Shown piece after piece: positions 1 through 64,000 of a DNA stretch of 64,000 nucleotides; positions within the stretch are counted from its first letter, which is position 1, and each line of letters opens with the position of its first letter. Source of the stretch: Bradyrhizobium sp. 195 (GTDB taxonomy: Bacteria > Pseudomonadota > Alphaproteobacteria > Rhizobiales > Xanthobacteraceae); assembly GCF_023101665.1 (NCBI RefSeq), contig NZ_CP082161.1, positions 4,092,001 to 4,156,000 on the forward strand, in the 5' to 3' direction. The translations under genes were made by a program, and so were the position numbers. The notes beneath the pieces are model-generated. The model saw nothing but the letters and a program-made list of their open reading frames with translations, had not been told where the DNA came from and searched no databases.

Positions 1-638
1 CCGCTCCGGGACAGGCGGGCGAGCATCAGGGCCGCCGCCCGCGCGCCCAGGACGCCGCCAGGCCGGACGGCGAGGCTGCTCCCGCGGCCGAGGGCGCGCG
101 CCAGAAGCGTGCAGCGCGGCCGGCCGAGGACGGAGCGAAGGACGGCGCCAAGCCCGAGGGACAGGCATCGCCCGAGGGTCGCAAAGGCAAGCGCCGCGGC
201 AAGCCCGGGACCGAGGAGGCGCCGAAGGTCGACGCCGCCGCGCCAGCCACTGAAGAGAAGAAGAGCGAGCCAAAGCCCGACGCGGCCAAGGTCGAGTCCG
301 GCCGCGATGAGGCCAAGCCCGACAGCGGCAAGGCGCCCGAGAAGCCGGTTGAGGCCAAGCCGGACAGCGCCAAGGTCGAGCCCCGCGGCAGCGAAGCTCC
401 GGCACTGCGGTCCGATCCGGTCCCGCCGGTGACACCGGCGGCCCCAGCCGCCGCGAAGTCTGCCGAGCCGGCCGCTCCCACGCCGGCGGAGGAGGCTGCT
501 CCGAAGCCGGCTGCGCCTGCGGCCAGCTCCGAACCGGCGGCCAAACCACAGGAGCCGGCGCCGCCCGCGACCGCTGCGGCCCCGCCCGCAGCGCCAGCTG
601 GGTCGTCCGGTCCGCCGGCACCGCCGATCTCGCGCTAA
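1..638 (+). CDS. C-terminal tail of a low-complexity Ala/Pro/Lys/Glu-rich protein (5' partial)
   Basis: The reading frame is open from the first bases of the window to a TAA at 636-638, giving about 211 residues. The tail is almost entirely Ala, Pro, Lys, Glu and Gly with blocks such as PEGRKGKRRGKPG followed by alternating Ala-Pro stretches, so it is a disordered basic-then-acidic tail rather than a folded domain. Tails of this kind occur on RNA helicases and RNase E in this group, but nothing here identifies the family because the folded part lies upstream of the window. A strong GC hairpin follows the stop. The overlapping antisense frame is also open but is explained by GC bias. Confidence concerns that it is coding, not what it does. 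Confidence 0.6.
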   Translation, partial: APGQAGEHQGRRPRAQDAARPDGEAAPAAEGARQKRAARPAEDGAKDGAKPEGQASPEGRKGKRRGKPGTEEAPKVDAAAPATEEKKSEPKPDAAKVESGRDEAKPDSGKAPEKPVEAKPDSAKVEPRGSEAPALRSDPVPPVTPAAPAAAKSAEPAAPTPAEEAAPKPAAPAASSEPAAKPQEPAPPATAAAPPAAPAGSSGPPAPPISR

Positions 639-661
639 GCCAGCTATTTTTTGATCGATCA

Positions 662-690
662 GCGGGGGCCGCGTTCATCGCGGCCCCCGC
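662..690 (+). terminator. GC-rich hairpin after the first gene
   Basis: A perfect 12-bp stem (662-673 paired with 679-690) with a 5-nt loop sits 24 bases after the stop codon. A T-run lies just before rather than after the stem, so it is a weak intrinsic terminator or an mRNA 3'-end stabiliser. Confidence 0.55.
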
Positions 691-706
691 CTTGTGCGAC
701 CACGAT

Positions 707-734
707 TAGAGTATTACTCTAGAGTTGTGCTCTA
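707..734 (+). promoter_or_regulatory. Double palindromic operator upstream of the TetR gene
   Basis: Two adjoining palindromes share the central TA: TAGAGT-3 nt-ACTCTA (707-721) and TAGAG-5 nt-CTCTA (720-734). The junction itself (717-726) is a perfect 10-bp palindrome. The array ends inside the ribosome binding site of the TetR gene, which is the usual arrangement for autorepression. That the TetR binds here is inference from position and symmetry. Confidence 0.65.
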
Positions 735-744
735 GGAGGTGTCG

Positions 745-1341
745 ATGACGGCGAGCGTGCGAGACGACCTGTTGGCAGCCGGGCTGATCGTGTTCGACCG
801 CGTCGGCTTCGAGGCTGCGACAGTCGCCGCGATCCGCACCCGGGCGCGCGCCTCCAATGGCAGTTTCTTTCATGCCTTCGGCTCGAAGAAAGAGCTCGCC
901 GGTGCGCTGTTCCTGGAGGTCTTGCAGCACTATCACGCCGCGGTGCTCGCGGCGCTCGATCCGGTGCCCGATGCAGAGCAGGGCATCGATCGCCTGATCT
1001 GGGCGCATCTCGACTGGGTCGTGACCAGCCGGCGCGAGGCGCGCTATCTCTTCGAGATTTCCCGGAGCGAGTGGGGCGAGGATTTGCGCGACGCCCAGCG
1101 CGCGCAGAATGCGCGCCTTGCCGAGGGTATCGAGCGCTGGCGTGCGCCACTGGTTGCAAGCGGCGAACTCTTGCGGATGAAACCGGTGATGTTCGTCAGC
1201 CAGCTGATCGGCCCGGCTCAGATTTTCTGCCGCGCCTTCCTGTCGGGACGCGACCGCACCGATCCGCGCAGCGAGGCCGACACGCTGATCGCCTGCGCCA
1301 TCCGTGCGCTACGGCCACCCGATCGCATCAACAAGCAATAA
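745..1341 (+). CDS. TetR/AcrR-family transcriptional regulator
   Basis: A 198-residue regulator with an N-terminal TetR helix-turn-helix (residues about 8-55, containing SNGSFFHAFGSKKELAGALF, the typical recognition-helix region) and a helical ligand domain. The ATG at 745 is preferred over an in-frame GTG at 739 because AGGAG (734-738) lies six bases upstream of it. The gene lies 11 bases before a thioesterase gene and probably forms a two-gene operon with it. A double palindrome covers the region just upstream, suggesting autoregulation. The ligand may be an acyl-CoA or aromatic compound given the thioesterase partner, but this is inferred from context only. Confidence 0.88.
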   Translation: MTASVRDDLLAAGLIVFDRVGFEAATVAAIRTRARASNGSFFHAFGSKKELAGALFLEVLQHYHAAVLAALDPVPDAEQGIDRLIWAHLDWVVTSRREARYLFEISRSEWGEDLRDAQRAQNARLAEGIERWRAPLVASGELLRMKPVMFVSQLIGPAQIFCRAFLSGRDRTDPRSEADTLIACAIRALRPPDRINKQ

Positions 1342-1352
1342 GGAGAGACTGC

Positions 1353-1820
1353 ATGCGCGCCGAAGCAGATCCCGAATTCGCAGCCCTTGCCGAGCACATC
1401 CAAGCCAATGTCGGTCGGCAGGGCTTCATGAACCTGGTCGGCGCCGAGCTCTCGGAATTGTCGCGCGGCACCTGCACGATTGCCGTGGATCGCCGGCCGG
1501 AGTTGCTGCAGCAGCACGGCTTCTTCCACGGCGGCGTGACCGCCTTCCTGGTCGACAACGCCACCACGATCGCAGCCGCCACCTCGCGCGGCCAGCCGGC
1601 GCTGACGGCGGAATACAAGCTCAATCTGTTGTCGCCTGCGGTCGGCGAGAAACTGATCTGCCGTGCCAGGGTGATCAAGCCGGGCCGTCAGGTATCGGTG
1701 GTTGCGGCCGACGTGTTCTGCGTCAGCGACGGTGTCGAGAAGCACACGGCAACGGCGCTGGCCTCGATCGCGATGTTGAGCGAGGACGTCGCCGTGAAAA
1801 CGAAAAGCCCGGCCGCCTGA
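1353..1820 (+). CDS. PaaI-like hotdog-fold thioesterase
   Basis: A 155-residue protein. The segment HGGVTAFLVDNATTIAAAT (residues about 58-76) is the HGG-x-x-x-x-x-D catalytic helix signature of the PaaI/4-hydroxybenzoyl-CoA thioesterase hotdog family, and the following strands (TAEYKLNLLSPA) match the same fold. Such enzymes hydrolyse acyl-CoA thioesters, often of phenylacetate or other aromatic acids, in the cytoplasm. The start at 1353 follows AAGGAGAG; longer in-frame versions run into the TetR gene. It is probably co-transcribed with and controlled by the TetR upstream. Its 3' end overlaps the bidirectional hairpin shared with rplI. Confidence 0.85.
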   Translation: MRAEADPEFAALAEHIQANVGRQGFMNLVGAELSELSRGTCTIAVDRRPELLQQHGFFHGGVTAFLVDNATTIAAATSRGQPALTAEYKLNLLSPAVGEKLICRARVIKPGRQVSVVAADVFCVSDGVEKHTATALASIAMLSEDVAVKTKSPAA

Positions 1821-1833
1821 GGCAGCCGGGCTT
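1805..1833 (-). terminator. Terminator of the rpsF-rpsR-DUF2232-rplI operon
   Basis: A 9-bp stem (AAGCCCGGC 1805-1813 with 1825-1833) separated by 11 nt. Read on the minus strand the stem is followed by TTTTCGTTTTC, a good intrinsic terminator for rplI. It overlaps the stop of the convergent thioesterase gene. Confidence 0.7.
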
Positions 1834-1857
1834 CGCTGTCTCGCGCGAATGCGAGGC

Positions 1858-2457
1858 TTACTTCTCTTCCGCGGCCGGCGCCGGCTCGGCTTCGTCGTGC
1901 TCGGCTTCCGGATCGAAGAACTCGCCGGCAGCGGCGATCGCCTCGGCGGCCGCGTCGCGGTCCTCGTTGCGGGTCGAGATGTCCTCGCCGCGGTTGATGC
2001 GCTCGGCCTCGTCCTGGCTGCGCGCGACCGTGACGGTGATCTCGACTTCGACCTCGGGGTGAACGGCAACCGTGACCGTGTGCTTGCCGATGGTCTTGAT
2101 CGGCGCGTCGAGCTGCACCTGCGGACGGTCGAGGTGGACGCCGTCGGCCTCGAACGCCATGACGATGTCGCGCACCGTGACCGAGCCGAACAGCTGGCCG
2201 GCTTCGGAGGCCTGGCGGATCACGATGATGTTCTTGCCTTCGATCTTCTCGGCGACCTTGGACGCCTCGCCCTTGGCCTGGAGGTTGCGGGCCTCGAGCT
2301 CGGCCTTCATGCCGTCATACTTGGAACGGTTGTCGGCGGTGGCGCGCAATGCCTTGCCGCGCTTGAGCAGGAAATTGCGGGCATAGCCGTCGCGAACCTT
2401 CACGACTTCGCCCATCTGGCCGAGCTTGTTGACGCGTTCCAGCAAAATGACTTCCAT
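1858..2457 (-). CDS. rplI: 50S ribosomal protein L9
   Basis: A 199-residue protein beginning [19 protein letters not shown] with the characteristic L9 N-terminal 23S rRNA-binding domain ([13 protein letters not shown]), the long connecting helix and the C-terminal domain ([22 protein letters not shown]). It carries an extra acidic Ala/Glu tail of about 45 residues not present in E. coli L9 but common in this bacterial group. AGGAG lies ahead of the ATG at 2457. The open frame continues upstream without a stop, but the rplI start is unambiguous from conservation. Last gene of the S6-S18-L9 cluster. Confidence 0.97.
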
Positions 2458-2507
2458 ATTCGTTCTCCTTTTGAAGTGGTTTGTAGGTTTCAGTTCCGGT
2501 GGTTGAC

Positions 2508-3485
2508 TTAAGGGGTCGGCAGTGGCGGCGGCTGCCGGCTGCGCAGGAAACGCTCGCGGAAGCCGAACACGGCATCCGCAAGGCCGAGGATCACCATCGC
2601 GATCACAGGCCATCCGAACACGACCACGACGGCGTAGGTGGAGCCGAGCCAGAACGTGCGGCTCTTCAGCGCCAGGGTGAGCGTATGCAGCACGGCAAAG
2701 CCGGTCAGCGCATAACCCATCATCAGCGCGGCCGCGGTGATCTGCGCGACGATCGCGAGCAGCCCGCCGGTGAAGCAGAAGGCGAGCGCGATGCAGAGCG
2801 CGACCAGCGTCATCGGCGGCAGCTCCGCCGTCATCATGTCCGGCCACGGACGCCGCAGCCGGCCCGACGTCGCGGTGATCTTGGCGCTGAGCCAGAGGTT
2901 GAGGGTCAGCGTCATCATCGCGATGATGGTGGCCCCGGCCGGTGCGATGCGCACCAGCGCGTCGACGAGCTGACCGGCTTCGCCGGAGCTTTGCGGGTCG
3001 GTGGCCCGGAGGAGGCGCATCAGGCCGCGCCGCAGCGTGCCGAGGATGGTCTCGGCGTCGGTCCCGAGCGTGAGCAGGGCTGCGATCGTGGTCAGCGTGG
3101 CGAAGCCGGCGAGCCACAACAGGATGCGGCCGACCGGATACCATTCCAGCGGAGCCTCGGCGGGCGGTTCGGTGGCGGGGCCTGGCGCGTCATGTTCCGT
3201 CGGCCGGCTGAGCAGGACGAGATGGCCGAGCCACCACGCCGGCAGCGCGACGGTGACGGCGAAGGCGATGCAATAGGGCAGGCCGAACAGGGCGCCGAGG
3301 CCGATCGCAGCAGCGATGCCGCCGAGGCTCGCGCATAGCGGTCCCCAGCCGATCGCGGCGACCATCAGCGGCAGCGGTGCAAGATAGAACAGGACGAGCG
3401 AGATCAGCGCGCCCGAAATGATCGAGGCGAACATCAGGGCCGACGCAGCGCCGGCGATCAGGGCTATCAGCACAAAGGCCATCAT
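2508..3485 (-). CDS. DUF2232 multi-pass membrane protein
   Basis: A 325-residue hydrophobic protein with about eight predicted membrane segments and a short Pro-rich C-terminus. A DUF2232 membrane protein between rpsR and rplI is the standard arrangement in rhizobia and relatives; its molecular function is unknown to me. The start is placed at the tandem ATGs at 3485/3482 because the 36 upstream in-frame residues are charged, unconserved in appearance and overlap a terminator hairpin. There is an AGGGAG about 15 bases upstream, a rather distant ribosome binding site. It is 50 bases upstream of rplI and probably shares its transcript. Confidence 0.85.
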
Positions 3486-3570
3486 CAGCTGTCCCGCTCC
3501 CTTCGAGCGGTTAGAGGCATCTCGCCCCAACCATCGGCAACCGGACGACCCGGAAGCCTTATGAGTTCGA

Positions 3571-3606
3571 AAAAGTCGCGACCGGCGGCTCAAGGGCCGC
3601 CGGTCG
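3571..3606 (-). terminator. Terminator or attenuator after rpsR
   Basis: An 11-bp perfect stem (3579-3589 with 3596-3606) with a 6-nt loop; on the minus strand it is followed shortly by CTTTTTC. It starts 12 bases after the rpsR stop, so it probably reduces transcription from the ribosomal genes into DUF2232 and rplI. Confidence 0.7.
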
Positions 3607-3617
3607 AATTGGTCGTG

Positions 3618-3857
3618 TTAGCGAATGACGTAGGGCAACAGGCCCAGGAACCGCGCGCGCTTGATGGCGCGGGCGAGCTCACGCTGCTTCTTCGCGGACA
3701 CCGCCGTGATGCGGCTCGGCACGATCTTGCCGCGCTCGGAGACGTAACGCATCAGCAGCTTGGAGTCCTTGTAGTCGATCTTCGGAGCATTGGCGCCCGT
3801 GAACGGGCAGCTCTTGCGACGACGGAAAAACGGGCGGCGTGCACCAGCTTCAGCCAT
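3618..3857 (-). CDS. rpsR: 30S ribosomal protein S18
   Basis: A 79-residue protein with the S18 core [10 protein letters not shown] near the N-terminus and the conserved [36 protein letters not shown] region that contacts S6 and 16S rRNA in the platform. The length is normal for the family. It begins 5 bases after rpsF and is translated from the same mRNA. A strong hairpin terminator follows. Confidence 0.98.
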
Positions 3858-3862
3858 TGTTC

Positions 3863-4366
3863 TTACTCCCCATCCGTCGTCGTGGTTTCAGCTTCTTCGC
3901 GCGGACGGCGCGGGCCGCGGTCGCCGCGGAAGCCACCACCGTCGCGATCGCCACCACGGAAACCGCCCTCGCGGTCGCCACGGAAGCCACCTTCACGCTC
4001 GCCGCGGAAGCCGCCGCCACGATCGTCACGCTCGCGATCACGGTCGGCCTTGCGCATCATCGCGGACGGGCCTTCCTCGAGCTCCTCGACGCGGACGCTG
4101 AGATAGCGGATCACGTCTTCGCTGATGCGCTCCTGGCGCTCGATCTCGGCGATCGCCGCGGACGGCGCGTCGATGTTGAGCAGCACGAAGTGCGCCTTGC
4201 GGTTCTTGTTCATGCGGTAGGTGAGGGAGCGCACGCCCCAATTCTCGGTCTTGGTGACCTTGCCGCCGAGACCCTCGACGATGCCGGTCATCTGCGCAGT
4301 CAGCTCTTCGACCTGCTGCGTGCTCGCGTCCTGACGCGCGAGAAAAACATGCTCATAAAGAGCCAT
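3863..4366 (-). CDS. rpsF: 30S ribosomal protein S6 with RG-rich C-terminal repeats
   Basis: A 167-residue protein. Residues 1-95 are the S6 ferredoxin-like domain ([46 protein letters not shown]). Residues about 107-151 are a low-complexity tail of Arg-Asp and four copies of GFRG(D/E)R-like units, followed by a short acidic end. E. coli S6 also has a C-terminal extension, but of glutamates; here it is Gly/Arg-rich, a composition that usually binds RNA. The ATG at 4366 follows GAAAGGA; a nine-residue in-frame upstream extension is rejected because it would overlap that site. First gene of the S6-S18 operon. Confidence 0.97.
3914..4018 (-). repeat. Degenerate tandem repeat encoding GFRG(D/E)R units in rpsF
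   Basis: About four imperfect copies of an 18-27 base unit encode the Gly-Phe-Arg-Gly tail of S6 (residues 117-151). Codon choice differs between copies, so the amino-acid pattern is maintained rather than recently duplicated. Confidence 0.7.
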
Positions 4367-4557
4367 GGTGGTCCTTTCCTCATGTTGGCGCATCGCCCGG
4401 CGTCAAGCCCTTAAGAGGCCTTCGGAAAGGACTCTGGGATTAAGCTCAGAAGGCGGAAACACGGGACGACGGGCCGACTGGCCCTGCCACACCAAAATCA
4501 CGAATGATTTGCTGAGACCGTCCGTTCAGCTCCCGGCCGGGGTCTGCGGATGCGCGC

Positions 4558-4585
4558 CTTATACGGATTTTGGCTGACTTGGCAA
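4558..4585 (-). promoter_or_regulatory. Predicted sigma-70-type promoter of the rpsF operon
   Basis: On the minus strand TTGCCA (4585-4580), a 16-base spacer and TATAAG (4563-4558) make a near-consensus promoter. It leaves a leader of about 185 bases before the rpsF ATG, long enough for an S6:S18-binding autoregulatory structure, which I could not verify by eye. Confidence 0.6.
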
Positions 4586-4655
4586 GGTTGGAGCGCCCCG
4601 TTTTCGGCCCGACGATGCCGGTATGGGGCGGCCGAGCCCGTCCTCCCGTACCAGC

Positions 4656-4684
4656 TTGACCTATTTGTTTGTATGTCATACAAA
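4656..4684 (+). promoter_or_regulatory. TetR promoter with overlapping operator
   Basis: TTGACC (4656-4661), 17 bases, then TACAAA (4679-4684) form a plausible promoter. The perfect palindrome TTTGTATG-T-CATACAAA (4668-4684) covers the spacer and -10, so a bound repressor would block it. GGGAGGTG and an ATG follow at 4694-4707. That the adjacent TetR binds it is inferred. Confidence 0.65.
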
Positions 4685-4793
4685 TAACTGGTCGGGAGGT
4701 GCTGATGACGGGTGATCGGTCCAGGCTCCGTTTGAGGCGTCGGCAGGCGACCCCAAGCACGCCGCGCGAGCCACACGATCGGCCGGTCGCAAG

Positions 4794-5411
4794 ATGCGCT
4801 CGCTGCTGCTGGATGCTGCGAGCCCGCTATTTCGGGAGCGGGGGCTGTCTGGCACGGCGATCACCGACATCGCCGCCGCCGCGGACGCGTTCCCGAGCCA
4901 GATCACCTATTACTTCCGCACCAAGGAGGCGCTGTTCGTCGAATGCGCCTGCCGCGAGCTGCTGTATCTGGCGCGTGCCACCGAGCGGGCGGCCTTGAAG
5001 GCGCGCACGCCGTGGGACTACACGCAGGCGCTGGCACAGACGGTGACGGCGAGCGATTCAGTCGCCTTCTTCGCCGAAGCGCTGACATTGACGCGGCGTC
5101 GCCAGGATCTTGCACCGCTCGTCGAGCGCACGATCGAGCGTCTGCACGGCGAAGGCGCGCGCGCCTATGCGAGCCAGGTGGCGCGGCACGGCTGGCGCTC
5201 GCTGCGCGCGCCCGACGAAAGCTCGCGGCGGTTCTGGGCCGTCGCCATCGGCGTCATTCTCGAAGGCTATGCGATGGGCCGCTCGCCCGAGGCGCTCTGC
5301 GCCGAGATGCTTCGCGTGCTCGGCGAGCAGGCGAAATCCACGGGCGATGCCGCGCGCCTGCGTCTCGTCGAGGACGGCGAGGCATCAAACAATTCGAATG
5401 AGGAGGGTTAG
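4794..5411 (+). CDS. TetR-family regulator of the adjacent desaturase; N-terminus probably frameshifted
   Basis: The continuous frame from ATG 4794 encodes 205 residues with a TetR helix-turn-helix close to the start (LFRERGLSGTAITDIAAAADAF, then ITYYFRTKEALFVECA) and a ligand domain. This ATG has no ribosome binding site. A good one (GGGAGGTG) precedes an ATG at 4705 in another frame, and the frame of the regulator stays open upstream to a TGA at 4713-4715. One missing base near 4713 would join the two and add about 30 residues. So the gene is either frameshifted at its start or the assembly has an error there. It is followed after 3 bases by the desaturase gene, and a palindromic operator overlaps its promoter, the arrangement of DesT-like fatty-acid regulators. 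Confidence 0.82.
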   Translation: MRSLLLDAASPLFRERGLSGTAITDIAAAADAFPSQITYYFRTKEALFVECACRELLYLARATERAALKARTPWDYTQALAQTVTASDSVAFFAEALTLTRRRQDLAPLVERTIERLHGEGARAYASQVARHGWRSLRAPDESSRRFWAVAIGVILEGYAMGRSPEALCAEMLRVLGEQAKSTGDAARLRLVEDGEASNNSNEEG

Positions 5412-5414
5412 GCC

Positions 5415-6440
5415 ATGACCGCGCTACGCATGCGTGCCCGCGATTTCCTGACCGACGATCAACTCGCCGACGTGCGCGAGCGCGTGACGTGGAAGGGCGT
5501 CGCGTTGATCGCCCATGCCTGGGCGCTAATCATTGGCGCGATCGCCTTGGTCGCGTGGTGGCCCAATCCGATCACCTATATCCTGGCCGTTGCCATCATC
5601 GGCTCGCGCCAGCTGGGCCTTTCGATCCTGATGCATGACGGTGCCCATGGCTGCCTGTCCGCCGATGAAAAAACCAATCTGACGCTGAGCCAGTGGTTTT
5701 GTGCTTATCCGCTGTTCGCGGAGACGCGCAGCTACCGGCGTTACCACCTTCAGCACCATGCGCGCACGCAGCAGGAGGACGATCCCGATCTCGTGCTGTC
5801 GGCGCCGTTTCCGATTACGAAGCTGAGCTACCGCCGCAAGTTCATTCGCGACATCACCGGACAGACCGGCTACCAGCAGCGCAAGGCGCAGCTGCTCAAC
5901 GCGCTCGGCTCGAAGGACTGGCCGTGGCGCCAGCGCCTGGCGCATTTCCGGGACAAGCTGGGTCCGCAATGCATCGTCAATGCCGTGATGTTCGCCGCGC
6001 TTGCGGCCGCCGGCGTGTGGTGGGCCTATCCGCTGCTATGGCTGGTGCCGCTGCTGACCTGGATGATGGTCATCACCCGGATCCGCAACATCGCCGAGCA
6101 CGCCGTGGTGCCCGACAGCAGCGATCCCTTGCGCAACACCCGCACCACCCGCGCCAATTTTCTGGAGCGGCTGTTCATCGCGCCTTACTACGTGAACTAC
6201 CACCTCGAGCATCATCTCTTGTTCTACGTGCCCTGCTACAATCTGCCGAAGGTCCATCGCCTGCTGAGCGCGAGCCGGCACGCGGGCCGCATGGAGGTGC
6301 AGCCGGGCTACGCCGCGGTGCTGCGGCTTGCGACTGCGAAGCCGAACCGCGATGACCGTCCGGGGCAACTGGTCAATAGCGCGCGCCGCGCGCAGGCAGG
6401 GGCGGAGGTCGACGCCAACCAGACGGCCGGCGGATTCTAG
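5415..6440 (+). CDS. Membrane fatty-acid desaturase
   Basis: A 341-residue integral membrane di-iron desaturase. The three histidine boxes are HDGAH (74-78), HLQHH (111-115) and HLEHH (263-267), with an extra AEHA at 227-230, as expected for the acyl-lipid desaturase superfamily. Hydrophobic segments at about 29-70 and 185-222 place the metal site on the cytoplasmic face. Strong AGGAGGG ribosome binding site; the ATG is three bases after the TetR stop, so the two are co-transcribed and presumably repressed together. The exact substrate (acyl chain position or carotenoid-like lipid) cannot be read from the sequence. The last 40 residues are hydrophilic and probably disordered. Confidence 0.9.
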   Translation: MTALRMRARDFLTDDQLADVRERVTWKGVALIAHAWALIIGAIALVAWWPNPITYILAVAIIGSRQLGLSILMHDGAHGCLSADEKTNLTLSQWFCAYPLFAETRSYRRYHLQHHARTQQEDDPDLVLSAPFPITKLSYRRKFIRDITGQTGYQQRKAQLLNALGSKDWPWRQRLAHFRDKLGPQCIVNAVMFAALAAAGVWWAYPLLWLVPLLTWMMVITRIRNIAEHAVVPDSSDPLRNTRTTRANFLERLFIAPYYVNYHLEHHLLFYVPCYNLPKVHRLLSASRHAGRMEVQPGYAAVLRLATAKPNRDDRPGQLVNSARRAQAGAEVDANQTAGGF

Positions 6441-6486
6441 CAAGCGGCATCTCCGGTTGAATGCTTGCCGAAGCTGCCATCTTGGC

Positions 6487-6514
6487 TTGACATTCCGGCC
6501 CCGGACAGTGTCTA
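6487..6514 (+). promoter_or_regulatory. Possible promoter of fabD-fabG
   Basis: A perfect TTGACA (6487-6492) lies about 120 bases before fabD, but the matching -10 region (around 6509-6516) is weak. It is the only recognisable promoter element in the 175-base gap. Confidence 0.4.
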
Positions 6515-6615
6515 CGGCCCCCTTTGGAGCATGATCGGGAACCAAGGCTCGGGCCGGACGTAGTTGGCTGCCGGGTTCTCGAAGACAACTGCTCGAGCGA
6601 TCCAGGGGAGCGCCG

Positions 6616-7575
6616 ATGACGGCAGCATTCACATTTCCGGGGCAGGGTTCCCAGGCGGTCGGCATGGGCAAGGCCCTGGCCGAGGCCTTTCCGGCGGCGC
6701 GCGCCGTGTTCGACGAGGTCGATGCCGCGCTTGGGGAGAAGCTGACGACGACCATCTGGGATGGTCCGGCCGAAACCCTCCAGCTCACCGAAAACGCCCA
6801 GCCGGCCCTGATGGCGGTGTCTGTCGCCACCCTGCGCGTTCTGGAGGCTGAGGCTGGATTTTCCGTGGGACGAGACGCGGCCTTCGTCGCCGGCCACTCG
6901 CTCGGCGAATATTCGGCGCTGGCTGCGGCCGGCAGCCTGACGATTTCGGATACCGCCCGTCTGCTTCGCATCCGCGGTCTCGCAATGCAAAAGGCGGTCC
7001 CGGTGGGCGCGGGCGCGATGGCCGCGCTGCTTGGTCTCGACTATGAGGCCGCCATGGAGGTCGCCAATGAAGCGGCCCAGGGGCAGGTCTGCCAAGCCGC
7101 CAACGACAATGGCGGCGGACAGGTGGTCGTCTCAGGCGACAAGGCCGCGGTCGATCGCGCCGTCGAGATCGCTAAGACCAAGGGCGCCAAGCGCGCGATG
7201 CTGCTGCCCGTGTCCGCCCCGTTCCATTGCAGACTGATGCAGCCGGCCGCGGATGCCATGGCGGAGGCGCTGTCGAAGGTCACGATCAAGGCGCCGGCCG
7301 CGCCGCTGGTGTCGAACGTGCTGGCGAGCGCCATCACCGATCCCGACGAGATCCGCCGTCGCCTGGTCGAGCAGGTCACCGGCACCGTGCGCTGGCGCGA
7401 GTCGGTTGCCTATATGGCAGGGCAGGGCGTTACCCGTTTCTTCGAGATCGGCGCCGGCAAGGTCCTGACGGGTCTCGTCAAGCGCATTGCGGACGGTGCC
7501 GTCGGCGTCGCGGTCGGCGGTCCCAACGATATTGCCGCCGCCAAGGATGCATTGGCCGCTGCGAAGCAGGCCTAG
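6616..7575 (+). CDS. fabD: Malonyl-CoA:acyl-carrier-protein transacylase
   Basis: A 319-residue cytoplasmic enzyme that moves malonyl groups from CoA to ACP, the step feeding fatty-acid elongation. The oxyanion motif GQGSQ is at 9-13, the nucleophile elbow GHSLGE at 93-98 (Ser95), the conserved Arg near 120 and the catalytic His204 in the VSAPFHC segment. The length fits the family. AGGGGAGC precedes the ATG. First gene of the fab cluster; fabG follows after 15 bases. Confidence 0.97.
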   Translation: MTAAFTFPGQGSQAVGMGKALAEAFPAARAVFDEVDAALGEKLTTTIWDGPAETLQLTENAQPALMAVSVATLRVLEAEAGFSVGRDAAFVAGHSLGEYSALAAAGSLTISDTARLLRIRGLAMQKAVPVGAGAMAALLGLDYEAAMEVANEAAQGQVCQAANDNGGGQVVVSGDKAAVDRAVEIAKTKGAKRAMLLPVSAPFHCRLMQPAADAMAEALSKVTIKAPAAPLVSNVLASAITDPDEIRRRLVEQVTGTVRWRESVAYMAGQGVTRFFEIGAGKVLTGLVKRIADGAVGVAVGGPNDIAAAKDALAAAKQA

Positions 7576-7590
7576 AGGAGTTTGTTACCG

Positions 7591-8328
7591 ATGTTCGATC
7601 TGACTGGCAAAAAGGCGCTCGTCACCGGCGCGACCGGCGGCATCGGCGGCGCGATTGCGCAGGCGCTGCACGCCCAGGGCGCCACCGTCGCGATTTCAGG
7701 AACGCGCAAGGAGGTGCTGGATGAGCTTGCCGGCAAGCTCGGCGAGCGCGCTCACGTGTTGCCCTGCAATCTCTCCAAGGCCGACGAGGTCGAGGCGCTG
7801 GTGCCGGCTGCGGAAGCGGCGATGGGCCAGGTCGACATCCTCGTCGCCAACGCCGGCATCACCCGCGACAATCTCTTCGTGCAGCTGCGTGACGAGGATT
7901 GGGAGGAGGTCATCAACGTCAATCTGACCGCGACCTTCCGCCTGGCACGCGCCGCCACCAAATTGATGATGCGCAAGCGCTTCGGCCGCATCATCGCCAT
8001 CACCTCGGTGGTCGGCGTCACCGGCAATCCCGGGCAAGGCAACTACACGGCGTCGAAAGCCGGCCTGATCGGCATGATCAAGACGCTGGGTGCCGAATAC
8101 GCCAAGCGCGGCGTCACTGCGAACTGCATCGCACCCGGCTTCATCAAGACGCCAATGACCGACGCGCTCAACGACAAGCAGCGCGAAACGATTCTCACCA
8201 AGGTTCCGGCCAACCGCCTGGGCACGCCCGAGGACATCGCAGCGGCCGCCGTCTACCTGAGTTCGAACGAAGCGGCGTACGTCACCGGGCAAACCATCCA
8301 TGTCAATGGCGGCATGGCCATGATCTGA
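7591..8328 (+). CDS. fabG: 3-oxoacyl-[acyl-carrier-protein] reductase
   Basis: A 245-residue classical short-chain dehydrogenase that reduces beta-ketoacyl-ACP with NADPH. Visible motifs are TGATGGIGG (12-20) for the cofactor, NAGIT (87-91), and the catalytic Ser139, Tyr152 and Lys156 (NYTASK). The ATG at 7591 is preferred to an in-frame TTG at 7582; AGAGGAG lies about ten bases ahead of the ATG. It sits between fabD and acpP, so the assignment to fatty-acid synthesis rather than to a general SDR is secure. Confidence 0.96.
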   Translation: MFDLTGKKALVTGATGGIGGAIAQALHAQGATVAISGTRKEVLDELAGKLGERAHVLPCNLSKADEVEALVPAAEAAMGQVDILVANAGITRDNLFVQLRDEDWEEVINVNLTATFRLARAATKLMMRKRFGRIIAITSVVGVTGNPGQGNYTASKAGLIGMIKTLGAEYAKRGVTANCIAPGFIKTPMTDALNDKQRETILTKVPANRLGTPEDIAAAAVYLSSNEAAYVTGQTIHVNGGMAMI

Positions 8329-8641
8329 TGCTTCGTCCCGCACTGCCCACAGCGGCGGTGCGGGATGCGGCAAACGGCCGTTTCCGGAGCGAAATGAGGC
8401 TTGTAGTCAAGGCAATTGAAGTATGATAACCGGACGCTCAACGGATGGGCAAAGAACGCCATTGCAGGTTTTTGAAACCCTGTATATTGGCGATGCGGAG
8501 CCTTGGCCGTCGTTCGCCGGGCCCTGTATCGGTTAGGATGGGGCCAATCTAAAGTTCGTAAGCGAAGGCAAGTAACACGACCACGACGGCTCGTATCGTC
8601 CCGGGGGGTCGGGTCTACAGGGAACAACACGAGGTTAAGCA
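8329..8641 (+). other. Intergenic region carrying the acpP promoter
   Basis: 313 bases without a gene. ACP is highly expressed and usually has its own promoter; candidate elements are TTGTAG (8401) with TATGAT (8422) and TTGCAG (8462) with TATATT (8483), both with 15-base spacing and therefore uncertain. Confidence 0.4.
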
Positions 8642-8881
8642 ATGAGTGACATTGGCGAACGGGTTAAGAAGATCGTGGTCGAACACCTTGGTGTTGAGCC
8701 CGAGAAGGTTGTCGACGCCGCGAGCTTCATCGACGACCTCGGCGCCGACAGTCTGGACACCGTCGAACTGGTGATGGCGTTCGAAGAGGAATTCGGTTGC
8801 GAGATTCCGGACGACGCTGCGGAAACGATTCTTACCGTCGGCGACGCCACGAAGTTTCTCGAGAAGAACGCGAAGAGCTAA
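8642..8881 (+). CDS. acpP: Acyl carrier protein
   Basis: A 79-residue acidic four-helix protein with the phosphopantetheine attachment motif [12 protein letters not shown], Ser37 being the modified residue. It carries the growing acyl chain through FabD, FabG and FabF, whose genes flank it. Length and sequence are typical of the housekeeping ACP. The stop codon lies inside the loop of a terminator hairpin, which would insulate it from fabF. Confidence 0.98.
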
Positions 8882-8889
8882 GGCTCTTC
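8872..8889 (+). terminator. acpP terminator overlapping its stop codon
   Basis: A 7-bp stem (GAAGAGC 8872-8878 with GCTCTTC 8883-8889), tetraloop containing the TAA, then ATTTTC. Confidence 0.6.
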
Positions 8890-8909
8890 ATTTTCGCGGG
8901 GACAACATT

Positions 8910-8948
8910 GAAACCGGACGGGCCGCTTCCCAGCGGTCAGCCGGTTTC
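8910..8948 (+). terminator. Second hairpin between acpP and fabF
   Basis: GAAACCGG (8910-8917) pairs perfectly with CCGGTTTC (8941-8948), enclosing a smaller nested stem, and is followed by TTGTTATT. Together with the preceding hairpin it gives tandem terminators after acpP. Confidence 0.55.
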
Positions 8949-8989
8949 TTGTTATTGGCCGTGAGTCTTTCGATGCGGAGTTTTCGGAT

Positions 8990-10255
8990 ATGAGGCGGGT
9001 TGTCGTCACTGGTCTCGGCATGGTGTCGCCGCTCGGCTGCGGCGTCGAACCGACCTGGAAACGCATCCTCAACGGCGAAAGCGGCGCGCGCCGGATCGAG
9101 AGCTTCGATGTCTCCGATCTTCAGACAAAATACGCCTGCACCGTCGTGCGCGGCGACGGCACCAACGACACCTTCAATCCCGACAAGTGGATGGAGCCGA
9201 AGGACCAGCGCAAGGTCGACGACTTCATCATCTTCGGCATGGCCGCGGCCGGCCAGGCGCTCGACGACGCCAACTGGCACCCCGAAACCGAAGAGGACAA
9301 GTGCGCGACCGGAACCATGATCGGATCCGGCATCGGCGGCCTCAGCGGCATCGCTGACACCGCGATCCTCTTGAAGGAGCGCGGACCGCGCCGGGTGTCG
9401 CCGTTCTTCATTCCGGGCCGCCTGATCAATCTCGCCTCCGGCTACGTCTCGATCGCGCATGGGCTGAAGGGGCCGAACCATTCGGTGGTCACGGCCTGCT
9501 CGACCGGCGCACACGCCGTCGGCGATGCCGCGCGCCTGATCGCGCTGGGCGATGCCGACGTCATGGTCGCAGGCGGCGCCGAGTCGCCGATCAGCCGGAT
9601 CGGCATTGCCGGCTTCAACGCCGCGCGCGCGCTCTCGACCGGTTTCAACGAGACCCCGGAAAAGGCCTCTCGGCCCTACGACAAGGACCGTGATGGCTTC
9701 GTGATGGGCGAGGGCGCCGGCGTCCTGGTGCTGGAAGAGCTCGAGCATGCCAGGCGCCGTGGCGCGAAGATCTATGCCGAGGTGATCGGCTACGGCCTGT
9801 CGGGCGATGCCTACCACATCACCTCGCCGTCGCCCGATGGCGATGGCGGCTTCCGCAGCATGTCGGCGGCGCTCAAGCGCGCAGGCCTCACGGCGTCCGA
9901 TCTCGACTACATCAACGCGCACGGCACCTCGACGCCACTCGGCGACGAGATCGAGCTCGGTGCGGTCGAGCGTCTGCTCGGCAATGCCGCCTCCAGGGTT
10001 GCGATGTCCTCGACCAAGTCGTCGACAGGGCATCTCCTCGGCGCCGCCGGTGCGATCGAAGCGATCTTCGCCATTCTCGCGATTCGCGATAATGTCGTGC
10101 CGCCGACGATCAACCTCGACAATCCGTCGGTGGAGACTGCGATTGATCTCGTGCCGCATACGGCGAAGAAGCGTGAGGTCAATGTCGCCCTGTCGAACTC
10201 GTTTGGTTTTGGCGGTACCAATGCGTCGGTGATCGTCCGGCGTTTGACCAGTTAG
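8990..10255 (+). CDS. fabF: 3-oxoacyl-[acyl-carrier-protein] synthase II
   Basis: A 421-residue condensing enzyme. The catalytic triad is visible as Cys170 in VTACSTGAH, His311 in NAHGTSTPLGD and His348 in SSTGHLLGAAG, with the C-terminal GFGGTN glycine loop at 406-411. It condenses malonyl-ACP with acyl-ACP in chain elongation. Length and order of motifs match FabF rather than FabB. It follows acpP and precedes mltG, the usual order in alphaproteobacteria. Confidence 0.96.
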   Translation: MRRVVVTGLGMVSPLGCGVEPTWKRILNGESGARRIESFDVSDLQTKYACTVVRGDGTNDTFNPDKWMEPKDQRKVDDFIIFGMAAAGQALDDANWHPETEEDKCATGTMIGSGIGGLSGIADTAILLKERGPRRVSPFFIPGRLINLASGYVSIAHGLKGPNHSVVTACSTGAHAVGDAARLIALGDADVMVAGGAESPISRIGIAGFNAARALSTGFNETPEKASRPYDKDRDGFVMGEGAGVLVLEELEHARRRGAKIYAEVIGYGLSGDAYHITSPSPDGDGGFRSMSAALKRAGLTASDLDYINAHGTSTPLGDEIELGAVERLLGNAASRVAMSSTKSSTGHLLGAAGAIEAIFAILAIRDNVVPPTINLDNPSVETAIDLVPHTAKKREVNVALSNSFGFGGTNASVIVRRLTS

Positions 10256-10380
10256 TTTGCGTTTGAGACAAATCCACCGTTTTGCCGTATTCGGCGATAG
10301 TCATAGAAGTGGGCGCGTGCGTTTGGCAGGGCAAGCGATTGTCAGGTCGCGATTGAACCGGCAGGATTCAGGTTGTTTCG

Positions 10381-11661
10381 ATGAGTGAAAGGCCGCCCAT
10401 TTCGCCCCGGAGTCCGCGGGCAGCGCTCGAGCCCGACCAACTCCCGCCGCCGCCGAGGCGATCGGAGCGTGCGCGCAATCCTTTCGTGGTCGTCGGCAAC
10501 GCCATCATCACCCTTCTGCTGATTGCCATGCTCGGCGCCGGCGGCGTGTATTATTACGGCCGGCAGGTGCTCGAGGCGCCCGGACCGCTGAAGGACGACA
10601 AGATCGTCAACATCCCGCAGCGCGCAGGCAAGCGTGACATCGCCGAGACGCTGAACCGGGAAGGCGTCACCGACATCAATCCCTGGGTGTTCATCGCCAG
10701 CGTCGCCGCCTTGAAGGCGAGCTCGGACCTCAAGCCGGGTGAGTATTCGTTCCAGAAGAACGCATCCTTGCGCGACGTCATCGCCACCATCGTCGAGGGC
10801 AAGGTGGTGCAGCATGCGGTCACGATTCCGGAGGGCCTGACCTCCGAGCAGATCGTGGCGCGCCTGTCCGACAACGACATCTTCACCGGCAGCGTCCGCG
10901 AGTTGCCGCGCGAGGGCACGCTGCTCCCGGAGACCTACAAGTTCCCGCGCGGCACCCCGCGCGATCAGGTGGTCCAGCGCATGCAGCAGGCGCACAAGCG
11001 CGTGCTCGCCGAGATCTGGGAGCGCCGCAATCAGGACATTCCGGTCAAGACGCCGGAGCAGCTGGTGACGCTCGCCTCGATCGTCGAAAAAGAGACCGGC
11101 AAGCCCGACGAGCGCAGCCGCGTTGCCGCGGTGTTCGTCAACCGCCTGAAGCAGCGCATCAAGCTGCAGTCCGATCCCACCATCATCTATGGTCTCGTCG
11201 GCGGCAAGGGCACGCTGGGCCGGCCGATCAAGCGCAGCGAGATCACGCAGCCTTCGCCGTACAATACCTATGTGATCGAGGGCCTGCCGCCGGGCCCGAT
11301 CTCCAATCCGGGTCGCGCTTCGCTGGAGGCCGCCGCCAATCCAGCCCGCACCCGCGACCTCTATTTCGTCGCCGACGGCACCGGCGGGCATGCCTTCACC
11401 GAGACTTACGACGCGCATCAGAAGAACGTCGCCAAGCTGCGCGCGATGGAAAAGCAGATCCAGAATGACACGGTGGAGCCGGCCGAGGATGCGCCGCCGC
11501 CCGCTGCCGCCGCGCCCGGGCCTGCCGATACGCCGACAGCGACGACGCCGGCCCGGCCCAACCAGCAGAAAAAGCAACCGTCACGGCCTGCCAACCCAGC
11601 CAATCCCGCGCCGGCGCGGCAGGGCGCGGTGCAACCTTCGCCGCCAGTGGTCCAGCGCTAG
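10381..11661 (+). CDS. mltG: Endolytic murein transglycosylase MltG
   Basis: A 426-residue inner-membrane protein with a cytoplasmic Pro-rich N-terminus, one membrane helix at about 37-58 (VVVGNAIITLLLIAMLGAGG) and a periplasmic YceG domain (about 75-365). The catalytic glutamate motif ASIVEKET is at 232-239, followed by the conserved AAVFVNRL and SDPTIIYGL. It cleaves nascent glycan strands and is thought to set their length. The last 60 residues are a Pro/Ala tail absent from E. coli MltG. Downstream of fabF as in many bacteria. Confidence 0.95.
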   Translation: MSERPPISPRSPRAALEPDQLPPPPRRSERARNPFVVVGNAIITLLLIAMLGAGGVYYYGRQVLEAPGPLKDDKIVNIPQRAGKRDIAETLNREGVTDINPWVFIASVAALKASSDLKPGEYSFQKNASLRDVIATIVEGKVVQHAVTIPEGLTSEQIVARLSDNDIFTGSVRELPREGTLLPETYKFPRGTPRDQVVQRMQQAHKRVLAEIWERRNQDIPVKTPEQLVTLASIVEKETGKPDERSRVAAVFVNRLKQRIKLQSDPTIIYGLVGGKGTLGRPIKRSEITQPSPYNTYVIEGLPPGPISNPGRASLEAAANPARTRDLYFVADGTGGHAFTETYDAHQKNVAKLRAMEKQIQNDTVEPAEDAPPPAAAAPGPADTPTATTPARPNQQKKQPSRPANPANPAPARQGAVQPSPPVVQR

Positions 11662-11776
11662 GCGCGTTGCAGACCTGCTTGCGGGACTTTGCGGATTCCA
11701 CTTTCCTGCAAAATAGTCTTAAGATTCGCGTGGCTTGATGCCTCGCGAATCCTGTGTTCCTGGAGAATTTGACCTG

Positions 11777-12664
11777 ATGGCGCTGTCGTCCATGACCGGC
11801 TTTGCCCGAAGCCACGGCGCTAGCGGGCCGTACACGTTCGAATGGGAATTGAAGTCGGTCAACGCCAAGGGCTTTGACCTCCGGGTGCGGCTGCCACAGG
11901 GGTTCGACGAGCTCGAGGCCCACGCCAAAAAGCGCGCCGCTGAGCTTTTGTCGCGCGGCACCGTCTACGCCAATCTCACCGTCAAGCGCGCCAATGCCGC
12001 CGCCACGGTTCGCGTCAACGAGGACGTGCTCAACGCCGTCCTGAAAGCAGCCTCGGTGATCGCCGGCAAGGTCGATGCGGTGGCCCCGAGCATCGACGGC
12101 CTGCTCGCCATCAAGGGCGTCGTCGAGGTCGCCGAGCCCGAGGGCGACGAGGAGGAGGACAAGGCGGCCCGTGCCGCTGCCGCCGAGGCCTTCGACAAGG
12201 CCCTCGACGAGCTCGTCGCGATGCGCAAGCGCGAGGGCACTTCGCTGGGACAGATCCTGATCCAGCGGGTGGACGAGGTCGAACAGCTGGCGAAAAAGGC
12301 GGAAGCTTCGCCCGGCCGCAAGCCGGAGGCGATCAAGGCCAGGCTCGCCGAGCAGATCGCGAGCCTGCTCGACAGCTCGGACCGTTTCGATTCCGACCGC
12401 CTGATGCAGGAGGCGATCCTGATCGCCACCAGGGCCGACATCCGCGAGGAGCTCGACCGCATCGCCTCGCACATCGCGCAGGCGCGCGAGCTGATCGGCA
12501 AGGGCGGCCCGATCGGCCGCAAGCTCGACTTCCTGGCGCAGGAATTTCACCGCGAGGTCAACACCTGCTGCTCGAAGTCGAACGACATCGAGCTGACCAA
12601 TACCGGGCTCGCCATGAAGAACGTGGTCGAGCAGTTCCGCGAGCAGGTCCAGAATCTGGAGTGA
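11777..12664 (+). CDS. yicC: YicC-family endoribonuclease
   Basis: A 295-residue protein with the YicC N-terminal domain beginning SSMTGFARS and the C-terminal DUF1732 domain ending KLDFLAQEFHREVNTCCSKSNDIELTN, which is strongly conserved. Family members are endoribonucleases, and the gene is often paired with gmk as here (3-base gap). The start at 11777 is chosen because TGGAGAA precedes it and family proteins begin with this MTGFAR segment; an in-frame ATG at 11735 would add 14 unrelated residues. Confidence 0.93.
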   Translation: MALSSMTGFARSHGASGPYTFEWELKSVNAKGFDLRVRLPQGFDELEAHAKKRAAELLSRGTVYANLTVKRANAAATVRVNEDVLNAVLKAASVIAGKVDAVAPSIDGLLAIKGVVEVAEPEGDEEEDKAARAAAAEAFDKALDELVAMRKREGTSLGQILIQRVDEVEQLAKKAEASPGRKPEAIKARLAEQIASLLDSSDRFDSDRLMQEAILIATRADIREELDRIASHIAQARELIGKGGPIGRKLDFLAQEFHREVNTCCSKSNDIELTNTGLAMKNVVEQFREQVQNLE

Positions 12665-12667
12665 TCG

Positions 12668-13327
12668 ATGACGAGTGGCGGTCACGGAACTGACGGTGTC
12701 GAGCGGCGCGGATTGATGTTCGTGCTGTCCTCGCCCTCGGGCGCGGGCAAGACGACGCTGTCGCGCCTCCTGATCGACCGCATGCCCGGCCTGAAAATGT
12801 CGGTCTCCGCGACCACGCGGTCGATGCGGCCGGGCGAGGTCAACGGCAAGGACTATTTGTTCCTCGACAAGGCCAAGTTCGACGCGATGGTGAAGGCCGA
12901 CGAGCTGCTGGAATGGGCCACCGTGTTCGACAACAGCTACGGCACGCCGCGTGCGCCGGTCGAAGCCGCGCTGTCGTCCGGACAGGACGTGCTGTTCGAC
13001 ATCGACTGGCAGGGCACGCAGCAATTGCGTGAAAAGGCGCGCGCCGACGTCGTCAGCGTCTTCATCCTGCCGCCCTCGGTCGCCGATCTCGAAAAGCGCC
13101 TGCACTCACGCGCGCAGGATTCCGACGAGGTCATCCGCAAGCGCATGAGCCGCGCTAGCCACGAGATGAGCCACTGGGCCGAGTACGACTACATCGTGAT
13201 CAACCACGACGTCGACGAGGCCTTCGCCGAGGTGCAGTCGATCCTGAAGGCCGAGCGCCTCAAGCGCGAGCGGCGGACTGGGCTCGTTGGCTTCGTACGA
13301 GGTCTGCAAGGTCAGCTTCAGGGCTAG
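12668..13327 (+). CDS. gmk: Guanylate kinase
   Basis: A 219-residue P-loop kinase phosphorylating GMP to GDP. The Walker A motif SGAGKTT is at 24-30, followed by the GMP-binding segment SATTRSMRPGEVNGKDYLF and the lid region with RAQDSDEVIRKRM. The ATG lies 3 bases after yicC and the two are translationally coupled. The last 22 codons overlap the 3' end of the convergent gene at 13260-14504, an unusual arrangement for two protein-coding genes. Confidence 0.96.
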   Translation: MTSGGHGTDGVERRGLMFVLSSPSGAGKTTLSRLLIDRMPGLKMSVSATTRSMRPGEVNGKDYLFLDKAKFDAMVKADELLEWATVFDNSYGTPRAPVEAALSSGQDVLFDIDWQGTQQLREKARADVVSVFILPPSVADLEKRLHSRAQDSDEVIRKRMSRASHEMSHWAEYDYIVINHDVDEAFAEVQSILKAERLKRERRTGLVGFVRGLQGQLQG

Positions 13328-14504
13328 GCTGCGGCAGCCGCGGCCCTTGCTTCGCCAGCCGTTCCAGCATCGCGGTGATCACGTCGACGTCGACGGCTTC
13401 CTCGACCTGCACGTCTTGATCGCGATTGGCTTCGCCTTGAGCAGCAGGCTTTTCGTCATCGGCGTGCTTGGCGACGTCCTTGGCGACGTCCTTGGCCGCG
13501 AACTGCGGGGGCGATGCCTCGATCTCGAACTCTGCGTTGAAGATGTCGGCCTTGTCGAGCTCCGAGGCGGCGTTGCGAATGGAGGCGGATTGGGCCGCGA
13601 TCCTGCCGATCTCCCTGGTGAATGCAGCGAGCTGCGCGGTCTGCGGCGGTCGTGCTTCGTCGAAGTCGACCGGGCCCGGCTGCGCGCGCGGCGTGACGGC
13701 CGGCGTCGCACCGAGCCAGGGCGCACGGCTTGGGTCATGGTCCTGCGGCGCCCAATCGTCCCAATGCCCGCGGCGGTCGGCGGACTGGGCGCGGACGCGT
13801 CCGCCGGCGAAGCGGTAGATGAGGCTGGCGAGGATGCCGGCGAGCGCCAGTGCGCCGCCGATCACGAGCAGCAGCATCTGCAGCGAGCCGGTCGGCTTGT
13901 CGGCGCTGCCGTCCACCGCGGCCGGAGCCGTCGGAGCGGGAGGCTTTGCCGGCTTCGCGCTGGGCGGCGCGGCGGCTGCGGCGGGCGCAGGCTGCGGCTG
14001 AGGTGCGGGAGAGACGGCCGGCGTGGCGGCGTCGGGCCAGCGCGTGGTGACGGCAGGCTGCTGCGCGGTGTCGGCGACGGGAGCCGTCGGCTGTTGCTGT
14101 GGCGCGACGCGCGGGGCACCCGCTGCGGCCGGCGCGGGCGCGGCCGTGTTCGGCGTGGCGGGCACGGCTCCGGTCTGCGACGCAACGTATTCGGCACGCG
14201 CGTTCTGCGCGGATTGCGGTGCGGTTGAATCGGTATCTTGCGCGTCGGGCGTCGCCTGCGCGGTCTGGGAGGCTTTGTCGCCGGCGGCGCGCAGATACCA
14301 GCACTGCCGCTTGGTCGTGCGTTCGAGGCGATAGTACCAATGCTGCCCCTGCGGCGCGGCGCCCTTCGGCGATGCGAGGCAGTCGGCGGCCGCGTTGGCC
14401 GTGCTCGGTGTGTTCGGCGCGTTCTGCGACACGGCGGCCAGTGGCAGGCCGGCAATGACGCTGCCGACCAGCGCGGATACGAATTTTGCGGTGCGGTTGC
14501 CCAT
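13260..14504 (-). CDS. Exported or membrane-anchored Ala/Pro-rich protein of unknown function
   Basis: A 414-residue protein. Residues 1-27 are a signal sequence (FVSALVGSVIAGLPLAAVS). A short Cys-containing module follows (ADCLASPKG, then HWYYRLER and RQCWYL), a pattern I know from hypothetical proteins of this bacterial group. Then come about 130 residues of Ala/Pro/Gln/Thr linker, one membrane helix (LLLVIGGALALAGILASLIYRF) and a charged C-terminal domain rich in Asp/Glu. So it probably spans the periplasm and inner membrane. ATG 14504 is preferred to 14525 because GGGAG precedes it. Its 3' end overlaps gmk by 68 bases. Function unknown; other-frame open tracks over the linker are GC shadows. 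Confidence 0.75.
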   Translation of the reverse strand: MGNRTAKFVSALVGSVIAGLPLAAVSQNAPNTPSTANAAADCLASPKGAAPQGQHWYYRLERTTKRQCWYLRAAGDKASQTAQATPDAQDTDSTAPQSAQNARAEYVASQTGAVPATPNTAAPAPAAAGAPRVAPQQQPTAPVADTAQQPAVTTRWPDAATPAVSPAPQPQPAPAAAAAPPSAKPAKPPAPTAPAAVDGSADKPTGSLQMLLLVIGGALALAGILASLIYRFAGGRVRAQSADRRGHWDDWAPQDHDPSRAPWLGATPAVTPRAQPGPVDFDEARPPQTAQLAAFTREIGRIAAQSASIRNAASELDKADIFNAEFEIEASPPQFAAKDVAKDVAKHADDEKPAAQGEANRDQDVQVEEAVDVDVITAMLERLAKQGPRLPQPSPEADLADLVRSQRAQSAARA

Positions 14505-14656
14505 CCTGGTCTCCCGGTTACGCATGACGCAACTCTTAACCACCCCTTTGTCATCAAAGACTTGGGTGGCAATGAGCCGCAAATCCGGAGAGGATGTGGC
14601 TTGAATCGGGCCTGCGCGGCGTTGGTTCCGCGGCGAAGCTGGGCGTTTTGCCGGCG

Positions 14657-15160
14657 TTATTGCTTGGCTGAAGTCCAGGTTCCGCCGCAGCCGTCGGAGC
14701 GCCGCCATGTTCCGGAGCCGCTGCGGCCGGCGAGGCGGCCCGCGCCGGTGAAGGCCACGCCCTGGCCCTGGCCCCGCGTGCTGACCGAGCCGCTCGGGCT
14801 GACGGTTCCGCTCACGCCCTCGCCGATGACTCTGCCCGAGGTGACCACAACAGCGCCGCTCGTCGAGCCGCCGCAGCCGACGCTGGTGACGATCCAGGCG
14901 CCGTCAAACCCTCCGCCGCCACCACCACCACCACCTCCGCCGCTTCTTCGCGACGACGAGCGCGGCTCATCGGCCGACTTGCTCCGGCGGGCGGACGGGG
15001 CCGGCTCGGCCGACCGATCCGAACGCGAGCCGGACAGCGATTTCTCGTCATTTCCGATCGAGCCGCCGGAGCTGCCGGACTGGGCCAAGGCGGAAGGGAG
15101 GGAGAAGGCGAGGCTCAGGACGAAGGCGAGGCCAGTCGCGCGCACGGCGGCGTTGGGCAT
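14657..15160 (-). CDS. Exported Gly-rich protein, partner gene of the caspase-like peptidase
   Basis: A 167-residue protein with a clear signal peptide (AAVRATGLAFVLSLAFSLPSALA), a Ser/Arg-rich stretch, a run of eleven glycines and a C-terminal domain of short repeats (FDGAWIVTSVG, GEGVSGTVSPSG, GRLAGRSGSGTWRRSDGCGGTW). That C-terminal pattern occurs in secreted hypothetical proteins of Bradyrhizobium and looks like a small beta-structured domain with two or three cysteines. The start could also be the ATG at 15187, which overlaps the stop of the upstream peptidase gene as TGATG; 15160 gives a better signal peptide. Function unknown. Confidence 0.72.
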   Translation of the reverse strand: MPNAAVRATGLAFVLSLAFSLPSALAQSGSSGGSIGNDEKSLSGSRSDRSAEPAPSARRSKSADEPRSSSRRSGGGGGGGGGGGFDGAWIVTSVGCGGSTSGAVVVTSGRVIGEGVSGTVSPSGSVSTRGQGQGVAFTGAGRLAGRSGSGTWRRSDGCGGTWTSAKQ

Positions 15161-15186
15161 GGTCACAATCCAAAATGAAAAAGGCA

Positions 15187-16527
15187 TCAGCGGCCGGATC
15201 CGTCCGCACAGACGGATCCGATAATGCGGCAAGCTTTGCCAGCCTTGCCGCATTCGTCAAGCGCGGCATCCCTGGCGCGCTGCACGCCCTCGCGCTGGAC
15301 CAGCGACCAGGATTTGTCTGAGATCGCGAAGGCGCCGCAGCTTCTGCCGTAGAAGGAGAGCTCGATCGGGCATTTGGTGCCGGCACAATTGCCGCGCGCA
15401 TCCGCCACCGCCGCGCGCCGCGAGGCGTGATTCCACGAGATGCCCCATTTGCTGTTGTCGGGCCCATAGACGATCGAGCCCCAGGGCTTGAGATCCTCCA
15501 TCTTGCGCATGCGCAGCAGCAAGCCCTCGGTCGGCTCCCCATTCGGCGCCATCGAAATCCGCTGCTGGAGTTTTGTGATCGCGCGAGTGAGGCCGTCGGG
15601 GGTATCAGGATCGAAATTGAGCTCGTAGAGCCGTTCGCTGAGCTCACTGAGCAGCGCGGCATCGCGCAAGGGCACGCGGTCGGGATCGGCGCGCAGACGC
15701 TCCCCTGGCAGGGGATCGGACTGCATCGCCACGACCGGCGGCGGCGCAGTTTGCGTCGGCGGCACGAAGTAAAAGGTACCGTCGATCGGCGAGGACGACA
15801 CCCATGGCTGCTGCGCGCCCGCGGTGGCGCGCTTCACCGCGAGGCCGACCTGATTGAAGGTCTGGAACACATCGAGGCCCGCGACCCGGATCGTCGTCGC
15901 CAGCGCCTTCGTATACGGACTATGACCGTCGCTGCCGTCCTGCGCGACATTGCCGGGCTGGGTCGCATAGGAGATCAGCGTGCCCTCCGGCGCGCGCATC
16001 TGCGCAAGGCCGCCATCCGATGATCGCAAGCCGCGTGAGCCGAACGGGTTGTTGCGGCAGGCATCCAGGATGACGAGATTGAGGCGGGTGCCGGAGCCCT
16101 GCATCTGGCGCAGCACGAGATTGATGTCGGTCATCTGGAAATCGACGTCGGCCTCGCGCGTCGGATTGGCGCTAACAGGCACGAGGTAGTTGGAGCCGGC
16201 GACCTGGACGCCGTGGCCGGCATAGTAGAACAGCGCGACGTCGGCGCCCTGGACCTGCTGGCCGAAGCTCTGCACGGCGATGTCCATCGCGCCCTTGTCG
16301 AGATCGAGTTGGGCGCGTCCGCCGACCAGCGTGAAGCCGAGCGCACTGAGCGTCTCCGCCATCAGGCGCGCATCCTTGGAGGGGTTGTCGAGCGGCGTGA
16401 TGTTCTTGTAGGCGGAGTTGCCGACCACGAGCGCGATGCGTTTCTCTGCCGACGCCGGCTCCGCAATGACGACGAGCAGCGCCAGCGCTGCCAGCCCCAA
16501 AACGCGATTGAAAATCCTCGCGCGCAT
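15187..16527 (-). CDS. Exported caspase-like peptidase (C14) with C-terminal DUF4189 domain
   Basis: A 446-residue protein with a signal peptide (residues 1-27, cleaved near PASA). Residues about 28-260 are a caspase-fold p20 domain: KRIALVVGNSAY start, catalytic His105 in FYYAGHGVQ and Cys157 in LVILDACRNNPF. After a Pro-rich linker the last 95 residues (WGSIVYGPDNSKWGISWNHAS to the end, six cysteines) match DUF4189, a small disulfide-rich domain. The peptidase should therefore act outside the cytoplasm. GAGGAA precedes the ATG; longer frames upstream are non-coding. First gene of a three-gene minus-strand cluster of exported proteins. Substrate unknown. Confidence 0.88.
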   Translation of the reverse strand: MRARIFNRVLGLAALALLVVIAEPASAEKRIALVVGNSAYKNITPLDNPSKDARLMAETLSALGFTLVGGRAQLDLDKGAMDIAVQSFGQQVQGADVALFYYAGHGVQVAGSNYLVPVSANPTREADVDFQMTDINLVLRQMQGSGTRLNLVILDACRNNPFGSRGLRSSDGGLAQMRAPEGTLISYATQPGNVAQDGSDGHSPYTKALATTIRVAGLDVFQTFNQVGLAVKRATAGAQQPWVSSSPIDGTFYFVPPTQTAPPPVVAMQSDPLPGERLRADPDRVPLRDAALLSELSERLYELNFDPDTPDGLTRAITKLQQRISMAPNGEPTEGLLLRMRKMEDLKPWGSIVYGPDNSKWGISWNHASRRAAVADARGNCAGTKCPIELSFYGRSCGAFAISDKSWSLVQREGVQRARDAALDECGKAGKACRIIGSVCADGSGR

Positions 16528-16784
16528 CAAAATTCCTCGAAACAATGGCGCCAGTCTAACAGCCCCGCAGCCGGGCGAAAAGCGGTGAGAGGGGGAGGCG
16601 GGGCGTAACTCACCCTCATATCCCGGACGCGCTGCGGCGTTCTGATGCTGCTGCGCAGTGCCGGGACCCAGCGCTGTGGACTCCGTTGCGGCATGGGCCC
16701 CGGCTCTGCAGCGCACCGCTAAAGAAGCGCTGCGCTGCGTCCGGGGCACGAGAGCGCGAGTGTGGCGCTCCCTCTTTCGACGTT

Positions 16785-16870
16785 GTCATTGCGAGGAGCC
16801 CTTGCGAACGAAGCAATCCAGAATCCCTCCGCGGAACGATTCTGGATTGCTTCGCTGCGCTCGCAATGAC
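16785..16870. repeat. 86-bp palindromic element, family A copy 1
   Basis: Begins GTCATTGCGAGGAGC and ends CTCGCAATGAC, with inner arms GAAGCAATCCAGAAT and ATTCTGGATTGCTTC around a central CCTCCGCGGAAC. One shoulder (left) carries an extra segment absent from the other, so the element has a direction. Same family at 17733, 51506 and 58156. Confidence 0.9.
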
Positions 16871-16907
16871 GGAGCAAGGGGGGCATCTTGTTTCTCCAAG
16901 TGATGCA

Positions 16908-17008
16908 GTCATTCCCCGCGAAAGCGGGGAATCCAGTACGCCGCGGCCTCCCGATTCAATCACCGCGGCCTCTGGAATACTGGATCACCCGCTTTCGCGG
17001 GCGATGAC
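16908..17008. repeat. 101-bp palindromic element, family B
   Basis: GTCATTCCCCGCGAAAGCGGG at one end is matched by CCCGCTTTCGCGGGCGATGAC at the other, and ATCCAGTA by TACTGGAT further in, with a central GC-rich unpaired part. Single copy in the window. Confidence 0.85.
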
Positions 17009-17102
17009 ACCGAGTGTGTAGCTGCAGACACGCCTTCGCAATCTCGCGGCGCGTTTCGCCCGAGGCTTGCTGTCGTTCGGCGCCCGATGAAGGCCAAAGG
17101 GC

Positions 17103-17201
17103 GCAGGGAAGGCCGGGCGCCGGCGGCACCCGAGATCCGTGCGCGACGAAGATGCACACGGTGTGGATCACAGGTGATGCCGGTCGCCCGGCCTTCCCTG
17201 C
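17103..17201. repeat. Inverted repeat with 17-bp perfect arms
   Basis: The arm at 17103-17119 (GCAGGGAAGGCCGGGCG) is exactly complementary to 17185-17201, with a partly self-complementary 65-base interior. No gene or T-run is attached. Confidence 0.8.
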
Positions 17202-17732
17202 ACGGATGGTTTTAACGGTGTCCTTCGTGCTCTCCTCGGGGAGCGATGCACTATTGCCCCCGTCGCCTTGCGGATGATCGATGCGCGTGCCCGGTCGGGC
17301 CGCCACATCACCGCTGAGACTTGACGCACAGACCCCGGGCGTCAGGACCACACGACTTCTCCGTCCGCGGACGCTCCCGCCGAAATGCCTGGAGGCTTGC
17401 GTGTGCTCGCCCCCGGCATCAACGAAACCGCTGTGACCGCGCCGGGTCGTATCGCGCCGCCTGATGCCTCACGGTTGCCCGCCCTGTCATCAAGCATGTC
17501 GCGCCGGCGCTACCGCGTCCACCGCAAGCCCGGCCCGCATCTCGTGACGATCGCGAAGCGCCCCTTTGGCAAGGGCCGGGATGGCGGGTATATGCCATAA
17601 ATCCGAAATTCGGGAAAGTGGAATATTTTTGCTGGCAGGGGTTGACGAGGTGTTTCGCTGTGTTGCCCGACGCCTCGCGGGCGGTTGCCTCGACCTCTCG
17701 GGGTCATTTTTGGAATGCTCTCTCGCCACATC

Positions 17733-17817
17733 GTCATTGCGAGCGCAGCGAAGCAATCCAGAATCTCTCCGAAGCGGCAGTCTGGATTGCTTCGTCGCAA
17801 GGGCTCCTCGCAATGAC
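17733..17817. repeat. 85-bp palindromic element, family A copy 2
   Basis: Same element as at 16785 but inverted: here the long shoulder (GTCGCAAGGGCTCCTCGCAATGAC) is on the right and the short one on the left. Confidence 0.9.
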
Positions 17818-17902
17818 AGAGTGGAGGCAGCCGCGTGATACGGCGAGCCGCCACTTCGCGGATGACATCGATGTGGCCTCGCAAGCCCGCCGCCCAAGGC
17901 CG

Positions 17903-18784
17903 CTATTTCAGCGGCAGGAACAAATCCGCGGTCGCCTCGTGCTCACCGACTTCAGGGACGAAGCTCAGTCGCTGGCAATAGATCGGGAAGTCGCGTGCTT
18001 CCTCGCCGCTGGCGGGAAGCCAGTCGCGATAGAGGTAGAGCGCGGCGGGCTCCAGATTGTCGGTGTTGCCGACGACGCGCAGCACCGCACATCGTCCGCC
18101 GGGAATCTCGCCGGCTTTGATCGCATCGCCGTTCGGCTCGATCGGCTGGTTGGTTCCGACACAGAGGTCCACGCTATAATCGGCAGGCGAGGCTGGCCGC
18201 CGCTCGGACCGCCAGACATTGAAGGTCGGACTTATGCTGGGGTGCAGGCCGGCGGCTTTGCGCCAGGCGATGAAGCGCTGGATGGTGGCGGGAAGCGTCG
18301 CCGGGTCGCCCCGATGCTCCATGATCGCCATCGCCGTCGTCGGCACATCGCGGATCGTCACGTCGTCGCTGGTAAAGGTCTTCTGCATGAGCTTGCTCCT
18401 GGCATTGTCGAGAGGCCCGAAGGCCGCAAGCCACGGCTCCCAGTCGGGAGACTTCCGGAACGACGACGGCGATTGCCCGAGCCGTTGCCGAAAGGCGCGG
18501 GCGAAGGCGTCCGGTGCGTCGTAACCGGCATCCATCGCGATATCGGTGACGCTTTCGGCCTCGCTATAGGCCAACCGGTACGAAGCGCGCTTCATGCGGG
18601 CGAGCTGGATATAGCGATGCACGGACAACCCGAAGGTCGCCGTGAACTGCCGGTGGAAATGATATTTCGAATAGGCCGCGACGCCGCTCAGCGTGTCCAG
18701 GTCCAGATCCTCGTCGAGATGCCGGTCGATGTGATCCAGCACCCGCAGCATCCGGGCATGGTAATTTTGAAGCGCCGCCGTCAT
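17903..18784 (-). CDS. AraC-family regulator with GyrI-like effector domain
   Basis: A 293-residue regulator. The N-terminal 110 residues hold the two AraC helix-turn-helix units (LDTLSGVAAYSKYHFHRQF and VTDIAMDAGYDAPDAFARAF). Residues about 135-293 form a GyrI/SbmC-like small-molecule-binding domain (VTIRDVPTTAMAIMEHRGD to the end), the Rob/BmrR-type architecture linked to drug or toxin sensing. The start at 18784 follows GGAGAACGGAACG. It is divergent from a cupin gene with a 225-base spacer, so the two may be co-regulated; this is inferred from position. Confidence 0.9.
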   Translation of the reverse strand: MTAALQNYHARMLRVLDHIDRHLDEDLDLDTLSGVAAYSKYHFHRQFTATFGLSVHRYIQLARMKRASYRLAYSEAESVTDIAMDAGYDAPDAFARAFRQRLGQSPSSFRKSPDWEPWLAAFGPLDNARSKLMQKTFTSDDVTIRDVPTTAMAIMEHRGDPATLPATIQRFIAWRKAAGLHPSISPTFNVWRSERRPASPADYSVDLCVGTNQPIEPNGDAIKAGEIPGGRCAVLRVVGNTDNLEPAALYLYRDWLPASGEEARDFPIYCQRLSFVPEVGEHEATADLFLPLK

Positions 18785-19009
18785 CGTTCCGTTCTCCGTG
18801 GCAGCACCAGCTAAAGCGCACGCGGGCATGACGTGCTCGACCGATCTTGCGGTTTTGCCACGGGTCGCAGAGCGGCGCCAAGGACCGTTCGCGGGCACTG
18901 TGGATGAACGACGAGGAGGGGAGCGTTTCAGACCGGTCGCTTTCATCCCCGTTCCGCCCTGGAAACTTCTCGCCTCCGCCGTCGTTGAAATTGCGGCTGA
19001 GGAGACGCC

Positions 19010-19624
19010 ATGCCGATCAAGGATCAGGTCAAGAATTTCGCCAAGAAGCTGGTGGAGCACCATCCAGATGCGGCGACTTTGCGTGCGCTTGTGCGGGCCC
19101 GTAAACCGGCAGAATTGCATTTTCGCGACGACGGTATCATTCCGAACAATCCGAAATTTCCAGTGCTGCTCTATCGCGCCGCGGTGAACCTGAAGAACCG
19201 GCGTTTTCCCCCTGATGTCATCATCGACACGCTGTTCGATGCGAATGGCTGGGGTCGGTCGTGGCGCGACACCGTGTACGACTTCGTTCATTATCATTCG
19301 CAAATTCACGAAGTGATGGGCGTGGCACGCGGCACGGCCAGAATCGAGTGCGGCGGGATCAAGGGACGGATCCTGAGTGTGAAGGCCGGCGATGTTCTGG
19401 TCCTTCCCGCAGGCACGGGACACCGCCTCATCGAGTCCAGCCGGGAGTTTCTCGTCGTCGGCGCGTACCCGCAGGACGGGACCTACGACGAGTGCACCGA
19501 CACGCGAGAGCGTCCCGACGCCGTCAAGCGTATCGCCAAGGTCCGCAAGCCGAAGACGGATCCGGTCGCCGGACCGAGCGGCCCGCTGCTCAGATCATGG
19601 CGGACGGTGCGACCGCGATCGTGA
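19010..19624 (+). CDS. Cupin-domain protein (YjlB-like)
   Basis: A 204-residue protein. The central part (HYHSQIHEVMGVARGTARIECGG, then GDVLVLPAGTGHRLIE) is a single cupin barrel with the metal-binding His/Glu and late His of the family. The N-terminal 80 residues resemble the YjlB-type cupins (LHFRDDGIIPNNPKFPVLLY). GAGGAG precedes the ATG. Such proteins may be metal-dependent enzymes or sugar-binding folds; no substrate is evident. It faces the AraC/GyrI regulator across a shared upstream region. Confidence 0.85.
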   Translation: MPIKDQVKNFAKKLVEHHPDAATLRALVRARKPAELHFRDDGIIPNNPKFPVLLYRAAVNLKNRRFPPDVIIDTLFDANGWGRSWRDTVYDFVHYHSQIHEVMGVARGTARIECGGIKGRILSVKAGDVLVLPAGTGHRLIESSREFLVVGAYPQDGTYDECTDTRERPDAVKRIAKVRKPKTDPVAGPSGPLLRSWRTVRPRS

Positions 19625-19713
19625 GGCTATGTTCGCCGCAGTCGCGCGCGAGGGCGGAACACCGGGAACAACTCGCCTGCGGCAACGTCTTTCATTGGAC
19701 GAGGGAGATGCCC

Positions 19714-19938
19714 ATGAAAGCGCTCATTGCCGCGGTCGCATTTGCAGCCATGTCCGGCCCGGTCATTGCCCAGAATACGGGCCCGGCTCCGCAGACGGGC
19801 ATGGACAGGCCGGAAAACACCAACGGTGCCACGGAGCGAGGGACGATGGACACCACAGGGACGAATGCCAATCGGGCAAACCAGCCTGAAACCAAAGGCG
19901 TGTCCGGACAACGCAGGACAGGCGACAAGAAGAAGTAG
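19714..19938 (+). CDS. Small exported hydrophilic protein
   Basis: A 74-residue protein starting MKALIAAVAFAAMSGPVIA, a signal peptide, followed by about 54 hydrophilic residues rich in Asn, Thr, Gly and Lys without cysteines. GAGGGAG lies six bases before the ATG at 19714, which decides the start; an ATG at 19708 is in the same frame. Similar small exported proteins are frequent in this bacterial group; function unknown. It stands alone between the cupin and the Crp gene. Confidence 0.75.
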   Translation: MKALIAAVAFAAMSGPVIAQNTGPAPQTGMDRPENTNGATERGTMDTTGTNANRANQPETKGVSGQRRTGDKKK

Positions 19939-19969
19939 CCGATCGAGCGCCGCGACCTTGCATTCGCGC

Positions 19970-20671
19970 TCACGTCAGATAGTCGGGCCTGAAATCGGCA
20001 AGCTCGCGCAGCTCCTCGGGTCGCAGCAGCTCGATCTCGCTGCCCTCCCAGGCGATCAATCCACGATGCCTCAGTTCCTGGATGGTGCGGTTGACGTGGA
20101 CGATCGACAGTCCGCAGGCATCGGCAACGTGCCGCTGCGTCATCGGCATCTGGAAGCAGCCGTCGTTGAGGAGGCCGACGACGTCCAGCCTTGCGGCGAG
20201 CTCGCAGATGAGGTGCGCGACCTTGGGCAAGGCCGCCTGCGCGCCGAGGCGGGCGATCCATTGCCGCGAGATGGCCGCATCGATCAGCGTCTCACGCCAG
20301 AACGCGCGTGTCAGGTGGTGGGAGCCGTCGAGAAGCTGCCGGAGCGGGCTGTGCGCGACAGTGCCGACGATGGTCGGTCCGAGGCCGACGAGGTCCGCAT
20401 CCATCGGCGAGACCAGCAGCGTGTGCAGGCAGGGCATGTCGCCGGGAACGTGGAACGCGAGGATCTGGCTGCGGTCGCCGACGATGCGGGCCTGGTAGAG
20501 GAAGCCGCTCACGACGAAGACGCAGCGCGAGGCGGCCTCGCCCTGGCGCAGCACGATCTCGCCGTCGGCGACCTGGCGCAGCGTGGAGGGCAGGGCGGCG
20601 ACCTGCCGGCGTTCGTCCTCGGACAGGCTTTCGATGGCCTGCAGACGCGCGATGAACTTCGGATGCGGCAT
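19970..20671 (-). CDS. Crp/Fnr-family transcriptional regulator
   Basis: A 233-residue regulator: cyclic-nucleotide-binding-type jelly roll at about 15-130 (VADGEIVLRQGEAASRCVFVVSGF, then FHVPGDMPCL) and a winged helix at about 165-220 (MTQRHVADACGLSIVHVNRTIQELRHRGLI). There is no N-terminal cysteine cluster, so it is not an iron-sulfur Fnr, and the Arg/Glu cAMP pocket is not obvious. The ATG at 20671 is preferred; the longer frame overlaps the 79-residue gene upstream. A second Crp/Fnr gene lies divergent 400 bases away. Confidence 0.9.
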   Translation of the reverse strand: MPHPKFIARLQAIESLSEDERRQVAALPSTLRQVADGEIVLRQGEAASRCVFVVSGFLYQARIVGDRSQILAFHVPGDMPCLHTLLVSPMDADLVGLGPTIVGTVAHSPLRQLLDGSHHLTRAFWRETLIDAAISRQWIARLGAQAALPKVAHLICELAARLDVVGLLNDGCFQMPMTQRHVADACGLSIVHVNRTIQELRHRGLIAWEGSEIELLRPEELRELADFRPDYLT

Positions 20672-20688
20672 GAGCCTCGCTTGCTGCT

Positions 20689-20928
20689 TCAGCCGTCGTG
20701 CGGCACTGACGCCTCGACGAAGCGCCGCGAGAGCTTTGCAAGCGACCCGTCGGAAACCGGCGCCGAGCGGAACTCGCGGATGGCGCGGGCGAGTTCCTGA
20801 TCGGACATCGGCCGGACCGGCTCCTTCAGCGTGCCCGCGACCAAGGCATCGCTGATGCTGTCGAGGTGCTCGCTCGTATCCGACCTGAACAGGCTGCGGA
20901 TGCGCTCCAGGATCGTCGTAGGGCTCAT
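20689..20928 (-). CDS. Small hypothetical protein upstream of crp-like gene
   Basis: A 79-residue soluble protein starting MSPTTILERIRSLFRSDTSEH, with amphipathic helices (LDSISDALVAGTL, DQELARAIREF) and no known motif. It ends 17 bases before the Crp/Fnr start, suggesting one transcript. The start at 20928 has only a weak purine stretch upstream. Codon use is like that of its neighbours. Function unknown. Confidence 0.65.
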   Translation of the reverse strand: MSPTTILERIRSLFRSDTSEHLDSISDALVAGTLKEPVRPMSDQELARAIREFRSAPVSDGSLAKLSRRFVEASVPHDG

Positions 20929-21088
20929 AAAGGGGCGGCTCGTTCGCAGTCGGGGGGTGACGGGGGTGGATGCGCCTCGGCACGGTCGCAAACCGGTTAG
21001 CAACCTGTGCTTCCGACCAGCGTTCTAGTCCGCTGAACCCAAGCCGGACGGATCATTTGATAGAACCGGCGCCATTTTTGGCGGCCCC

Positions 21089-21826
21089 ATGGAAAAAGCC
21101 CACGACGTGCTGATCCGGAACCTTTGCGAGCACACAGCGCTCGCAGAGGAGGATCTTGCGGAAATCCGGGCGCTCACCTTCACGCTGCGCGATTTGGAGC
21201 CCAACCAGGATTTCATCCGTCAGGGCGACGAACCCGAACATTCGGTGCTGGTCGTCACCGGCATGGTCGCGCGTTACCATCTGCTGGGCGGCGGTGGGCG
21301 GCAATATCTGGCGTTCCATCTCACCGGCGACCTGCCGGATGCGCAGGGCCTGTTCATCGACCAGATGGACCACGGATTGAGCGCGCTAGGGGCGGCCTCC
21401 GTCGCCTTTATCCCGCATCGCGAATTGTTCATTGCGTTCCGGCGGCGGCCAAGCTTTGGGCTGGCGGTCTGGCGCGAGACGCTGCTCGATGCCGCGATCT
21501 TTCGCGAGGCGATCACAAACAACAGCGCCCGGCCGATGCAGGCGCGCATGGCACACCTGTTCTGCGAGCTGTTCTACCGTGCTCGCGCGGCGCAGCTCGT
21601 CCGCGGCAATCGTTGCCGCATACCGATCAGTCTGGCGCAGCTCGGCGAGACGCTGGGCATGGCGATCGCGACGGTGAACCGGACACTGGGCGAGCTCAGG
21701 CGCAGCGGAGCCATGGATTTGCGTGAGGGCGAGCTGATCGTGCTGAAATGGCGCGACTTGCAGCGGCTCGGCGATTTCAACCCGGCCTATCTGCACCAGA
21801 AACGGCAGTCGCCGCCGCCTACGTGA
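21089..21826 (+). CDS. Crp/Fnr-family transcriptional regulator
   Basis: A 245-residue regulator with a cyclic-nucleotide-binding-type domain (about 25-130; LEPNQDFIRQGDEPEHSVLVVTGM, FHLTGDLPDAQGLF) and a C-terminal winged helix (ISLAQLGETLGMAIATVNRTLGELRRSG). No cysteine ligands for an iron-sulfur cluster. Its layout parallels the divergent Crp/Fnr protein at 19970-20671, and both end in a D-F-x-P-x-Y-L tail (DFRPDYL, DFNPAYL), so they are probably paralogues. Ligand unknown. Confidence 0.9.
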   Translation: MEKAHDVLIRNLCEHTALAEEDLAEIRALTFTLRDLEPNQDFIRQGDEPEHSVLVVTGMVARYHLLGGGGRQYLAFHLTGDLPDAQGLFIDQMDHGLSALGAASVAFIPHRELFIAFRRRPSFGLAVWRETLLDAAIFREAITNNSARPMQARMAHLFCELFYRARAAQLVRGNRCRIPISLAQLGETLGMAIATVNRTLGELRRSGAMDLREGELIVLKWRDLQRLGDFNPAYLHQKRQSPPPT

Positions 21827-21865
21827 GACCGCCGGCCTGGCGGGTCGAAAGAGCGGCGATGATCA

Positions 21866-22102
21866 TCACCCGAAGCGGGCTTCGCGGTCCCCCGAGGATC
21901 GGTGTTGCGCCGCATGCGCGCGGTAGGCGTCGATCGCCCTGTTGGCGAGCATCAGCTGCCGGCGTTCGCCGGTCCTGAGCTGGGCTTCGATCGCGTCGAG
22001 AATGACGTTGGCGCTCTCGTCCGGCGAGCCGAGCTCGCCGCTCTGCTCCAGGCAGCTCCAGGCGATGAAGAATGCGCTTTCGACGGTGCAACGAATGGAC
22101 AT
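21866..22102 (-). CDS. Small hypothetical protein
   Basis: A 78-residue protein starting MSIRCTVESAFFIAWSCLEQSGEL, with a helical body (ANVILDAIEAQLRTGERRQLMLANRAIDAYRAH) and an Arg-rich end. No membrane helix or known motif. The ATG at 22102 lacks a good ribosome binding site, and the open frame extends upstream over the 3' end of the alcohol dehydrogenase, so the start is uncertain. The residue composition of this part, unlike the upstream extension, looks like a folded protein. Confidence 0.6.
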   Translation of the reverse strand: MSIRCTVESAFFIAWSCLEQSGELGSPDESANVILDAIEAQLRTGERRQLMLANRAIDAYRAHAAQHRSSGDREARFG

Positions 22103-22179
22103 GCGCTGCCAACGCAGCGGGGCCGAAGGCGTTCCGTGCAGCGGGCGCGACTTGCGCCGAGCCCGCAGCACGCGAAGGG

Positions 22180-23238
22180 TCAGTTCTTCAGCACGATGCG
22201 GCCGACGACCTTGCCGGCGCGAAGCTCGTCGATCCATTTCTGGACATCGCCCATCGGCTCCTCGCGCATCGGCGTCAGCTTGATCTTGCCGGCGCGGGCC
22301 AGCGCCATCAGCTCCTGGGCCTCTGCCAGCGTGCCGACCATGAAACCCTCGATGGTCATGCGCTTGTAGACCCATTGCACCATCGGCAGCGTGAACTGGC
22401 CGCCCATCAGGCCGGAGACCACGATCTTGCCGCCGCGCGCGGCGACGGCGACCGCAAACGCCATCGACTTCTCATTGCCGGCGAAATCGACGATCTCGTC
22501 GAAGCCGCCCTCGGTCTCCTTCAGGATGCGCTTGATCACGTCGGGCTCGGACGGGTCATAGGCGACTGTGGCACCGTTCTTCAGCGCGGTGTCGCGCGCG
22601 GCCGGCGAAAGGTCGGCGACCGTGATCGGCTGCTTGAACATCGCCTGCGCGAACGACAGGCCCATCATGCCGACGCCGCCGAGGCCGATCAGCAAGATGT
22701 TGCGCTGGCGCGGACGGTCGACCAGGCGCTTGAGCGCGCCATAGGCGGTGACGCCGGAGCACATCAGCGTCGCGGCCTGGTTGACGGGCAGGGGATCGTA
22801 GTCGAGCAGGTATTTTGCGTCGGGCACCAGCACGTGGGTGGCGAATCCGCCGTCGATGGAAACGCCGAGGAAGCGCTGCTTCACGCACAGATTCTCGTCG
22901 CCATTGGCGCAATCGCGGCACTGGCCGCAGCCGATCCAGGGAAAGACGGCCTTCTTCGTGCCGACCAGGCCGGCGGCGACGTCCGGGCCGACTTCGTCGA
23001 CCACGCCGGCGATCTCGTGGCCGAGCGTGAAGGGCAGCGTCATGCCGCGCGTGGTGTCGAGCTTCTTGCCGCCGCCGAGATCGGCATAGCCGTCCTGGAT
23101 GTGGAGGTCGGAATGGCAAAGGCCGCAGCGCTCGATGCGCACCAGCACCTCGCGTCCTTGCGGCTTCGGCGTATCGACGATGGTCTCGCACAAGGGCGCA
23201 TCGAACTTGACCAGGGACTGCCTGCGCATCAGCGCCAT
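22180..23238 (-). CDS. Zinc-dependent alcohol dehydrogenase
   Basis: A 352-residue medium-chain dehydrogenase. Catalytic zinc ligands are Cys41 (GLCHSD), His74 (GHE) and Cys160 (LMCSG); the structural zinc is bound by Cys104, 107, 110 and 118 (GCGQCRDCANGDENLC). The NAD(P) loop is GLGGVG (185-190). GGAGGAAG precedes the ATG. The segment between residues 48 and 66 (QDGYADLGGGKKLDTTRG) is longer than in short-chain ethanol dehydrogenases, so the substrate may be a longer or unusual alcohol. It follows rsmA by 16 bases but is functionally unrelated. Confidence 0.92.
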   Translation of the reverse strand: MALMRRQSLVKFDAPLCETIVDTPKPQGREVLVRIERCGLCHSDLHIQDGYADLGGGKKLDTTRGMTLPFTLGHEIAGVVDEVGPDVAAGLVGTKKAVFPWIGCGQCRDCANGDENLCVKQRFLGVSIDGGFATHVLVPDAKYLLDYDPLPVNQAATLMCSGVTAYGALKRLVDRPRQRNILLIGLGGVGMMGLSFAQAMFKQPITVADLSPAARDTALKNGATVAYDPSEPDVIKRILKETEGGFDEIVDFAGNEKSMAFAVAVAARGGKIVVSGLMGGQFTLPMVQWVYKRMTIEGFMVGTLAEAQELMALARAGKIKLTPMREEPMGDVQKWIDELRAGKVVGRIVLKN

Positions 23239-23254
23239 ATTTCTTCCTCCGAAA

Positions 23255-24115
23255 TTATCGCTCTGTTTCGGTCCGTATATTGGCCAATTCACAGGCCATG
23301 GCAACAAAGCCTGATATGGGAATGGTCTCTGCGCGCCGCGTCGCCTCGACGCCGGCGGCTTGTGCAAGCCGCGCCGGATCGACGCCGAGCGATTTCAGGC
23401 TTTGGCGCAGCATCTTGCGGCGCTGGCCGAAGGCGGCGGCGGCGACCTGCTCCAGCATTTTGCGATCGCAAGGCAGCGGTTCTGCGCGCGGCTTGAGGCG
23501 CACGACGGAGGAGGTGACCTTCGGCGGCGGCACGAAGGCGGACGGCGCGATGTCGAACAGGATCTTGGTCTCGCAGCGCCAGTTGGCGAGCACGCCGAGC
23601 CGGCCATAGGCCTCCTCGTCCTCGCGCGCGACGATGCGCTCGCCGACCTCGCGCTGAAACATCAGGACCATCAGATCGTACCAGGGCGGCCAGGGCTCGG
23701 TCGTCAGCCAGTTGATCAGAAGCTGGGTCGCGATGTTGTAGGGCAGGTTGGCGACGATCTTCGCTTGTTCGCCATCGAGCAGCGGACGCGGATCGAAGGT
23801 CATGGCATCGCCATGCACGATCTCGAGCCTGTCAGGGTAGCGCGCGGAGATATCCTGAAGCGCCGGAATCGCGCGCTCGTCGTGCTCGATGGCGATGACG
23901 CGCTTTGCGCCGAGCGCGAGCAGCGCCCGCGTCAGCCCGCCCGGGCCGGGGCCGATCTCGACGATGGTGGAGTCTTCCAGCGGAGCGGCCGCACGGGCGA
24001 TGCGGGCGGTGAGATTGAGGTCGAGCAGAAAGTTCTGGCCGAGCGATTTGCGCGCCGACAGCGCGTGCTGGCGAATGACCTCGCGCAGCGGCGGGAGGTC
24101 GTCGATCGCGCTCAT
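23255..24115 (-). CDS. rsmA: 16S rRNA (adenine1518-N6/adenine1519-N6)-dimethyltransferase
   Basis: A 286-residue SAM-dependent enzyme that dimethylates two adenines near the 3' end of 16S rRNA. Motifs: SLGQNFLLD (24-32), SAM-binding [11 protein letters not shown] (52-62), [12 protein letters not shown] and the adenine-binding NLPYNI (123-128). The ATG at 24115 shares its A with the stop of pdxA (TGATG), so translation is coupled. Order surA-pdxA-rsmA is conserved from E. coli. Confidence 0.96.
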
Positions 24116-25134
24116 CAGGTGGTCGTAGCCGCCATGCGGCTTGCGAGCCTCAAGGCTGCGATCAGGCTGGCCGGATTGGCCTTGCCGGTGCCGGCGATGT
24201 CGAAGGCGGTGCCGTGATCGGGCGAGGTGCGGATCAAGGGCAGGCCAAGCGTGACGTTGACCGCGTCGTCGAAGGCGACGGTCTTGATCGGGATCAGCGC
24301 CTGGTCGTGATACATGCAGACGGCGCAATCATAGGTGCTGCGCGCGGCCTCGTGGAACATGGTGTCGGCGGGTAGCGGGCCTCTTGCCGCGATGCCGTCG
24401 CCACGCAGCGTTTTCAGCGCCGGCGCGATGATGGTCTGCTCCTCATGCCCGAGCGAGCCGTCCTCGCCGGCATGCGGATTGAGGCCGGAAACCGCGATGC
24501 GCGGCCGCGCGATGCCGAAGCGGGATTTCAGTTCGGTCGCGACAATGCGAACGGTCGAGACGATCAGCTCACTGGTGAGCTGGGCCAGCGCCTCGCGCAT
24601 CGAGACGTGGATGGTCACGGGCACCACGGCGAGCTGCGGCGACCACAGCATCATCACCGGCTGCGGCACCCGGCCGTCCTCTGCTGCGAGTTCGGCCAGG
24701 TATTCGGTGTGGCCGGGATGACGGAAGCCTGCGCGGTAGAGCACGCTCTTGGCGATCGGATTGGTGACGACGGCGCCGGCGCGGCGCTCGCGGACATCCG
24801 CAACCGCCTGGCGGATCGAGGCGAGCGCGGCCGATGCGCTCGATGCGTCGGGCTTGCCGGGCTCGGCGGTCGCGCGCTCGCCGGTGGCGACCACGGGGAG
24901 GGCGTCAGTGAAGGCGGCCTCGGCCTCACCGGGGCTTACCGCGGCGATGCTGATATCGGCGCCGAGCGCTTTGGCGCGCTGCGCGATCAGCGCCTCGTCG
25001 CCGCGCAGGTAGAAGGCGGGCAGGTTCAGCTCGCGGCGCCTCAGCCAGGCTGCGATCGTGATGTCGGGACCGATGCCGGCGGGCTCTCCCAGGGTCAGGG
25101 CAAGGGGAAGCGGCTTTGCTGCGCGATGGGCCAT
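24115..25134 (-). CDS. pdxA: 4-hydroxythreonine-4-phosphate dehydrogenase
   Basis: A 339-residue NAD-dependent enzyme of pyridoxal phosphate synthesis. Visible signatures are [10 protein letters not shown] near the N-terminus, GHTEYLAEL with a metal-binding His, the NPHAGEDG segment and [10 protein letters not shown]. The ATG at 25134 overlaps the surA stop by one base and the stop overlaps the rsmA start by one base. The 48-residue upstream extension of the frame lies inside surA and is not coding. Confidence 0.96.
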
Positions 25135-26084
25135 CAGCGGTTGCGATATTCGATCATCGCCGCCTTGCGGAGGTCGTCGAGATAGGCCTTCTGGGTCTTC
25201 TCGTACTTCTCCTGATACATCTTCTCGCGGACCTCGCGCTTCTTCGGCGTGTCGATCATGGTCGGCTTGCGCGCGCACAGCACCACCATCTCGATGCCGT
25301 TCTTGGTCATCTCGGGCGCGGTCAAATGGCCGATCGGCGTATCGTCGAGCACCTTGCGCAGCGGCTCAGGCAGCTCAGCGGTGGTCTTGGTGACGGTGTC
25401 GCGGATGGTGGCGTTCGGCGTCGAGCGGAACAGCGAATTGGCTTCCTCGCAGCTTCCGACGCGCGAGCGATAGGTCTCGGCTTCCTTCTTGCGTGTTTCC
25501 AGGAACGCCGCGGACGAGCCGCGCGGCACGATCAGCACGATCGGCTGCATCTTGTATTCGGTGCCTTCGATCTGAAGCTTGTCGCCGGTCTGGGCCTGCA
25601 CGGCCTGCGCGACGTCGCGCTCGCCGACGAGCAGCTTCTCCTTGAAGCGGCCGCGCACCAGGCTGGTCCAGACCATCTCGGCCTTCATGCGGCCCTTCAG
25701 CGTTTCGGGGCGGACGCCTTTGGATTCGAGCGACTTGGTGAGCTGCTCCGGCGAGATGCGCATGCGCTGCGCCATGCCCTCGTAGGACTGGTTGACGTCG
25801 GAGACGCCGGGATCGACCCCGAATTTCTTGCCTTCCTTGAGCTTCACCTTGTCGTCGATCAGCTCGTTGATGACCTCCTGCCGGGGCGGGGTCTTCTGCG
25901 ACGTCAGCTGGTCGAGCTTGGCGCGCTGATCGATGTCGAAATCGGTGATCGGATCGCCGTTGACCATGACGACGATGTTCTGCGCGCGCGACGGCGAGGG
26001 CAGTCCGGTCAGGATCAGCCCGGCACTGATGGCGAGCAGGAGGCGGAAGACGGGCAATGGGGTCGTCATGATTGTCGCTCGCAT
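25134..26084 (-). CDS. surA: SurA-type periplasmic chaperone / peptidyl-prolyl isomerase
   Basis: A 316-residue exported protein with a signal peptide ending near PSRAQ (residues 31-35). The N-terminal SurA domain begins NIVVMVNGDPITDFDIDQRAKL and continues to about 160. The following region is a divergent parvulin-like domain (TEYKMQPIVLIVPRG, then MVVLCARK); only one such domain is present rather than two as in E. coli. SurA delivers outer-membrane proteins such as LptD, encoded next to it, to the Bam complex. An ATG five codons downstream is an alternative start. Confidence 0.88.
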   Translation of the reverse strand: MRATIMTTPLPVFRLLLAISAGLILTGLPSPSRAQNIVVMVNGDPITDFDIDQRAKLDQLTSQKTPPRQEVINELIDDKVKLKEGKKFGVDPGVSDVNQSYEGMAQRMRISPEQLTKSLESKGVRPETLKGRMKAEMVWTSLVRGRFKEKLLVGERDVAQAVQAQTGDKLQIEGTEYKMQPIVLIVPRGSSAAFLETRKKEAETYRSRVGSCEEANSLFRSTPNATIRDTVTKTTAELPEPLRKVLDDTPIGHLTAPEMTKNGIEMVVLCARKPTMIDTPKKREVREKMYQEKYEKTQKAYLDDLRKAAMIEYRNR

Positions 26085-26138
26085 GTCAACCGCGTCGAGC
26101 CTGTGATGGGAGCAAGCGCGGCCGGCACTTCAAACCGT

Positions 26139-28604
26139 TCACTGGAGGCCGGCGGAACTGCTGGTCGTCGACGAGGTCGCCAGCGTGCGCAGGCCGATCT
26201 GGAACATGAACGCATGGCTCAGTACGGGCGGCGCGGTGCCCGCAGAATAGCTATACGAAGTTACGTAGTTCGCCGCCAGCACGAAGCAATCGTCGACATA
26301 GCCGGCACCGAGCACATACTGGTTGATCTTGTTGGCCTCGAGGTCCCACCGCGCCGAACCCGACACCACCCAGTTGGTGGCGATCTTGATCGAGCCCGAG
26401 GTCAGGATGCCCTCGCGGCGGGTCAGATAGCCGAGTTCCGGCTGGGCCGCGTAATTGCCGTACAGCACGGCGACCGCCCAGCGATTGAAATTGGCGCGGC
26501 CCTCCGCCTCGAAGCGCTGCACGTTCCAGGTCTGCTCATCCATGCGGGAGCGGACGCTGAACGTGTAGGTGCTGTTCGGCGAGTAGCTGGCGCTCGCGAC
26601 ATAATCGGAACGCGGCTTGTCCAGGCCGGAATCGAGGCCAGTATTGATCGTGTCCTGGACCGCGAAGGAGTTCATGCCGAACAGCTGGTAGGACTGGCCG
26701 AACAGCACCTTGACCGCGCCGCCCTTGTCGAACTGCGTGGTGGACTGCACGCCGACATTGGCGCGGCCGCCGCCCTCGACGCGGTCGTAGCCGGAGAACT
26801 TGTCGACGCTGAACAGATTCGAGGCGTCGAACACCATGCTCTGGGCGTCCTCGTTCGGGAGCTTGCCGGCATAGGTCTCGTTCGGCCGGATGATGATCTG
26901 CGCGATCGGCTCGACGGTGGTCGATCCCCAGGGCTGAACGTTGATGAAGGGATAGCGGTATTCCAGGCCCACGGTCGGCATCAGGCGGAACGCCTGGGTG
27001 TCGCCGACGGGAAGATAGTTCGACACGCCCGGCTGGTTGGAGACCGAGGAGTTGATCGCGTCGGCGCGCAGGCTGGCGAACGGCGTCCAGATCTGGCCGA
27101 GCGGATCGGTGAACGATTTGCGCCACTGCGCTTCAGCCGTCAGGCGGGTATAGGAGCCGGGGAAGCCGCGCAGCAGGCACTGCGACGGCGTGCGGGCCAG
27201 CGGATCGGCCGACGCCGTCGTGCACAGGCTGCTGGTGTTGGCGACCGTGGTGATCGGATCGAACACCGCCTGGTCACGCGACATGTTCACGAAATTGGTC
27301 TTGTAGCTGAACTCGCCGCCGAAGACCGGATAGTTGAGCACGTTGGAATAGTCGATCACCGGATAGACGATCGGCACCTGGCTCTGGTTACCCGAATAGC
27401 TCAGCCAGTACATCGTGCGCGCGTCGAAGAAGCTGCGGTTGCCGACGCCGGTCAGATAGAGCTGCGACAGCGCCTCCGTCGGCAGCAGCAGGAACGAGCC
27501 GAGCGGATCGCGGTACTGGTAAAGCCGGTAGTCCGAGAAGAAATAGTAGTCGGACATCAGGACGCCGTCCCAACCCCAGACCCATTTGTCGTTCAGCGCG
27601 AACTGACCCTTGGTGTCGACGGCGCCGCGGAACTGGCGGTCGCCGGGCTGCCCCGCAAAGGCGCCGGGATCGAGCTGGTCGATGCCGTAGGCGCGGATCT
27701 GGTAGGCGCCGTCGATCAGGCGCTGCCGGAATTCACCCTGCAGCATCACGCCCTGCCGCGACATGAAGCGGGGGGTGAAGGTTGCGTCCATGTCGGGCGC
27801 GATCGCCCAATAATAGGGAACTTCGGCGCCGAAGCCGGTGTTCGTCGTGCCCGGAAAGTAGCCCGGCATCAGGAAGCCGCTCTTGCGCTTCACGGTCGGG
27901 TCGGGCGTCGAGAAATAGGGCATGTAGGCGAGCGGCACGCCGAAGAACTCGATCTGTGCCGTCTCGAAATACAGCATCTTCTCCTGCTGGTCGTGGATGA
28001 TGCGCGCACCCTTGACCTGCCACAGCGGCGGCTTCTTCGGGTCGTCCTTACACGGCGCGCAGGCCGTGTAGACGCCGTTCTCGAACACGGTGTAGTTGCC
28101 GCTGGAGCGGTCGGCGCGGCTCGCCGCCATGCGGGTCTGGTCGGCGGTATCCACGCGCAGCGAATCGACGAAACCGTCGCGGTAATCGTCGGAGAGATCC
28201 ATGATCTCGGCATAGGTGATCTTGCCGTCGGCATCCGTCATGCGGATGTTGCCTTCGGCATGCAGCCGCTTGGTCTTCTGGTCGTAGATGACCCTGTCGG
28301 CTTCGACGCTGGTGCCGTTGTAGAACAGCTGGACGTTACCGACCGCCGAGACGCGCGAATTGTTGTAGTCGTAATCGACCTCGGTCGCCTGCACCAGCAT
28401 CTGGTTGTCGTTGGGAGCCTTGGGCGGCTTCGGACGCGGCGGCAGCGGATTGTAGGTGAAGCTCTGGGCGGAGGCGGGGGCCACGGCGGCGACATTGATC
28501 AGCCCGCCGAGCGAGGCAGCAGTGACGACGGCGAGCAGCAGCCTGCGGATGGACAAGCCGCTCCCGTTCGCGCGCACTACGGTGCGACGCGTCAAACGAG
28601 ACAC
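26139..28604 (-). CDS. lptD: LPS-assembly outer membrane protein LptD
   Basis: An 821-residue protein. A signal peptide ends near APASAQS (about residue 48). The OstA/LptA-like beta-jellyroll domain follows (MLVQATEVDYDYNNSRVSAVGNVQLFYNG), then the large C-terminal beta-barrel (from about 280) that inserts LPS into the outer membrane with LptE. The cysteines CAPC, LC and C at the end may form the usual disulfides. The start is placed at GTG 28604, preceded by GGAGGG; the frame runs 30 codons further into lptG. It lies between lptG and surA, a functionally consistent neighbourhood. Confidence 0.95.
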   Translation of the reverse strand: MSRLTRRTVVRANGSGLSIRRLLLAVVTAASLGGLINVAAVAPASAQSFTYNPLPPRPKPPKAPNDNQMLVQATEVDYDYNNSRVSAVGNVQLFYNGTSVEADRVIYDQKTKRLHAEGNIRMTDADGKITYAEIMDLSDDYRDGFVDSLRVDTADQTRMAASRADRSSGNYTVFENGVYTACAPCKDDPKKPPLWQVKGARIIHDQQEKMLYFETAQIEFFGVPLAYMPYFSTPDPTVKRKSGFLMPGYFPGTTNTGFGAEVPYYWAIAPDMDATFTPRFMSRQGVMLQGEFRQRLIDGAYQIRAYGIDQLDPGAFAGQPGDRQFRGAVDTKGQFALNDKWVWGWDGVLMSDYYFFSDYRLYQYRDPLGSFLLLPTEALSQLYLTGVGNRSFFDARTMYWLSYSGNQSQVPIVYPVIDYSNVLNYPVFGGEFSYKTNFVNMSRDQAVFDPITTVANTSSLCTTASADPLARTPSQCLLRGFPGSYTRLTAEAQWRKSFTDPLGQIWTPFASLRADAINSSVSNQPGVSNYLPVGDTQAFRLMPTVGLEYRYPFINVQPWGSTTVEPIAQIIIRPNETYAGKLPNEDAQSMVFDASNLFSVDKFSGYDRVEGGGRANVGVQSTTQFDKGGAVKVLFGQSYQLFGMNSFAVQDTINTGLDSGLDKPRSDYVASASYSPNSTYTFSVRSRMDEQTWNVQRFEAEGRANFNRWAVAVLYGNYAAQPELGYLTRREGILTSGSIKIATNWVVSGSARWDLEANKINQYVLGAGYVDDCFVLAANYVTSYSYSAGTAPPVLSHAFMFQIGLRTLATSSTTSSSAGLQ

Positions 28605-28627
28605 GAGCCCTCCATGGACGGCAGTCA

Positions 28628-29725
28628 CTAACCGTCCTCCTGATACAACAAGGCCAAAAAGCCGGTGAGGCCGCCTACCACCGCAGGCAACCACGCCGCA
28701 GCGATCGGATGCATCAACTCAGCCTTGCTCAAGTCTTCAGTCACTTTCGACAGAACGTAGAGCAGAAAGCCTGCGCCCACGCCACTCAAAACCATCTTTT
28801 GCACGCCGCCCATCCGGAAGAAGCGCAACGACACGGAGGCCGCGAGCATCACCATGGCAGCCAGCAAAAATGGCTGCGCCAGAAGCTTCTGATACTGGAG
28901 TCGGTATCCCGCTGTCGCGAAGCCTGAGCTCTCGGAAGAGCGGATGTAGCTCGGTAGTTGCCAAAAGGACACAGTCTCGGGGGTGGAAAAGCTGTTGCGG
29001 ACCTGTGCCTCGGTCAGGGTCGTCGGAATCTCCAGGCTGGCCTGGTCGATCGGCGGGGAGTCCAGTGAGAAACGGCGGACGCCCTTGAACAGCCAGCGGC
29101 CGGCCTCGAGCGTTGCCTCGCGCGCCTCGACCCGCTCCTTGAAGTGCTGCTCCGGGTCGAACCGGAACAGCGTGAGCCCCGTGAGCCGGACGCCCTGCTG
29201 CTCGCTGCGCGCCGCATTGATGATGGTCTGGCCGTCGCTGGTCACCTGATTGAGCCAGAAGCCGGAGGCGTCCTGGATGCCGCCGCCGGGCGCCGAGCCG
29301 AACAGCTCGGCCTCCATGCGCTTGGAAGCTTCGCGCAAATTGGCTGACATCGGATTGTAGGCGACGGTGGCGATCACCCCGATCAGGAGCGCGCTGCCGA
29401 GCGCCGGCGAGATGAACTGCCATGCGGAGATGCCGGCGGCGCGCGCCACCACGAGCTCGAGCCGGCGGGAGAGGGCGAGATAGCAGGTCATGGCGCCGAC
29501 CAGCATGCAGAACGGCGTCAGCTTCTCCAAAAGCTGCGGCACCCGGAACAGCGAGGTCTGGGCCACCATGAGCGCCGAGGCCGATGCCAGCCCTGAGGTC
29601 TTGCGCACCATCTCGATGTAGTCGACCAGCACCAGCAGCAGGAAAATGCTCGCGAACACGCCGAGCGCGGCAACCACGAAGCGGCCGGCGAAATAGCGCC
29701 CGAGTGTGTTGGTGAGCATGCTCAT
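28628..29725 (-). CDS. lptG: LPS export ABC transporter permease LptG
   Basis: A 365-residue inner-membrane protein of the YjgP/YjgQ family: membrane helices near both ends and a periplasmic beta-jellyroll domain in between. With LptF and the ATPase LptB it extracts LPS from the inner membrane. The start ATG at 29725 overlaps the lptF stop by four bases (ATGA). Second of two paralogous permeases; order lptF-lptG-lptD is usual in alphaproteobacteria. Confidence 0.94.
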   Translation of the reverse strand: MSMLTNTLGRYFAGRFVVAALGVFASIFLLLVLVDYIEMVRKTSGLASASALMVAQTSLFRVPQLLEKLTPFCMLVGAMTCYLALSRRLELVVARAAGISAWQFISPALGSALLIGVIATVAYNPMSANLREASKRMEAELFGSAPGGGIQDASGFWLNQVTSDGQTIINAARSEQQGVRLTGLTLFRFDPEQHFKERVEAREATLEAGRWLFKGVRRFSLDSPPIDQASLEIPTTLTEAQVRNSFSTPETVSFWQLPSYIRSSESSGFATAGYRLQYQKLLAQPFLLAAMVMLAASVSLRFFRMGGVQKMVLSGVGAGFLLYVLSKVTEDLSKAELMHPIAAAWLPAVVGGLTGFLALLYQEDG

Positions 29726-30888
29726 GCGGTGGCCGGGCGTCCGAACAGCCGCGCGATGCGCGCGTTCGACCTGTTGATGGCGTCCATCAGGCCAGGGGGC
29801 GGCTCGACGACGACGCCGCCGATGATCATCCACAGCCCGACGCCGATGGCGCCGAAAACCATCGCGTATTGCAGCAGCACCGGGCCCGGCGACTTCACCG
29901 CCATCACCGAGCAGGCAAAGCCCGCCATGCGCAGGCCGAACACCGCGATGATCGATGAGCCGATCGAGAAGTTACGGCTCTGGCGGGTGGTGCGCGGCGC
30001 TCCGAGGAACGCGAAAGTCAGCACCGCAAAGGCGAAGGGATAGATCGGCGCGAGCAGGCTGTCATGCAGGGCCGAGCGGAACTGCCCGGGGATCTGCTTG
30101 TAGACGGGATCGTTCTCGGACGGCGAGAGCAGCTCCCAGAGATAGAGCTCGCGAATGCCGAGGGTGACGTCGCGGCCCTTGGAGAATTTCGACATGTCGA
30201 AGCCGTAGCGGCCGAAAGCCACCAGCGCCGGATCGCGCTTGCCTGCCTCGAAGCGCTGGAGATTGCCTGTTTCCAGCACCAGGAACGAGCCGGTCTCGTT
30301 CTTCACGACCTCGCCGCGTTCGGCGACGATCGAGACGCGCTCGTTCGGGTCGCGGCGGTCGTCGATGAAGATGCCGGCAAGGATGCCGCCGGGCTGGCGT
30401 TCGCGAATCCGGATCGTGAGGTTCTCGTCGAGCCGGGCGAAGCGGCCGGGCTGCAGGATGTTGGTGAGCACGTCCGCGGTGATCTCGGCATCCCACTGCT
30501 TGATCCGGCGCATGCCGTCGGGGGCGAGATAGGCGGCGATGAAGGCAACCAGCAGCGCCACCACACAGGTGGCGTAGAAGAACGGAAAGAACAGCCGGAA
30601 CGGCGAGAAGCCGGCGGCATTCATCACGATGATCTCGGAATCGGTCGCGAGCTTGTTCAGCGTGTGCGAGATCGCGATCATCAGCGCGATCGGCGAGATG
30701 ATCAGGACCAGGGCCGGCACGACCAGGCTGGTGATGCCGAGGAAGGTGAGGATGGTCTGACCCTGGCTCGTCATCAGGTCGATGCCGCGCAACGCCTGCG
30801 TAATCCAGATCACGCCGGTGAGGCTGACCAGGACCAGCGCAAACGACGCCAGCGTCGTGCGGAAGATATACTTATCGATCGACCCCAT
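29722..30888 (-). CDS. lptF: LPS export ABC transporter permease LptF
   Basis: A 388-residue protein of the YjgP/YjgQ family. The N-terminus MGSIDKYIFRTTLASFALV leads into the first helices; a periplasmic domain lies at about 130-270 (RIRERQPGGILAGIFIDDRRD, LVLETGNLQRFE) and three helices follow. First gene of the lptF-lptG-lptD-surA-pdxA-rsmA run on the minus strand, divergent from pepA as in E. coli. Confidence 0.94.
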   Translation of the reverse strand: MGSIDKYIFRTTLASFALVLVSLTGVIWITQALRGIDLMTSQGQTILTFLGITSLVVPALVLIISPIALMIAISHTLNKLATDSEIIVMNAAGFSPFRLFFPFFYATCVVALLVAFIAAYLAPDGMRRIKQWDAEITADVLTNILQPGRFARLDENLTIRIRERQPGGILAGIFIDDRRDPNERVSIVAERGEVVKNETGSFLVLETGNLQRFEAGKRDPALVAFGRYGFDMSKFSKGRDVTLGIRELYLWELLSPSENDPVYKQIPGQFRSALHDSLLAPIYPFAFAVLTFAFLGAPRTTRQSRNFSIGSSIIAVFGLRMAGFACSVMAVKSPGPVLLQYAMVFGAIGVGLWMIIGGVVVEPPPGLMDAINRSNARIARLFGRPATA

Positions 30889-31224
30889 GCGCTACCGCAC
30901 GAATCCCACCAAGGCCCCATGTCGGCCGAAATTCCGCTGTCCAACCAATCCCCGATCAGGGGATCCCCAAGGTTGGCCAGCGCCTCTTCCGCCAGCTCAC
31001 TCTCTCACTACCATCCCTTTGATCCGTCAACAAAATGGCTGCCCCGTGGCACCCTCAATATATGGTTAATATTTCGCTCGTTGTGGCCTTGAGGCCACGG
31101 GGGTGCTTGGCATCTGCCGGGCCGCTGGCCCATAGTGCGGAAGGCACAGTGAATCGTCGTTCAGGTCGGGCCACGGTCGGGGTCGTGAACGGCAAAAAGA
31201 CCAAGATTTTTGAAGGAGTTACCT
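30889..31224. other. Divergent promoter region lptF / pepA
   Basis: 336 bases without a gene. It must contain the start sites for both operons. An AT-rich patch around 31058-31077 (ATATATGGTTAATATTTCG) is the most likely promoter core, and a small GTGGCC-GGCCAC hairpin lies at 31083-31098. No clear -35/-10 pair could be fixed. Confidence 0.45.
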
Positions 31225-32724
31225 ATGTCCGATGCCATCAAGGTCGGCTTCGTCCCATTGTCTGCTGCCGCCCGTGGCATCCTGGTCGTGTTCTGCGACG
31301 ACAGCCTGAAGGTCGGTCCGGCGACGGCCAAGGCGCTGGGCGGCGCTGTCGAACTCGTGAAGCGCGCGGCCACCGCCGCCGCCTTTAAAGGTAAAAGCGG
31401 GGCCGCGCTGGACATCCTGGCGCCGGAAGGGGTGAAAGCCACCCGTCTGCTCGTGATCGGCGCCGGCAAGGCAGCCGGCCTGAAGGCGAACGATTTCCTC
31501 AAATTCGGCGGTGTGGCGGCGAGCAAGCTGGCCGCCGGGACGACCACCATGACAATTATGGCGGAGCTGCCCGATGGCGCCATGACGAGCGAGCAGGCGG
31601 TTGCGATCGCCTCGGGCCTTCGCTTACGCGCCTACAAGTTCGACCGTTACAAGACCAAGAAGAAGGATGGCGAGGAGGGCGGCTCGCGCGCCGAAATCTC
31701 GCTTGCGGTCGGCGATGCCAGTGTTGCGAAGAAGGCGTTTACCGCGGCCGGCCACGTCGTCGACGGCGTGGTCATCGCGCGCGACCTCGTCAACGAGCCG
31801 CCGAACGTGCTCTTCCCGGAAGAATTCGCGCGCCGCGCCAGTCAGCTCCGCAAGCTCGGCGTCAAGGTCGAGGTGCTCGACGTCAAGGCGATGCAGAAGC
31901 TCGGCATGGGCGCGCTGCTCGGCGTCGGCCAGGGCTCGGCGCGGCCGAGCCGTACCGTGATCATGCGCTGGGACGGCGGCAGGAAAGGCGAGGCGCCTGT
32001 CAGCTTCGTCGGCAAGGGCGTCTGCTTCGACACCGGCGGCATTTCGATCAAGCCGGCCGGCAGCATGGAGGACATGAAGGGCGACATGGGGGGAGCGGCC
32101 TGCGTCGTCGGGCTGATGCACGCGCTGGCGGCGCGCAAGGCCAAGGCCAATGTGGTCGGCGCCATCGGCCTCGTCGAGAACATGCCCGACGGCAATGCGC
32201 AGCGGCCGGGCGATATCGTCACCTCGATGTCGGGCCAGACCATCGAGATCATCAACACCGACGCCGAAGGCCGCCTCGTGCTGGCCGACGTGCTCTGGTA
32301 CGTCGCCAAGAAGGTGAAGCCGAAATTCATGGTGGATCTGGCGACGCTGACCGGCGCGATCGTGGTCGCGCTTGGCACCGAGCATGCCGGCATGTTCTCC
32401 AACAATGACGAGCTTGCCGAACGCCTGCTGGCGGCCGGCATGGAGAGTGGGGACAAGGTCTGGCGCATGCCGCTCGGTCCCGAATACGACAAGCTCATCG
32501 ATTCCCAGTTCGCCGACATGAAGAACACCGGCGGCCGTCATGGCGGCTCGATCACCGCGGCGCAGTTCCTGCAGCGTTTCGTCGACGGCACGCCCTGGGC
32601 CCATCTCGACATCGCCGGCACCGCCATGGGCGCGCCGAAGACCGACATCAACCAGAGCTGGGGCAGCGGCTATGGTGTCCGTCTGCTCGACCGTCTGGTC
32701 GCCGACCATTACGAGCGCAAATGA
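31225..32724 (+). CDS. pepA: Cytosol leucyl aminopeptidase
   Basis: A 499-residue M17 aminopeptidase. The metal and active-site residues are visible: Lys264 and Asp269 ([11 protein letters not shown]), Lys276, Asp287 (KGDMGGAA) and the signature NTDAEGRL (344-351) with Asp346, Glu348 and Arg350. It removes N-terminal residues from peptides using two metal ions, and in E. coli also binds DNA. ATG 31225 is preferred as AAGGAG lies seven bases ahead. holC follows after 6 bases, as in E. coli (pepA-holC). Confidence 0.96.
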
Positions 32725-32730
32725 CCCGAG

Positions 32731-33183
32731 ATGACTGAAGTCCTGTTCTATCATCTGCAAAACATGACGGTAGAGAACGTGTTGCCGCCGCTTCTCGAGA
32801 AATCGCTCGAGCGGGGCTGGCGCGTCGTGGTGCAGTCGACCTCGGAAGAGCGGGCCGATGCGCTCGACGCGCACTTATGGACCTATCGCGACGATTCCTT
32901 CCTGCCGCACGCGACATGGCGCGTGAACGATGCCGCCGATCAGCCGATCGTGCTGGCGATCGAGGAGGGCAATCCCAACGGCGCCCATGTCCGCTTCCTG
33001 GTCGACAACGCCGCGTTGCCACAGGACGCGCAGGGCTATGCGCGCATGGTGCTGCTGTTCAACGGCGACGATCCGGATGCGCTCGCGCTCGCCCGCAGCA
33101 CCTGGACGGATTGCAAGGCGCGCGGATTTGATGTCACCTATTGGCAGGCCGACGAGCGGGGCCGGTGGCAGCGTCGGAATTAG
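32731..33183 (+). CDS. holC: DNA polymerase III subunit chi
   Basis: A 150-residue protein with the HolC fold: MTEVLFYHLQNMTVENVLPPLLEKSLERGWRV at the start, the DALDAHLWTYRDDSFLPHA segment and the RFLVDNAALPQDAQGYARMVLLFNGDD core. Chi links the clamp loader to single-strand binding protein at the replication fork. Follows pepA in the same operon. Confidence 0.93.
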   Translation: MTEVLFYHLQNMTVENVLPPLLEKSLERGWRVVVQSTSEERADALDAHLWTYRDDSFLPHATWRVNDAADQPIVLAIEEGNPNGAHVRFLVDNAALPQDAQGYARMVLLFNGDDPDALALARSTWTDCKARGFDVTYWQADERGRWQRRN

Positions 33184-33309
33184 CGTCGATCGCAATTAAT
33201 GATAATTTGCACTTTTCGGGCGATGCTGGCTTTTGTCACCTTCGTGCCGCAAAGTGATGTTGGGACAATCGCTTAGGGCTGGTCCTTCACGCGGGGAATT
33301 TGGTTTATC

Positions 33310-33840
33310 GTGCGACATCAAAAGCTTCCCAGGTCGCTCATAGTTGCGTTGGCTGCCGTAGCACCGCTGATCGCGGGCTGTTCGGGCGGGACCGATCTGT
33401 TGTCGAAGGACGCCGAATGGTTCCAGAAGCCCGGCCGTCTCTTCATCAAGAACATCTCGATCGAGTCGCCGCCGCTGACCCCCGACAAGCCGGTGGGAGC
33501 TGAGGATCTCGTCAGCGCCGACGGCGCCTGTCCCGGCATGGCGCCGCCTCCCGGGCCGGCCGATGCCAATGCATCGTCGACCGCACCGGCGCCGATGGGC
33601 GGCACGGTCGCGCTCGGCCACACCGAATGCGACGTGGTGCGCGGCATCGGCGCGCCCTCGAATGTCAATCTCTCCAACGATGCTGCCGGCCGGCGCGTCG
33701 CCGTGGTGACCTGGACCACCGGCCCGCGCGCGGGCATCTACAGCTTCACCTCCGGCCGCCTGTCCTCGATCGAGGGCAACCCCGATCCGCAGCCGGTGCC
33801 GAAGGCGGCGAAGCCGAAGGCGAAGAAGAAGCAGGCGTAG
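33310..33840 (+). CDS. Putative lipoprotein of unknown function
   Basis: A 176-residue protein with a lipoprotein signal: Arg/Lys N-terminus, hydrophobic stretch and lipobox LIAGC, Cys24 being the lipidated residue. The mature part has a proline-rich middle and a compact region near the C-terminus (GGTVALGHTECDVVRGIGAPSNVNL, then VAVVTWTTGPRAGIYSFTSGRLSSIEG) that resembles small SmpA/BamE-like lipoprotein folds. It ends in a Lys-rich tail. GTG start with only a weak ribosome binding site. Whether it belongs to the BamE family would need a profile search. Confidence 0.78.
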   Translation: MRHQKLPRSLIVALAAVAPLIAGCSGGTDLLSKDAEWFQKPGRLFIKNISIESPPLTPDKPVGAEDLVSADGACPGMAPPPGPADANASSTAPAPMGGTVALGHTECDVVRGIGAPSNVNLSNDAAGRRVAVVTWTTGPRAGIYSFTSGRLSSIEGNPDPQPVPKAAKPKAKKKQA

Positions 33841-34018
33841 GTCGCGAGCGCGGGACGGCTCAGGCCGTGCCGTCATTGCATCTTCGGACGAGCTGACCCC
33901 TCGGCCCGGAACGTAGTGTTCCCGGCCAGATCTTCTCGATCTCATCGAAGAAGCGCGGGCAAGCGATTTCTAGCCGGCAACAGGGCTAAGGCGACGCCCT
34001 GATCAGACCCAATGATGG

Positions 34019-34795
34019 TCATGCAGTCTTCAGCATCTGGCCGCGCTGAATGAAGCGGAGCGCACCCAACTGTACCAGGAGCGTACTGGCAATCGCTGCA
34101 AAGAAGGCGGTAATGACGCCGAGGCTTGTCAGGCAAAGTCCGAGAACGAAAAAGAACGTTGCGAAGCCGTAAAGGGCCAGTACCATTCCGCGCAGCACTT
34201 GCGTCGCGGCTGAGGCCCCGCTCATGCGGTGCGCAAAGACCGCCAGTACGGCGCCGAACACGGGAAAGCTGGCCAGGATACCGGCTGTTTTTGCGCCGAC
34301 CAATGTGGCGGCTGCGGTCAGGGTCACGACGATGACTGTCGCTATCAGCATGCGCCCCGGCAGGTCCCACCATGGAGCGGCCATGATGCTGCGCACGAGC
34401 GTACGGTGGGGAAGAAGATGTGCTGACGCGCTGAGCGTCAGCAGGGCAAGGACGAAGACTCCCCAATGCGATAGTGGCAGCAGTTGGAATAGAAAACCGG
34501 CTGTTGCATAGGCCATCGTTCCACCCAGCAACGCTATTGTCCAGCCTTGTCGGGCCAGCAGAACATAACCAAGGCTGAAACAACCTTGCGCGGCGGTGCC
34601 AACCAGCGATCCATCAGTGGCGCTTGCAGCGAATTCCGCGCCGTACTGAACCGCAAGGAAAGCAGACACCGGGCCGGAGGTCAGCGGCAGACCGACCAAC
34701 CAGCCGCCAACTGCATCGCCCCACCGGCGTCCGGCTAACGAGGCGGATAGAATGAGAAGGGGCGGCAACACCACTTTCAGTAGGATCAAGCTCAT
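34019..34795 (-). CDS. Multi-pass membrane protein of unknown function
   Basis: A 258-residue protein with about eight hydrophobic segments and few charges. Its start overlaps the stop of the EamA exporter gene by four bases, so the two are translated together and may form one transport unit. No conserved motif was recognised. Together with the next two genes it lies in a patch of visibly lower GC than the rest of the window, pointing to horizontal acquisition. Confidence 0.82.
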   Translation of the reverse strand: MSLILLKVVLPPLLILSASLAGRRWGDAVGGWLVGLPLTSGPVSAFLAVQYGAEFAASATDGSLVGTAAQGCFSLGYVLLARQGWTIALLGGTMAYATAGFLFQLLPLSHWGVFVLALLTLSASAHLLPHRTLVRSIMAAPWWDLPGRMLIATVIVVTLTAAATLVGAKTAGILASFPVFGAVLAVFAHRMSGASAATQVLRGMVLALYGFATFFFVLGLCLTSLGVITAFFAAIASTLLVQLGALRFIQRGQMLKTA

Positions 34796-35733
34796 TCGTT
34801 CGGCACTGCTTCCTCGGCTTTGCGCCCGGTGGCCACTGCGAGAGCGAGACCGACAAGTATCAAGACGACGCCGGCGCCGAAAACGAGTCCCAGCGTGTCA
34901 CCGAACATTACGGCCGCTGCGGCGATGCCGAACACGGGCTGAAGATACTGAACGCTGGCCGCGACAGGGGCAGAAACCGTTCTAAGAATGTACAACCAAA
35001 GGAATAGCCCCGCGACGCTCACTGCCACTCCGAGATAAGCGGCCGCGGCAAAGACCCCCGCTGTAAGATGTAGCTCGCTATGCGATAGCTCCCAGGCACA
35101 CCATGGAATCAACGCAAGGAACCCGAACAGCGTGCTCCAAGCCGCTACAGCGGCGGTCTCGTACTCGCGGGTAAGTTCGACGCTCCAGACGTAGTAGAAA
35201 GCAATTGCGACGGCCGAGAGCAGCATCCAAAAGGCGCCTACCAGGCCGGATGCAGCCACCGCACCGGTTGCCTGACCACGTCCAAGCGCAACCAGACCAA
35301 TGCCGGCAAAAGCGGCCAATAGGCCAAGTTGTTGGCGGCTTGTGACACGCTGCCCGAGCCCGAGGGCAGCAAACACGACGACGAAGATCGGAATCGTGGC
35401 TGAAATGATGGTGCCGACGGAGGCGGTCGTGCCCTGGATACCAAATGCCTGGGCGACCTGGCCGACGCCGATTCCCAAGACGCCGAGGGCAGCCGCGCGA
35501 GGAAGCGCCTTCAAGGCGAGCCCCGGCTTACCGATCGTGCAGAGGAAGAGCAGCAGCACCGCAATGGCGAACCGCATGGCGGTGAGCGTCAGCGGAGGAA
35601 CGGATTGTAGACCGTACTTCGTAATGGGAATCGAAAGGCCCCACATTACAGCGAGCAACAGCATCCAGGCGATACCTTGCACAGAAAGGCCGAGCGGCGT
35701 CGATCTTGCCAATCTGATTGCCTGCGAATTCAT
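34792..35733 (-). CDS. EamA/DMT-family exporter
   Basis: A 313-residue protein with ten predicted membrane helices in two EamA repeats (about 20-150 and 165-300), the fold of drug/metabolite and amino-acid exporters such as YdcZ/RhaT relatives. Divergent from an Lrp/AsnC regulator, the usual pairing for amino-acid efflux, so it probably exports an amino acid or analogue; that part is inference. It overlaps the downstream membrane-protein gene by four bases. Confidence 0.88.
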   Translation of the reverse strand: MNSQAIRLARSTPLGLSVQGIAWMLLLAVMWGLSIPITKYGLQSVPPLTLTAMRFAIAVLLLFLCTIGKPGLALKALPRAAALGVLGIGVGQVAQAFGIQGTTASVGTIISATIPIFVVVFAALGLGQRVTSRQQLGLLAAFAGIGLVALGRGQATGAVAASGLVGAFWMLLSAVAIAFYYVWSVELTREYETAAVAAWSTLFGFLALIPWCAWELSHSELHLTAGVFAAAAYLGVAVSVAGLFLWLYILRTVSAPVAASVQYLQPVFGIAAAAVMFGDTLGLVFGAGVVLILVGLALAVATGRKAEEAVPNE

Positions 35734-35816
35734 GAGGCGAAATTAGCGTACTGCTTGATGTCCGAGATTTCTTTTTTTGCGTGATTTTGGAGGCTATCGA
35801 GCCTAAATCAGTCCAT

Positions 35817-36350
35817 ATGAAGAAATCTAAAGCTGCAAAAATGCCGAAAGGCTTTCAGAAAGCAAAGTCAGGCGCGGGCCAGGACCTTGCGCTCGATGAG
35901 ATCGATCGGCGAATTCTGCGGTCTTTGCAGCAAGATGGTTTGATTGCAAACCAAGTATTGGCAGATGACGTCGGACTGTCGCCTCCGGCGTGCCTGAAGC
36001 GCGTGCGCCGCCTGCGCAGCGCGGGGATTATCGAACGCACAATCTCACTGCTGTCTGCTGAAGCATTGGGATATCCATTGCTAACCGTCGTTCGCCTCAA
36101 GCTTGACGGGCCAACCGAGGCGATGATGCACACGTTCGAAGCGCGAATGATGGCTTCTCCGCGCGTGATCCAATGCATGCTGATCGCGGGCGATATCGAC
36201 TACATCCTGCTCGTCCGCAGTCGTGACGTCGCGCACTACCAAGAATTTGCGCGACGTATGTTGAAGGTCGCTCCCGGTGTCCGCGCCTATACCAGCGAGA
36301 TAGTTCTGGCTTTGACCAAGTCTACAACAGAGCTGCCTGTTGATTCCTGA
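35817..36350 (+). CDS. Lrp/AsnC-family transcriptional regulator
   Basis: From ATG 35817 a 177-residue protein: basic N-terminal extension, winged helix at about 25-80 (LDEIDRRILRSLQQDGLIANQVLADDVGLSPPACLKRVRRL) and the RAM ligand domain to about 165 (ALGYPLLTVVRLKLDG, then QCMLIAGDIDYILLVRSRD). No start has a good ribosome binding site; a GTG at 35781 would add 12 residues. Local GC is markedly low at the 5' end. Divergent from the EamA gene, which it probably controls in response to an amino acid. Confidence 0.88.
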   Translation: MKKSKAAKMPKGFQKAKSGAGQDLALDEIDRRILRSLQQDGLIANQVLADDVGLSPPACLKRVRRLRSAGIIERTISLLSAEALGYPLLTVVRLKLDGPTEAMMHTFEARMMASPRVIQCMLIAGDIDYILLVRSRDVAHYQEFARRMLKVAPGVRAYTSEIVLALTKSTTELPVDS

Positions 36351-36495
36351 TCAACAAGTCCGCCTTGAGCCCGGCTGGACGAAGCTCAATGCCCGGGGGG
36401 CCTCGTTCAAACTCTTCCATGGCCCGGAGCATTTCATGATGGTCCCACGCTCCGGAATGCGCTTTGATGGCACCAACAACAATCCGGAGGAAACT

Positions 36496-37464
36496 ATGCG
36501 GTTCGTCATTGCCCTCGTCTCGGCTCTGCTTCTGCCGCTTGGCGCGGCGCTCGCCCAGGACTATCCGACGAGAACCATCACCATGCTGGTGCCGTTCGCC
36601 GCGGGCGGGCCGACCGACACCATCGCGCGGCTGACCGCGGCCGGCATGGCGAAATCCCTGGGGCAGCAGGTCATCGTCGAGAACGCGACCGGCGCCGGCG
36701 GCACCATCGGCACGACCCGCGCCGCGCGCGCCCAGGGCGATGGCTACACGCTGCTGATCCATCATGTCGGCATCTCGACCGCCGCGACGCTGTACCGCAA
36801 TCTCAGCTATGACACGAAGACGGCCTTTGCGCCGATCGGGCTCGTCACCAACGCGCCGATGACCATCATCGCGCGTCCGGATTTTCCGGCCGACACGCTC
36901 AAGGACCTGGTCGCCTACGCCCAGCAGCAAGGCGACAAGCTGACCTACGCCAATGCCGGGCTAGGTGCGGCATCGCATCTCTGCGGCATGCTGTTCATGA
37001 CCGCGATCCAGAAGCAGCTCACGACGGTGCCTTACAAGGGCAACGGCCCGATCATGAACGATCTGCTCGGCAAGCAGATCGATCTTACCTGCGACCAGGC
37101 GACGAACACCACCGGCCCGATCACGGCCAAGCAGGTCAAGGCCTATGCGATCACCACAAAAGAACGGCTCAAGAGTCTTCCCGATCTGCCGACGGCCGAC
37201 GAAGCGGGCCTCAAGGGGTTCGAACTGGGAGTCTGGCACGGCATCTATGCGCCGAAGGGCACGCCGCCGGCCGTCGTTCAGAAGCTGACCGCGGCGCTCC
37301 AGACGGCGCTGAAGGATCCGACGCTGATCGCCCGCTTCAACGACATCAACACCGAGCCGGTCCCGCAGGACAAGGCGACGCCCGAGGCGCTGGGCGCGAT
37401 GCTGACGAGTGAAATCGATCGCTGGGCGCCGATCATCAAGGCAGCCGGGCAATACGCGGACTGA
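36496..37464 (+). CDS. Tripartite tricarboxylate transporter (Bug-type) substrate-binding protein
   Basis: A 322-residue exported protein. Signal peptide 1-20 (FVIALVSALLLPLGAALA), then YPTRTITMLVPFAAGGPTDTIAR, the family signature with the ligand-binding glycines, and the conserved LTYANAGLGAASHLCG and VPYKGNGP segments. Such proteins bind carboxylates in the periplasm. GGAGG precedes ATG 36496. No membrane components (TctA/TctB) lie next to it; orphan members are common in this group and some act as sensors. Ligand unknown. Confidence 0.9.
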   Translation: MRFVIALVSALLLPLGAALAQDYPTRTITMLVPFAAGGPTDTIARLTAAGMAKSLGQQVIVENATGAGGTIGTTRAARAQGDGYTLLIHHVGISTAATLYRNLSYDTKTAFAPIGLVTNAPMTIIARPDFPADTLKDLVAYAQQQGDKLTYANAGLGAASHLCGMLFMTAIQKQLTTVPYKGNGPIMNDLLGKQIDLTCDQATNTTGPITAKQVKAYAITTKERLKSLPDLPTADEAGLKGFELGVWHGIYAPKGTPPAVVQKLTAALQTALKDPTLIARFNDINTEPVPQDKATPEALGAMLTSEIDRWAPIIKAAGQYAD

Positions 37465-37539
37465 AGCCAGAGGCGTCCGGTCTGACCCGTCTTTCGGGCG
37501 CGACATTGCTGAGCGAAGCGGGATTGAGGAAATGCTCGA

Positions 37540-38439
37540 TCAATTCACTGACAAGCTGCCAATTGCGCGCCTGATTTGACGAACGTCTCGGACCGGCGGC
37601 GCGCCGAACTGCCGAAGATATTCGCGACTGAATTGCGAGGCGCTTTCGTAACCTACTGCGAAGGCTACATCTGACGCGGTTCGGTCACCGGAGAGCAGCA
37701 GTTGTCGCGCCTCCTGCAATCGAAGCTGCTTCTGATACTGGATCGGGCTTAGCCCGGTCAGTGCCACGAAATGGCGGTGCAGACTGGCGCGGCTCATGCC
37801 ACTTGCCTTGCACAGGGCCTCGATCCGCAGCCGCGTGTTGGGGTGGTCGCGAATCCATTCGACCGCACGCCGGATTCGGCCGAGCGCCCCCTCGGGCCGG
37901 GCGATATGGCGCAGCAGGCGCCCCTGCGGTCCTTGCAGGAGACGATAGAGCAATTCCCGTTCCGCCATCGGGGCCAGAACCGGAATGTCGCCCGGCGTGT
38001 TGAGCAACGCCAGCAGGCGCAGCAGCGTGTCGCGCAGCGGTGGCGTCATCGGGTTGATTGCTATCCCGCTGCCGGGCGCATCGGCATCGCGCACCGGCGG
38101 CATGGTGGACGCGACCTCGGCCAGCAATGCGGGGTCGAGGACGAGCGACACCGCGACATAGGGCCGGCCGTCATCGGTATCATGAATCTGGCCGCTCAGC
38201 GGCAAATCCAGCGCGCTGACGAGATATTGTGCGGAGTCGTAGCGCAGCAGATTGTCGTGGATCGCCACATCCTTCGACCCCTGCAGGATGAAGCAGATCA
38301 TCGAGCGGTACAGGCACGGCGACGTGCCGGTGGTCGTTTGCCCTACGCCGATCTCCAGTCGCGGGATCGGCGTAACGGTCACCCCCGATCGCGCGTGGCG
38401 CAGGGCGATGTCGAGATGCGGCTGGAGATGCTCGGTCAT
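37540..38439 (-). CDS. AraC-family transcriptional regulator
   Basis: A 299-residue regulator with an N-terminal AraC-type effector domain (about 1-180; TPIPRLEIGVGQTTTG, CLYRSMICFILQGSKDV) and two C-terminal helix-turn-helix units (LRIEALCKASGMSRASLHRHF and ASDVAFAVGYESASQFSREYL). ATG 38439 starts the family homology; the longer frame adds 16 residues. It is divergent from an SDR-GST pair, which it probably regulates. Confidence 0.9.
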   Translation of the reverse strand: MTEHLQPHLDIALRHARSGVTVTPIPRLEIGVGQTTTGTSPCLYRSMICFILQGSKDVAIHDNLLRYDSAQYLVSALDLPLSGQIHDTDDGRPYVAVSLVLDPALLAEVASTMPPVRDADAPGSGIAINPMTPPLRDTLLRLLALLNTPGDIPVLAPMAERELLYRLLQGPQGRLLRHIARPEGALGRIRRAVEWIRDHPNTRLRIEALCKASGMSRASLHRHFVALTGLSPIQYQKQLRLQEARQLLLSGDRTASDVAFAVGYESASQFSREYLRQFGAPPVRDVRQIRRAIGSLSVN

Positions 38440-38611
38440 GAGCCTTCTATGGCATCGTTTTTCGAACGAGCAAAGACCTTGAGACAATCGGGCAATAGAT
38501 TGAGAGCATTGGGCGGGGCGGCGCGCGGCCCGCGCGGCCTATCTGGTTGGCATCGGAACGTCGCCGCAGCGGTGTCGCCTTCCGGCAAAACCATTCCACG
38601 AAGGACAGACC

Positions 38612-39370
38612 ATGCCCAAGCAGATCGCACTCGTCACCGGCGCCAGCCGCGGCCTCGGCCGCAACATGGCGCTTCACCTCGCCCGGCGCGGCGTCGCCAT
38701 CATCGGCACCTATCGCAGCGGCGCGGCAGAGGCCGATACGCTGCGCCAGGAGATCGAGGCACTGGGGGGCAAGGCGGCGATGATCGCGCTTGACGTCAGC
38801 GATACCGCGAGCTTCCCGGCGTTTGCCGCGACGGTCGCCGACATGCTGAAGACAGAGTTCGGCCGCGAGCGGTTCGACTTCCTTGTCAACAACGCCGGCC
38901 ACGGTCTGTACGCGCTCTTCGCCGACGCAACCGAGGAACAGTTCGACTCGCTGATCGGCACGCACCTGCGCGGGCCGGTCTTCCTGACGCAGAAGTTGCT
39001 GCCGCTGATCGCGGACGGCGGGCGCATCCTCAATGTCTCGTCGGGCTTCGTGCGCGTCACGATGGCGGGATATGGCCTCTACGCGGCGGCGAAGGCGGCG
39101 ATCCAGGTGCTGACCAAGTTCATGGCGGTCGAGCTCGGCGCGCGGCAGATCCGCGTGAATGCGATCGCGCCGGGGGCCATCGCGACCGACTTCTTGGGCG
39201 GCGTGGTCCGCGACGATGCGAACGTGAACACCTTTGTCGCGCAGACAATCGCGCTCGGCCGTGTCGGCCAGCCCGACGACATCGGCGGCGCGGTCGCGGC
39301 CATCCTGTCCGACGACATGGGTTGGGCGAACGGCACCACCTTCGACATCTCGGGTGGTCAGGCGATCTGA
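38612..39370 (+). CDS. Short-chain dehydrogenase/reductase
   Basis: A 252-residue classical SDR: cofactor motif TGASRGLG (9-16), NNAG (93-96), Ser143, Tyr157 and Lys161 (YAAAK), and the C-terminal PGAIATDF. The Arg13 in the glycine loop favours NADPH. Followed after 39 bases by a glutathione transferase and divergent from an AraC regulator, so it is probably part of a small detoxification unit. Substrate not identifiable. Confidence 0.9.
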   Translation: MPKQIALVTGASRGLGRNMALHLARRGVAIIGTYRSGAAEADTLRQEIEALGGKAAMIALDVSDTASFPAFAATVADMLKTEFGRERFDFLVNNAGHGLYALFADATEEQFDSLIGTHLRGPVFLTQKLLPLIADGGRILNVSSGFVRVTMAGYGLYAAAKAAIQVLTKFMAVELGARQIRVNAIAPGAIATDFLGGVVRDDANVNTFVAQTIALGRVGQPDDIGGAVAAILSDDMGWANGTTFDISGGQAI

Positions 39371-39409
39371 TCCTCGGGTCGCTCCTTCATCTGGAATCGA
39401 GAGGCCATC

Positions 39410-40084
39410 ATGCCCGACCCCAGCCTGACGCTCATCAGCCATCCGCTCTGCCCGTTCGTCCAACGCGCCGCGATCGTCCTGCTGGAAAAGGGCGTTCCGT
39501 TCGAGCGGATCAACGTCGACCTCTCGGCCAAGCCCGGCTGGTTCCTGGCGCTGTCCCCGACCGGCAAGGTCCCGGTGCTCAAGGTGCGTCAGGCCGACGG
39601 GGAGGACGCGATCCTCTTCGAAAGCATGGTGATCTGCGAGTATATCGAGGAAACGCAGGGCGGCGCATCGATGTATCCCGACGATGCGCTGCTGCGCGCC
39701 CGGCAGCGCGGGTGGATCGAGTTCGCCACTCCGACCCTCGCCGATGCCTGGCAGTTCCTCAACGCCACCGACCCGTCGATCGCGGACGCCAAGGGGGCAG
39801 CGTTCCGCGAGCGACTCCAGCGACTTGAGATGGAACTTGGCACGGGACCGTATTTCGCCGGCTCCACCTTCGGCATGGTCGATGCGGTCTATGCCCCGCT
39901 CTTCCGCTATTTCGCCATCATCGATCCCGCGGTGTCGCGGGCGATCTTTGCCGACCTTCCACGCGTCTCGGCCTGGCGGGCGGCGCTGGCGGTGCGTCCC
40001 AGCGTCAGGGACGCGGTGGTCAAAGACTATGCCGAGCGCTTCCGGAAACACCTGCGCCAGCATCATGCGCTCCTCGCGGCCTGA
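39410..40084 (+). CDS. Glutathione S-transferase family protein
   Basis: A 224-residue protein with the thioredoxin-like N-terminal domain (LISHPLCPFVQRAAIVLLEKGVPFE, and the GSH-binding GKVPVLKV and ES at about 52-75) and the all-helical C-terminal domain. The CPF motif near residue 14 suggests an omega-like or SspA-like class with a catalytic cysteine. Same strand as and just after the SDR gene. Confidence 0.9.
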   Translation: MPDPSLTLISHPLCPFVQRAAIVLLEKGVPFERINVDLSAKPGWFLALSPTGKVPVLKVRQADGEDAILFESMVICEYIEETQGGASMYPDDALLRARQRGWIEFATPTLADAWQFLNATDPSIADAKGAAFRERLQRLEMELGTGPYFAGSTFGMVDAVYAPLFRYFAIIDPAVSRAIFADLPRVSAWRAALAVRPSVRDAVVKDYAERFRKHLRQHHALLAA

Positions 40085-40148
40085 CGCCGGCCGCAGACTG
40101 GGCATCGGCTGTGCGTTGGGTTGCTTTGGAGGTTTTGATGGCGCGGCG

Positions 40149-42011
40149 CTACCCCGCCGCCTCATCAAACTGCGCGCTCGCCTCGAGCCAATGCTCCTCC
40201 GCGCGCGCCAATGCGTCCGCTGCATTCGCGCGCGCCTTTGACAGCTGCGCGGCCTGCTTGGGATCGCGCGTAAAAATGTCGGGCAAGGCGAGGGCGGTGT
40301 CGATCTTGGTGATGATCTCGCTGAGGCGGGCGATCTCGGCTTCGGCATCGGCGATGCGCTTCTTCAGCGAGCCGCGATTGTCCGACCTTGCGCGCTGCGG
40401 CTTCTCGCTGGCCGCGCTGCGCTCGCGCGGGGCGGGCTCGCCGTTGCGCGCGGACAGCACCAGGCGGCGGTATTCGTCGAGGTCGCCGTCGTAATTGGTG
40501 ACGGTGCGGTCGGCGACGATCCAGAGCCGGTCCGCGCAGGCCTCGATCAGATAGCGGTCGTGCGAGACCATGATGACGGCGCCGGGAAATTCGTTGATGG
40601 CCTCCGCGAGCGCGGCGCGGCTGTCGATGTCGAGATGGTTGGTCGGCTCGTCCAGGATGATCATGTTGGGGCCGAAGAACGTGGCCAAGCCCAGCAGCAG
40701 CCGCGCCTTCTCGCCGCCCGACAATTTGCCGACCTTGGTGTCGGCCGCCTTGCCGGAGAAGCCGATCGCGCCGGCGCGCGCCCGCACTTTTGCCTCGGGC
40801 GCCTCGCCCATCAGCTTGCGGACATGGTCGTAGGCGGAGGCGTCCTCGTTGAGCTCGTCGAGCTGGTGCTGCGCGAAATAGGCGATCGACAGCTTGTCCG
40901 CGCGGGTCACTCTTCCCGAGAAAGGCGCAAGCCGTCCAGCGAGCAGTTTGACGAGGGTCGACTTGCCGTTGCCGTTGGCGCCGAGCAGCGCAATGCGGTC
41001 GTCATTGTCGATGCGCAGGGTGACGCGATTGAGCACGGGGCTGGCCGGATCGTAGCCGACCGCGGCGTTGTCGACCGCGATGATCGGCGGCGACAGGATC
41101 TTCTCCGGCGCCGGGAAGCTGATCTCGCGCACATCCTCGGTGACCAGCGCCGTGATCGGCTTCAGCCGCTCCAGCATCTTGACGCGAGACTGAGCCTGCC
41201 GCGCTTTCGAGGCCTTGGCCTTGAAGCGGTCGACGAAGGCTTGCAGGCGGGCGCGTTCGGCTTCCTGGCGCTTGACCTGCTTGGCGTCGAGCAGCTCGCG
41301 GGCGGCGCGCTGCTCCTCGAACGAGGAATAGGTGCCCTTGTAGAGCGTGAGCTTGCCGCGCTCCAGATGCAGGATCTGGTCGACCGAGCTCTCCAGCAGG
41401 TCGCGGTCGTGGCTGATCACGATCACCGTGCGCGGATAATGCGCGAGGTGATCCTCCAGCCACAGCGTGCCCTCGAGGTCGAGATAGTTGGTGGGCTCGT
41501 CGAGCAGCAGCAAGTCGGGGGCCGCGAACAGCGTCGCGGCGAGCGCGACGCGCATGCGCCAGCCGCCGGAGAATTCGGCGCAGGGGCGGAGCTGGTCGGC
41601 AGCGGAGAAGCCGAGGCCGGAGAGGATCGCGGCGGCACGGCTCGGCGCCGAATGCGCGTCGATGTCGACGAGGCGGGTCTGGATCTCGGCGATCCGGTGC
41701 GGATCGGTCGCGCTCTCGGCTTCGGTGAGCAGCGCGTCGCGTTCGAGGTCCGCCTTGAGCACGACCGAGATCAGGCTTTCGGGTCCGTTCGGGGCTTCCT
41801 GCGCCAGGCTGCCGACGCGCCAGCGCGGCGGCAGGGTCACCGAGCCGTGCTCGGCCGCGAGCTCGCCGCGGATCACCTTGAACAGGGTCGACTTGCCGGT
41901 GCCGTTGCGCCCGACCATGCCGACGCGCGATCCGGGCGTGATCTGCACGGAACTCTGGTCAATCAGAAGGCGTCCGGCGAGGCGGATGGAGACGTCGGTA
42001 ATGGACAGCAT
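40149..42011 (-). CDS. ABC-F family ATPase
   Basis: A 620-residue soluble protein with two ABC domains and no membrane part. The first has Walker A GRNGTGKST (34-42) and signature FSGGWRMR; the second has GANGNGKST and LSGGEKAR. The linker is the charged ABC-F helix pair, and the last 80 residues are a coiled coil (RIADAEAEIARLSEIITKI, and so on) as in Uup/YheS-like members. ABC-F proteins bind ribosomes and resolve stalled translation or act in antibiotic protection. Which subfamily it belongs to cannot be settled by eye. Confidence 0.92.
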   Translation of the reverse strand: MLSITDVSIRLAGRLLIDQSSVQITPGSRVGMVGRNGTGKSTLFKVIRGELAAEHGSVTLPPRWRVGSLAQEAPNGPESLISVVLKADLERDALLTEAESATDPHRIAEIQTRLVDIDAHSAPSRAAAILSGLGFSAADQLRPCAEFSGGWRMRVALAATLFAAPDLLLLDEPTNYLDLEGTLWLEDHLAHYPRTVIVISHDRDLLESSVDQILHLERGKLTLYKGTYSSFEEQRAARELLDAKQVKRQEAERARLQAFVDRFKAKASKARQAQSRVKMLERLKPITALVTEDVREISFPAPEKILSPPIIAVDNAAVGYDPASPVLNRVTLRIDNDDRIALLGANGNGKSTLVKLLAGRLAPFSGRVTRADKLSIAYFAQHQLDELNEDASAYDHVRKLMGEAPEAKVRARAGAIGFSGKAADTKVGKLSGGEKARLLLGLATFFGPNMIILDEPTNHLDIDSRAALAEAINEFPGAVIMVSHDRYLIEACADRLWIVADRTVTNYDGDLDEYRRLVLSARNGEPAPRERSAASEKPQRARSDNRGSLKKRIADAEAEIARLSEIITKIDTALALPDIFTRDPKQAAQLSKARANAADALARAEEHWLEASAQFDEAAG

Positions 42012-42058
42012 GCGGCCTTGTCACCGCAGGCGGGGTCAAACGCAACCCGTTTTTCTGC

Positions 42059-42277
42059 TCAGTGCGGGTCGCGGTCGCGCCGCTGCAGCTCATTGAGGAG
42101 CTGCTCGAGATGTGTGGGGAGCCGGGGCTCGGGCCGCAGGCTCTGCTGGAGCCGTTCGCCCACGGCATCGCAAATCGAGCGGCTGGTGCGCCGGTCGATC
42201 TGTTCGCTGTCATCGGCAAAAGGCCCAGCCATCGCGCGGTTCCGTGTGTTTAAAGTAAAGTCACGGTACCAAGTCAT
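42059..42277 (-). CDS. Small hypothetical protein upstream of the ABC-F gene
   Basis: A 72-residue charged protein (MTWYRDFTLNTRNRAMAGPF start, LEQLLNELQRRDRDPH end) with likely helices and no known motif. A GGGGGG purine block lies just before the ATG. It ends 47 bases before the ABC-F gene and is probably on the same transcript. Function unknown. Confidence 0.65.
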   Translation of the reverse strand: MTWYRDFTLNTRNRAMAGPFADDSEQIDRRTSRSICDAVGERLQQSLRPEPRLPTHLEQLLNELQRRDRDPH

Positions 42278-42365
42278 TGCCCCCCAAAATGGTTTCGCCC
42301 TTTCCGGGGGATCATCGGCATTCTCGTCAAAATTGTATGAATGCCGCCATATCCGCTCAAAATGC

Positions 42366-42396
42366 GGAGCCCCGGCGGGGGGATCGCCGGGGCTCC
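42366..42396 (-). terminator. Terminator of the His/Gly-rich exported protein gene
   Basis: A perfect 12-bp stem (42366-42377 with 42385-42396) and 7-nt loop; on the minus strand followed by GCATTTTGAGC, 60 bases after the gene. Confidence 0.7.
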
Positions 42397-42457
42397 TCTT
42401 GGAAGGTACCTGTGGGGGGCAGATACCTTTTGGTCTTTTGGTAAGGTGCTGTCGGGC

Positions 42458-42715
42458 TCAGTAGCAGCGGTTGATCATCCGCCAGCGGGGTCCCCAGGGG
42501 GTCGGGACCAGCCGGCGCACATAGCAGCCGCCATAACCGTAGGAGACGGGGCCGCCGGCATAGAAGCGCGGTCCGCCCCAGCCGCGGCCGTGGTGCCAGC
42601 CACCGCCGCCGCCGTGCCAGCCGCCACCGTGCCAATGGGCGGAAGCCGAGGTCGGCGCCAGCGCGGCGCCCAGCGCAACCGCAGCGACAGCGGCAAGCGA
42701 AAGTTTCCTCAACAT
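42458..42715 (-). CDS. Small exported His/Gly-rich protein
   Basis: An 85-residue protein: signal peptide (LSLAAVAAVALGAALAPTSASA, residues 5-26), then a segment of His, Gly and Trp (six His within residues 27-42) and a C-terminal Tyr/Arg/Trp region with two cysteines (GGCYVRR, NRCY). The histidine-rich part could bind metal ions, which is inference from composition. AGGAG precedes the ATG and a strong terminator follows, so it is a monocistronic, properly expressed gene. Similar small proteins are frequent in this bacterial group. Confidence 0.8.
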   Translation of the reverse strand: MLRKLSLAAVAAVALGAALAPTSASAHWHGGGWHGGGGGWHHGRGWGGPRFYAGGPVSYGYGGCYVRRLVPTPWGPRWRMINRCY

Positions 42716-43028
42716 GGTGATCTCCTGAGAACTGCCGGCGCGGGGGCAATCCGCGTCGATGGGAAGGCCGCCGAAACGGTCCGCCTGATGGCCAGGCTTT
42801 GGTTTCGATGGAAGGAGCTTAAGCCTGCGGACTGAACCAAAGCCTGAATGGGGGCTTCAGAATGGGTTCATCTGGGTGAAATTGTCGTAATCCACGCTGC
42901 AATCGCCGGCCCTGGTCCTGCGGCGAAGCGCCTGTGACGTCATCCCGGCGGTCGCTTGCCGGATCGCAAAGGCGCCGATATAAGCCCCGCAACTCGACAA
43001 CCACCGCTTTCTTCCCAAGGACAAGATT
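42716..43028. other. Intergenic region upstream of ndk
   Basis: 313 bases without a gene between two divergent genes. AAGGAC (43017-43022) is the ndk ribosome binding site. I see no clear promoter or hairpin. Confidence 0.4.
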
Positions 43029-43451
43029 ATGGCCATCGAACGCACTTTCTCGATCATCAAGCCCGACGCGACCGCGCGTAACCTGACCGGCGCCGTCAAC
43101 GCCGTGATCGAAAAGGCCGGCCTGCGCATCGTCGCGCAGAAGCGCATCCGCATGACCAAGGAACAGGCCGAGACCTTCTATGCCGTTCACAAGGCGCGGC
43201 CGTTCTTCGGCGAGCTCGTCGAGTTCATGACCTCGGGCCCGGTCGTGGTCCAGGTGCTGGAAGGCGAGAACGCCATCGCCAAGTACCGCGATGCGATGGG
43301 CGCGACCGATCCGTCCAAGGCCGCCGACGGCACCATCCGCAAGCTCTACGCCAAGTCGATCGGTGAGAATTCCGCGCACGGCTCGGATGCGCCGGAGACC
43401 GCCGCGATCGAGATCGCGCAGTTCTTCTCGGGCAACGAGATCGTCGGCTGA
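43029..43451 (+). CDS. ndk: Nucleoside diphosphate kinase
   Basis: A 140-residue enzyme that balances NTP pools by phosphate transfer through His117 in the signature NSAHGSDA. The N-terminal FSIIKPDAT and the KARPFF segment are typical. Length is normal. The TerC-family gene follows after 45 bases. Confidence 0.98.
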
Positions 43452-43496
43452 TCCATCAGCTGATAGTTTAGGCCGACACGGGCGAAAGGACGTATT

Positions 43497-44357
43497 GTGA
43501 ACTGGCTCTGGCAGATCTTCGATCCCGCTACGATCGGGGCGTTCTTCACCCAGTTTCGCAACGAGATGGCCGAACCGACCTTCTGGATCGCGGTCGGCAA
43601 GATCATCTGGATCAACATCCTGCTCTCCGGCGACAACGCGCTGGTGATCGCGCTCGCCTGCCGCGGCCTGTCGCCGCGGCACCGGCTGTGGGGCATGATC
43701 TTCGGTGCCGGCGCAGCGGTGATGCTGCGGATCATCTTCACCGGCATCGTCGCGACCCTGATGGAGCTGCCGTATCTCAAGCTCGTCGGCGGTCTCGCGC
43801 TGATCGTGATTGCGGCCAAGCTCCTGGTGCCGGAAAACGAAAACGAGGACGACGTCGAGTCCGCCTCGCATCTATGGCAGGCCATCCAGATCGTCGTGGT
43901 CGCCGACATCGTCATGAGTCTCGACAACGTCATCGCGGTTGCCGCCGCGGCCAATGGCAGCGTGCCGCTCTTGATCCTCGGCCTTGCCATCAGCGTGCCG
44001 CTGATCGTCGCCGGTGCGGCGCTGATCATGGCGCTGCTCGAAAAGCTGCCGGTCCTGGTCTGGGCTGGTGCTGCGCTGCTCGGCTGGATCGCGGGCGAGG
44101 TGATCGCGACCGACCCAGGCGTCGCGCCGAGGCTGCACACGCTCTTCGAGGGCCCGTTCGGTGCTTCGCTCGACTCGATGCTCGGTGCCTTGCGCATCCC
44201 GCCGCAATTCGGCCATGGCGGCGCCGGCGGCGAATATCTCTGCGCGATCCTCGGCGTGGTCGTCGTGCTGGTCGTCGGCACCATCTGGCGCCGGCGCAGC
44301 CTGAGCGCCGCCGCACTGGAATCGTCCGAGCGGCACGCCAGGGCGTCGGCGGAGTAG
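43497..44357 (+). CDS. TerC/YjbE-family integral membrane protein
   Basis: A 286-residue protein with about seven membrane helices. The two conserved acidic motifs SGDNALVIALA (first repeat, about 43-53) and MSLDNVIAVAA (second repeat, about 140-150) define the TerC family, whose members are linked to tellurium resistance and, in several bacteria, to manganese export. GTG start; purine-rich GGGCGAAAGGA lies ahead of it. The 45-base gap from ndk leaves no room for a manganese riboswitch. Confidence 0.9.
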   Translation: MNWLWQIFDPATIGAFFTQFRNEMAEPTFWIAVGKIIWINILLSGDNALVIALACRGLSPRHRLWGMIFGAGAAVMLRIIFTGIVATLMELPYLKLVGGLALIVIAAKLLVPENENEDDVESASHLWQAIQIVVVADIVMSLDNVIAVAAAANGSVPLLILGLAISVPLIVAGAALIMALLEKLPVLVWAGAALLGWIAGEVIATDPGVAPRLHTLFEGPFGASLDSMLGALRIPPQFGHGGAGGEYLCAILGVVVVLVVGTIWRRRSLSAAALESSERHARASAE

Positions 44358-44379
44358 GCGTTTCCGAGGGATGCACACG

Positions 44380-44404
44380 TCACCTCTCCTCGCTGGAGAG
44401 GTGA
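44380..44404. terminator. Hairpin between convergent terC-like gene and ppx
   Basis: TCACCTCTCC (44380-44389) pairs with GGAGAGGTGA (44395-44404), five-base loop; placed between two convergent stops so it may serve both strands, though no long T-run is present. Confidence 0.6.
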
Positions 44405-44422
44405 GCGCTTCTTCAGCCGATG

Positions 44423-45925
44423 CTACCGCCTCACGATCGAGCCGGCGCGGCTGACCAGCCGGGCGAGCGCGCGAAAACGGCTGCCGACGCGGTCGGCGAC
44501 GAGATCGCCGAGGCGGTGCTCGAACACCAGCATCAGTTTGCGTCCCAGGCTGCGGAAATGCGTGGCTGGCAGGACGCCCGGCCGCGCCGCTGAGATCAGA
44601 TGCGCGACGCGGAACGCAGCGCCCAGGAGGCGCGCGCGTTCGAGCTGCGCCGGCGTCAGCAGTTCCTGCATGGTGACCGGCGGCTGGTTTTCCTCGCTCA
44701 GGCCCGCATAGCGATAGAACACCGACAGCCCGACGAAGGCGCGCTCGGTGTGGGTGATCGCGCCGAAATTGCCGTTGACGACGAGGCTCAGTGTTTGCTC
44801 GCCGCGATGATCGGGATGCACGCGCCAGCCGATGTCGGACAGCAGGCACGCGGTGTGGCGCAGCCGGCGGTCCTCATCGGTCTCACGCAGCTTCACGACG
44901 CGCGCGAGGCGGTCGGTCCAGGCGATCAGCTCGCGGGCGTGCTTGGCCGAGCGTGACAGCAACTGATTCAGCTCTTCGGCAGCGCAGATCAGGCCGTCCT
45001 TGTTGCGTTCCGCCTCCGGCAGCTTCTCGTGCAGCAGGCCCTCGCGCACGCCGAAGGTCGAGAACACGATGGTCTTCGGCTTCGCCACGAGGATGATGTG
45101 CTCGAGCACCAGCGCCGCATAGGTGAGGAGCGGGCGGCGCGCGTCCGCAACGCTCTCGATATCGGCGAGCATGTCTGCGGCCGCAAGGCGCCGGAGACGG
45201 CGCGAGAAATCGAGCGCCTCAGCCGCGGAAATCGAATAGCCGTGCATCACCTGGAGCGGATAGCCGCTCTGGATGATGTGAATGCGCGCGAGCGCGCGCC
45301 AGGTGCCGCCGACCGCGTAGAAAGTGCGGCCGCGGCCCGCGGTGAGCTGCGGCACCTCGTCGAGCGCCTCGCGCACGATGCGATCGGCGCGCTTGAGCGA
45401 TTTGTGTGCGAGATCCTGGAGCGCGAGTCCGCCGAGCGGCAGCGTCACGCCGCTGCGCACGCTGTTCTTGCGCACGTCGATCAATTCGAGCGAGCCGCCG
45501 CCGAGATCGCCGACGATGCCGTCGGGGTGATGGATGCCCGAGATCACACCAAGTGCCGACAGCCGCGCCTCGCGCGGACCCGACAGGATCTCGATCTTGA
45601 CGGCGCAGATGCGCTCGGCCTTGGCGATGAAATCGGGGCCGTTGGAGGCGTCGCGGCAGGCGGCGGTCGCGATCGCGAACACGCGTCCGACCTGCATCAC
45701 GCGGCACAAGGCGCGGAATCGCTTCAGCGAGGTCAGCGCCTTGTCGACGGCGTCGGGCGCGAGCAGGCCGGTGCTCTGCACCTCGCGCCCGAGGCCGCAC
45801 AGCGTCTTCTCGTTGAAGATCGGAATGAGGCTCCGCGTCAGCCCCTCGTAGACGACGAGACGGACCGAGTTGGAACCGATGTCAATGACTGCGACGCTCG
45901 AGCCGCGCTTGCGCGGCCGCTTCAC
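44423..45925 (-). CDS. ppx: Exopolyphosphatase / guanosine pentaphosphatase family
   Basis: A 500-residue protein. The N-terminal actin-like ATPase fold is marked by IDIGSNSVRLVVYE (14-27) and DLGGGSLELI (about 140-150); a C-terminal HD-like helical domain follows (ACLLSDIGWRVHPDHRGEQ). It removes phosphate from polyphosphate ends and may act on pppGpp. It lies 15 bases after ppk1 in the same direction, so synthesis and breakdown of polyphosphate are co-expressed. Confidence 0.93.
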   Translation of the reverse strand: MKRPRKRGSSVAVIDIGSNSVRLVVYEGLTRSLIPIFNEKTLCGLGREVQSTGLLAPDAVDKALTSLKRFRALCRVMQVGRVFAIATAACRDASNGPDFIAKAERICAVKIEILSGPREARLSALGVISGIHHPDGIVGDLGGGSLELIDVRKNSVRSGVTLPLGGLALQDLAHKSLKRADRIVREALDEVPQLTAGRGRTFYAVGGTWRALARIHIIQSGYPLQVMHGYSISAAEALDFSRRLRRLAAADMLADIESVADARRPLLTYAALVLEHIILVAKPKTIVFSTFGVREGLLHEKLPEAERNKDGLICAAEELNQLLSRSAKHARELIAWTDRLARVVKLRETDEDRRLRHTACLLSDIGWRVHPDHRGEQTLSLVVNGNFGAITHTERAFVGLSVFYRYAGLSEENQPPVTMQELLTPAQLERARLLGAAFRVAHLISAARPGVLPATHFRSLGRKLMLVFEHRLGDLVADRVGSRFRALARLVSRAGSIVRR

Positions 45926-45940
45926 GTCGGAAATCCCTGA

Positions 45941-48148
45941 TCAGGATTGATGGCGTTCGTTCCGGCGCGTGAGACGACGCGGCGAGGATTCCTTGAGCGA
46001 CTTTCCACGGCCAGACAGACTCGGATTTGTCATGAAGTAGTTGTGGACATTGAAAGGCTCCTCGCCCTTCGCGGTCTTCATACGCGTTGAGGACCCGTCC
46101 GGCAACAATTGCCAGCTCTGCTCATTGTCCTTCAGGTTGGCGACCATGATCTGTTCGAGAACCTGCTGATGCACCGTCGGATTTTGCAGCGGACACAGCA
46201 CCTCGACGCGGCGGTCGAGGTTGCGCGGCATCATGTCGGCCGAGGAGATATACACAGCCGCTTTGGCGCTCGGCAGGCCCTGACCCATGCCGAAGCAGTA
46301 GATTCGGCCGTGTTCCAGGAAGCGTCCGATGATCGACTTGACGCGGATGTTCTCGGACAGGCCGGGAATGCCGGGACGCAGGCAACAGATGCCGCGCACC
46401 ACGAGCTCGACCTGCACGCCGGCCTGTGAGGCCTCGTAGAGCGCGTCGATGATGTCGGGGTCGACCAGCGCGTTCATCTTCATCCAGACCGCACCGGGCC
46501 GGCCGTGCCGTGCATGCGCGGTCTCGCCCTGGATGTGCTCGATGATGCGCTTGCGCAAGGTCAGCGGCGACACCGCCATCTTTTCCAGATCGCTCGGCGC
46601 GGCATAGCCGGTGATGAAATTGAACACGCGCGCGGCATCGCGGCCGATGGTCGGATCGGAGGTGAAGTAGGAGAGGTCGGTGTAGATGCGCGCGGTGACC
46701 GGGTGATAATTGCCGGTGCCGGTGTGGACGTAGGTGGTGAGGCTGCCGCCCTCGCGGCGCACCACCATCGAGAGTTTTGCGTGCGTCTTCAGTTCGAGGA
46801 AGCCGTAGACGACCTGCACGCCGGCGCGTTCGAGGTCGCGCGCCCAGCGGATGTTGGCTTCCTCGTCGAAGCGCGCCTTCAGCTCAATCAACGCCGTGAC
46901 GGATTTGCCGGCTTCGGCGGCTTCCACGAGCGCGCGCACGATCGGCGAGTTGCTGGAGGTGCGGTAGAGCGTCTGCTTGATGGCGACGACATCGGGGTCG
47001 CGCGTCGCCTGCTGCAGGAACTGCACCACCACGTCGAAGGATTCGTAGGGGTGATGGACGACGAGGTCCTTCTGCCGGATCGCGGCAAAGATGTCGCCGC
47101 CATGCTCGCGCACGCGCTCGGGATGGCGCGGCACGTAAGGGGTGAATTCGAGATCGGGCCGGTCGAGGCGGGTGAGCTGCGAGAGCTCGTTCATGGCGAG
47201 CACACCGTCGACCAGGAACACCTCGTCGTCGGCGGCCGAGAGCGCATGCTGCACGAAGTTGCGCAGCTCTTCCGGCATCTTTCCGTCGATCTCGAGCCGG
47301 ATCACCGACCCGCGGCGGCGGCGCTTCAGCGCAGTCTCGAACAGGCGGACGAGGTCTTCGGCCTCTTCCTCGATTTCGAGCTCGGAGTCGCGGATGATGC
47401 GGAAGGCGCCCTGGCCGTGGAGATTGTAGCCGGGGAACAGGCGATTGATGAACAGGCCGGTCGCCTGCTCCAGCGAGATCAGCCGGACGGCCTTGCCCTC
47501 GGTCGGCAGGCGGATGAAGCGGTCGATCTTGCCGGGCATGCGGATCAGCGCGTTCATCTGCTTGCCGTCGGCGGCGCGCGTGAGCTGGAGCGCGATCGTG
47601 AAGCCGAGGCTCGGAATGAACGGGAAGGGGTGAGCCGGGTCGATCGCGAGCGGCGTCAGCAGCGGGAACACGTTGTTGAGGAAGTAATCCTCGATCCAAG
47701 TTCGTTCCGCCTTGGTGACGTCCTTGCCGTCGACCAGGACGATGCCGACGTCGGCCAGCGTGCCGCGCAGATCGCGCCAGATCGCCTGCTGGTCGGAGGC
47801 AAGCTGCGAGACGGTGCGGTTGATCAGCGCGAGCTGCTCGGACGGCGTCAGGCCGTCGGGGCTGCGCTCGGCAATCCCCTCGCGCACCTGGGCCTTGATG
47901 CCGGCGACGCGGACCATGAAGAATTCGTCGAGGTTATTCGCTGAAATCGACAGGAATCGCACGCGTTCGAGCATGGGGTGGCTCGGATTGACCGATTCCT
48001 CCAGGACGCGGCGGTTGAAATGCAGCCAGGAAAGCTCGCGGTTGATGAATCGTTCGGGGCTCGATGCGATCGCCGGCAGGCCTTCGGCCTCGGGGGCTTT
48101 CTCTTTAACTTCAACAGCTTGCGCAGAATCCATCAGAAGTCGGTCCAT
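45941..48148 (-). CDS. ppk1: Polyphosphate kinase 1
   Basis: A 735-residue enzyme forming polyphosphate from ATP. N-terminal domain starts [19 protein letters not shown]; the phospholipase-D-like catalytic domains contain the autophosphorylated His456 (KTHAKLS) and the second essential His475 (HTGTGNYH). The start may be ATG 48148 or 48133. Located upstream of ppx and downstream of hdaA, an order seen in related genomes. Confidence 0.95.
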
Positions 48149-48285
48149 CCAGTTCGCCCCAATTTGCGACTTACGCGCAAAACCGGCGGGAGCATGTGTT
48201 AGAGCGATGACGTTTCGATGACATTGATGTTCCGCCGCTCCGCCGCGTCAAGCGGGTCTGGCGTGGGGGCGGCCGCGCAGGCCGA

Positions 48286-48963
48286 TCAGGCGTCCCGCAA
48301 GAGCTCGGCGGCCAGCGCCCTTGTGACAGGGCGGCCGAGCCGGAGGGCCTCGCTGTCGAGCAGTTCGACGGCCTGGCGGGCGGCGGCCGAGGACCGCTCC
48401 AGGCGGGTGGCGAGGTAGCCGACCACGCTCTCGTCCACGGCGAGCTGGCGGTCGGCGCAGAATTTGACGATCAGGCCGCGGAAGAGCTGGTCGTCGGGCG
48501 GCAACAACGCGACCACGGGCACGGCGCGCAAACGCGAGCGCAGGTCGCGGAGCTCGATCTCCAGCGAGACCGGCACCTCACGTCCGGTGAAGAGGACGTA
48601 GGCGCCGTCCTCGCGGGCGAGATTCATCAGGTGGAAGAGGGCGCGTTCGTCGAATTCCCCCACCTTGAGATCCTCGACGACCAGCGCGCCGGTGGCGAGC
48701 GCGCCCGGAACGGCTGTGGCAGTCAGTGCATTGGCCGAGGTTGAGCGGGCACCTGATACCTCGGCCCAGATCGCGGCGAGATGGCTCTTGCCGCTTCCCT
48801 CCGGACCGGCGAGCCACATGATCCGGTTCGGCCATTCCGGCCAGCTGTCGATCAGGCCGAGACCGGCCGCGTTGGCAGGGCCTTCAAGAAAGTTGTCCCG
48901 GCTGAGGCTCTCCGCATGCGGAAGCGAAAACGCCAATTGTCGGGGATGGACGCGGCCTGCCAC
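48286..48963 (-). CDS. hdaA: DnaA-related regulator HdaA (regulatory inactivation of DnaA)
   Basis: From GTG 48963 a 225-residue AAA+ protein similar to DnaA domain III but without the DNA-binding domain IV. It starts with RQLAFSLPHAESLSRDNFLEG, the DnaA-like N-terminus with a clamp-binding QLAFSL element, followed by Walker A GPEGSGKSHLA and a Walker B-like VVEDL. Hda promotes ATP hydrolysis by DnaA on the sliding clamp. The start is uncertain; an ATG at 49092 would overlap the 3' end of the next gene by 37 bases, and GGAG lies ahead of the GTG. Confidence 0.88.
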   Translation of the reverse strand: MAGRVHPRQLAFSLPHAESLSRDNFLEGPANAAGLGLIDSWPEWPNRIMWLAGPEGSGKSHLAAIWAEVSGARSTSANALTATAVPGALATGALVVEDLKVGEFDERALFHLMNLAREDGAYVLFTGREVPVSLEIELRDLRSRLRAVPVVALLPPDDQLFRGLIVKFCADRQLAVDESVVGYLATRLERSSAAARQAVELLDSEALRLGRPVTRALAAELLRDA

Positions 48964-49055
48964 GCTTGCTTTGCTCCATGCCGGCGTGCCGGCTTGCTGG
49001 ATAAGGATTCGACTTAATCGAGCGGGAGTTGGCCTTTTGCGGGCCGCATCCGCTC

Positions 49056-49598
49056 TCATTTGGCCTCGATCGTGCTCATGTGCCGCAGCCACTCGACCAG
49101 ATAGAGTGACACCGAGGAGAGCGTGAAGACCGTCACGAGACCCATCAGGATGATATCATAAGGAGCCGGCTTGAAGCCGAAGGCAAGCGCCGCCAGCACC
49201 AAGGCGGCGAACGACACCTGTGCAACGGTGTTGAGCTTGGACACCTTCGAGGGCTTCATCTCGACCGGCCGGTCGAACAGCCAGGATACGATCACGGCGG
49301 CGACGATCATGATGTCGCGCGACACCACCAGGATCACGATCCAGCGCGGAATCGCGCCCCAGATGCCCAGCGCCATGTAGATCGAGACCAGCAGCGCCTT
49401 GTCCGCGAGCGGATCGAGCAGGGCGCCGAGCTCGCTCGTCATGTTGAAGCGCTTGGCCAGGAAGCCGTCCACGGCATCGCTGATACCGGCGATCAGGAAG
49501 ACGGCGAACGCCACCTCCATTTGGCTCGACACGATGGCCCAGACGATGATCGGGACCAGCATGATGCGGCCCAAGGTAATGATGTTCGGAATACTCAC
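49056..49598 (-). CDS. CDP-alcohol phosphatidyltransferase (phosphatidylglycerophosphate synthase-like)
   Basis: From GTG 49598 a 180-residue protein with about five membrane helices. The family motif reads D41-x2-D44-G45-x2-A48-K49-x8-G58-x3-D62-x3-D66; the usual Arg after Ala is Lys here. The N-terminus SIPNIITLGRIMLVP is that of PgsA-type enzymes, so CDP-diacylglycerol plus glycerol-3-phosphate is the likely reaction, but other head groups are possible. GGGAAG lies ahead of the GTG. Divergent from purM. Confidence 0.85.
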   Translation of the reverse strand: MSIPNIITLGRIMLVPIIVWAIVSSQMEVAFAVFLIAGISDAVDGFLAKRFNMTSELGALLDPLADKALLVSIYMALGIWGAIPRWIVILVVSRDIMIVAAVIVSWLFDRPVEMKPSKVSKLNTVAQVSFAALVLAALAFGFKPAPYDIILMGLVTVFTLSSVSLYLVEWLRHMSTIEAK

Positions 49599-49754
49599 GA
49601 AAGCGCTTCCCGGCACCCGGCCTGACCTCGAATTCGGCCCTTTGGAGGCTGAACCGGTTGATATCTCTACATAGTATACGGAGGGGCGCCATGCGAGCCA
49701 TTGCGCGTCCCCGGAATTCGACGTAACCAGCCGCAAACCCACTGGAAATCGGGC

Positions 49755-50828
49755 ATGACCGACCGCAAAAACGGCCTCACTTACGCCGATTCAGGCGTCG
49801 ATATCGATGCGGGCAACCGCCTGGTCGACCTGATCAAGCCGATGGTGCGCGCCACCGCACGGCCCGGCGCCGACGCCGAGATCGGCGGATTCGGCGGCCT
49901 GTTCGACCTCAAGGCGGCCGGATTCAAGGACCCCGTCCTGGTGGCCGCCACCGACGGCGTCGGCACCAAGGTCAAGATCGCGATCGAGACCGGGCTGCAC
50001 GGCGGGATCGGCATCGACCTCGTCGCCATGAGCGTCAACGACCTCGTGGTGCAGGGCGCCGAGCCGCTGTTCTTCCTGGACTATTTCGCCTGCGGCAAGC
50101 TCGACCCCGAGGCCACGGCCGCGATCGTCGCGGGCGTCGCGGAGGGCTGCCGCGAATCCGGCTGCGCCCTGATCGGCGGCGAGACCGCCGAGATGCCGGG
50201 ACTCTACAAGGACGGCGATTACGACCTCGGCGGCTTTGCCGTCGGTGCGGCGGAGCGGGGTACGCTGCTGCCGCGCAAGGATATCGCCGCAGGCGATGCC
50301 GTGATTGGTCTCGCCTCGTCGGGCGTGCATTCCAACGGCTTCTCGCTGGTGCGCAAGATCGTGGAGCAATCCGGGCTCGGCTTCGAGGCACAGGCGCCGT
50401 TCGCGCCCGTGATGACGCTCGGCGGCGCGCTGCTGACGCCGACGAAGCTCTACGTCAAATCCTGCCTGCGCGCGATCCGCGAGACAGGCGCGGTGAAGGG
50501 GCTCGCCCACATCACCGGCGGCGGCTTCACCGACAACATTCCGCGCGTGCTGCCGAAGACTCTCGGCGTCGGCATCGACCTTGCGCGCCTGCCGGTGCTG
50601 CCGGTGTTCAAATGGCTCGCCGCTCAGGCCGGCATCGCCGAGCTGGAAATGCTGCGCACGTTCAATTGCGGCATCGGCATGATCGCGATCGTCGAGCCCG
50701 ACAAGGTCGACAAGGTGATCGAGGTCTTCACCGACGCCGGTGAGACGGTGGCGCAGCTCGGTACCGTGATTCCGGCCGAGGGCGAGCACCGCGTCGTCTA
50801 TAACGGTCACCTCGACATGGCACTGTAA
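49755..50828 (+). CDS. purM: Phosphoribosylformylglycinamidine cyclo-ligase
   Basis: A 357-residue enzyme closing the imidazole ring in purine synthesis (FGAM to AIR). Motifs: [14 protein letters not shown] at the start, [37 protein letters not shown] and [19 protein letters not shown] 49755 is chosen by family homology. Its stop overlaps the purN start by one base (TAATG). Confidence 0.97.
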
Positions 50829-51496
50829 TGACTGGCGCTATGATGAAGCGCCGCGTCGCCATCCTGATCTCCGGCCGCGGCTCCAACATGGCCGCGCTGA
50901 TCAAGGCCGCAACCGCAGCCGATTTCCCGGCCGAGATCTCGCTCGTCATCTCGAACAAGGCCGATGCGCTCGGCCTGGAGCGGGCCAAAGCGAGCGGCGT
51001 CAACACGCTGGTGATCGAGAGCAAGCCGTTCGGCAAGGACCGCGCCGGCTTCGAAAAGGTGCTGCAGGCGGCGCTCGACCAGCACGGTATCGAGCTGATT
51101 TGTCTGGGCGGCTTCATGCGCCTGTTCACGGCCGAGTTCACAAAAGCCTGGTACGGGCGGATGCTCAACATCCATCCCTCGCTGCTGCCGTCCTTCCCCG
51201 GCCTCGACCCGCACGGCCAAGCCCTGCGCGCCGGCGTCAAACTGTCCGGCGCGACGGTACACTTCGTGATCCCCGAGACTGACGCCGGTCCAATCGTGAT
51301 GCAGGGCGCGGTTCCCGTCAGCGATCACGACACGGGCGATACGCTGTCCGAGCGCATCCTCGAGGTCGAGCATCGCATCTATCCCGAAGCGCTGCGGCTG
51401 CTCGCGACGGGCAAGGTCCGGATCGAGGGTGACGTCTGCAAGACGGCGGGCAGCTCTGCGTCGGAGAATTTTCTGGTCGCGCCGCTGGTGGGCTGA
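50828..51496 (+). CDS. purN: Phosphoribosylglycinamide formyltransferase
   Basis: A 222-residue enzyme using 10-formyltetrahydrofolate to formylate GAR. Motifs: VAILISGRGSNMAALI for phosphate binding, GGFMRLF, and the active-site Asn and His in LNIHPSLLPSFPG with the downstream Asp in VIPETDAGPI. The start may be the second or third Met (MMKRRVAIL). Translationally coupled to purM. A palindromic element follows the stop by nine bases. Confidence 0.96.
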   Translation: MTGAMMKRRVAILISGRGSNMAALIKAATAADFPAEISLVISNKADALGLERAKASGVNTLVIESKPFGKDRAGFEKVLQAALDQHGIELICLGGFMRLFTAEFTKAWYGRMLNIHPSLLPSFPGLDPHGQALRAGVKLSGATVHFVIPETDAGPIVMQGAVPVSDHDTGDTLSERILEVEHRIYPEALRLLATGKVRIEGDVCKTAGSSASENFLVAPLVG

Positions 51497-51505
51497 AGCC
51501 TCCCC

Positions 51506-51589
51506 GTCATTGCGAGGAGCTCTTGCGACGAAGCAATCCAGAATCGTTCCGCGGAGAGATTCTGGATTGCTCGCTTCGCTCGCAATGAC
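51506..51589. repeat. 84-bp palindromic element, family A copy 3
   Basis: GTCATTGCGAGGAGCTCTTGC at the left, CTCGCAATGAC at the right, inner arms GAAGCAATCCAGAATC and GATTCTGGATTGC. Long shoulder on the left, as in copy 1. Sits just after purN and could act as its mRNA 3' end. Confidence 0.9.
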
Positions 51590-51659
51590 GGAATATGTCG
51601 CCGACGCGCGCCGTCCAACGACCCTCCGCGCAACAGGCGAGCCCTCGTTTCACTGCCCC

Positions 51660-51687
51660 AAATAAAATCCCCCGGCAGAGCCGGGGG
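51660..51687 (-). terminator. cspA terminator
   Basis: CCCCCGGC (51669-51676), loop AGA, GCCGGGGG (51680-51687); on the minus strand followed by ATTTTATTT, a classic intrinsic terminator about 40 bases after the gene. Confidence 0.85.
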
Positions 51688-51725
51688 CAACGTCATGATC
51701 TCTCGCGATTCAGCTTTGAGAGAAA

Positions 51726-51932
51726 TCAGGAGACCTTGAGGTTCTCCGCGGATGCTTTGCCGCGGTTCTCCACGAGGTCGTATTCAACCACCTGGTTCTC
51801 GTTGAGGGTGGAGAGTCCTGCACGCTCGACGGCGGAGATGTGGACGAACACGTCCTTATCGCTGCCGTTCGGCTTGATGAACCCATAGCCCTTGGTCGGG
51901 TTGAACCATTTGACGGTGCCCTTTTGCGGCAT
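51726..51932 (-). CDS. cspA: Cold-shock domain protein
   Basis: A 68-residue single OB-fold protein with the RNP motifs KGYGFI (14-19) and VFVHISAV (28-35) of the CspA family, which bind single-stranded RNA and DNA. Length is typical. A strong terminator follows. Monocistronic. Confidence 0.96.
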   Translation of the reverse strand: MPQKGTVKWFNPTKGYGFIKPNGSDKDVFVHISAVERAGLSTLNENQVVEYDLVENRGKASAENLKVS

Positions 51933-52302
51933 CGCTAGTCTCCTCCACTAGATATAAAAAAGACGCGGCCGCTTTTCGCGTGCCACGCCACAAACGGGCT
52001 TCCGGTAGTCTGTTCGAGTCTCATCGTCGCGAAACGCACAGCGCGGCCAATTCCGATTGTGGCCAACATTGCAACATGAAAATCGCCCGTTAGCAAGCAG
52101 CGCGCGAATTTCAAGATGGGGGGCGGGTACCATCGTCTGCTATTTGCGACCTGTGGCCGCGGAACCACAATCGAGGGCAATAGGCTCGGTGACAACGAGC
52201 CAACCGGTTGACCCTCCGTGGCAGTTCGGCACAAATCGCCGCATGCGCGAGCCGCTCGTGTTGCATTTTTGCGGGGCGCCCTCCGCTTTGGGATTAGTCG
52301 TC
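51933..52302. other. Divergent region between cspA and the autotransporter gene
   Basis: 370 bases with no convincing gene. CspA genes often have long 5' leaders, so part of this is probably the cspA leader. The autotransporter frame is open back to 52057, so its start could lie further upstream than annotated. Confidence 0.45.
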
Positions 52303-53460
52303 ATGCGCTGCACCTCGCAGCCCTCCGAAACACGGCAGACGATCGGGCTCGACCGCGTCTGTAGGGCCGTGGCAGCGATCGGCATGGCGTTTGCGATCGT
52401 CGCGACGATGTCGGCCGCATCGCCAGTCTTCGCGCAAAGCCCGACGCCCACGCCGATCCCGACGCCCACGCCGTCACCGACCCCAGTCCCGTCGCCGACG
52501 TCGACCAACTACGACCAGTCGACCGGCAGCAGCGCGCTCAATCTCGGCTCCAATTTCCTGGAGCGGCTCGGCAACCAGGCATCCGGCGGCGTCAACCGGG
52601 CGTTCCGGACCAATCCCGGCGGCGGCGGGGCGTCGGCGAGCACAGAAGATCCGCGTAACCGCACCTGGTTCGAGGGCTACGGCATCTCGGTCCGCACCGA
52701 CGCGCAAGGTGACTTCGTCGGCGACAGGCGCAAGACGGTTGGCGGCGTTGCCGGCTTTGGCGCGCGGGTGGCCCCTGGCGTCAATCTCGGCTTCTCCGTC
52801 GACCAGAGCCACACCGACGTCGACGTGCCGCTGGCGCTGCAGTCGGCAACGCTCGACCTGACGCAAATCGGCTTCAACGGCTCGGTCGACAAGGGCCCGT
52901 GGACCTGGGCCTTCGCGGTGGTGCACGGTTTCGGCAAGGTCCGTTCCAGCCGCGACACCGGCCTTGGCCTTGCGAGCGCGAGCTATCGCGCCGCGGTCGA
53001 CGGCGCGCTGACCGAGATCAGCTATTACTGGACCAAGGACCAGATGCGCATCGTGCCCAAGGGTGCGCTGGAATATGTGCGGGCCACCAGCGCGGCGTTC
53101 CAGGAGGCCGGCGGCCTCGAACCGCTCAATGTCGGCTCGACCGCGCTCTCACGCGCGCGCGTGATGATCGGGGCCGAGATCGGCCGTTACTTCGTCATCG
53201 ACCAGAAGATCCTGGATCTGTCCGCTTACGGCAAGTTCGTCGACAATTTCCACCAGGACCTTGGCTCGATCCAGGTCAGCCTGGGACCTCAGAGCATCGT
53301 CGTTCCCGGCATCGGCGAGAGCCGCTACGGCGCGGATGCCGGCGCCTCGGCTTCGCTGAGCCTGACCGGTGTGGCGCGGCTCTACGTCAATTACGACGGC
53401 AAGTTCCGCAACGAGCTGACGTCGCACCAGGGCACGGTCGGCTTCGAGTACCGGTGGTGA
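52303..53460 (+). CDS. Autotransporter-type outer membrane beta-barrel protein with minimal passenger
   Basis: From ATG 52303 a 385-residue protein: signal peptide ending SPVFAQ (about residue 44), a Pro-Thr/Ser repeat linker (PTPTPIPTPTPSPTPVPSPT), about 50 residues with NLGSNFLERLGNQ, and a C-terminal autotransporter beta-domain ending in the aromatic residue Trp (GFEYRW). There is no recognisable passenger domain, so it would act as a porin-like barrel or display only the linker. ATGs at 52243 and upstream alternatives are in frame; none has a good ribosome binding site. Confidence 0.82.
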   Translation: MRCTSQPSETRQTIGLDRVCRAVAAIGMAFAIVATMSAASPVFAQSPTPTPIPTPTPSPTPVPSPTSTNYDQSTGSSALNLGSNFLERLGNQASGGVNRAFRTNPGGGGASASTEDPRNRTWFEGYGISVRTDAQGDFVGDRRKTVGGVAGFGARVAPGVNLGFSVDQSHTDVDVPLALQSATLDLTQIGFNGSVDKGPWTWAFAVVHGFGKVRSSRDTGLGLASASYRAAVDGALTEISYYWTKDQMRIVPKGALEYVRATSAAFQEAGGLEPLNVGSTALSRARVMIGAEIGRYFVIDQKILDLSAYGKFVDNFHQDLGSIQVSLGPQSIVVPGIGESRYGADAGASASLSLTGVARLYVNYDGKFRNELTSHQGTVGFEYRW

Positions 53461-53468
53461 GCTGAAGC

Positions 53469-54479
53469 TTACGCCGGCGTCGCCGCGACATATCCCGTCA
53501 ATCCAAACCCCTCGCGCGCGGCGGTCATCATCGGCACCAGCGCGTTCGGATGGATGAACTCGTCGCGGAAGCAGGGATAGGACTTGGGATCGAAGATCTT
53601 CTTCAGCCAGTCGACCACGATCTTGTGGCGCTCGGAGGTTCGGAATTCCTTGTGATAGGTGAGCCAGAGATCGGCATGGTGGCTGACGCCGAGATCGACG
53701 GCAACGAGAGGCGCGCCGAGCGCGATCGAGACCGTCGGCAGGAAGCCGATGCCGGCACCGCGCTCGACGGCATAGAGCACGCCGACCGAGGAATTGGTCT
53801 TGATCCCGACGATGCCCTCGAGCGACTTCAGCCCGAGCACGCGGGCGTAGGCGCCGTCGTCGACCTGCGGCGCGCTCTGCTTGATGATGCGGTGGTTGTT
53901 CAGCTCGGCGAGGGTCGTCGGCACACCGTAGAGGTTTTCGTACTCCTTGGAGACGAAGGGATAGATGTGCAGGCGGCCGAGCTTGGCGACGATCAGATCG
54001 GGATTGGTCGGCGGCTCGAGCTGGATTGCGATGTCCGATTCAAGCCGCGCGACGTCAGCTTGCTCCATCGCGCAGCGCAAGTCGACGGTGATCCTGCGGT
54101 AGGTCTTCTGGAAGTCGATCAGTCGCGGCAGGATCCAGAAATTGCCCGGGCCTTCCGTCACCGCGACGCGCACGGTCCCCGAGGTGTCGTTCGACGATCG
54201 CGAGGCGCGGCGGAAGACGTTGAAGGCGTGACGCTCCATATGCGCGACGTCGGCGATCATCGCGGTGCCTTCGTCGCTGAGCGTGAGCCCGCTCTGATCG
54301 CGCAGGAACAGCTTGCAGCCGATGCTCTCTTCGAGCCGATCGATCCGGCGCATCAGCGTGGTGGCGGTGAGCCCGAGCTCCTCGGCGGCATTGCGAAAAC
54401 TTTTAAATTTTGCGCAAGCTAAAAACAATTTCAAATCGTCCCAGGACGCGCCCAGGGCTTCTTCACGGTGCTGCATCAT
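53469..54479 (-). CDS. LysR-family transcriptional regulator
   Basis: From ATG 54479 a 336-residue regulator with the LysR winged helix (about 12-70; LKLFLACAKFKSFRNAAEELGLTATTLMRRIDRLEESIGCKLF) and a periplasmic-binding-type effector domain. An ATG at 54509 is also possible. It is divergent from a set of acyltransferase-like genes, the classical arrangement for LysR control of its neighbour. Effector unknown. Confidence 0.9.
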   Translation of the reverse strand: MMQHREEALGASWDDLKLFLACAKFKSFRNAAEELGLTATTLMRRIDRLEESIGCKLFLRDQSGLTLSDEGTAMIADVAHMERHAFNVFRRASRSSNDTSGTVRVAVTEGPGNFWILPRLIDFQKTYRRITVDLRCAMEQADVARLESDIAIQLEPPTNPDLIVAKLGRLHIYPFVSKEYENLYGVPTTLAELNNHRIIKQSAPQVDDGAYARVLGLKSLEGIVGIKTNSSVGVLYAVERGAGIGFLPTVSIALGAPLVAVDLGVSHHADLWLTYHKEFRTSERHKIVVDWLKKIFDPKSYPCFRDEFIHPNALVPMMTAAREGFGLTGYVAATPA

Positions 54480-54580
54480 CGCAGCACCCCGGTGCAATAA
54501 CTGCTGCATACTCCTGATCTCCAGCCGCTAAGCTCATTGGCATAGCGAGGCACGAAAGCCTTGAACGATAGAGGCGAGAT

Positions 54581-55198
54581 ATGGGTATGGAAAGGGGCTC
54601 GTTTGCCGCAAGGCATGATTTCGATGCCTTGCCGCTGAGCCCGGATGTCGATGTCCATTGCGCGCAATTTTCCGAAATTGCCGCACTTGCGCAGATGGCG
54701 CACCGGCTGGTGCCGGGCGTGCGGATCGGGACAGCCGACCTTGCGCGATACTTCACGTTCGATCCCCAGAGCATCCTGACGTTCAGCCGGAAGGGCCGTC
54801 TCGTCGGCGGCATGGCCTTCCTGTTTCTCAATGACCGCGGGCACGATGCTCTGCTGCTCGACGAGATCTGTCTCACCTCGCCCGAGACGCACTATCTCGC
54901 TTCCGCAAAGGAAGACGTCGCCGCCATCTACATCTGGGCGATCGCGGCGACGGGGCGCGGTATCGCCGGTCTCGGCAAGGCTGCGGCGCATCTGCGACAG
55001 CTAAGGTTTCGCAACGCGGATTGCTATGCGCAGCCGTCAACGGTGGCCGGACGCGACATCATGAAGGCCACCGGCTTTGCGCCGGTCCCGAGCTTCCAGC
55101 CCGATCTCTGGTGCTACGAGCGGCCCTGGCATCGGCAGCCGATGCGCATGCCTGGCGCGATCATCCAAGCAAGGAGTTTTGCAGATGCACGGTACTAG
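54581..55198 (+). CDS. GNAT-like acyltransferase, first gene of a LysR-linked module
   Basis: A 205-residue protein of unassigned family. The C-terminal half has the order of a GNAT fold: DALLLDEICLT strand, an acetyl-CoA-loop-like GRGIAGLGKAAAHLRQLRF, and the final ADCYAQPSTVAGRDIMKATGFAPV segment. The N-terminal part does not resemble known enzymes. It overlaps the next gene by 14 bases, so expression is coupled. The assignment to GNAT is by pattern only; function unknown. Confidence 0.75.
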   Translation: MGMERGSFAARHDFDALPLSPDVDVHCAQFSEIAALAQMAHRLVPGVRIGTADLARYFTFDPQSILTFSRKGRLVGGMAFLFLNDRGHDALLLDEICLTSPETHYLASAKEDVAAIYIWAIAATGRGIAGLGKAAAHLRQLRFRNADCYAQPSTVAGRDIMKATGFAPVPSFQPDLWCYERPWHRQPMRMPGAIIQARSFADARY

Positions 55199-55805
55199 GA
55201 TTCCTGTCGCCAAGCCCTGTTCCCGCGACATCACCATCCGCCTCGCGCGCGATCCCAGCGATCTCATGCTGGTCACGGCCATCCGCTCCGCGGTCTATCT
55301 CGCCGAACAGGATTGTCCGTTCGAGGAGGAGTTCGACGGCAACGACATGGTCGCCGCACACTTCATCGGCTTCGTCGGCAACGAGCCTGCGGGCTGCCTG
55401 CGGGTGCGCTTCTTCGGCGATTTCGCCAAGGTGGAGCGGCTCGCGGTGCGTCACCAATACCGGCGCTCGCGCGTCTCGTTCAAGCTGGTGCAGGCCAGCG
55501 TCGACTACGTGAAGCGCAAGGGCTTTCGCAAGATCTACGGTCAGGCGCAGGACAGGCTGGTTGATTTCTGGGCCCATTTCGGCGCCAAGCCGCTCGGTCA
55601 CAATCGCAAGATCACCTTCTCGGATTTTTCCTACACGGAAATGCTGCTGGAGATCGAGCCGGGCCCGGACGCCATCACGCTCGACAGCGATCCCTATGTG
55701 ATCATCCGTCCCGAGGGCGATTGGGACCGGCCGGGCGTGCTCGACGCCTCGGCGGGGCGGGCGGTGTCCTCACCGCTGCGGGACCTCGCGCTCGCCGACC
55801 GCTGA
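55185..55805 (+). CDS. GNAT-family N-acetyltransferase
   Basis: A 206-residue protein whose centre follows the GNAT pattern: AIRSAVYLAEQDCPFEEEFDGNDMVAAHFIGF, CLRVRFFGDFAKVERLAVRHQYRRSRVSFKLVQ and KIYGQAQDRLVDFWAHFGAKPLG. In the cofactor loop the usual R-x-x-G-x-G/A reads RRSRVS, so the glycines are not conserved. AAGGAG precedes ATG 55185. Second gene of the LysR-linked set; substrate unknown. Confidence 0.82.
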   Translation: MHGTRIPVAKPCSRDITIRLARDPSDLMLVTAIRSAVYLAEQDCPFEEEFDGNDMVAAHFIGFVGNEPAGCLRVRFFGDFAKVERLAVRHQYRRSRVSFKLVQASVDYVKRKGFRKIYGQAQDRLVDFWAHFGAKPLGHNRKITFSDFSYTEMLLEIEPGPDAITLDSDPYVIIRPEGDWDRPGVLDASAGRAVSSPLRDLALADR

Positions 55806-55830
55806 AATTGGTGCAGCTCTGCGCAACACG

Positions 55831-56394
55831 ATGCTGGCTTCTATCCACGATGATCCGCCGATCCTGGTCTGCGCGGATCTTCAGGTCGAGTACCTGACCC
55901 CCGGGCGCCGCCACGTCATCCTAGACGGCGACGCCACCACGGCGCGTTGCCTGGAACTGCTGACGCTGTGGCGCGGCAATCTGTGGCCGGTGATGCATCT
56001 GAAGCGCATCGCGCAGGCCGCCTGGTTCAATCCGGCATCCAGGCTGACCGATTGGATCGCGCAAACCAAGCCGCGGCCGGGAGAGATGACGTTCGAGCAC
56101 CCGCTGCCGTCCGCCTACAGCTCGTCGCGGTTTGTGGACTACATGTCTAATATCCGCGCCAGACGCTGCATTCTGATCGGTTTTTCCCTGGACGAGACCA
56201 TTCTGGCCACTGCCGTGGACGGGTTTCACCGCAGCCATCGCTACCAGGTGGTCGCTGATGCCGTGGCTTGCCGGCAGCCAGGTACGAGCGATGCCGCCGC
56301 CTACAAGCATGCGGTAGTGAATGTCATCGGGAACTTTGCTACAATCCAGTCCAGCGCCGAACTGATCAGAACCAGCGGCGCCGTTGCGGTGTAG
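55831..56394 (+). CDS. Isochorismatase-fold protein lacking catalytic Cys and Lys
   Basis: A 187-residue protein with the cysteine-hydrolase fold: ILVCADLQVEYL with Asp16 in place, HPLPSAYSSSRF corresponding to the K-x-x-x-S-A-F segment and RCILIGFSLDETILATAVDG corresponding to G-x-x-T-E-x-C-V-x-x-T-A. At the catalytic Lys there is His90 and at the nucleophilic Cys there is Thr123. It is therefore probably not an active hydrolase of the usual type and may bind a ligand or partner. It follows the GNAT gene by 25 bases. Confidence 0.8.
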   Translation: MLASIHDDPPILVCADLQVEYLTPGRRHVILDGDATTARCLELLTLWRGNLWPVMHLKRIAQAAWFNPASRLTDWIAQTKPRPGEMTFEHPLPSAYSSSRFVDYMSNIRARRCILIGFSLDETILATAVDGFHRSHRYQVVADAVACRQPGTSDAAAYKHAVVNVIGNFATIQSSAELIRTSGAVAV

Positions 56395-56400
56395 GCGGCC

Positions 56401-56595
56401 GTGACCGGCGGACGGGGTGAGAGATTGTCACGGGGAGACGAGCTCAAGGAGCTGGCGAGCGATCTGTCGCATGCCACCGAGACGGCGCGCAGGCTGGGTC
56501 TGCCAACGACGGTCTATCTGCTCTCGATAGCGTTGGTGGAGGTGAGGGAAGCCGCTGCCGGTGCCGATGACGGGCATGACGACGACGCGGCGTGA
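56401..56595 (+). CDS. Small hypothetical protein at the end of the LysR-linked module
   Basis: A 64-residue protein from GTG 56401, six bases after the preceding stop. The centre is helical (ELKELASDLSHATETARRLG, then TTVYLLSIALVEVREA) and the end is acidic. No ribosome binding site is obvious and a TTG seven codons in is also possible. It resembles small conserved proteins of the group, but I do not recognise a family. Confidence 0.55.
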   Translation: MTGGRGERLSRGDELKELASDLSHATETARRLGLPTTVYLLSIALVEVREAAAGADDGHDDDAA

Positions 56596-56760
56596 GAGCT
56601 GCCCAAATCCCGACATGCGGCTTTGTGCAACGCTGCTGAGCGCTTGCTGCCGACGAATTGGCGTTGCAAGCTTCGCGCTGTCGCAATAGCCAAGGTAGTT
56701 GATCATCGAGTGATGACGCCGGCTCTGCCTGCGACGTGACGCTTTCAAGGATCTTCGCAA

Positions 56761-58143
56761 ATGTCCATGCTGCCCAATTCGCAAGAGGCCCGGGATGTGG
56801 CCTATCAGCTCCATCCCTATACCAACGCGCGCACGCATCAGCAGGCCGGTCCGCTGGTGATCGAGCGCGGTGATGGTCCTTATGTCTTCGATGCGTCGGG
56901 CAAGCGCTATTTCGAGGCGATGGCGGGCCTGTGGAGCGTCGGGCTCGGTTTCAACGAGAAGCGGCTGGTCGAGGCCGCGCACAAGCAGATGCTGGCGCTG
57001 CCGTTCTATCACACCTTCTCCGCCAAATCGCACGGGCCCTCGATCGACCTTGCCGAGAAGCTGGTGGCGCTCGCGCCTGTGCCAATGAGCAAGGTGTTCT
57101 TCACCAATTCCGGCTCGGAAGCCAACGACACCGTGTTGAAGCTGATCGCCTATCGCTCCAACGCGCTCGGCCAGCCACAGCGCAAGAAGGTGATCAGCCG
57201 GATGCGCGCCTATCATGGCGTCACCATTGCCTCGGCCAGTCTCACGGGCCTGCCGAACAACCATCGCTCGTTCGATCTGCCGCTGCCGAACATCCTGCAC
57301 ACGGGCTCGCCGCATTTCTACAAGGACGGCGCCCCCGGCGAGAGCGAGGAGGCGTTCGCGACGCGCCGGGCGGAGGAGCTCGACGCCCTGATCCAGAGGG
57401 AAGGGCCCGATACGATCGCGGCGTTCTTCGGCGAGCCGGTGATGGGCGCGGGCGGCGTCATCGTGCCGCCGGCGACCTATTGGGACAAGATCCAGAAGGT
57501 CCTGAACAAGTACGACATCCTCTTCGTCGCGGACGAGGTGATCTGCGGCTTCGGCCGCACCGGCAAGATGTTCGGTTGCGAGACCTATGGCATCAAGCCC
57601 GACGTGCTCGTGGTCTCCAAGCAGATCACCTCGAGCTATTTCCCATTCTCGGCGATCATCATGAACGACCGCATGTTCGAGCCGATCGCTGACGAGAGCA
57701 ACAAGATCGGCGTGCTCGGCCACGGCTTCACCGCGGGCGGCCATCCGGTCGGCTCGGCGATTGCGCTGGAAAACCTCAAGATCATCGAAGAGCGCGGCCT
57801 GGTCGCGCATGCCGCCGAGCTCGGCGGCTACATGCAGGGCCGCTTGCGCGAGCTCACCAGCCATCCGCTGGTCGGCGAGGTTCGCGGCGTCGGCATGATC
57901 GCGGCGATCGAGCTCGTGCTCGACAAGGGCCGCAAGACCGCAGCCGCGACGCCCGGTGCGGTCGGCGGCATCGCCAGCCGCATGCTCCAGGAGCGCGGCG
58001 TGATCTCGCGCAACATGCTGGACGCCATCGCCATCTGCCCGCCGCTGATCGTCACCAAGGCCCAGATCGACGATCTGGTCGCCGCGATCGCCGGTGTGCT
58101 GGAGGATATGAAGGCGGAAGTGGCCAAGCTGACGCCGGCTTGA
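56761..58143 (+). CDS. Class III aminotransferase (omega-amino-acid/amine:pyruvate type)
   Basis: A 460-residue PLP enzyme. Signatures: TNSGSEAND (115-123), RAYHGVT (149-155), the cofactor Asp258 in FVADEVICGFGRTG and the Schiff-base Lys287 in VVSKQITSSYFP, with GHGFTAGGHPVG completing the phosphate site. The order matches omega-transaminases acting on beta-alanine, putrescine-type amines or 4-aminobutyrate; substrate choice cannot be decided here. It stands alone, 165 bases after the small gene and before a palindromic element. Confidence 0.92.
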   Translation: MSMLPNSQEARDVAYQLHPYTNARTHQQAGPLVIERGDGPYVFDASGKRYFEAMAGLWSVGLGFNEKRLVEAAHKQMLALPFYHTFSAKSHGPSIDLAEKLVALAPVPMSKVFFTNSGSEANDTVLKLIAYRSNALGQPQRKKVISRMRAYHGVTIASASLTGLPNNHRSFDLPLPNILHTGSPHFYKDGAPGESEEAFATRRAEELDALIQREGPDTIAAFFGEPVMGAGGVIVPPATYWDKIQKVLNKYDILFVADEVICGFGRTGKMFGCETYGIKPDVLVVSKQITSSYFPFSAIIMNDRMFEPIADESNKIGVLGHGFTAGGHPVGSAIALENLKIIEERGLVAHAAELGGYMQGRLRELTSHPLVGEVRGVGMIAAIELVLDKGRKTAAATPGAVGGIASRMLQERGVISRNMLDAIAICPPLIVTKAQIDDLVAAIAGVLEDMKAEVAKLTPA

Positions 58144-58155
58144 GGCTCTCTCGTC

Positions 58156-58240
58156 GTCATTGCGAGCGTGGCGAAGCAATCCAGACTGCCTCCGCGGAAA
58201 GGCTCTGGATTGCTTCGTCGCAAGAGCTCCTCGCAATGAC
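58156..58240. repeat. 85-bp palindromic element, family A copy 4
   Basis: GTCATTGCGAGCGTGGCGAAG at the left and CGTCGCAAGAGCTCCTCGCAATGAC at the right, inner arms CAATCCAGA and TCTGGATTG. Long shoulder on the right, as in copy 2. Lies 13 bases after the aminotransferase stop. Confidence 0.9.
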
Positions 58241-58366
58241 GATGTGGGAGCAGCGAGCTCCAATCCATCACCGTCACCCCCGCGCAACGGCGAAGCGGTT
58301 GTCGCTGGAGGTGCTCGCCTCTTCGGCGAGCCTCGAAGGGCAACGGCCCGGCTGCCGCAGCGGGGC

Positions 58367-58428
58367 GTTCATCCTTCGAGGCTCCGCGCACGGTGCTCTG
58401 CACCGCGCGCCTCGCACCTCAGGATGAC
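58367..58428. repeat. Palindromic element, family C
   Basis: GTTCATCCTTCGAGGC at the left is matched by GCCTCGCACCTCAGGATGAC at the right, with a GC-rich inner stem (CGCGCACGGTG with CACCGCGCG). Between the aminotransferase and rnd. A further CCTCGAAGGG just upstream may be part of it. Confidence 0.7.
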
Positions 58429-58454
58429 GACCCGGCGCTCCGCGTTGGCTGAGC

Positions 58455-59603
58455 CTACGCCCGCTGAACCCCGATCACGCGGCCTTTCTCGATCGCCAGC
58501 GCCAGCTCGCCGCGCTTCAGCTTCAGCGCGGCATCGCCGAACAGCTCGCGGCGCCAGCCGCGCAGGGCGGGGACGTCCGCCTCGTCGTCGGCTGCGATCT
58601 CCTCGAGATCGTCGACAGTGGCGATCACCTTGCTGGCGACCGCGTGGCGCTCGGCGGTCATGCGCAGCAGCACCTTCAGGAGCTCGACGATCGCCGCGCC
58701 GTTGTTGTTGTTGCGCGGCTTCTCCAGCTTCGGCAGCGTCGCAAAATCCCGCGCCAGCCCGCGCTCGACTGCGGCTACGATGTCCGCGCCCCATTTGGAC
58801 TTTTCAAAACCCTTCGGCACAGAGCGCAGATGGGCGAGCTTTTCCAGCGTGGTCGGCGCGTGGGTCGCGATGTCGGTGATCGCCTCGTCGCGCAGCACCC
58901 GGCCGCGCGGCACGTCTCGGCTCTGGGCTTCCTGCTCGCGCCAGGCCGCGACCTCCATCAGCACCGCGAGATCCTTCGGCTTGCGCACCCGCGTCTTCAG
59001 CCGTTCCCAGGCGCGCTCGGGGTGGAAGTCGTAGGTCCTGGGGGAGGTGAGGACCTCCATCTCGATGGACACCCATTCGCTGCGGCGGCGCTTCTTGAGG
59101 TCCGCATCGAGCGCGGCGAATACGTCGCGCAGGTGGGTGACGTCGGACACCGCGTAGTGCATCTGCTCCTTGGTCAGCGGCCGGCGCGACCAGTCGGTGA
59201 AGCGGTGGGTCTTGTCCGGGCGGTGGCCGGCGACCTTCTCGACCAGCGCGTCGTAGGCGATGCTGTCGCCGTAACCGAGCACCATCGCGGCAACCTGGGT
59301 GTCGAACACCGGATGCGGGATGATATTGGCCTGGTGCCAGATGATCTCGATGTCCTGGCGGGCGGCGTGAAAGACCTTCAGCACGCTCTCGTTGGCCATC
59401 AGCTCGAAGAACGGCTTGAGGTCGATCCCCTCGGCCAGGGTGTCGATGACGACCGCTTCCTCGGCGCTGGCCATCTGCACCACGCACAGCAGCGGGTAGT
59501 AGGTGGTCTCGCGCAGGAACTCGGTATCGACGGTAATGACGGGGTGCTTGGCCAGCCGGCTGCAGGCAGCCGCGAGGTCAGCGGTGGTGGTAATCAAATC
59601 CAT
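58455..59603 (-). CDS. rnd: Ribonuclease D
   Basis: A 382-residue 3'-5' exoribonuclease. The DEDD residues are visible in [28 protein letters not shown] and the [13 protein letters not shown] segment; one or two HRDC domains follow from about residue 210 ([22 protein letters not shown]). It trims tRNA precursors. Length is typical. Confidence 0.95.
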
Positions 59604-59719
59604 GAACGGCCCATGACACTTGATATCAGCCGTTCTGCCGAAAGTGCTGTGATGTCAAGGGGCTCGATGCGAATTCGAGCCTTGCATTTGGGCCGGAATC
59701 GCTTTTTCCGACGAAATTC

Positions 59720-59830
59720 CTATTCGTAGCGGACCCGGTGCGAGGATTTGCGGGCGCAGGGCAGCGCCACCACGACCACGCACATGGCGACCAATGCCAA
59801 TCCCAGGAACTCGAAAACCAACAGATCCAC
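59720..59830 (-). CDS. 36-residue single-pass membrane peptide
   Basis: A GTG at 59830 opens a 36-codon frame ending TAG at 59720: an N-terminal hydrophobic helix (LLVFEFLGLALVAMCVVVVA) followed by a basic tail with one Cys (CARKSSHRVRYE). GGAG lies eight bases before the GTG, the best spacing possible, and hydrophobic-then-positive topology fits a small inner-membrane protein. It is upstream of rnd on the same strand. Function unknown; expression not proven. Confidence 0.6.
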   Translation of the reverse strand: MDLLVFEFLGLALVAMCVVVVALPCARKSSHRVRYE

Positions 59831-59967
59831 GGCGAAATCTCCAGAAACATTGATAGATTTGTCGGGGGTGCGTTGAGGGTCTGTTAATTCCAATGGTTAC
59901 CGGCGGCCGGGCCGGGCCGGATGGTGGACGGCGGGTTAACGGGGGCCGGGCTCGGTGCCGTCACTTC

Positions 59968-60056
59968 GTAGGGTGGGAAAAGCGAAGCGTGCCCACGATT
60001 TGCGGCTTATCGCGAAAGGATGTGGGCACGGCGCGTTGCGCCTTTGCCCACCCTAC
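59968..60056. repeat. Palindromic element, family D copy 1 (GTAGGGTGGG type)
   Basis: GTAGGGTGGGAAAAGCG at the left pairs with CGCCTTTGCCCACCCTAC at the right, and CGTGCCCAC with GTGGGCACG inside, around a short unpaired centre. Confidence 0.85.
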
Positions 60057-60081
60057 AAGATCTCGGAATTGCCGCAGTGCC

Positions 60082-60194
60082 GTAGGGTGGATTAGCCGAA
60101 GGCGTAATCCGCCACTGGGCGTTCGCCGCGTCGGGAAGTTGGTGGATTACGCCCGCGACTGCGCTTTGCGCAGCCGCAAGCTAATCCACCCTAC
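60082..60194. repeat. Palindromic element, family D copy 2 (GTAGGGTGGATTA type)
   Basis: GTAGGGTGGATTAG (60082-60095) is exactly complementary to 60181-60194, and GGCGTAATCC pairs with GGATTACGCC inside. It ends nine bases before the binding-protein stop and shares the outer GTAGGGTGG with the preceding element. Confidence 0.88.
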
Positions 60195-60203
60195 AAGACT
60201 TCG

Positions 60204-61502
60204 CTACGGCAGCTTCAGCGAGGTCTCCGCATTGTACGGCTTCAGCGTCTCGTCCGCGGCCTTCTGGGCGGCGGCGAGGGCTTCCTTCGGTTGCTTCTTG
60301 CCGTTGAGGACCAGCATCACCTCGTCCTCGAGGTTCTTGCGCACCGGCACGGTCTTGTAGGTCGCAAACCACGGCTTTGCGACGTCGAGCTGTTCGACGG
60401 CGGTCTTGGCGTCCGGGTTCTTGTTCAGGAAGTCGACCATGTCAGGCGTCTTGTACGCGGCCATGTTGGGTGCGAAATAGCCGGTGGCGCGGCTCCACCA
60501 GCCGCTCTTCTCGGGCGAGGTCATCCACTTGATCAGCGTCCAGGCGGCCTTTTGCTTGTCAGCCTCCAGCCCTGCCGGAACGATCAGCGAGGCGCCGCCG
60601 ATCGGCACGGCGTTGCGGACGTTGCGCGGGATGAAGGCGACCTTGTAGGCGAACTTGGCGTTGTCGCGCACGTAAGTGAGCGAGCCCGTGGACAGCATCA
60701 TCATCGCGGCATTGCCGGAGATGAAGGACGTGCTCACGGCCGGACCGGGCGTCGCACCGGGTGCGTGGACCTTGTGCTTGTAGACGAGGTCGTTCCACCA
60801 GGTGAGCGCTCCTAACATCGAAGGCGTGTCGTAATAGACCTCGCCGCCGAACTCCTCGTTGTAGTAGCGCCCGCCATTGCTCATGGTGAGCGTTTCCATC
60901 ATCCAGCCGCAATAATCATAGGCGCAGGGGATCGCGATGCCCCATTGGGTCACCTTGTCGCCCTCGCGCTTGGTGAGCTTCTTGGCCCAGTCGGTGAGCT
61001 CGGCCCAGGTCTGCGGCGGCTTGTTCGGGTCGAGGCCGGCTTCCTTGGCCTTGTCGGCATTGATGTAGAGCAGTGGTGTCGAATTGTGGAACGGCACGCC
61101 GTACACCGAGCGGTTGATCACCGCGTTGCCTTGCAGGGCCGGGAAGAACTGACCGAGGAATTGCTCCTTGGTGGTGCCGTCGGCCTTGATCAGCCCGTCG
61201 AGATTGGTGAGCTCGTTCTCGATCTGCATGTCGAGCAGGAAGTTGGCGGACATGATCACGGCGGACGGCGGCTTGCCGGCCTTGATCGCGGCGCGCGTCT
61301 TGATCAGAGTGTCGTCATAGGACCCGGTGTACACAGCGGTCGCCTTGACGTCCGGGTGGGTCTCGTTGAACTCCTTGATCAGGGAGCCCATGTCGCGGGC
61401 GAGCTTGCCATCGACGGGGACGGGGAAGAACAAATCGATCTCGGTCGGGCCCTCGCCGGCGAGAGCCGGAAAGGCGAGGGCGCCTGCCAGTGTGCCTGCC
61501 AT
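60204..61502 (-). CDS. ABC transporter substrate-binding protein (sugar / glycerol-3-phosphate type), signal peptide frameshifted
   Basis: The continuous frame gives 432 residues of a family 1 extracellular solute-binding protein (EIDLFFPVPVDGKLARDMGSLIKEFNETHP start, AVIMSANFLLDMQ, ISGNAAMMMLSTGS), close in layout to UgpB. The frame begins MAGTLAGALAFPALA, the core and cleavage site of a signal peptide without its basic start. A GGAG-preceded ATG at 61537 in another frame encodes MLFSRRLMLGL, exactly the missing basic part; one base missing near 61504 separates them. So either export is lost or the assembly has an error. Two permease genes lie directly upstream. Confidence 0.88.
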   Translation of the reverse strand: MAGTLAGALAFPALAGEGPTEIDLFFPVPVDGKLARDMGSLIKEFNETHPDVKATAVYTGSYDDTLIKTRAAIKAGKPPSAVIMSANFLLDMQIENELTNLDGLIKADGTTKEQFLGQFFPALQGNAVINRSVYGVPFHNSTPLLYINADKAKEAGLDPNKPPQTWAELTDWAKKLTKREGDKVTQWGIAIPCAYDYCGWMMETLTMSNGGRYYNEEFGGEVYYDTPSMLGALTWWNDLVYKHKVHAPGATPGPAVSTSFISGNAAMMMLSTGSLTYVRDNAKFAYKVAFIPRNVRNAVPIGGASLIVPAGLEADKQKAAWTLIKWMTSPEKSGWWSRATGYFAPNMAAYKTPDMVDFLNKNPDAKTAVEQLDVAKPWFATYKTVPVRKNLEDEVMLVLNGKKQPKEALAAAQKAADETLKPYNAETSLKLP

Positions 61503-61548
61503 GGCAAGCCGAGCATGAGCCTGCGGGAAAACAGCATCGGAAAATCTC

Positions 61549-62418
61549 CTATTTGATGCCTGAGGTGACGAAAGAGCTGATGAAGCGCTTCTGGAAGATC
61601 AGGAACGTGACGAGCAGCGGCGCGATCACCATCAACGTGCCGGCGGCGATGGTGCCCCAGGCCTGCGTGCCTTCGGCGGTCTTGGTGAAGACGGAGAGGC
61701 CGACCGTGAGCGGCCGCTTGTCCGGCGAATTGATCACCATCAGCGGCCACAGGAAGTCGTTCCAGTGGTTGGTGACGGAGATGATGGCGAAGGCCGAGAA
61801 GCTCGGCATCGACAGCGGCACGTAGATGTGGCGGATGCGCTGGATGAGGCTCGCGCCGTCGATCAGGGCGGCGTCTTCCAGCTCGGTCGGAATGGCCTCA
61901 AAAGCCTGGCGCATCAGGAAGGTGCCGAAGGCCGAGGCGAAGAACGGCATCATCACGCCGGTAAGCGTGTCGTAGAGGCCGAGCTGCGCCACCAGCGACA
62001 GGTTCGGGACGATCAGCAGCACCGGCACCAGCATCAGCTGCATCAGGAACAGATAGAAGATCAGCGTCTTGCCGGCGAAGTTCAGGCGCGCAAAGGCAAA
62101 GCCTGCCAGCGTGATGGTGACGAATTGCACCAGCAAAATGCCGGCGCAGATGATCGTGGTGTTGATCGTATAGCGCGGGAAATCGCCGATCTCCCAGGCA
62201 TCCCTGACGTTGTCGAGCGTCGGCTTCATGCTCGGCATCAGTTCGGCCATGGCGTTGATGCCGTCGGAAGCCGGGCGCAGCGTCGCCACGACCATCCACA
62301 GAAAGGGGATGAGCCAGACGATCGCGAGCAGCAAGGTCAGCAGAAAGCCGAGCTTGGGCGTGATTTCGCCTCTCGTGGCGAGCGGGGCGTCCTTGTAGAG
62401 CCTGTCGATCAGCATCAT
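61549..62418 (-). CDS. ABC transporter permease (UgpE/MalG-type)
   Basis: A 289-residue inner-membrane protein with six helices and the ATPase-docking EAA loop EAIPTELEDAALIDGASLIQRIRHIYVPL. Its ATG overlaps the stop of the preceding permease gene by four bases (ATGA). With the other permease it forms the channel for the substrate bound by the protein encoded downstream. No ATPase gene is inside the window; it may lie beyond the right end. Confidence 0.92.
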   Translation of the reverse strand: MMLIDRLYKDAPLATRGEITPKLGFLLTLLLAIVWLIPFLWMVVATLRPASDGINAMAELMPSMKPTLDNVRDAWEIGDFPRYTINTTIICAGILLVQFVTITLAGFAFARLNFAGKTLIFYLFLMQLMLVPVLLIVPNLSLVAQLGLYDTLTGVMMPFFASAFGTFLMRQAFEAIPTELEDAALIDGASLIQRIRHIYVPLSMPSFSAFAIISVTNHWNDFLWPLMVINSPDKRPLTVGLSVFTKTAEGTQAWGTIAAGTLMVIAPLLVTFLIFQKRFISSFVTSGIK

Positions 62419-63365
62419 GATCCGCCCTCGCGGTTCGCCATCGTGCGGAACGAGAGCGCGGTGAGGCTCATCAGCGCGGCGAGTGTCAGCAGCGTCGCCG
62501 CCGAGGCCTTGCCGACGTCGTAATGCTCGACCGCTTGCTGGTAGATGTAGAACAGCACCAGATTTGTCGAATTCGACGGCCCGCCCTGGGTCATGACGAA
62601 GACGTGGTCGACCTGCGTCACCGCGTTGAGCGTGGCAATCACGATGACGAACAGGAAGGTGGGCTTCAGCTCCGGCAGGATGATGTGGCGCAGGCGCATG
62701 TAAGGCCCGGCGCCGTCGAGATGGGCGGCCTCCATCACGTCCTCGGGCACGGCCTGGAGGCCGGCGAGGAAGAACAGCATGTAATAGCCGGCGTTCTTCC
62801 AGATCGTAATGACCATGATCGCATAAAGCGCGATGTCGGGGTCGCCCAGCCAGTTCGGCAGCACCGGGAGCAACCGGCCGATGTAGTAGTCGAGCAGGCC
62901 GACATTGGGCAGGAACACGAACATGAACAGCGCGGAGGCCGCGACCATCGGGATCAACACTGGCAGGAACAGCGCTGCGCGCAGCGCGCTGCTGACGGCG
63001 TTGGTGCGCGACAGCGCCAGGGCGAACAACAGCGCCAGGGCGATGCTCGGGACGGCGGTGCCGACGGCGTAGATGAGGTTGTTGACGACGGCGCCGGTGA
63101 ATGCGGGATCGGCCAGCACGGCGCTGACATTGTCCAGACCGACAAAGCGGACGGGCGCTTTGGGCGTGGCGCGCTGATAGAGCGCGTCGACGAGCACGCG
63201 TCCCATCGCGCCATAGGTGAACAGCGCGAGGAAGATCAGCGAGGGCAGCAGCAGCAAATAGGCCGGCAGCGAGGCTTTGAAGCGGGTGGTAAGGCGCTTC
63301 AGGACATCCAGGCGCGGTGCCGCCGAGGTCGCGACCGGGAGAGCCGCGGGTTCAGCGAGGCTCAT
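62415..63365 (-). CDS. ABC transporter permease (UgpA/MalF-type)
   Basis: A 316-residue membrane protein with six core helices and the EAA loop VPEDVMEAAHLDGAGPYMRLRHIILPEL, typical of the first permease of carbohydrate and glycerol-3-phosphate importers. ATG 63365 lies just past the phosphodiesterase stop at 63367 (the two overlap or abut) and it overlaps the second permease by four bases, so all are in one operon. Confidence 0.92.
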   Translation of the reverse strand: MSLAEPAALPVATSAAPRLDVLKRLTTRFKASLPAYLLLLPSLIFLALFTYGAMGRVLVDALYQRATPKAPVRFVGLDNVSAVLADPAFTGAVVNNLIYAVGTAVPSIALALLFALALSRTNAVSSALRAALFLPVLIPMVAASALFMFVFLPNVGLLDYYIGRLLPVLPNWLGDPDIALYAIMVITIWKNAGYYMLFFLAGLQAVPEDVMEAAHLDGAGPYMRLRHIILPELKPTFLFVIVIATLNAVTQVDHVFVMTQGGPSNSTNLVLFYIYQQAVEHYDVGKASAATLLTLAALMSLTALSFRTMANREGGS

Positions 63366-63366
63366 T

Positions 63367-64000
63367 TCACCGCGCCGGGAACTTGAGCGCATAGTCGCGG
63401 CCGTCCATTCCCGCCGGAGGCTCGAAGGGGAAGCGCAGACTCTGGTCGAGGAAGTCGTGGCTGTGCACGACGAGGTTCTCGTCGTCGATCAACACCACGC
63501 CATAGGCCGGCGGCTCGTGGCTGGCGAGATGTTCGGTGGCGGCGGCGTCGAGCTCGAACCAGACCTGGTGGTTGGTGCCGCGCAGCGTCGAGAACGGGAT
63601 CTTGCCGTAGCTGCCGAAGATCGGCCGGTGCACATGGCCGAAGAAGAGGTGCCTGATGCGGGAACGATAGGGCGCAATCACCTCGGCGAATTCAGCGCTC
63701 TGCTTCAGCCCGATTTCGTCCATCGCGTGGACGCCGACCGGGAAGGGCGGATGGTGCATGAAGACGACGAACGGCATGTCGGCCGGCGCGGCCGCGAGCG
63801 TGCTTGCGAGCCAGCCGAGGCGCTTGGCGCACATCTCGCCGGCGTGGCTGCTTTCGTCCAGCGTGTCCAGGAAGACGAACAGGCCGTGCTCGGTGGTGCG
63901 TGTGCCCTGCACGAAACCGTTAGCATCGCGCGGCGCGGCCTTGAGTGCGTCGAGGCAGGTGACGCGGCGATCGTGATTTCCGACCATGGCGATGTATGGG
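63367..64000 (-). CDS. Calcineurin-like metallophosphodiesterase (class III / GpdQ-like), 5' partial
   Basis: The gene runs off the right end of the window; at least 210 residues are present. Metal-binding motifs are AMVGNHD near the start of the visible part, FMHHPPF, and FFGHVHRP, the order seen in class III cyclic nucleotide phosphodiesterases and the glycerophosphodiesterase GpdQ. The N-terminal D-x-H motif lies outside the window. Being upstream of and coupled to a UgpAE-like importer, it may hydrolyse glycerophosphodiesters taken up by that transporter; this is inference from context. Confidence 0.88.
   Translation of the reverse strand, partial: PYIAMVGNHDRRVTCLDALKAAPRDANGFVQGTRTTEHGLFVFLDTLDESSHAGEMCAKRLGWLASTLAAAPADMPFVVFMHHPPFPVGVHAMDEIGLKQSAEFAEVIAPYRSRIRHLFFGHVHRPIFGSYGKIPFSTLRGTNHQVWFELDAAATEHLASHEPPAYGVVLIDDENLVVHSHDFLDQSLRFPFEPPAGMDGRDYALKFPAR

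Follow-up and report, generated by a model that had tools for sequence, protein, structure and literature searches.

A LysR-type regulator, a tandem GNAT protein encoded as two genes (GNAT1 and GNAT2), an isochorismatase-fold protein (ISO) and a small protein (SMALL) that lie side by side in Bradyrhizobium sp. 195 were shown, by comparison of their sequences across genomes, to have been inherited together. The best reading of this gene set, given a probability of about 0.4, is that it would comprise a LysR-controlled acyl-transfer module that makes or senses a small molecule. No description of the function of the module was found among the titles and abstracts listed by searches of the open literature, and the gene set is apparently unstudied.

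The genes are found in a stretch of 64,000 nucleotides, referred to here as the window. The initial annotation of this DNA had described a LysR gene facing four tightly packed genes, encoding two GNAT-like proteins, ISO and a 64-residue protein, with a 14-base overlap being followed by gaps of 25 and 6 bases, and both this layout and all of the coordinates were verified (Table 1). For GNAT2, the mechanically generated list of ORFs begins at an upstream TTG, with an ATG being used here instead.

Table 1. Positions in the window of the module genes and of the candidate operator.
Feature	Position	Strand	Description
LysR-type regulator	53469-54509	-	346 aa; divergent from GNAT genes; probable dedicated module regulator
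Candidate LysR operator, TGCTGC-N6-GCAGCA-CCCC	54469..54490	+	Within first codons of annotated LysR ORF
GNAT1	54581-55198	+	205 aa; N-terminal half of tandem GNAT; GNAT fold without Pfam family
GNAT2	55185-55805	+	206 aa from ATG at 55185; C-terminal half of tandem GNAT; ElaA-like
ISO	55831-56394	+	187 aa; isochorismatase-fold protein; D16, H90, T123, I124
SMALL	56401-56595	+	64 aa, GTG start; behind ISO; conserved along part of length

Whether the gene set stays together had been listed as a point to be checked, and many other genomes were indeed found to keep it. The set of Bradyrhizobium genomes in which ISO was detected, 117 of 195, is identical to the set with GNAT2, and a fused version with a neighboring ISO-like gene was detected in 18 others, such that about two thirds of the examined genomes of this genus carry the unit. 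Outside the split Bradyrhizobium form, 110 distinct loci (ten repeat genomes having been removed from such counts) included the GNAT pair in 109 cases, a facing LysR gene in 96 and an adjacent ISO gene in 84, with loci L122-L241 having been picked for holding a GNAT relative, meaning that GNAT presence there is by selection. Loci L177 and L218 are cut at a contig end before LysR and L042 begins within GNAT2. Related copies were seen in Methylobacterium, Microvirga, Pseudolabrys and others (among the best 80 of 431 relatives). For GNAT1, regions were fetched for 40 of the hits; absences of this protein are soft, since only the best 8 to 15 candidates per genome were scored.

When 70 thinned loci out of 121 were considered, the protein distances of the four proteins correlated with r values of 0.70 to 0.87, with 0 of 500 permutations reaching as high, relatedness among loci still being contained in this comparison, as in the shuffle and operator controls described below. 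Purifying selection acts on the module genes, with median dN/dS values of 0.062 for GNAT2, the lowest in the module, 0.075 for LysR (17 loci), 0.16 for ISO (the medians including the matching pieces of three broken copies) and 0.30 for SMALL (16 loci). Judged from such comparisons, the module is an old inherited unit rather than an instance of local decay and, as part of the best explanation, would represent a self-contained LysR-controlled unit of Alphaproteobacteria, mostly Hyphomicrobiales. In 3 of the 117 Bradyrhizobium genomes, ISO is broken while the remaining genes are in place, which marks ISO as non-essential. Of the 110 loci, 10 fused and 3 split ones likewise contain LysR and the GNAT pair but no ISO, with a few ISO-less loci (e.g., L135, L161 and L217) stopping close to a contig end. 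The class-III aminotransferase gene at 56761-58143 was rejected as a further partner, as it adjoins the module in only part of the genus and was found in 0 of 57 loci outside the split Bradyrhizobium form when regions of approximately 5 to 13 kb were scanned using the same database that did detect LysR, GNAT and ISO.

Beyond the split Bradyrhizobium form, 109 distinct loci contain the GNAT pair; in 89 of these, both are read in one shared open frame, and GNAT1 and GNAT2 are therefore considered as halves of a tandem GNAT. As such, both of the GNAT proteins originally reported are present, yet their description as two proteins gives way to that of one tandem GNAT in two pieces. In the tree set, the 25 split rows all fall into a single starred group (98) of 26 rows, the remaining member being fused; separate GNAT genes were also seen in four loci of other orders (L262 and L265-L267). 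GNAT1, said earlier to be of no clear family, gave no Pfam match up to an E-value of 1, and comparison of its sequence to the PDB yielded no significant relative (best E-value, 0.27). Its fold is that of a GNAT. Fold hits to SxtA, CurA, GphF and serotonin N-acetyltransferase were tied, and no GNAT1 substrate was named on this basis.

GNAT2, by comparison, was matched by the GNAT superfamily profile Pfam Acetyltransf_1 at 36.3 bits (cut-off, 20.7). The canonical GNAT loop reads Q/R-x-x-G-x-G/A. In GNAT2 of the window, the loop reads RRSRVS and thus departs from this pattern. The initial annotation was correct as to the missing glycines, with the correction that their loss is a family trait, the loop being mainly R-x-[ST]-R-x-[SA] and Gly followed by Gly or Ala at loop positions one and two appearing in 13 of 157 rows. 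LuxI and FeeM are examples of GNAT relatives that lack the glycine loop and use acyl-carrier donors. Assignment of GNAT2 as the N-acyl amino acid synthase FeeM was rejected, with the corresponding profile scoring 14.6 bits, below the cut-off of 27.

A link between the tandem GNAT and small molecules is suggested by 12 loci in which it appears without LysR and ISO, the 10 thinned rows of which form one clade (SH-aLRT, 100). Here, recurrent neighbors include genes for PAS_5-type (11 of 12 loci), MFS (8), TubC_N-condensation (7), AMP-binding (6) and EmrA-like (5) proteins, with a phosphopantetheinyl transferase and EmrB also being encoded in L196; the Pfam and NCBIfam names were taken from L196 (with L264 counted as the same contig), and two genes were checked in L211 as well. 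A conserved small carrier-protein-like ORF was found in 5 of the 12 loci and, using a regular expression, a GGHSL motif in 4 of those. The carrier-protein cluster was observed in this clade alone and was not seen among those window neighbors that were read. These carrier-protein neighbors are counted in support of the best explanation.

ISO is recognized by the Pfam Isochorismatase profile (PF00857; 59 bits, cut-off 27) and by its fold. Residues 16, 90 and 123 were read as Asp, His and Thr, as had been claimed. In 120 distinct ISO sequences, counted after the exclusion of matches below 90 bits (L048, L141, L208 and L234), the catalytic Asp16 is kept in 116, position 90 is occupied by Arg in 75, His in 40, another residue in 4 and the catalytic Lys in a single case, and the nucleophilic Cys is absent from position 123 in all. 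Homologs with both Cys and Lys, named at the outset as the case that would speak for decay, were thus searched for among these sequences and none was found. Cys does appear at position 124 in 77 of the 120 sequences, yet never in those of the window's type; all 35 distinct sequences of the window's clade present Ile or Val here. His90 and Thr123 are present in 65 of 65 Bradyrhizobium rows (35 of 35 distinct), the 65 rows including repeats (L031 is the window; L056-L058 are G005, G091 and G062). Within the sequences compared, Asp-Arg with Cys one residue later is the arrangement of most relatives and Asp-His-Thr is the mark of the window's clade. A repurposed protein describes ISO better than does the earlier view of a dead one, since Cys123 was never seen in the family, most relatives present Cys at the next residue, and the Cys is likewise missing from other proteins of the isochorismatase fold, with PhzD containing Gly and CrcA Ser, according to the available portion of the source (PMC10213629). 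The wider proposal of a conserved unit built of altered enzyme folds was supported, given that the gene set is kept and that ISO lacks the standard catalytic set.

SMALL contains no Pfam domain at cut-off, its sole match being to NAD_binding_11 (13.5 bits vs. 30). An iterated profile that matched 0 of 518 control stretches placed SMALL after ISO in 72 of the 128 loci considered, namely 24 of 34 of the Bradyrhizobium split type and 48 of 94 others. It is possible, albeit at well below even odds, that ISO and SMALL comprise a non-enzymatic regulatory pair in which a metabolite-binding pseudoenzyme would act on LysR or GNAT by protein contact, by analogy to CrcA and Crc. The solved structures nearest to ISO, 8cib (CrcA, PA1677) and 4h17, both present Ser at the expected Cys, CrcA is described in what is available of PMC10213629 as binding Crc and relieving repression, and L053-L055 contain ISO and a LysR of the module family without GNATs, with a SMALL relative behind ISO; the lack of a recognized domain in SMALL points the same way. 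Conversely, retention of Asp16 and the presence of Arg or His at position 90 in 115 of the 120 sequences look like a kept pocket, and CrcA retains Lys. Equally doubtful is that ISO remains catalytically active through altered chemistry, either needing no nucleophilic Cys, as in true isochorismatases (Gly in PhzD), or relying on the Cys found at the next position in most relatives, since the window's clade has lost that Cys and presents His where most relatives have Arg, and those window neighbors that were read included no gene of an isochorismate pathway.

The regulator is of the LysR type, as reflected in matches to Pfam HTH_1 (61.4 bits) and LysR_substrate (88.7 bits). No curated NCBIfam model reached its cut-off among the matches listed, with GcvA being best (105.6 bits vs. 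288). The candidate dyad is exact in the window and could be aligned in 25 Bradyrhizobium loci together with the window. Of the 129 distinct LysR loci, 60 showed pairing of the arms at no fewer than 5 of 6 positions, as compared to 0.1% of plain shuffles, while the dyad in the form searched was absent from the other 69. The letters of the dyad differ between clades while pairing is kept, such that the arms change together. Synonymous diversity was 0.212 over the 7 operator codons vs. 0.256 over 232 and, considering all third positions, 0.165 in the first 18 LysR codons vs. 0.257. The exact candidate operator occurs once in the 9.1 Mb genome. When up to 2 mismatches were allowed, 38 operator-like matches were obtained, as opposed to 8 with the reversed pattern, and so further LysR targets may exist. 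The 37 inexact matches (1 or 2 mismatches) include the same site on the other strand.

A single exact operator copy would fit a narrow response, as might be expected were the module to detoxify or tag one compound, with GNAT2 acetylating a toxic amine or amino-acid analog that also serves as the LysR ligand. This explanation, in agreement with the kinship between GNAT2 and small stand-alone acetyltransferases, ElaA included, and with the patchy presence of the module in Bradyrhizobium, is nonetheless unlikely, as a resistance enzyme would not usually be expected to present a conserved tandem with a profile-less first GNAT domain and an altered cofactor loop, or to have been recruited into a carrier-protein cluster. 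That an ordinary cysteine hydrolase has decayed into the ISO of the window is highly improbable, despite the disrupted ISO of three Bradyrhizobium genomes, with the uniform His90 and Thr123 of the genus, the dN/dS value and the lack of any examined relative with Cys at position 123 refuting local decay for the family as a whole.

According to the preferred reading, that of an acyl-transfer module, LysR probably acts as a local switch, binding the dyad found where its own gene begins and regulating both itself and the divergent operon. Acyl transfer would be the task of GNAT2, with GNAT1 being a GNAT domain that serves a structural role or binds the substrate and that has lost the usual sequence signature. 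The two would acylate a small amine metabolite, perhaps using a donor other than acetyl-CoA. ISO and SMALL may then bind the GNAT product or convert it further, with no recourse to the Cys-Lys hydrolase chemistry of the superfamily, and this product or its precursor would be the LysR ligand. A more specific version, namely an undescribed alphaproteobacterial signaling circuit without acyl-homoserine lactone, is rather improbable; here, the tandem GNAT would make an N-acyl signal from a carrier- or CoA-bound acyl group, ISO and SMALL would bind or trim the signal, and LysR would be the receptor, with the operon as its main target. Were the product a signal, it would represent a novel exchange among bacteria that are common in soil and in association with plants. 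The module also offers a natural series of an enzyme fold changing its catalytic set without leaving its operon, along with a tandem enzyme encoded by either a single gene or a pair, and a regulator with co-changing operator arms.

Several known systems invite comparison. Mycothiol synthase MshD is a tandem GNAT protein. Like the module, MshD and Eis (the latter as described in the part of the source available) contain two GNAT domains per chain, yet no sequence family common to these and the present tandem GNAT was found, GNAT1 being without a Pfam family or significant PDB relative. A 13-sequence GNAT2 profile matched ElaA-type GNATs (PDB 1q2y, 5jph and 5z6n (ElaA)) with E-values of 4e-10 to 2e-11 across the EQ.....E.D stretch and the acetyl-CoA loop region. 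Unlike these, GNAT2 presents a conserved C-terminal extension (DPY..RPEG.W..PG.L), is preceded by a second GNAT domain and mostly has Arg where the loop glycine would be expected. Both CrcA (8cib) and PP1826 (4h17) keep the catalytic Lys, whereas ISO has His and most of its relatives Arg; in the portion of PMC10213629 available, the CrcA pocket is given as acidic/Asn, Lys and Ser, in contrast to Asp-His-Thr in ISO, and that description makes no mention of LysR. The isochorismatases PhzD, VibB and VabB differ from ISO, which lacks Lys and shares 15 to 21% identity over the fold, yet have the fold in common with it and serve small-molecule pathways, with PhzD, as far as the available source goes, likewise having no Cys at the nucleophile position. 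Finally, the module LysR shares HTH_1 and LysR_substrate domains, divergent gene order and a candidate dyad at the start with other LysR-type regulators of divergent operons, differing from these in being tied to its own gene set.

When 195 Bradyrhizobium genomes were searched with ISO, the isochorismatase-fold protein, and with GNAT2, the second half of the tandem GNAT, and the matches compared genome by genome, window-type ISO (at least 57% identity) was found in 117 genomes, being intact in 114 and broken in three. Window-type GNAT2 (at least 79% identity) was present in exactly the same 117 genomes, bearing out the proposal of a conserved unit in the initial annotation, whose genes, overlaps and gaps were all reproduced exactly. 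GNAT2 was split into two pieces in two of these genomes, G105 and G073; in the former (G105:C1:4632983-4633595), it appears as two overlapping frames, likely a frameshift or an assembly error. In 18 further Bradyrhizobium genomes, GNAT2 was a domain of a longer frame (46-51% identical), in each case with an ISO-like gene no more than 600 bases away. At an E-value threshold of 1e-10, none of the 195 genomes held both the split and the longer-frame types.

Across the window-type loci read, the order LysR, GNAT1, GNAT2, ISO was constant, except in L042, a region that starts inside GNAT2, and in the three loci with broken ISO. In the longer regions, a cold-shock gene flanked the module on one side and an RNase D gene on the other, where the region reached them. 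In the loci with broken ISO (L048, L049 and L050, from genomes G034, G180 and G077), LysR, GNAT1, GNAT2 and SMALL, the short protein encoded after ISO, were still present, such that ISO loss can come first. By comparison of genomes, LysR, the GNATs, ISO and SMALL were established as an inherited unit. In L048, L051 and L066, the aminotransferase gene that follows SMALL in the window lies some 4 kb farther off, resembling a several-kb insertion.

The gene converging on LysR encodes an autotransporter beta-domain protein that carries a proline-threonine run early in its sequence. Translated ORFs on either side of the module, at 51429-51665 and at approximately 58140-58430 of the window, share short dispersed-repeat wording (SLRGALATKQSR... 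/ WIASSQELLAMT), probably reflecting a repetitive element of this genome.

Feature adjoining the module in the window
Feature	Position	Relation to LysR	Score
Autotransporter beta-domain protein	52303-53460	converges on LysR, ends 8 bases before	107.6 bits

Beyond the genus type, relatives of GNAT1, a protein without a Pfam family, were found in 23 of 198 genomes sampled from the family, 40 of 297 from the order, three of 289 from the class and 15 of 398 from the phylum, counts that include the window's own genome in every sample and other Bradyrhizobium in three. Profile annotation of 40 such regions revealed LysR in 40, GNAT2 in 39 and ISO in 30 (one weak); of the ten without ISO, two (L135 and L161) stop near a contig end. 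Scanning named genomes with GNAT2 as the query yielded 431 relatives, of which the best 80 were kept. Among 110 distinct loci (L122-L241, ten repeats dropped), all chosen for holding a GNAT relative, 109 showed the GNAT pair, 96 had a LysR in divergent orientation and 84 had ISO alongside. The searches of the class and the phylum contributed six further regions, including L264, which duplicates L196; both GNATs were present in each of these, LysR in five and ISO in one. Pairwise protein distances of LysR, GNAT1, GNAT2 and ISO were correlated (r 0.70 to 0.87; 70 thinned loci), values reached in 0 of 500 permutations; this fits shared descent of the set, while not being proof of physical interaction. 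In L124 and L128, a second LysR of the same subfamily lies on the same strand, some 0.6-0.7 kb past that of the module. L170, with a partial LysR match, GNAT1 in two pieces and ISO absent, seems to hold a decaying module.

At the LysR start, alignment of 25 Bradyrhizobium loci and the window revealed the block GCTGC-N6-GCAGCACCCCG-N-TGCAA...TGCTGCATAC in at least 85% of rows. At the corresponding place, several Methylobacterium loci carry TGTTCC-N6-GGAACA-CCCC and fused Bradyrhizobium loci TGTGCA-N6-TGAACA-CCCC. Since both arms vary jointly between clades, a candidate binding site is favored over coding constraint, two readings that a synonymous-diversity test on the operator codons alone does not separate. 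With a fixed pattern, at least five of six arm pairs were seen at 60 of the 129 distinct loci with a LysR, 30 of them among the 35 of the genus type and 30 among the 94 others, as compared to 0.1% of plain shuffles. The window's genome contains one exact copy, and 38 matches at up to two mismatches vs. eight for the reversed pattern. Because the block coincides with the opening codons of LysR as annotated, translation may actually begin at a more internal codon. That LysR exerts local control is a strong inference.

The cofactor loop of GNAT proteins usually reads Q/R-x-x-G-x-G/A. The initial annotation described one GNAT as lacking these glycines; the loss is real, with RRSRVS in the window, and extends to a family-wide pattern, the GNAT2 loop being mainly R-x-[ST]-R-x-[SA] across 157 rows. 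Gly followed by Gly/Ala was seen in 13 rows, all fused, and a single Gly in three. GNAT2 is under strong constraint (median dN/dS of 0.062, 17 comparisons), and its altered loop is a maintained family trait.

The sole functional hint from gene context comes from the neighbors of 12 loci in which the tandem GNAT is fused and both LysR and ISO are absent; the ten of these loci included in the tree form a single clade (support 100). These 12 account for all but two of the 14 LysR-less loci among the 110, the others being truncated by a contig end. Recurring neighbors, with family names assigned in L196 and two genes also checked in L211, were PAS_5-type (11 loci), MFS (eight), TubC_N-condensation (seven), AMP-binding (six) and EmrA-like (five) genes, with a small conserved carrier-like ORF, identified from a GGHSL motif alone, in five; L196 additionally encodes a phosphopantetheinyl transferase and EmrB. 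This context suggests that the tandem GNAT uses carrier- or CoA-bound acyl groups to make a small exported molecule. The tandem nature, altered residues and constraint of the module are shown by sequence comparison; acyl transfer and its donor, like the parts played by ISO and SMALL, are inferred. No description of a LysR–GNAT–ISO module was seen among the open-access papers listed, as judged by titles and abstract openings.

The 64-residue SMALL protein is real: a profile derived from SMALL and related sequences matched a protein following ISO at 72 of the 128 loci vs. 0 of 518 control stretches; the open frame of these relatives often starts upstream of the end of the ISO match. A second Bradyrhizobium locus type (L053-L055), from three genomes also holding the window-type module, comprises a LysR of the same family facing ISO and a SMALL relative after it, with no GNAT within 10 kb.

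Re-examination of ISO agreed with the assignment of Asp16, His90 and Thr123. Among 120 distinct sequences (35 window-type and 85 others), Asp16 was conserved in 116, while position 90 was occupied by Arg in 75 sequences, by His in 40, by Lys in one and by another residue in four. Cys was seen at position 123 in none of the 120, and at position 124 in 77 of the 85 sequences outside the window's type. All 35 window-type sequences combine His90 and Thr123 with Ile or Val at position 124. His90 occurs in five other sequences, four of which (L122, L123, L139 and L140) have Thr or Ala at position 123. As L122, L123 and L139 cluster with the window's type (support 99), its ISO state is inherited and predates the genus. 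The median dN/dS of ISO was 0.16.

The predicted ISO structure (pLDDT 93) was closest in Foldseek to the solved structures 8cib (CrcA) and 4h17 (PP1826), with several others tied in another comparison. In HMMER alignments to both, their Lys falls opposite His90 and their Ser opposite Thr123. As described in PMC10213629, CrcA, the nearest studied relative, retains Lys, has Ser in place of Cys and acts through Crc binding. As such, although the altered residues behind the label "dead isochorismatase-fold" stand, loss of the Cys does not in itself imply a dead protein, given that CrcA, as described there, functions without it; CrcA, however, keeps the Lys that is His90 in the window's ISO.
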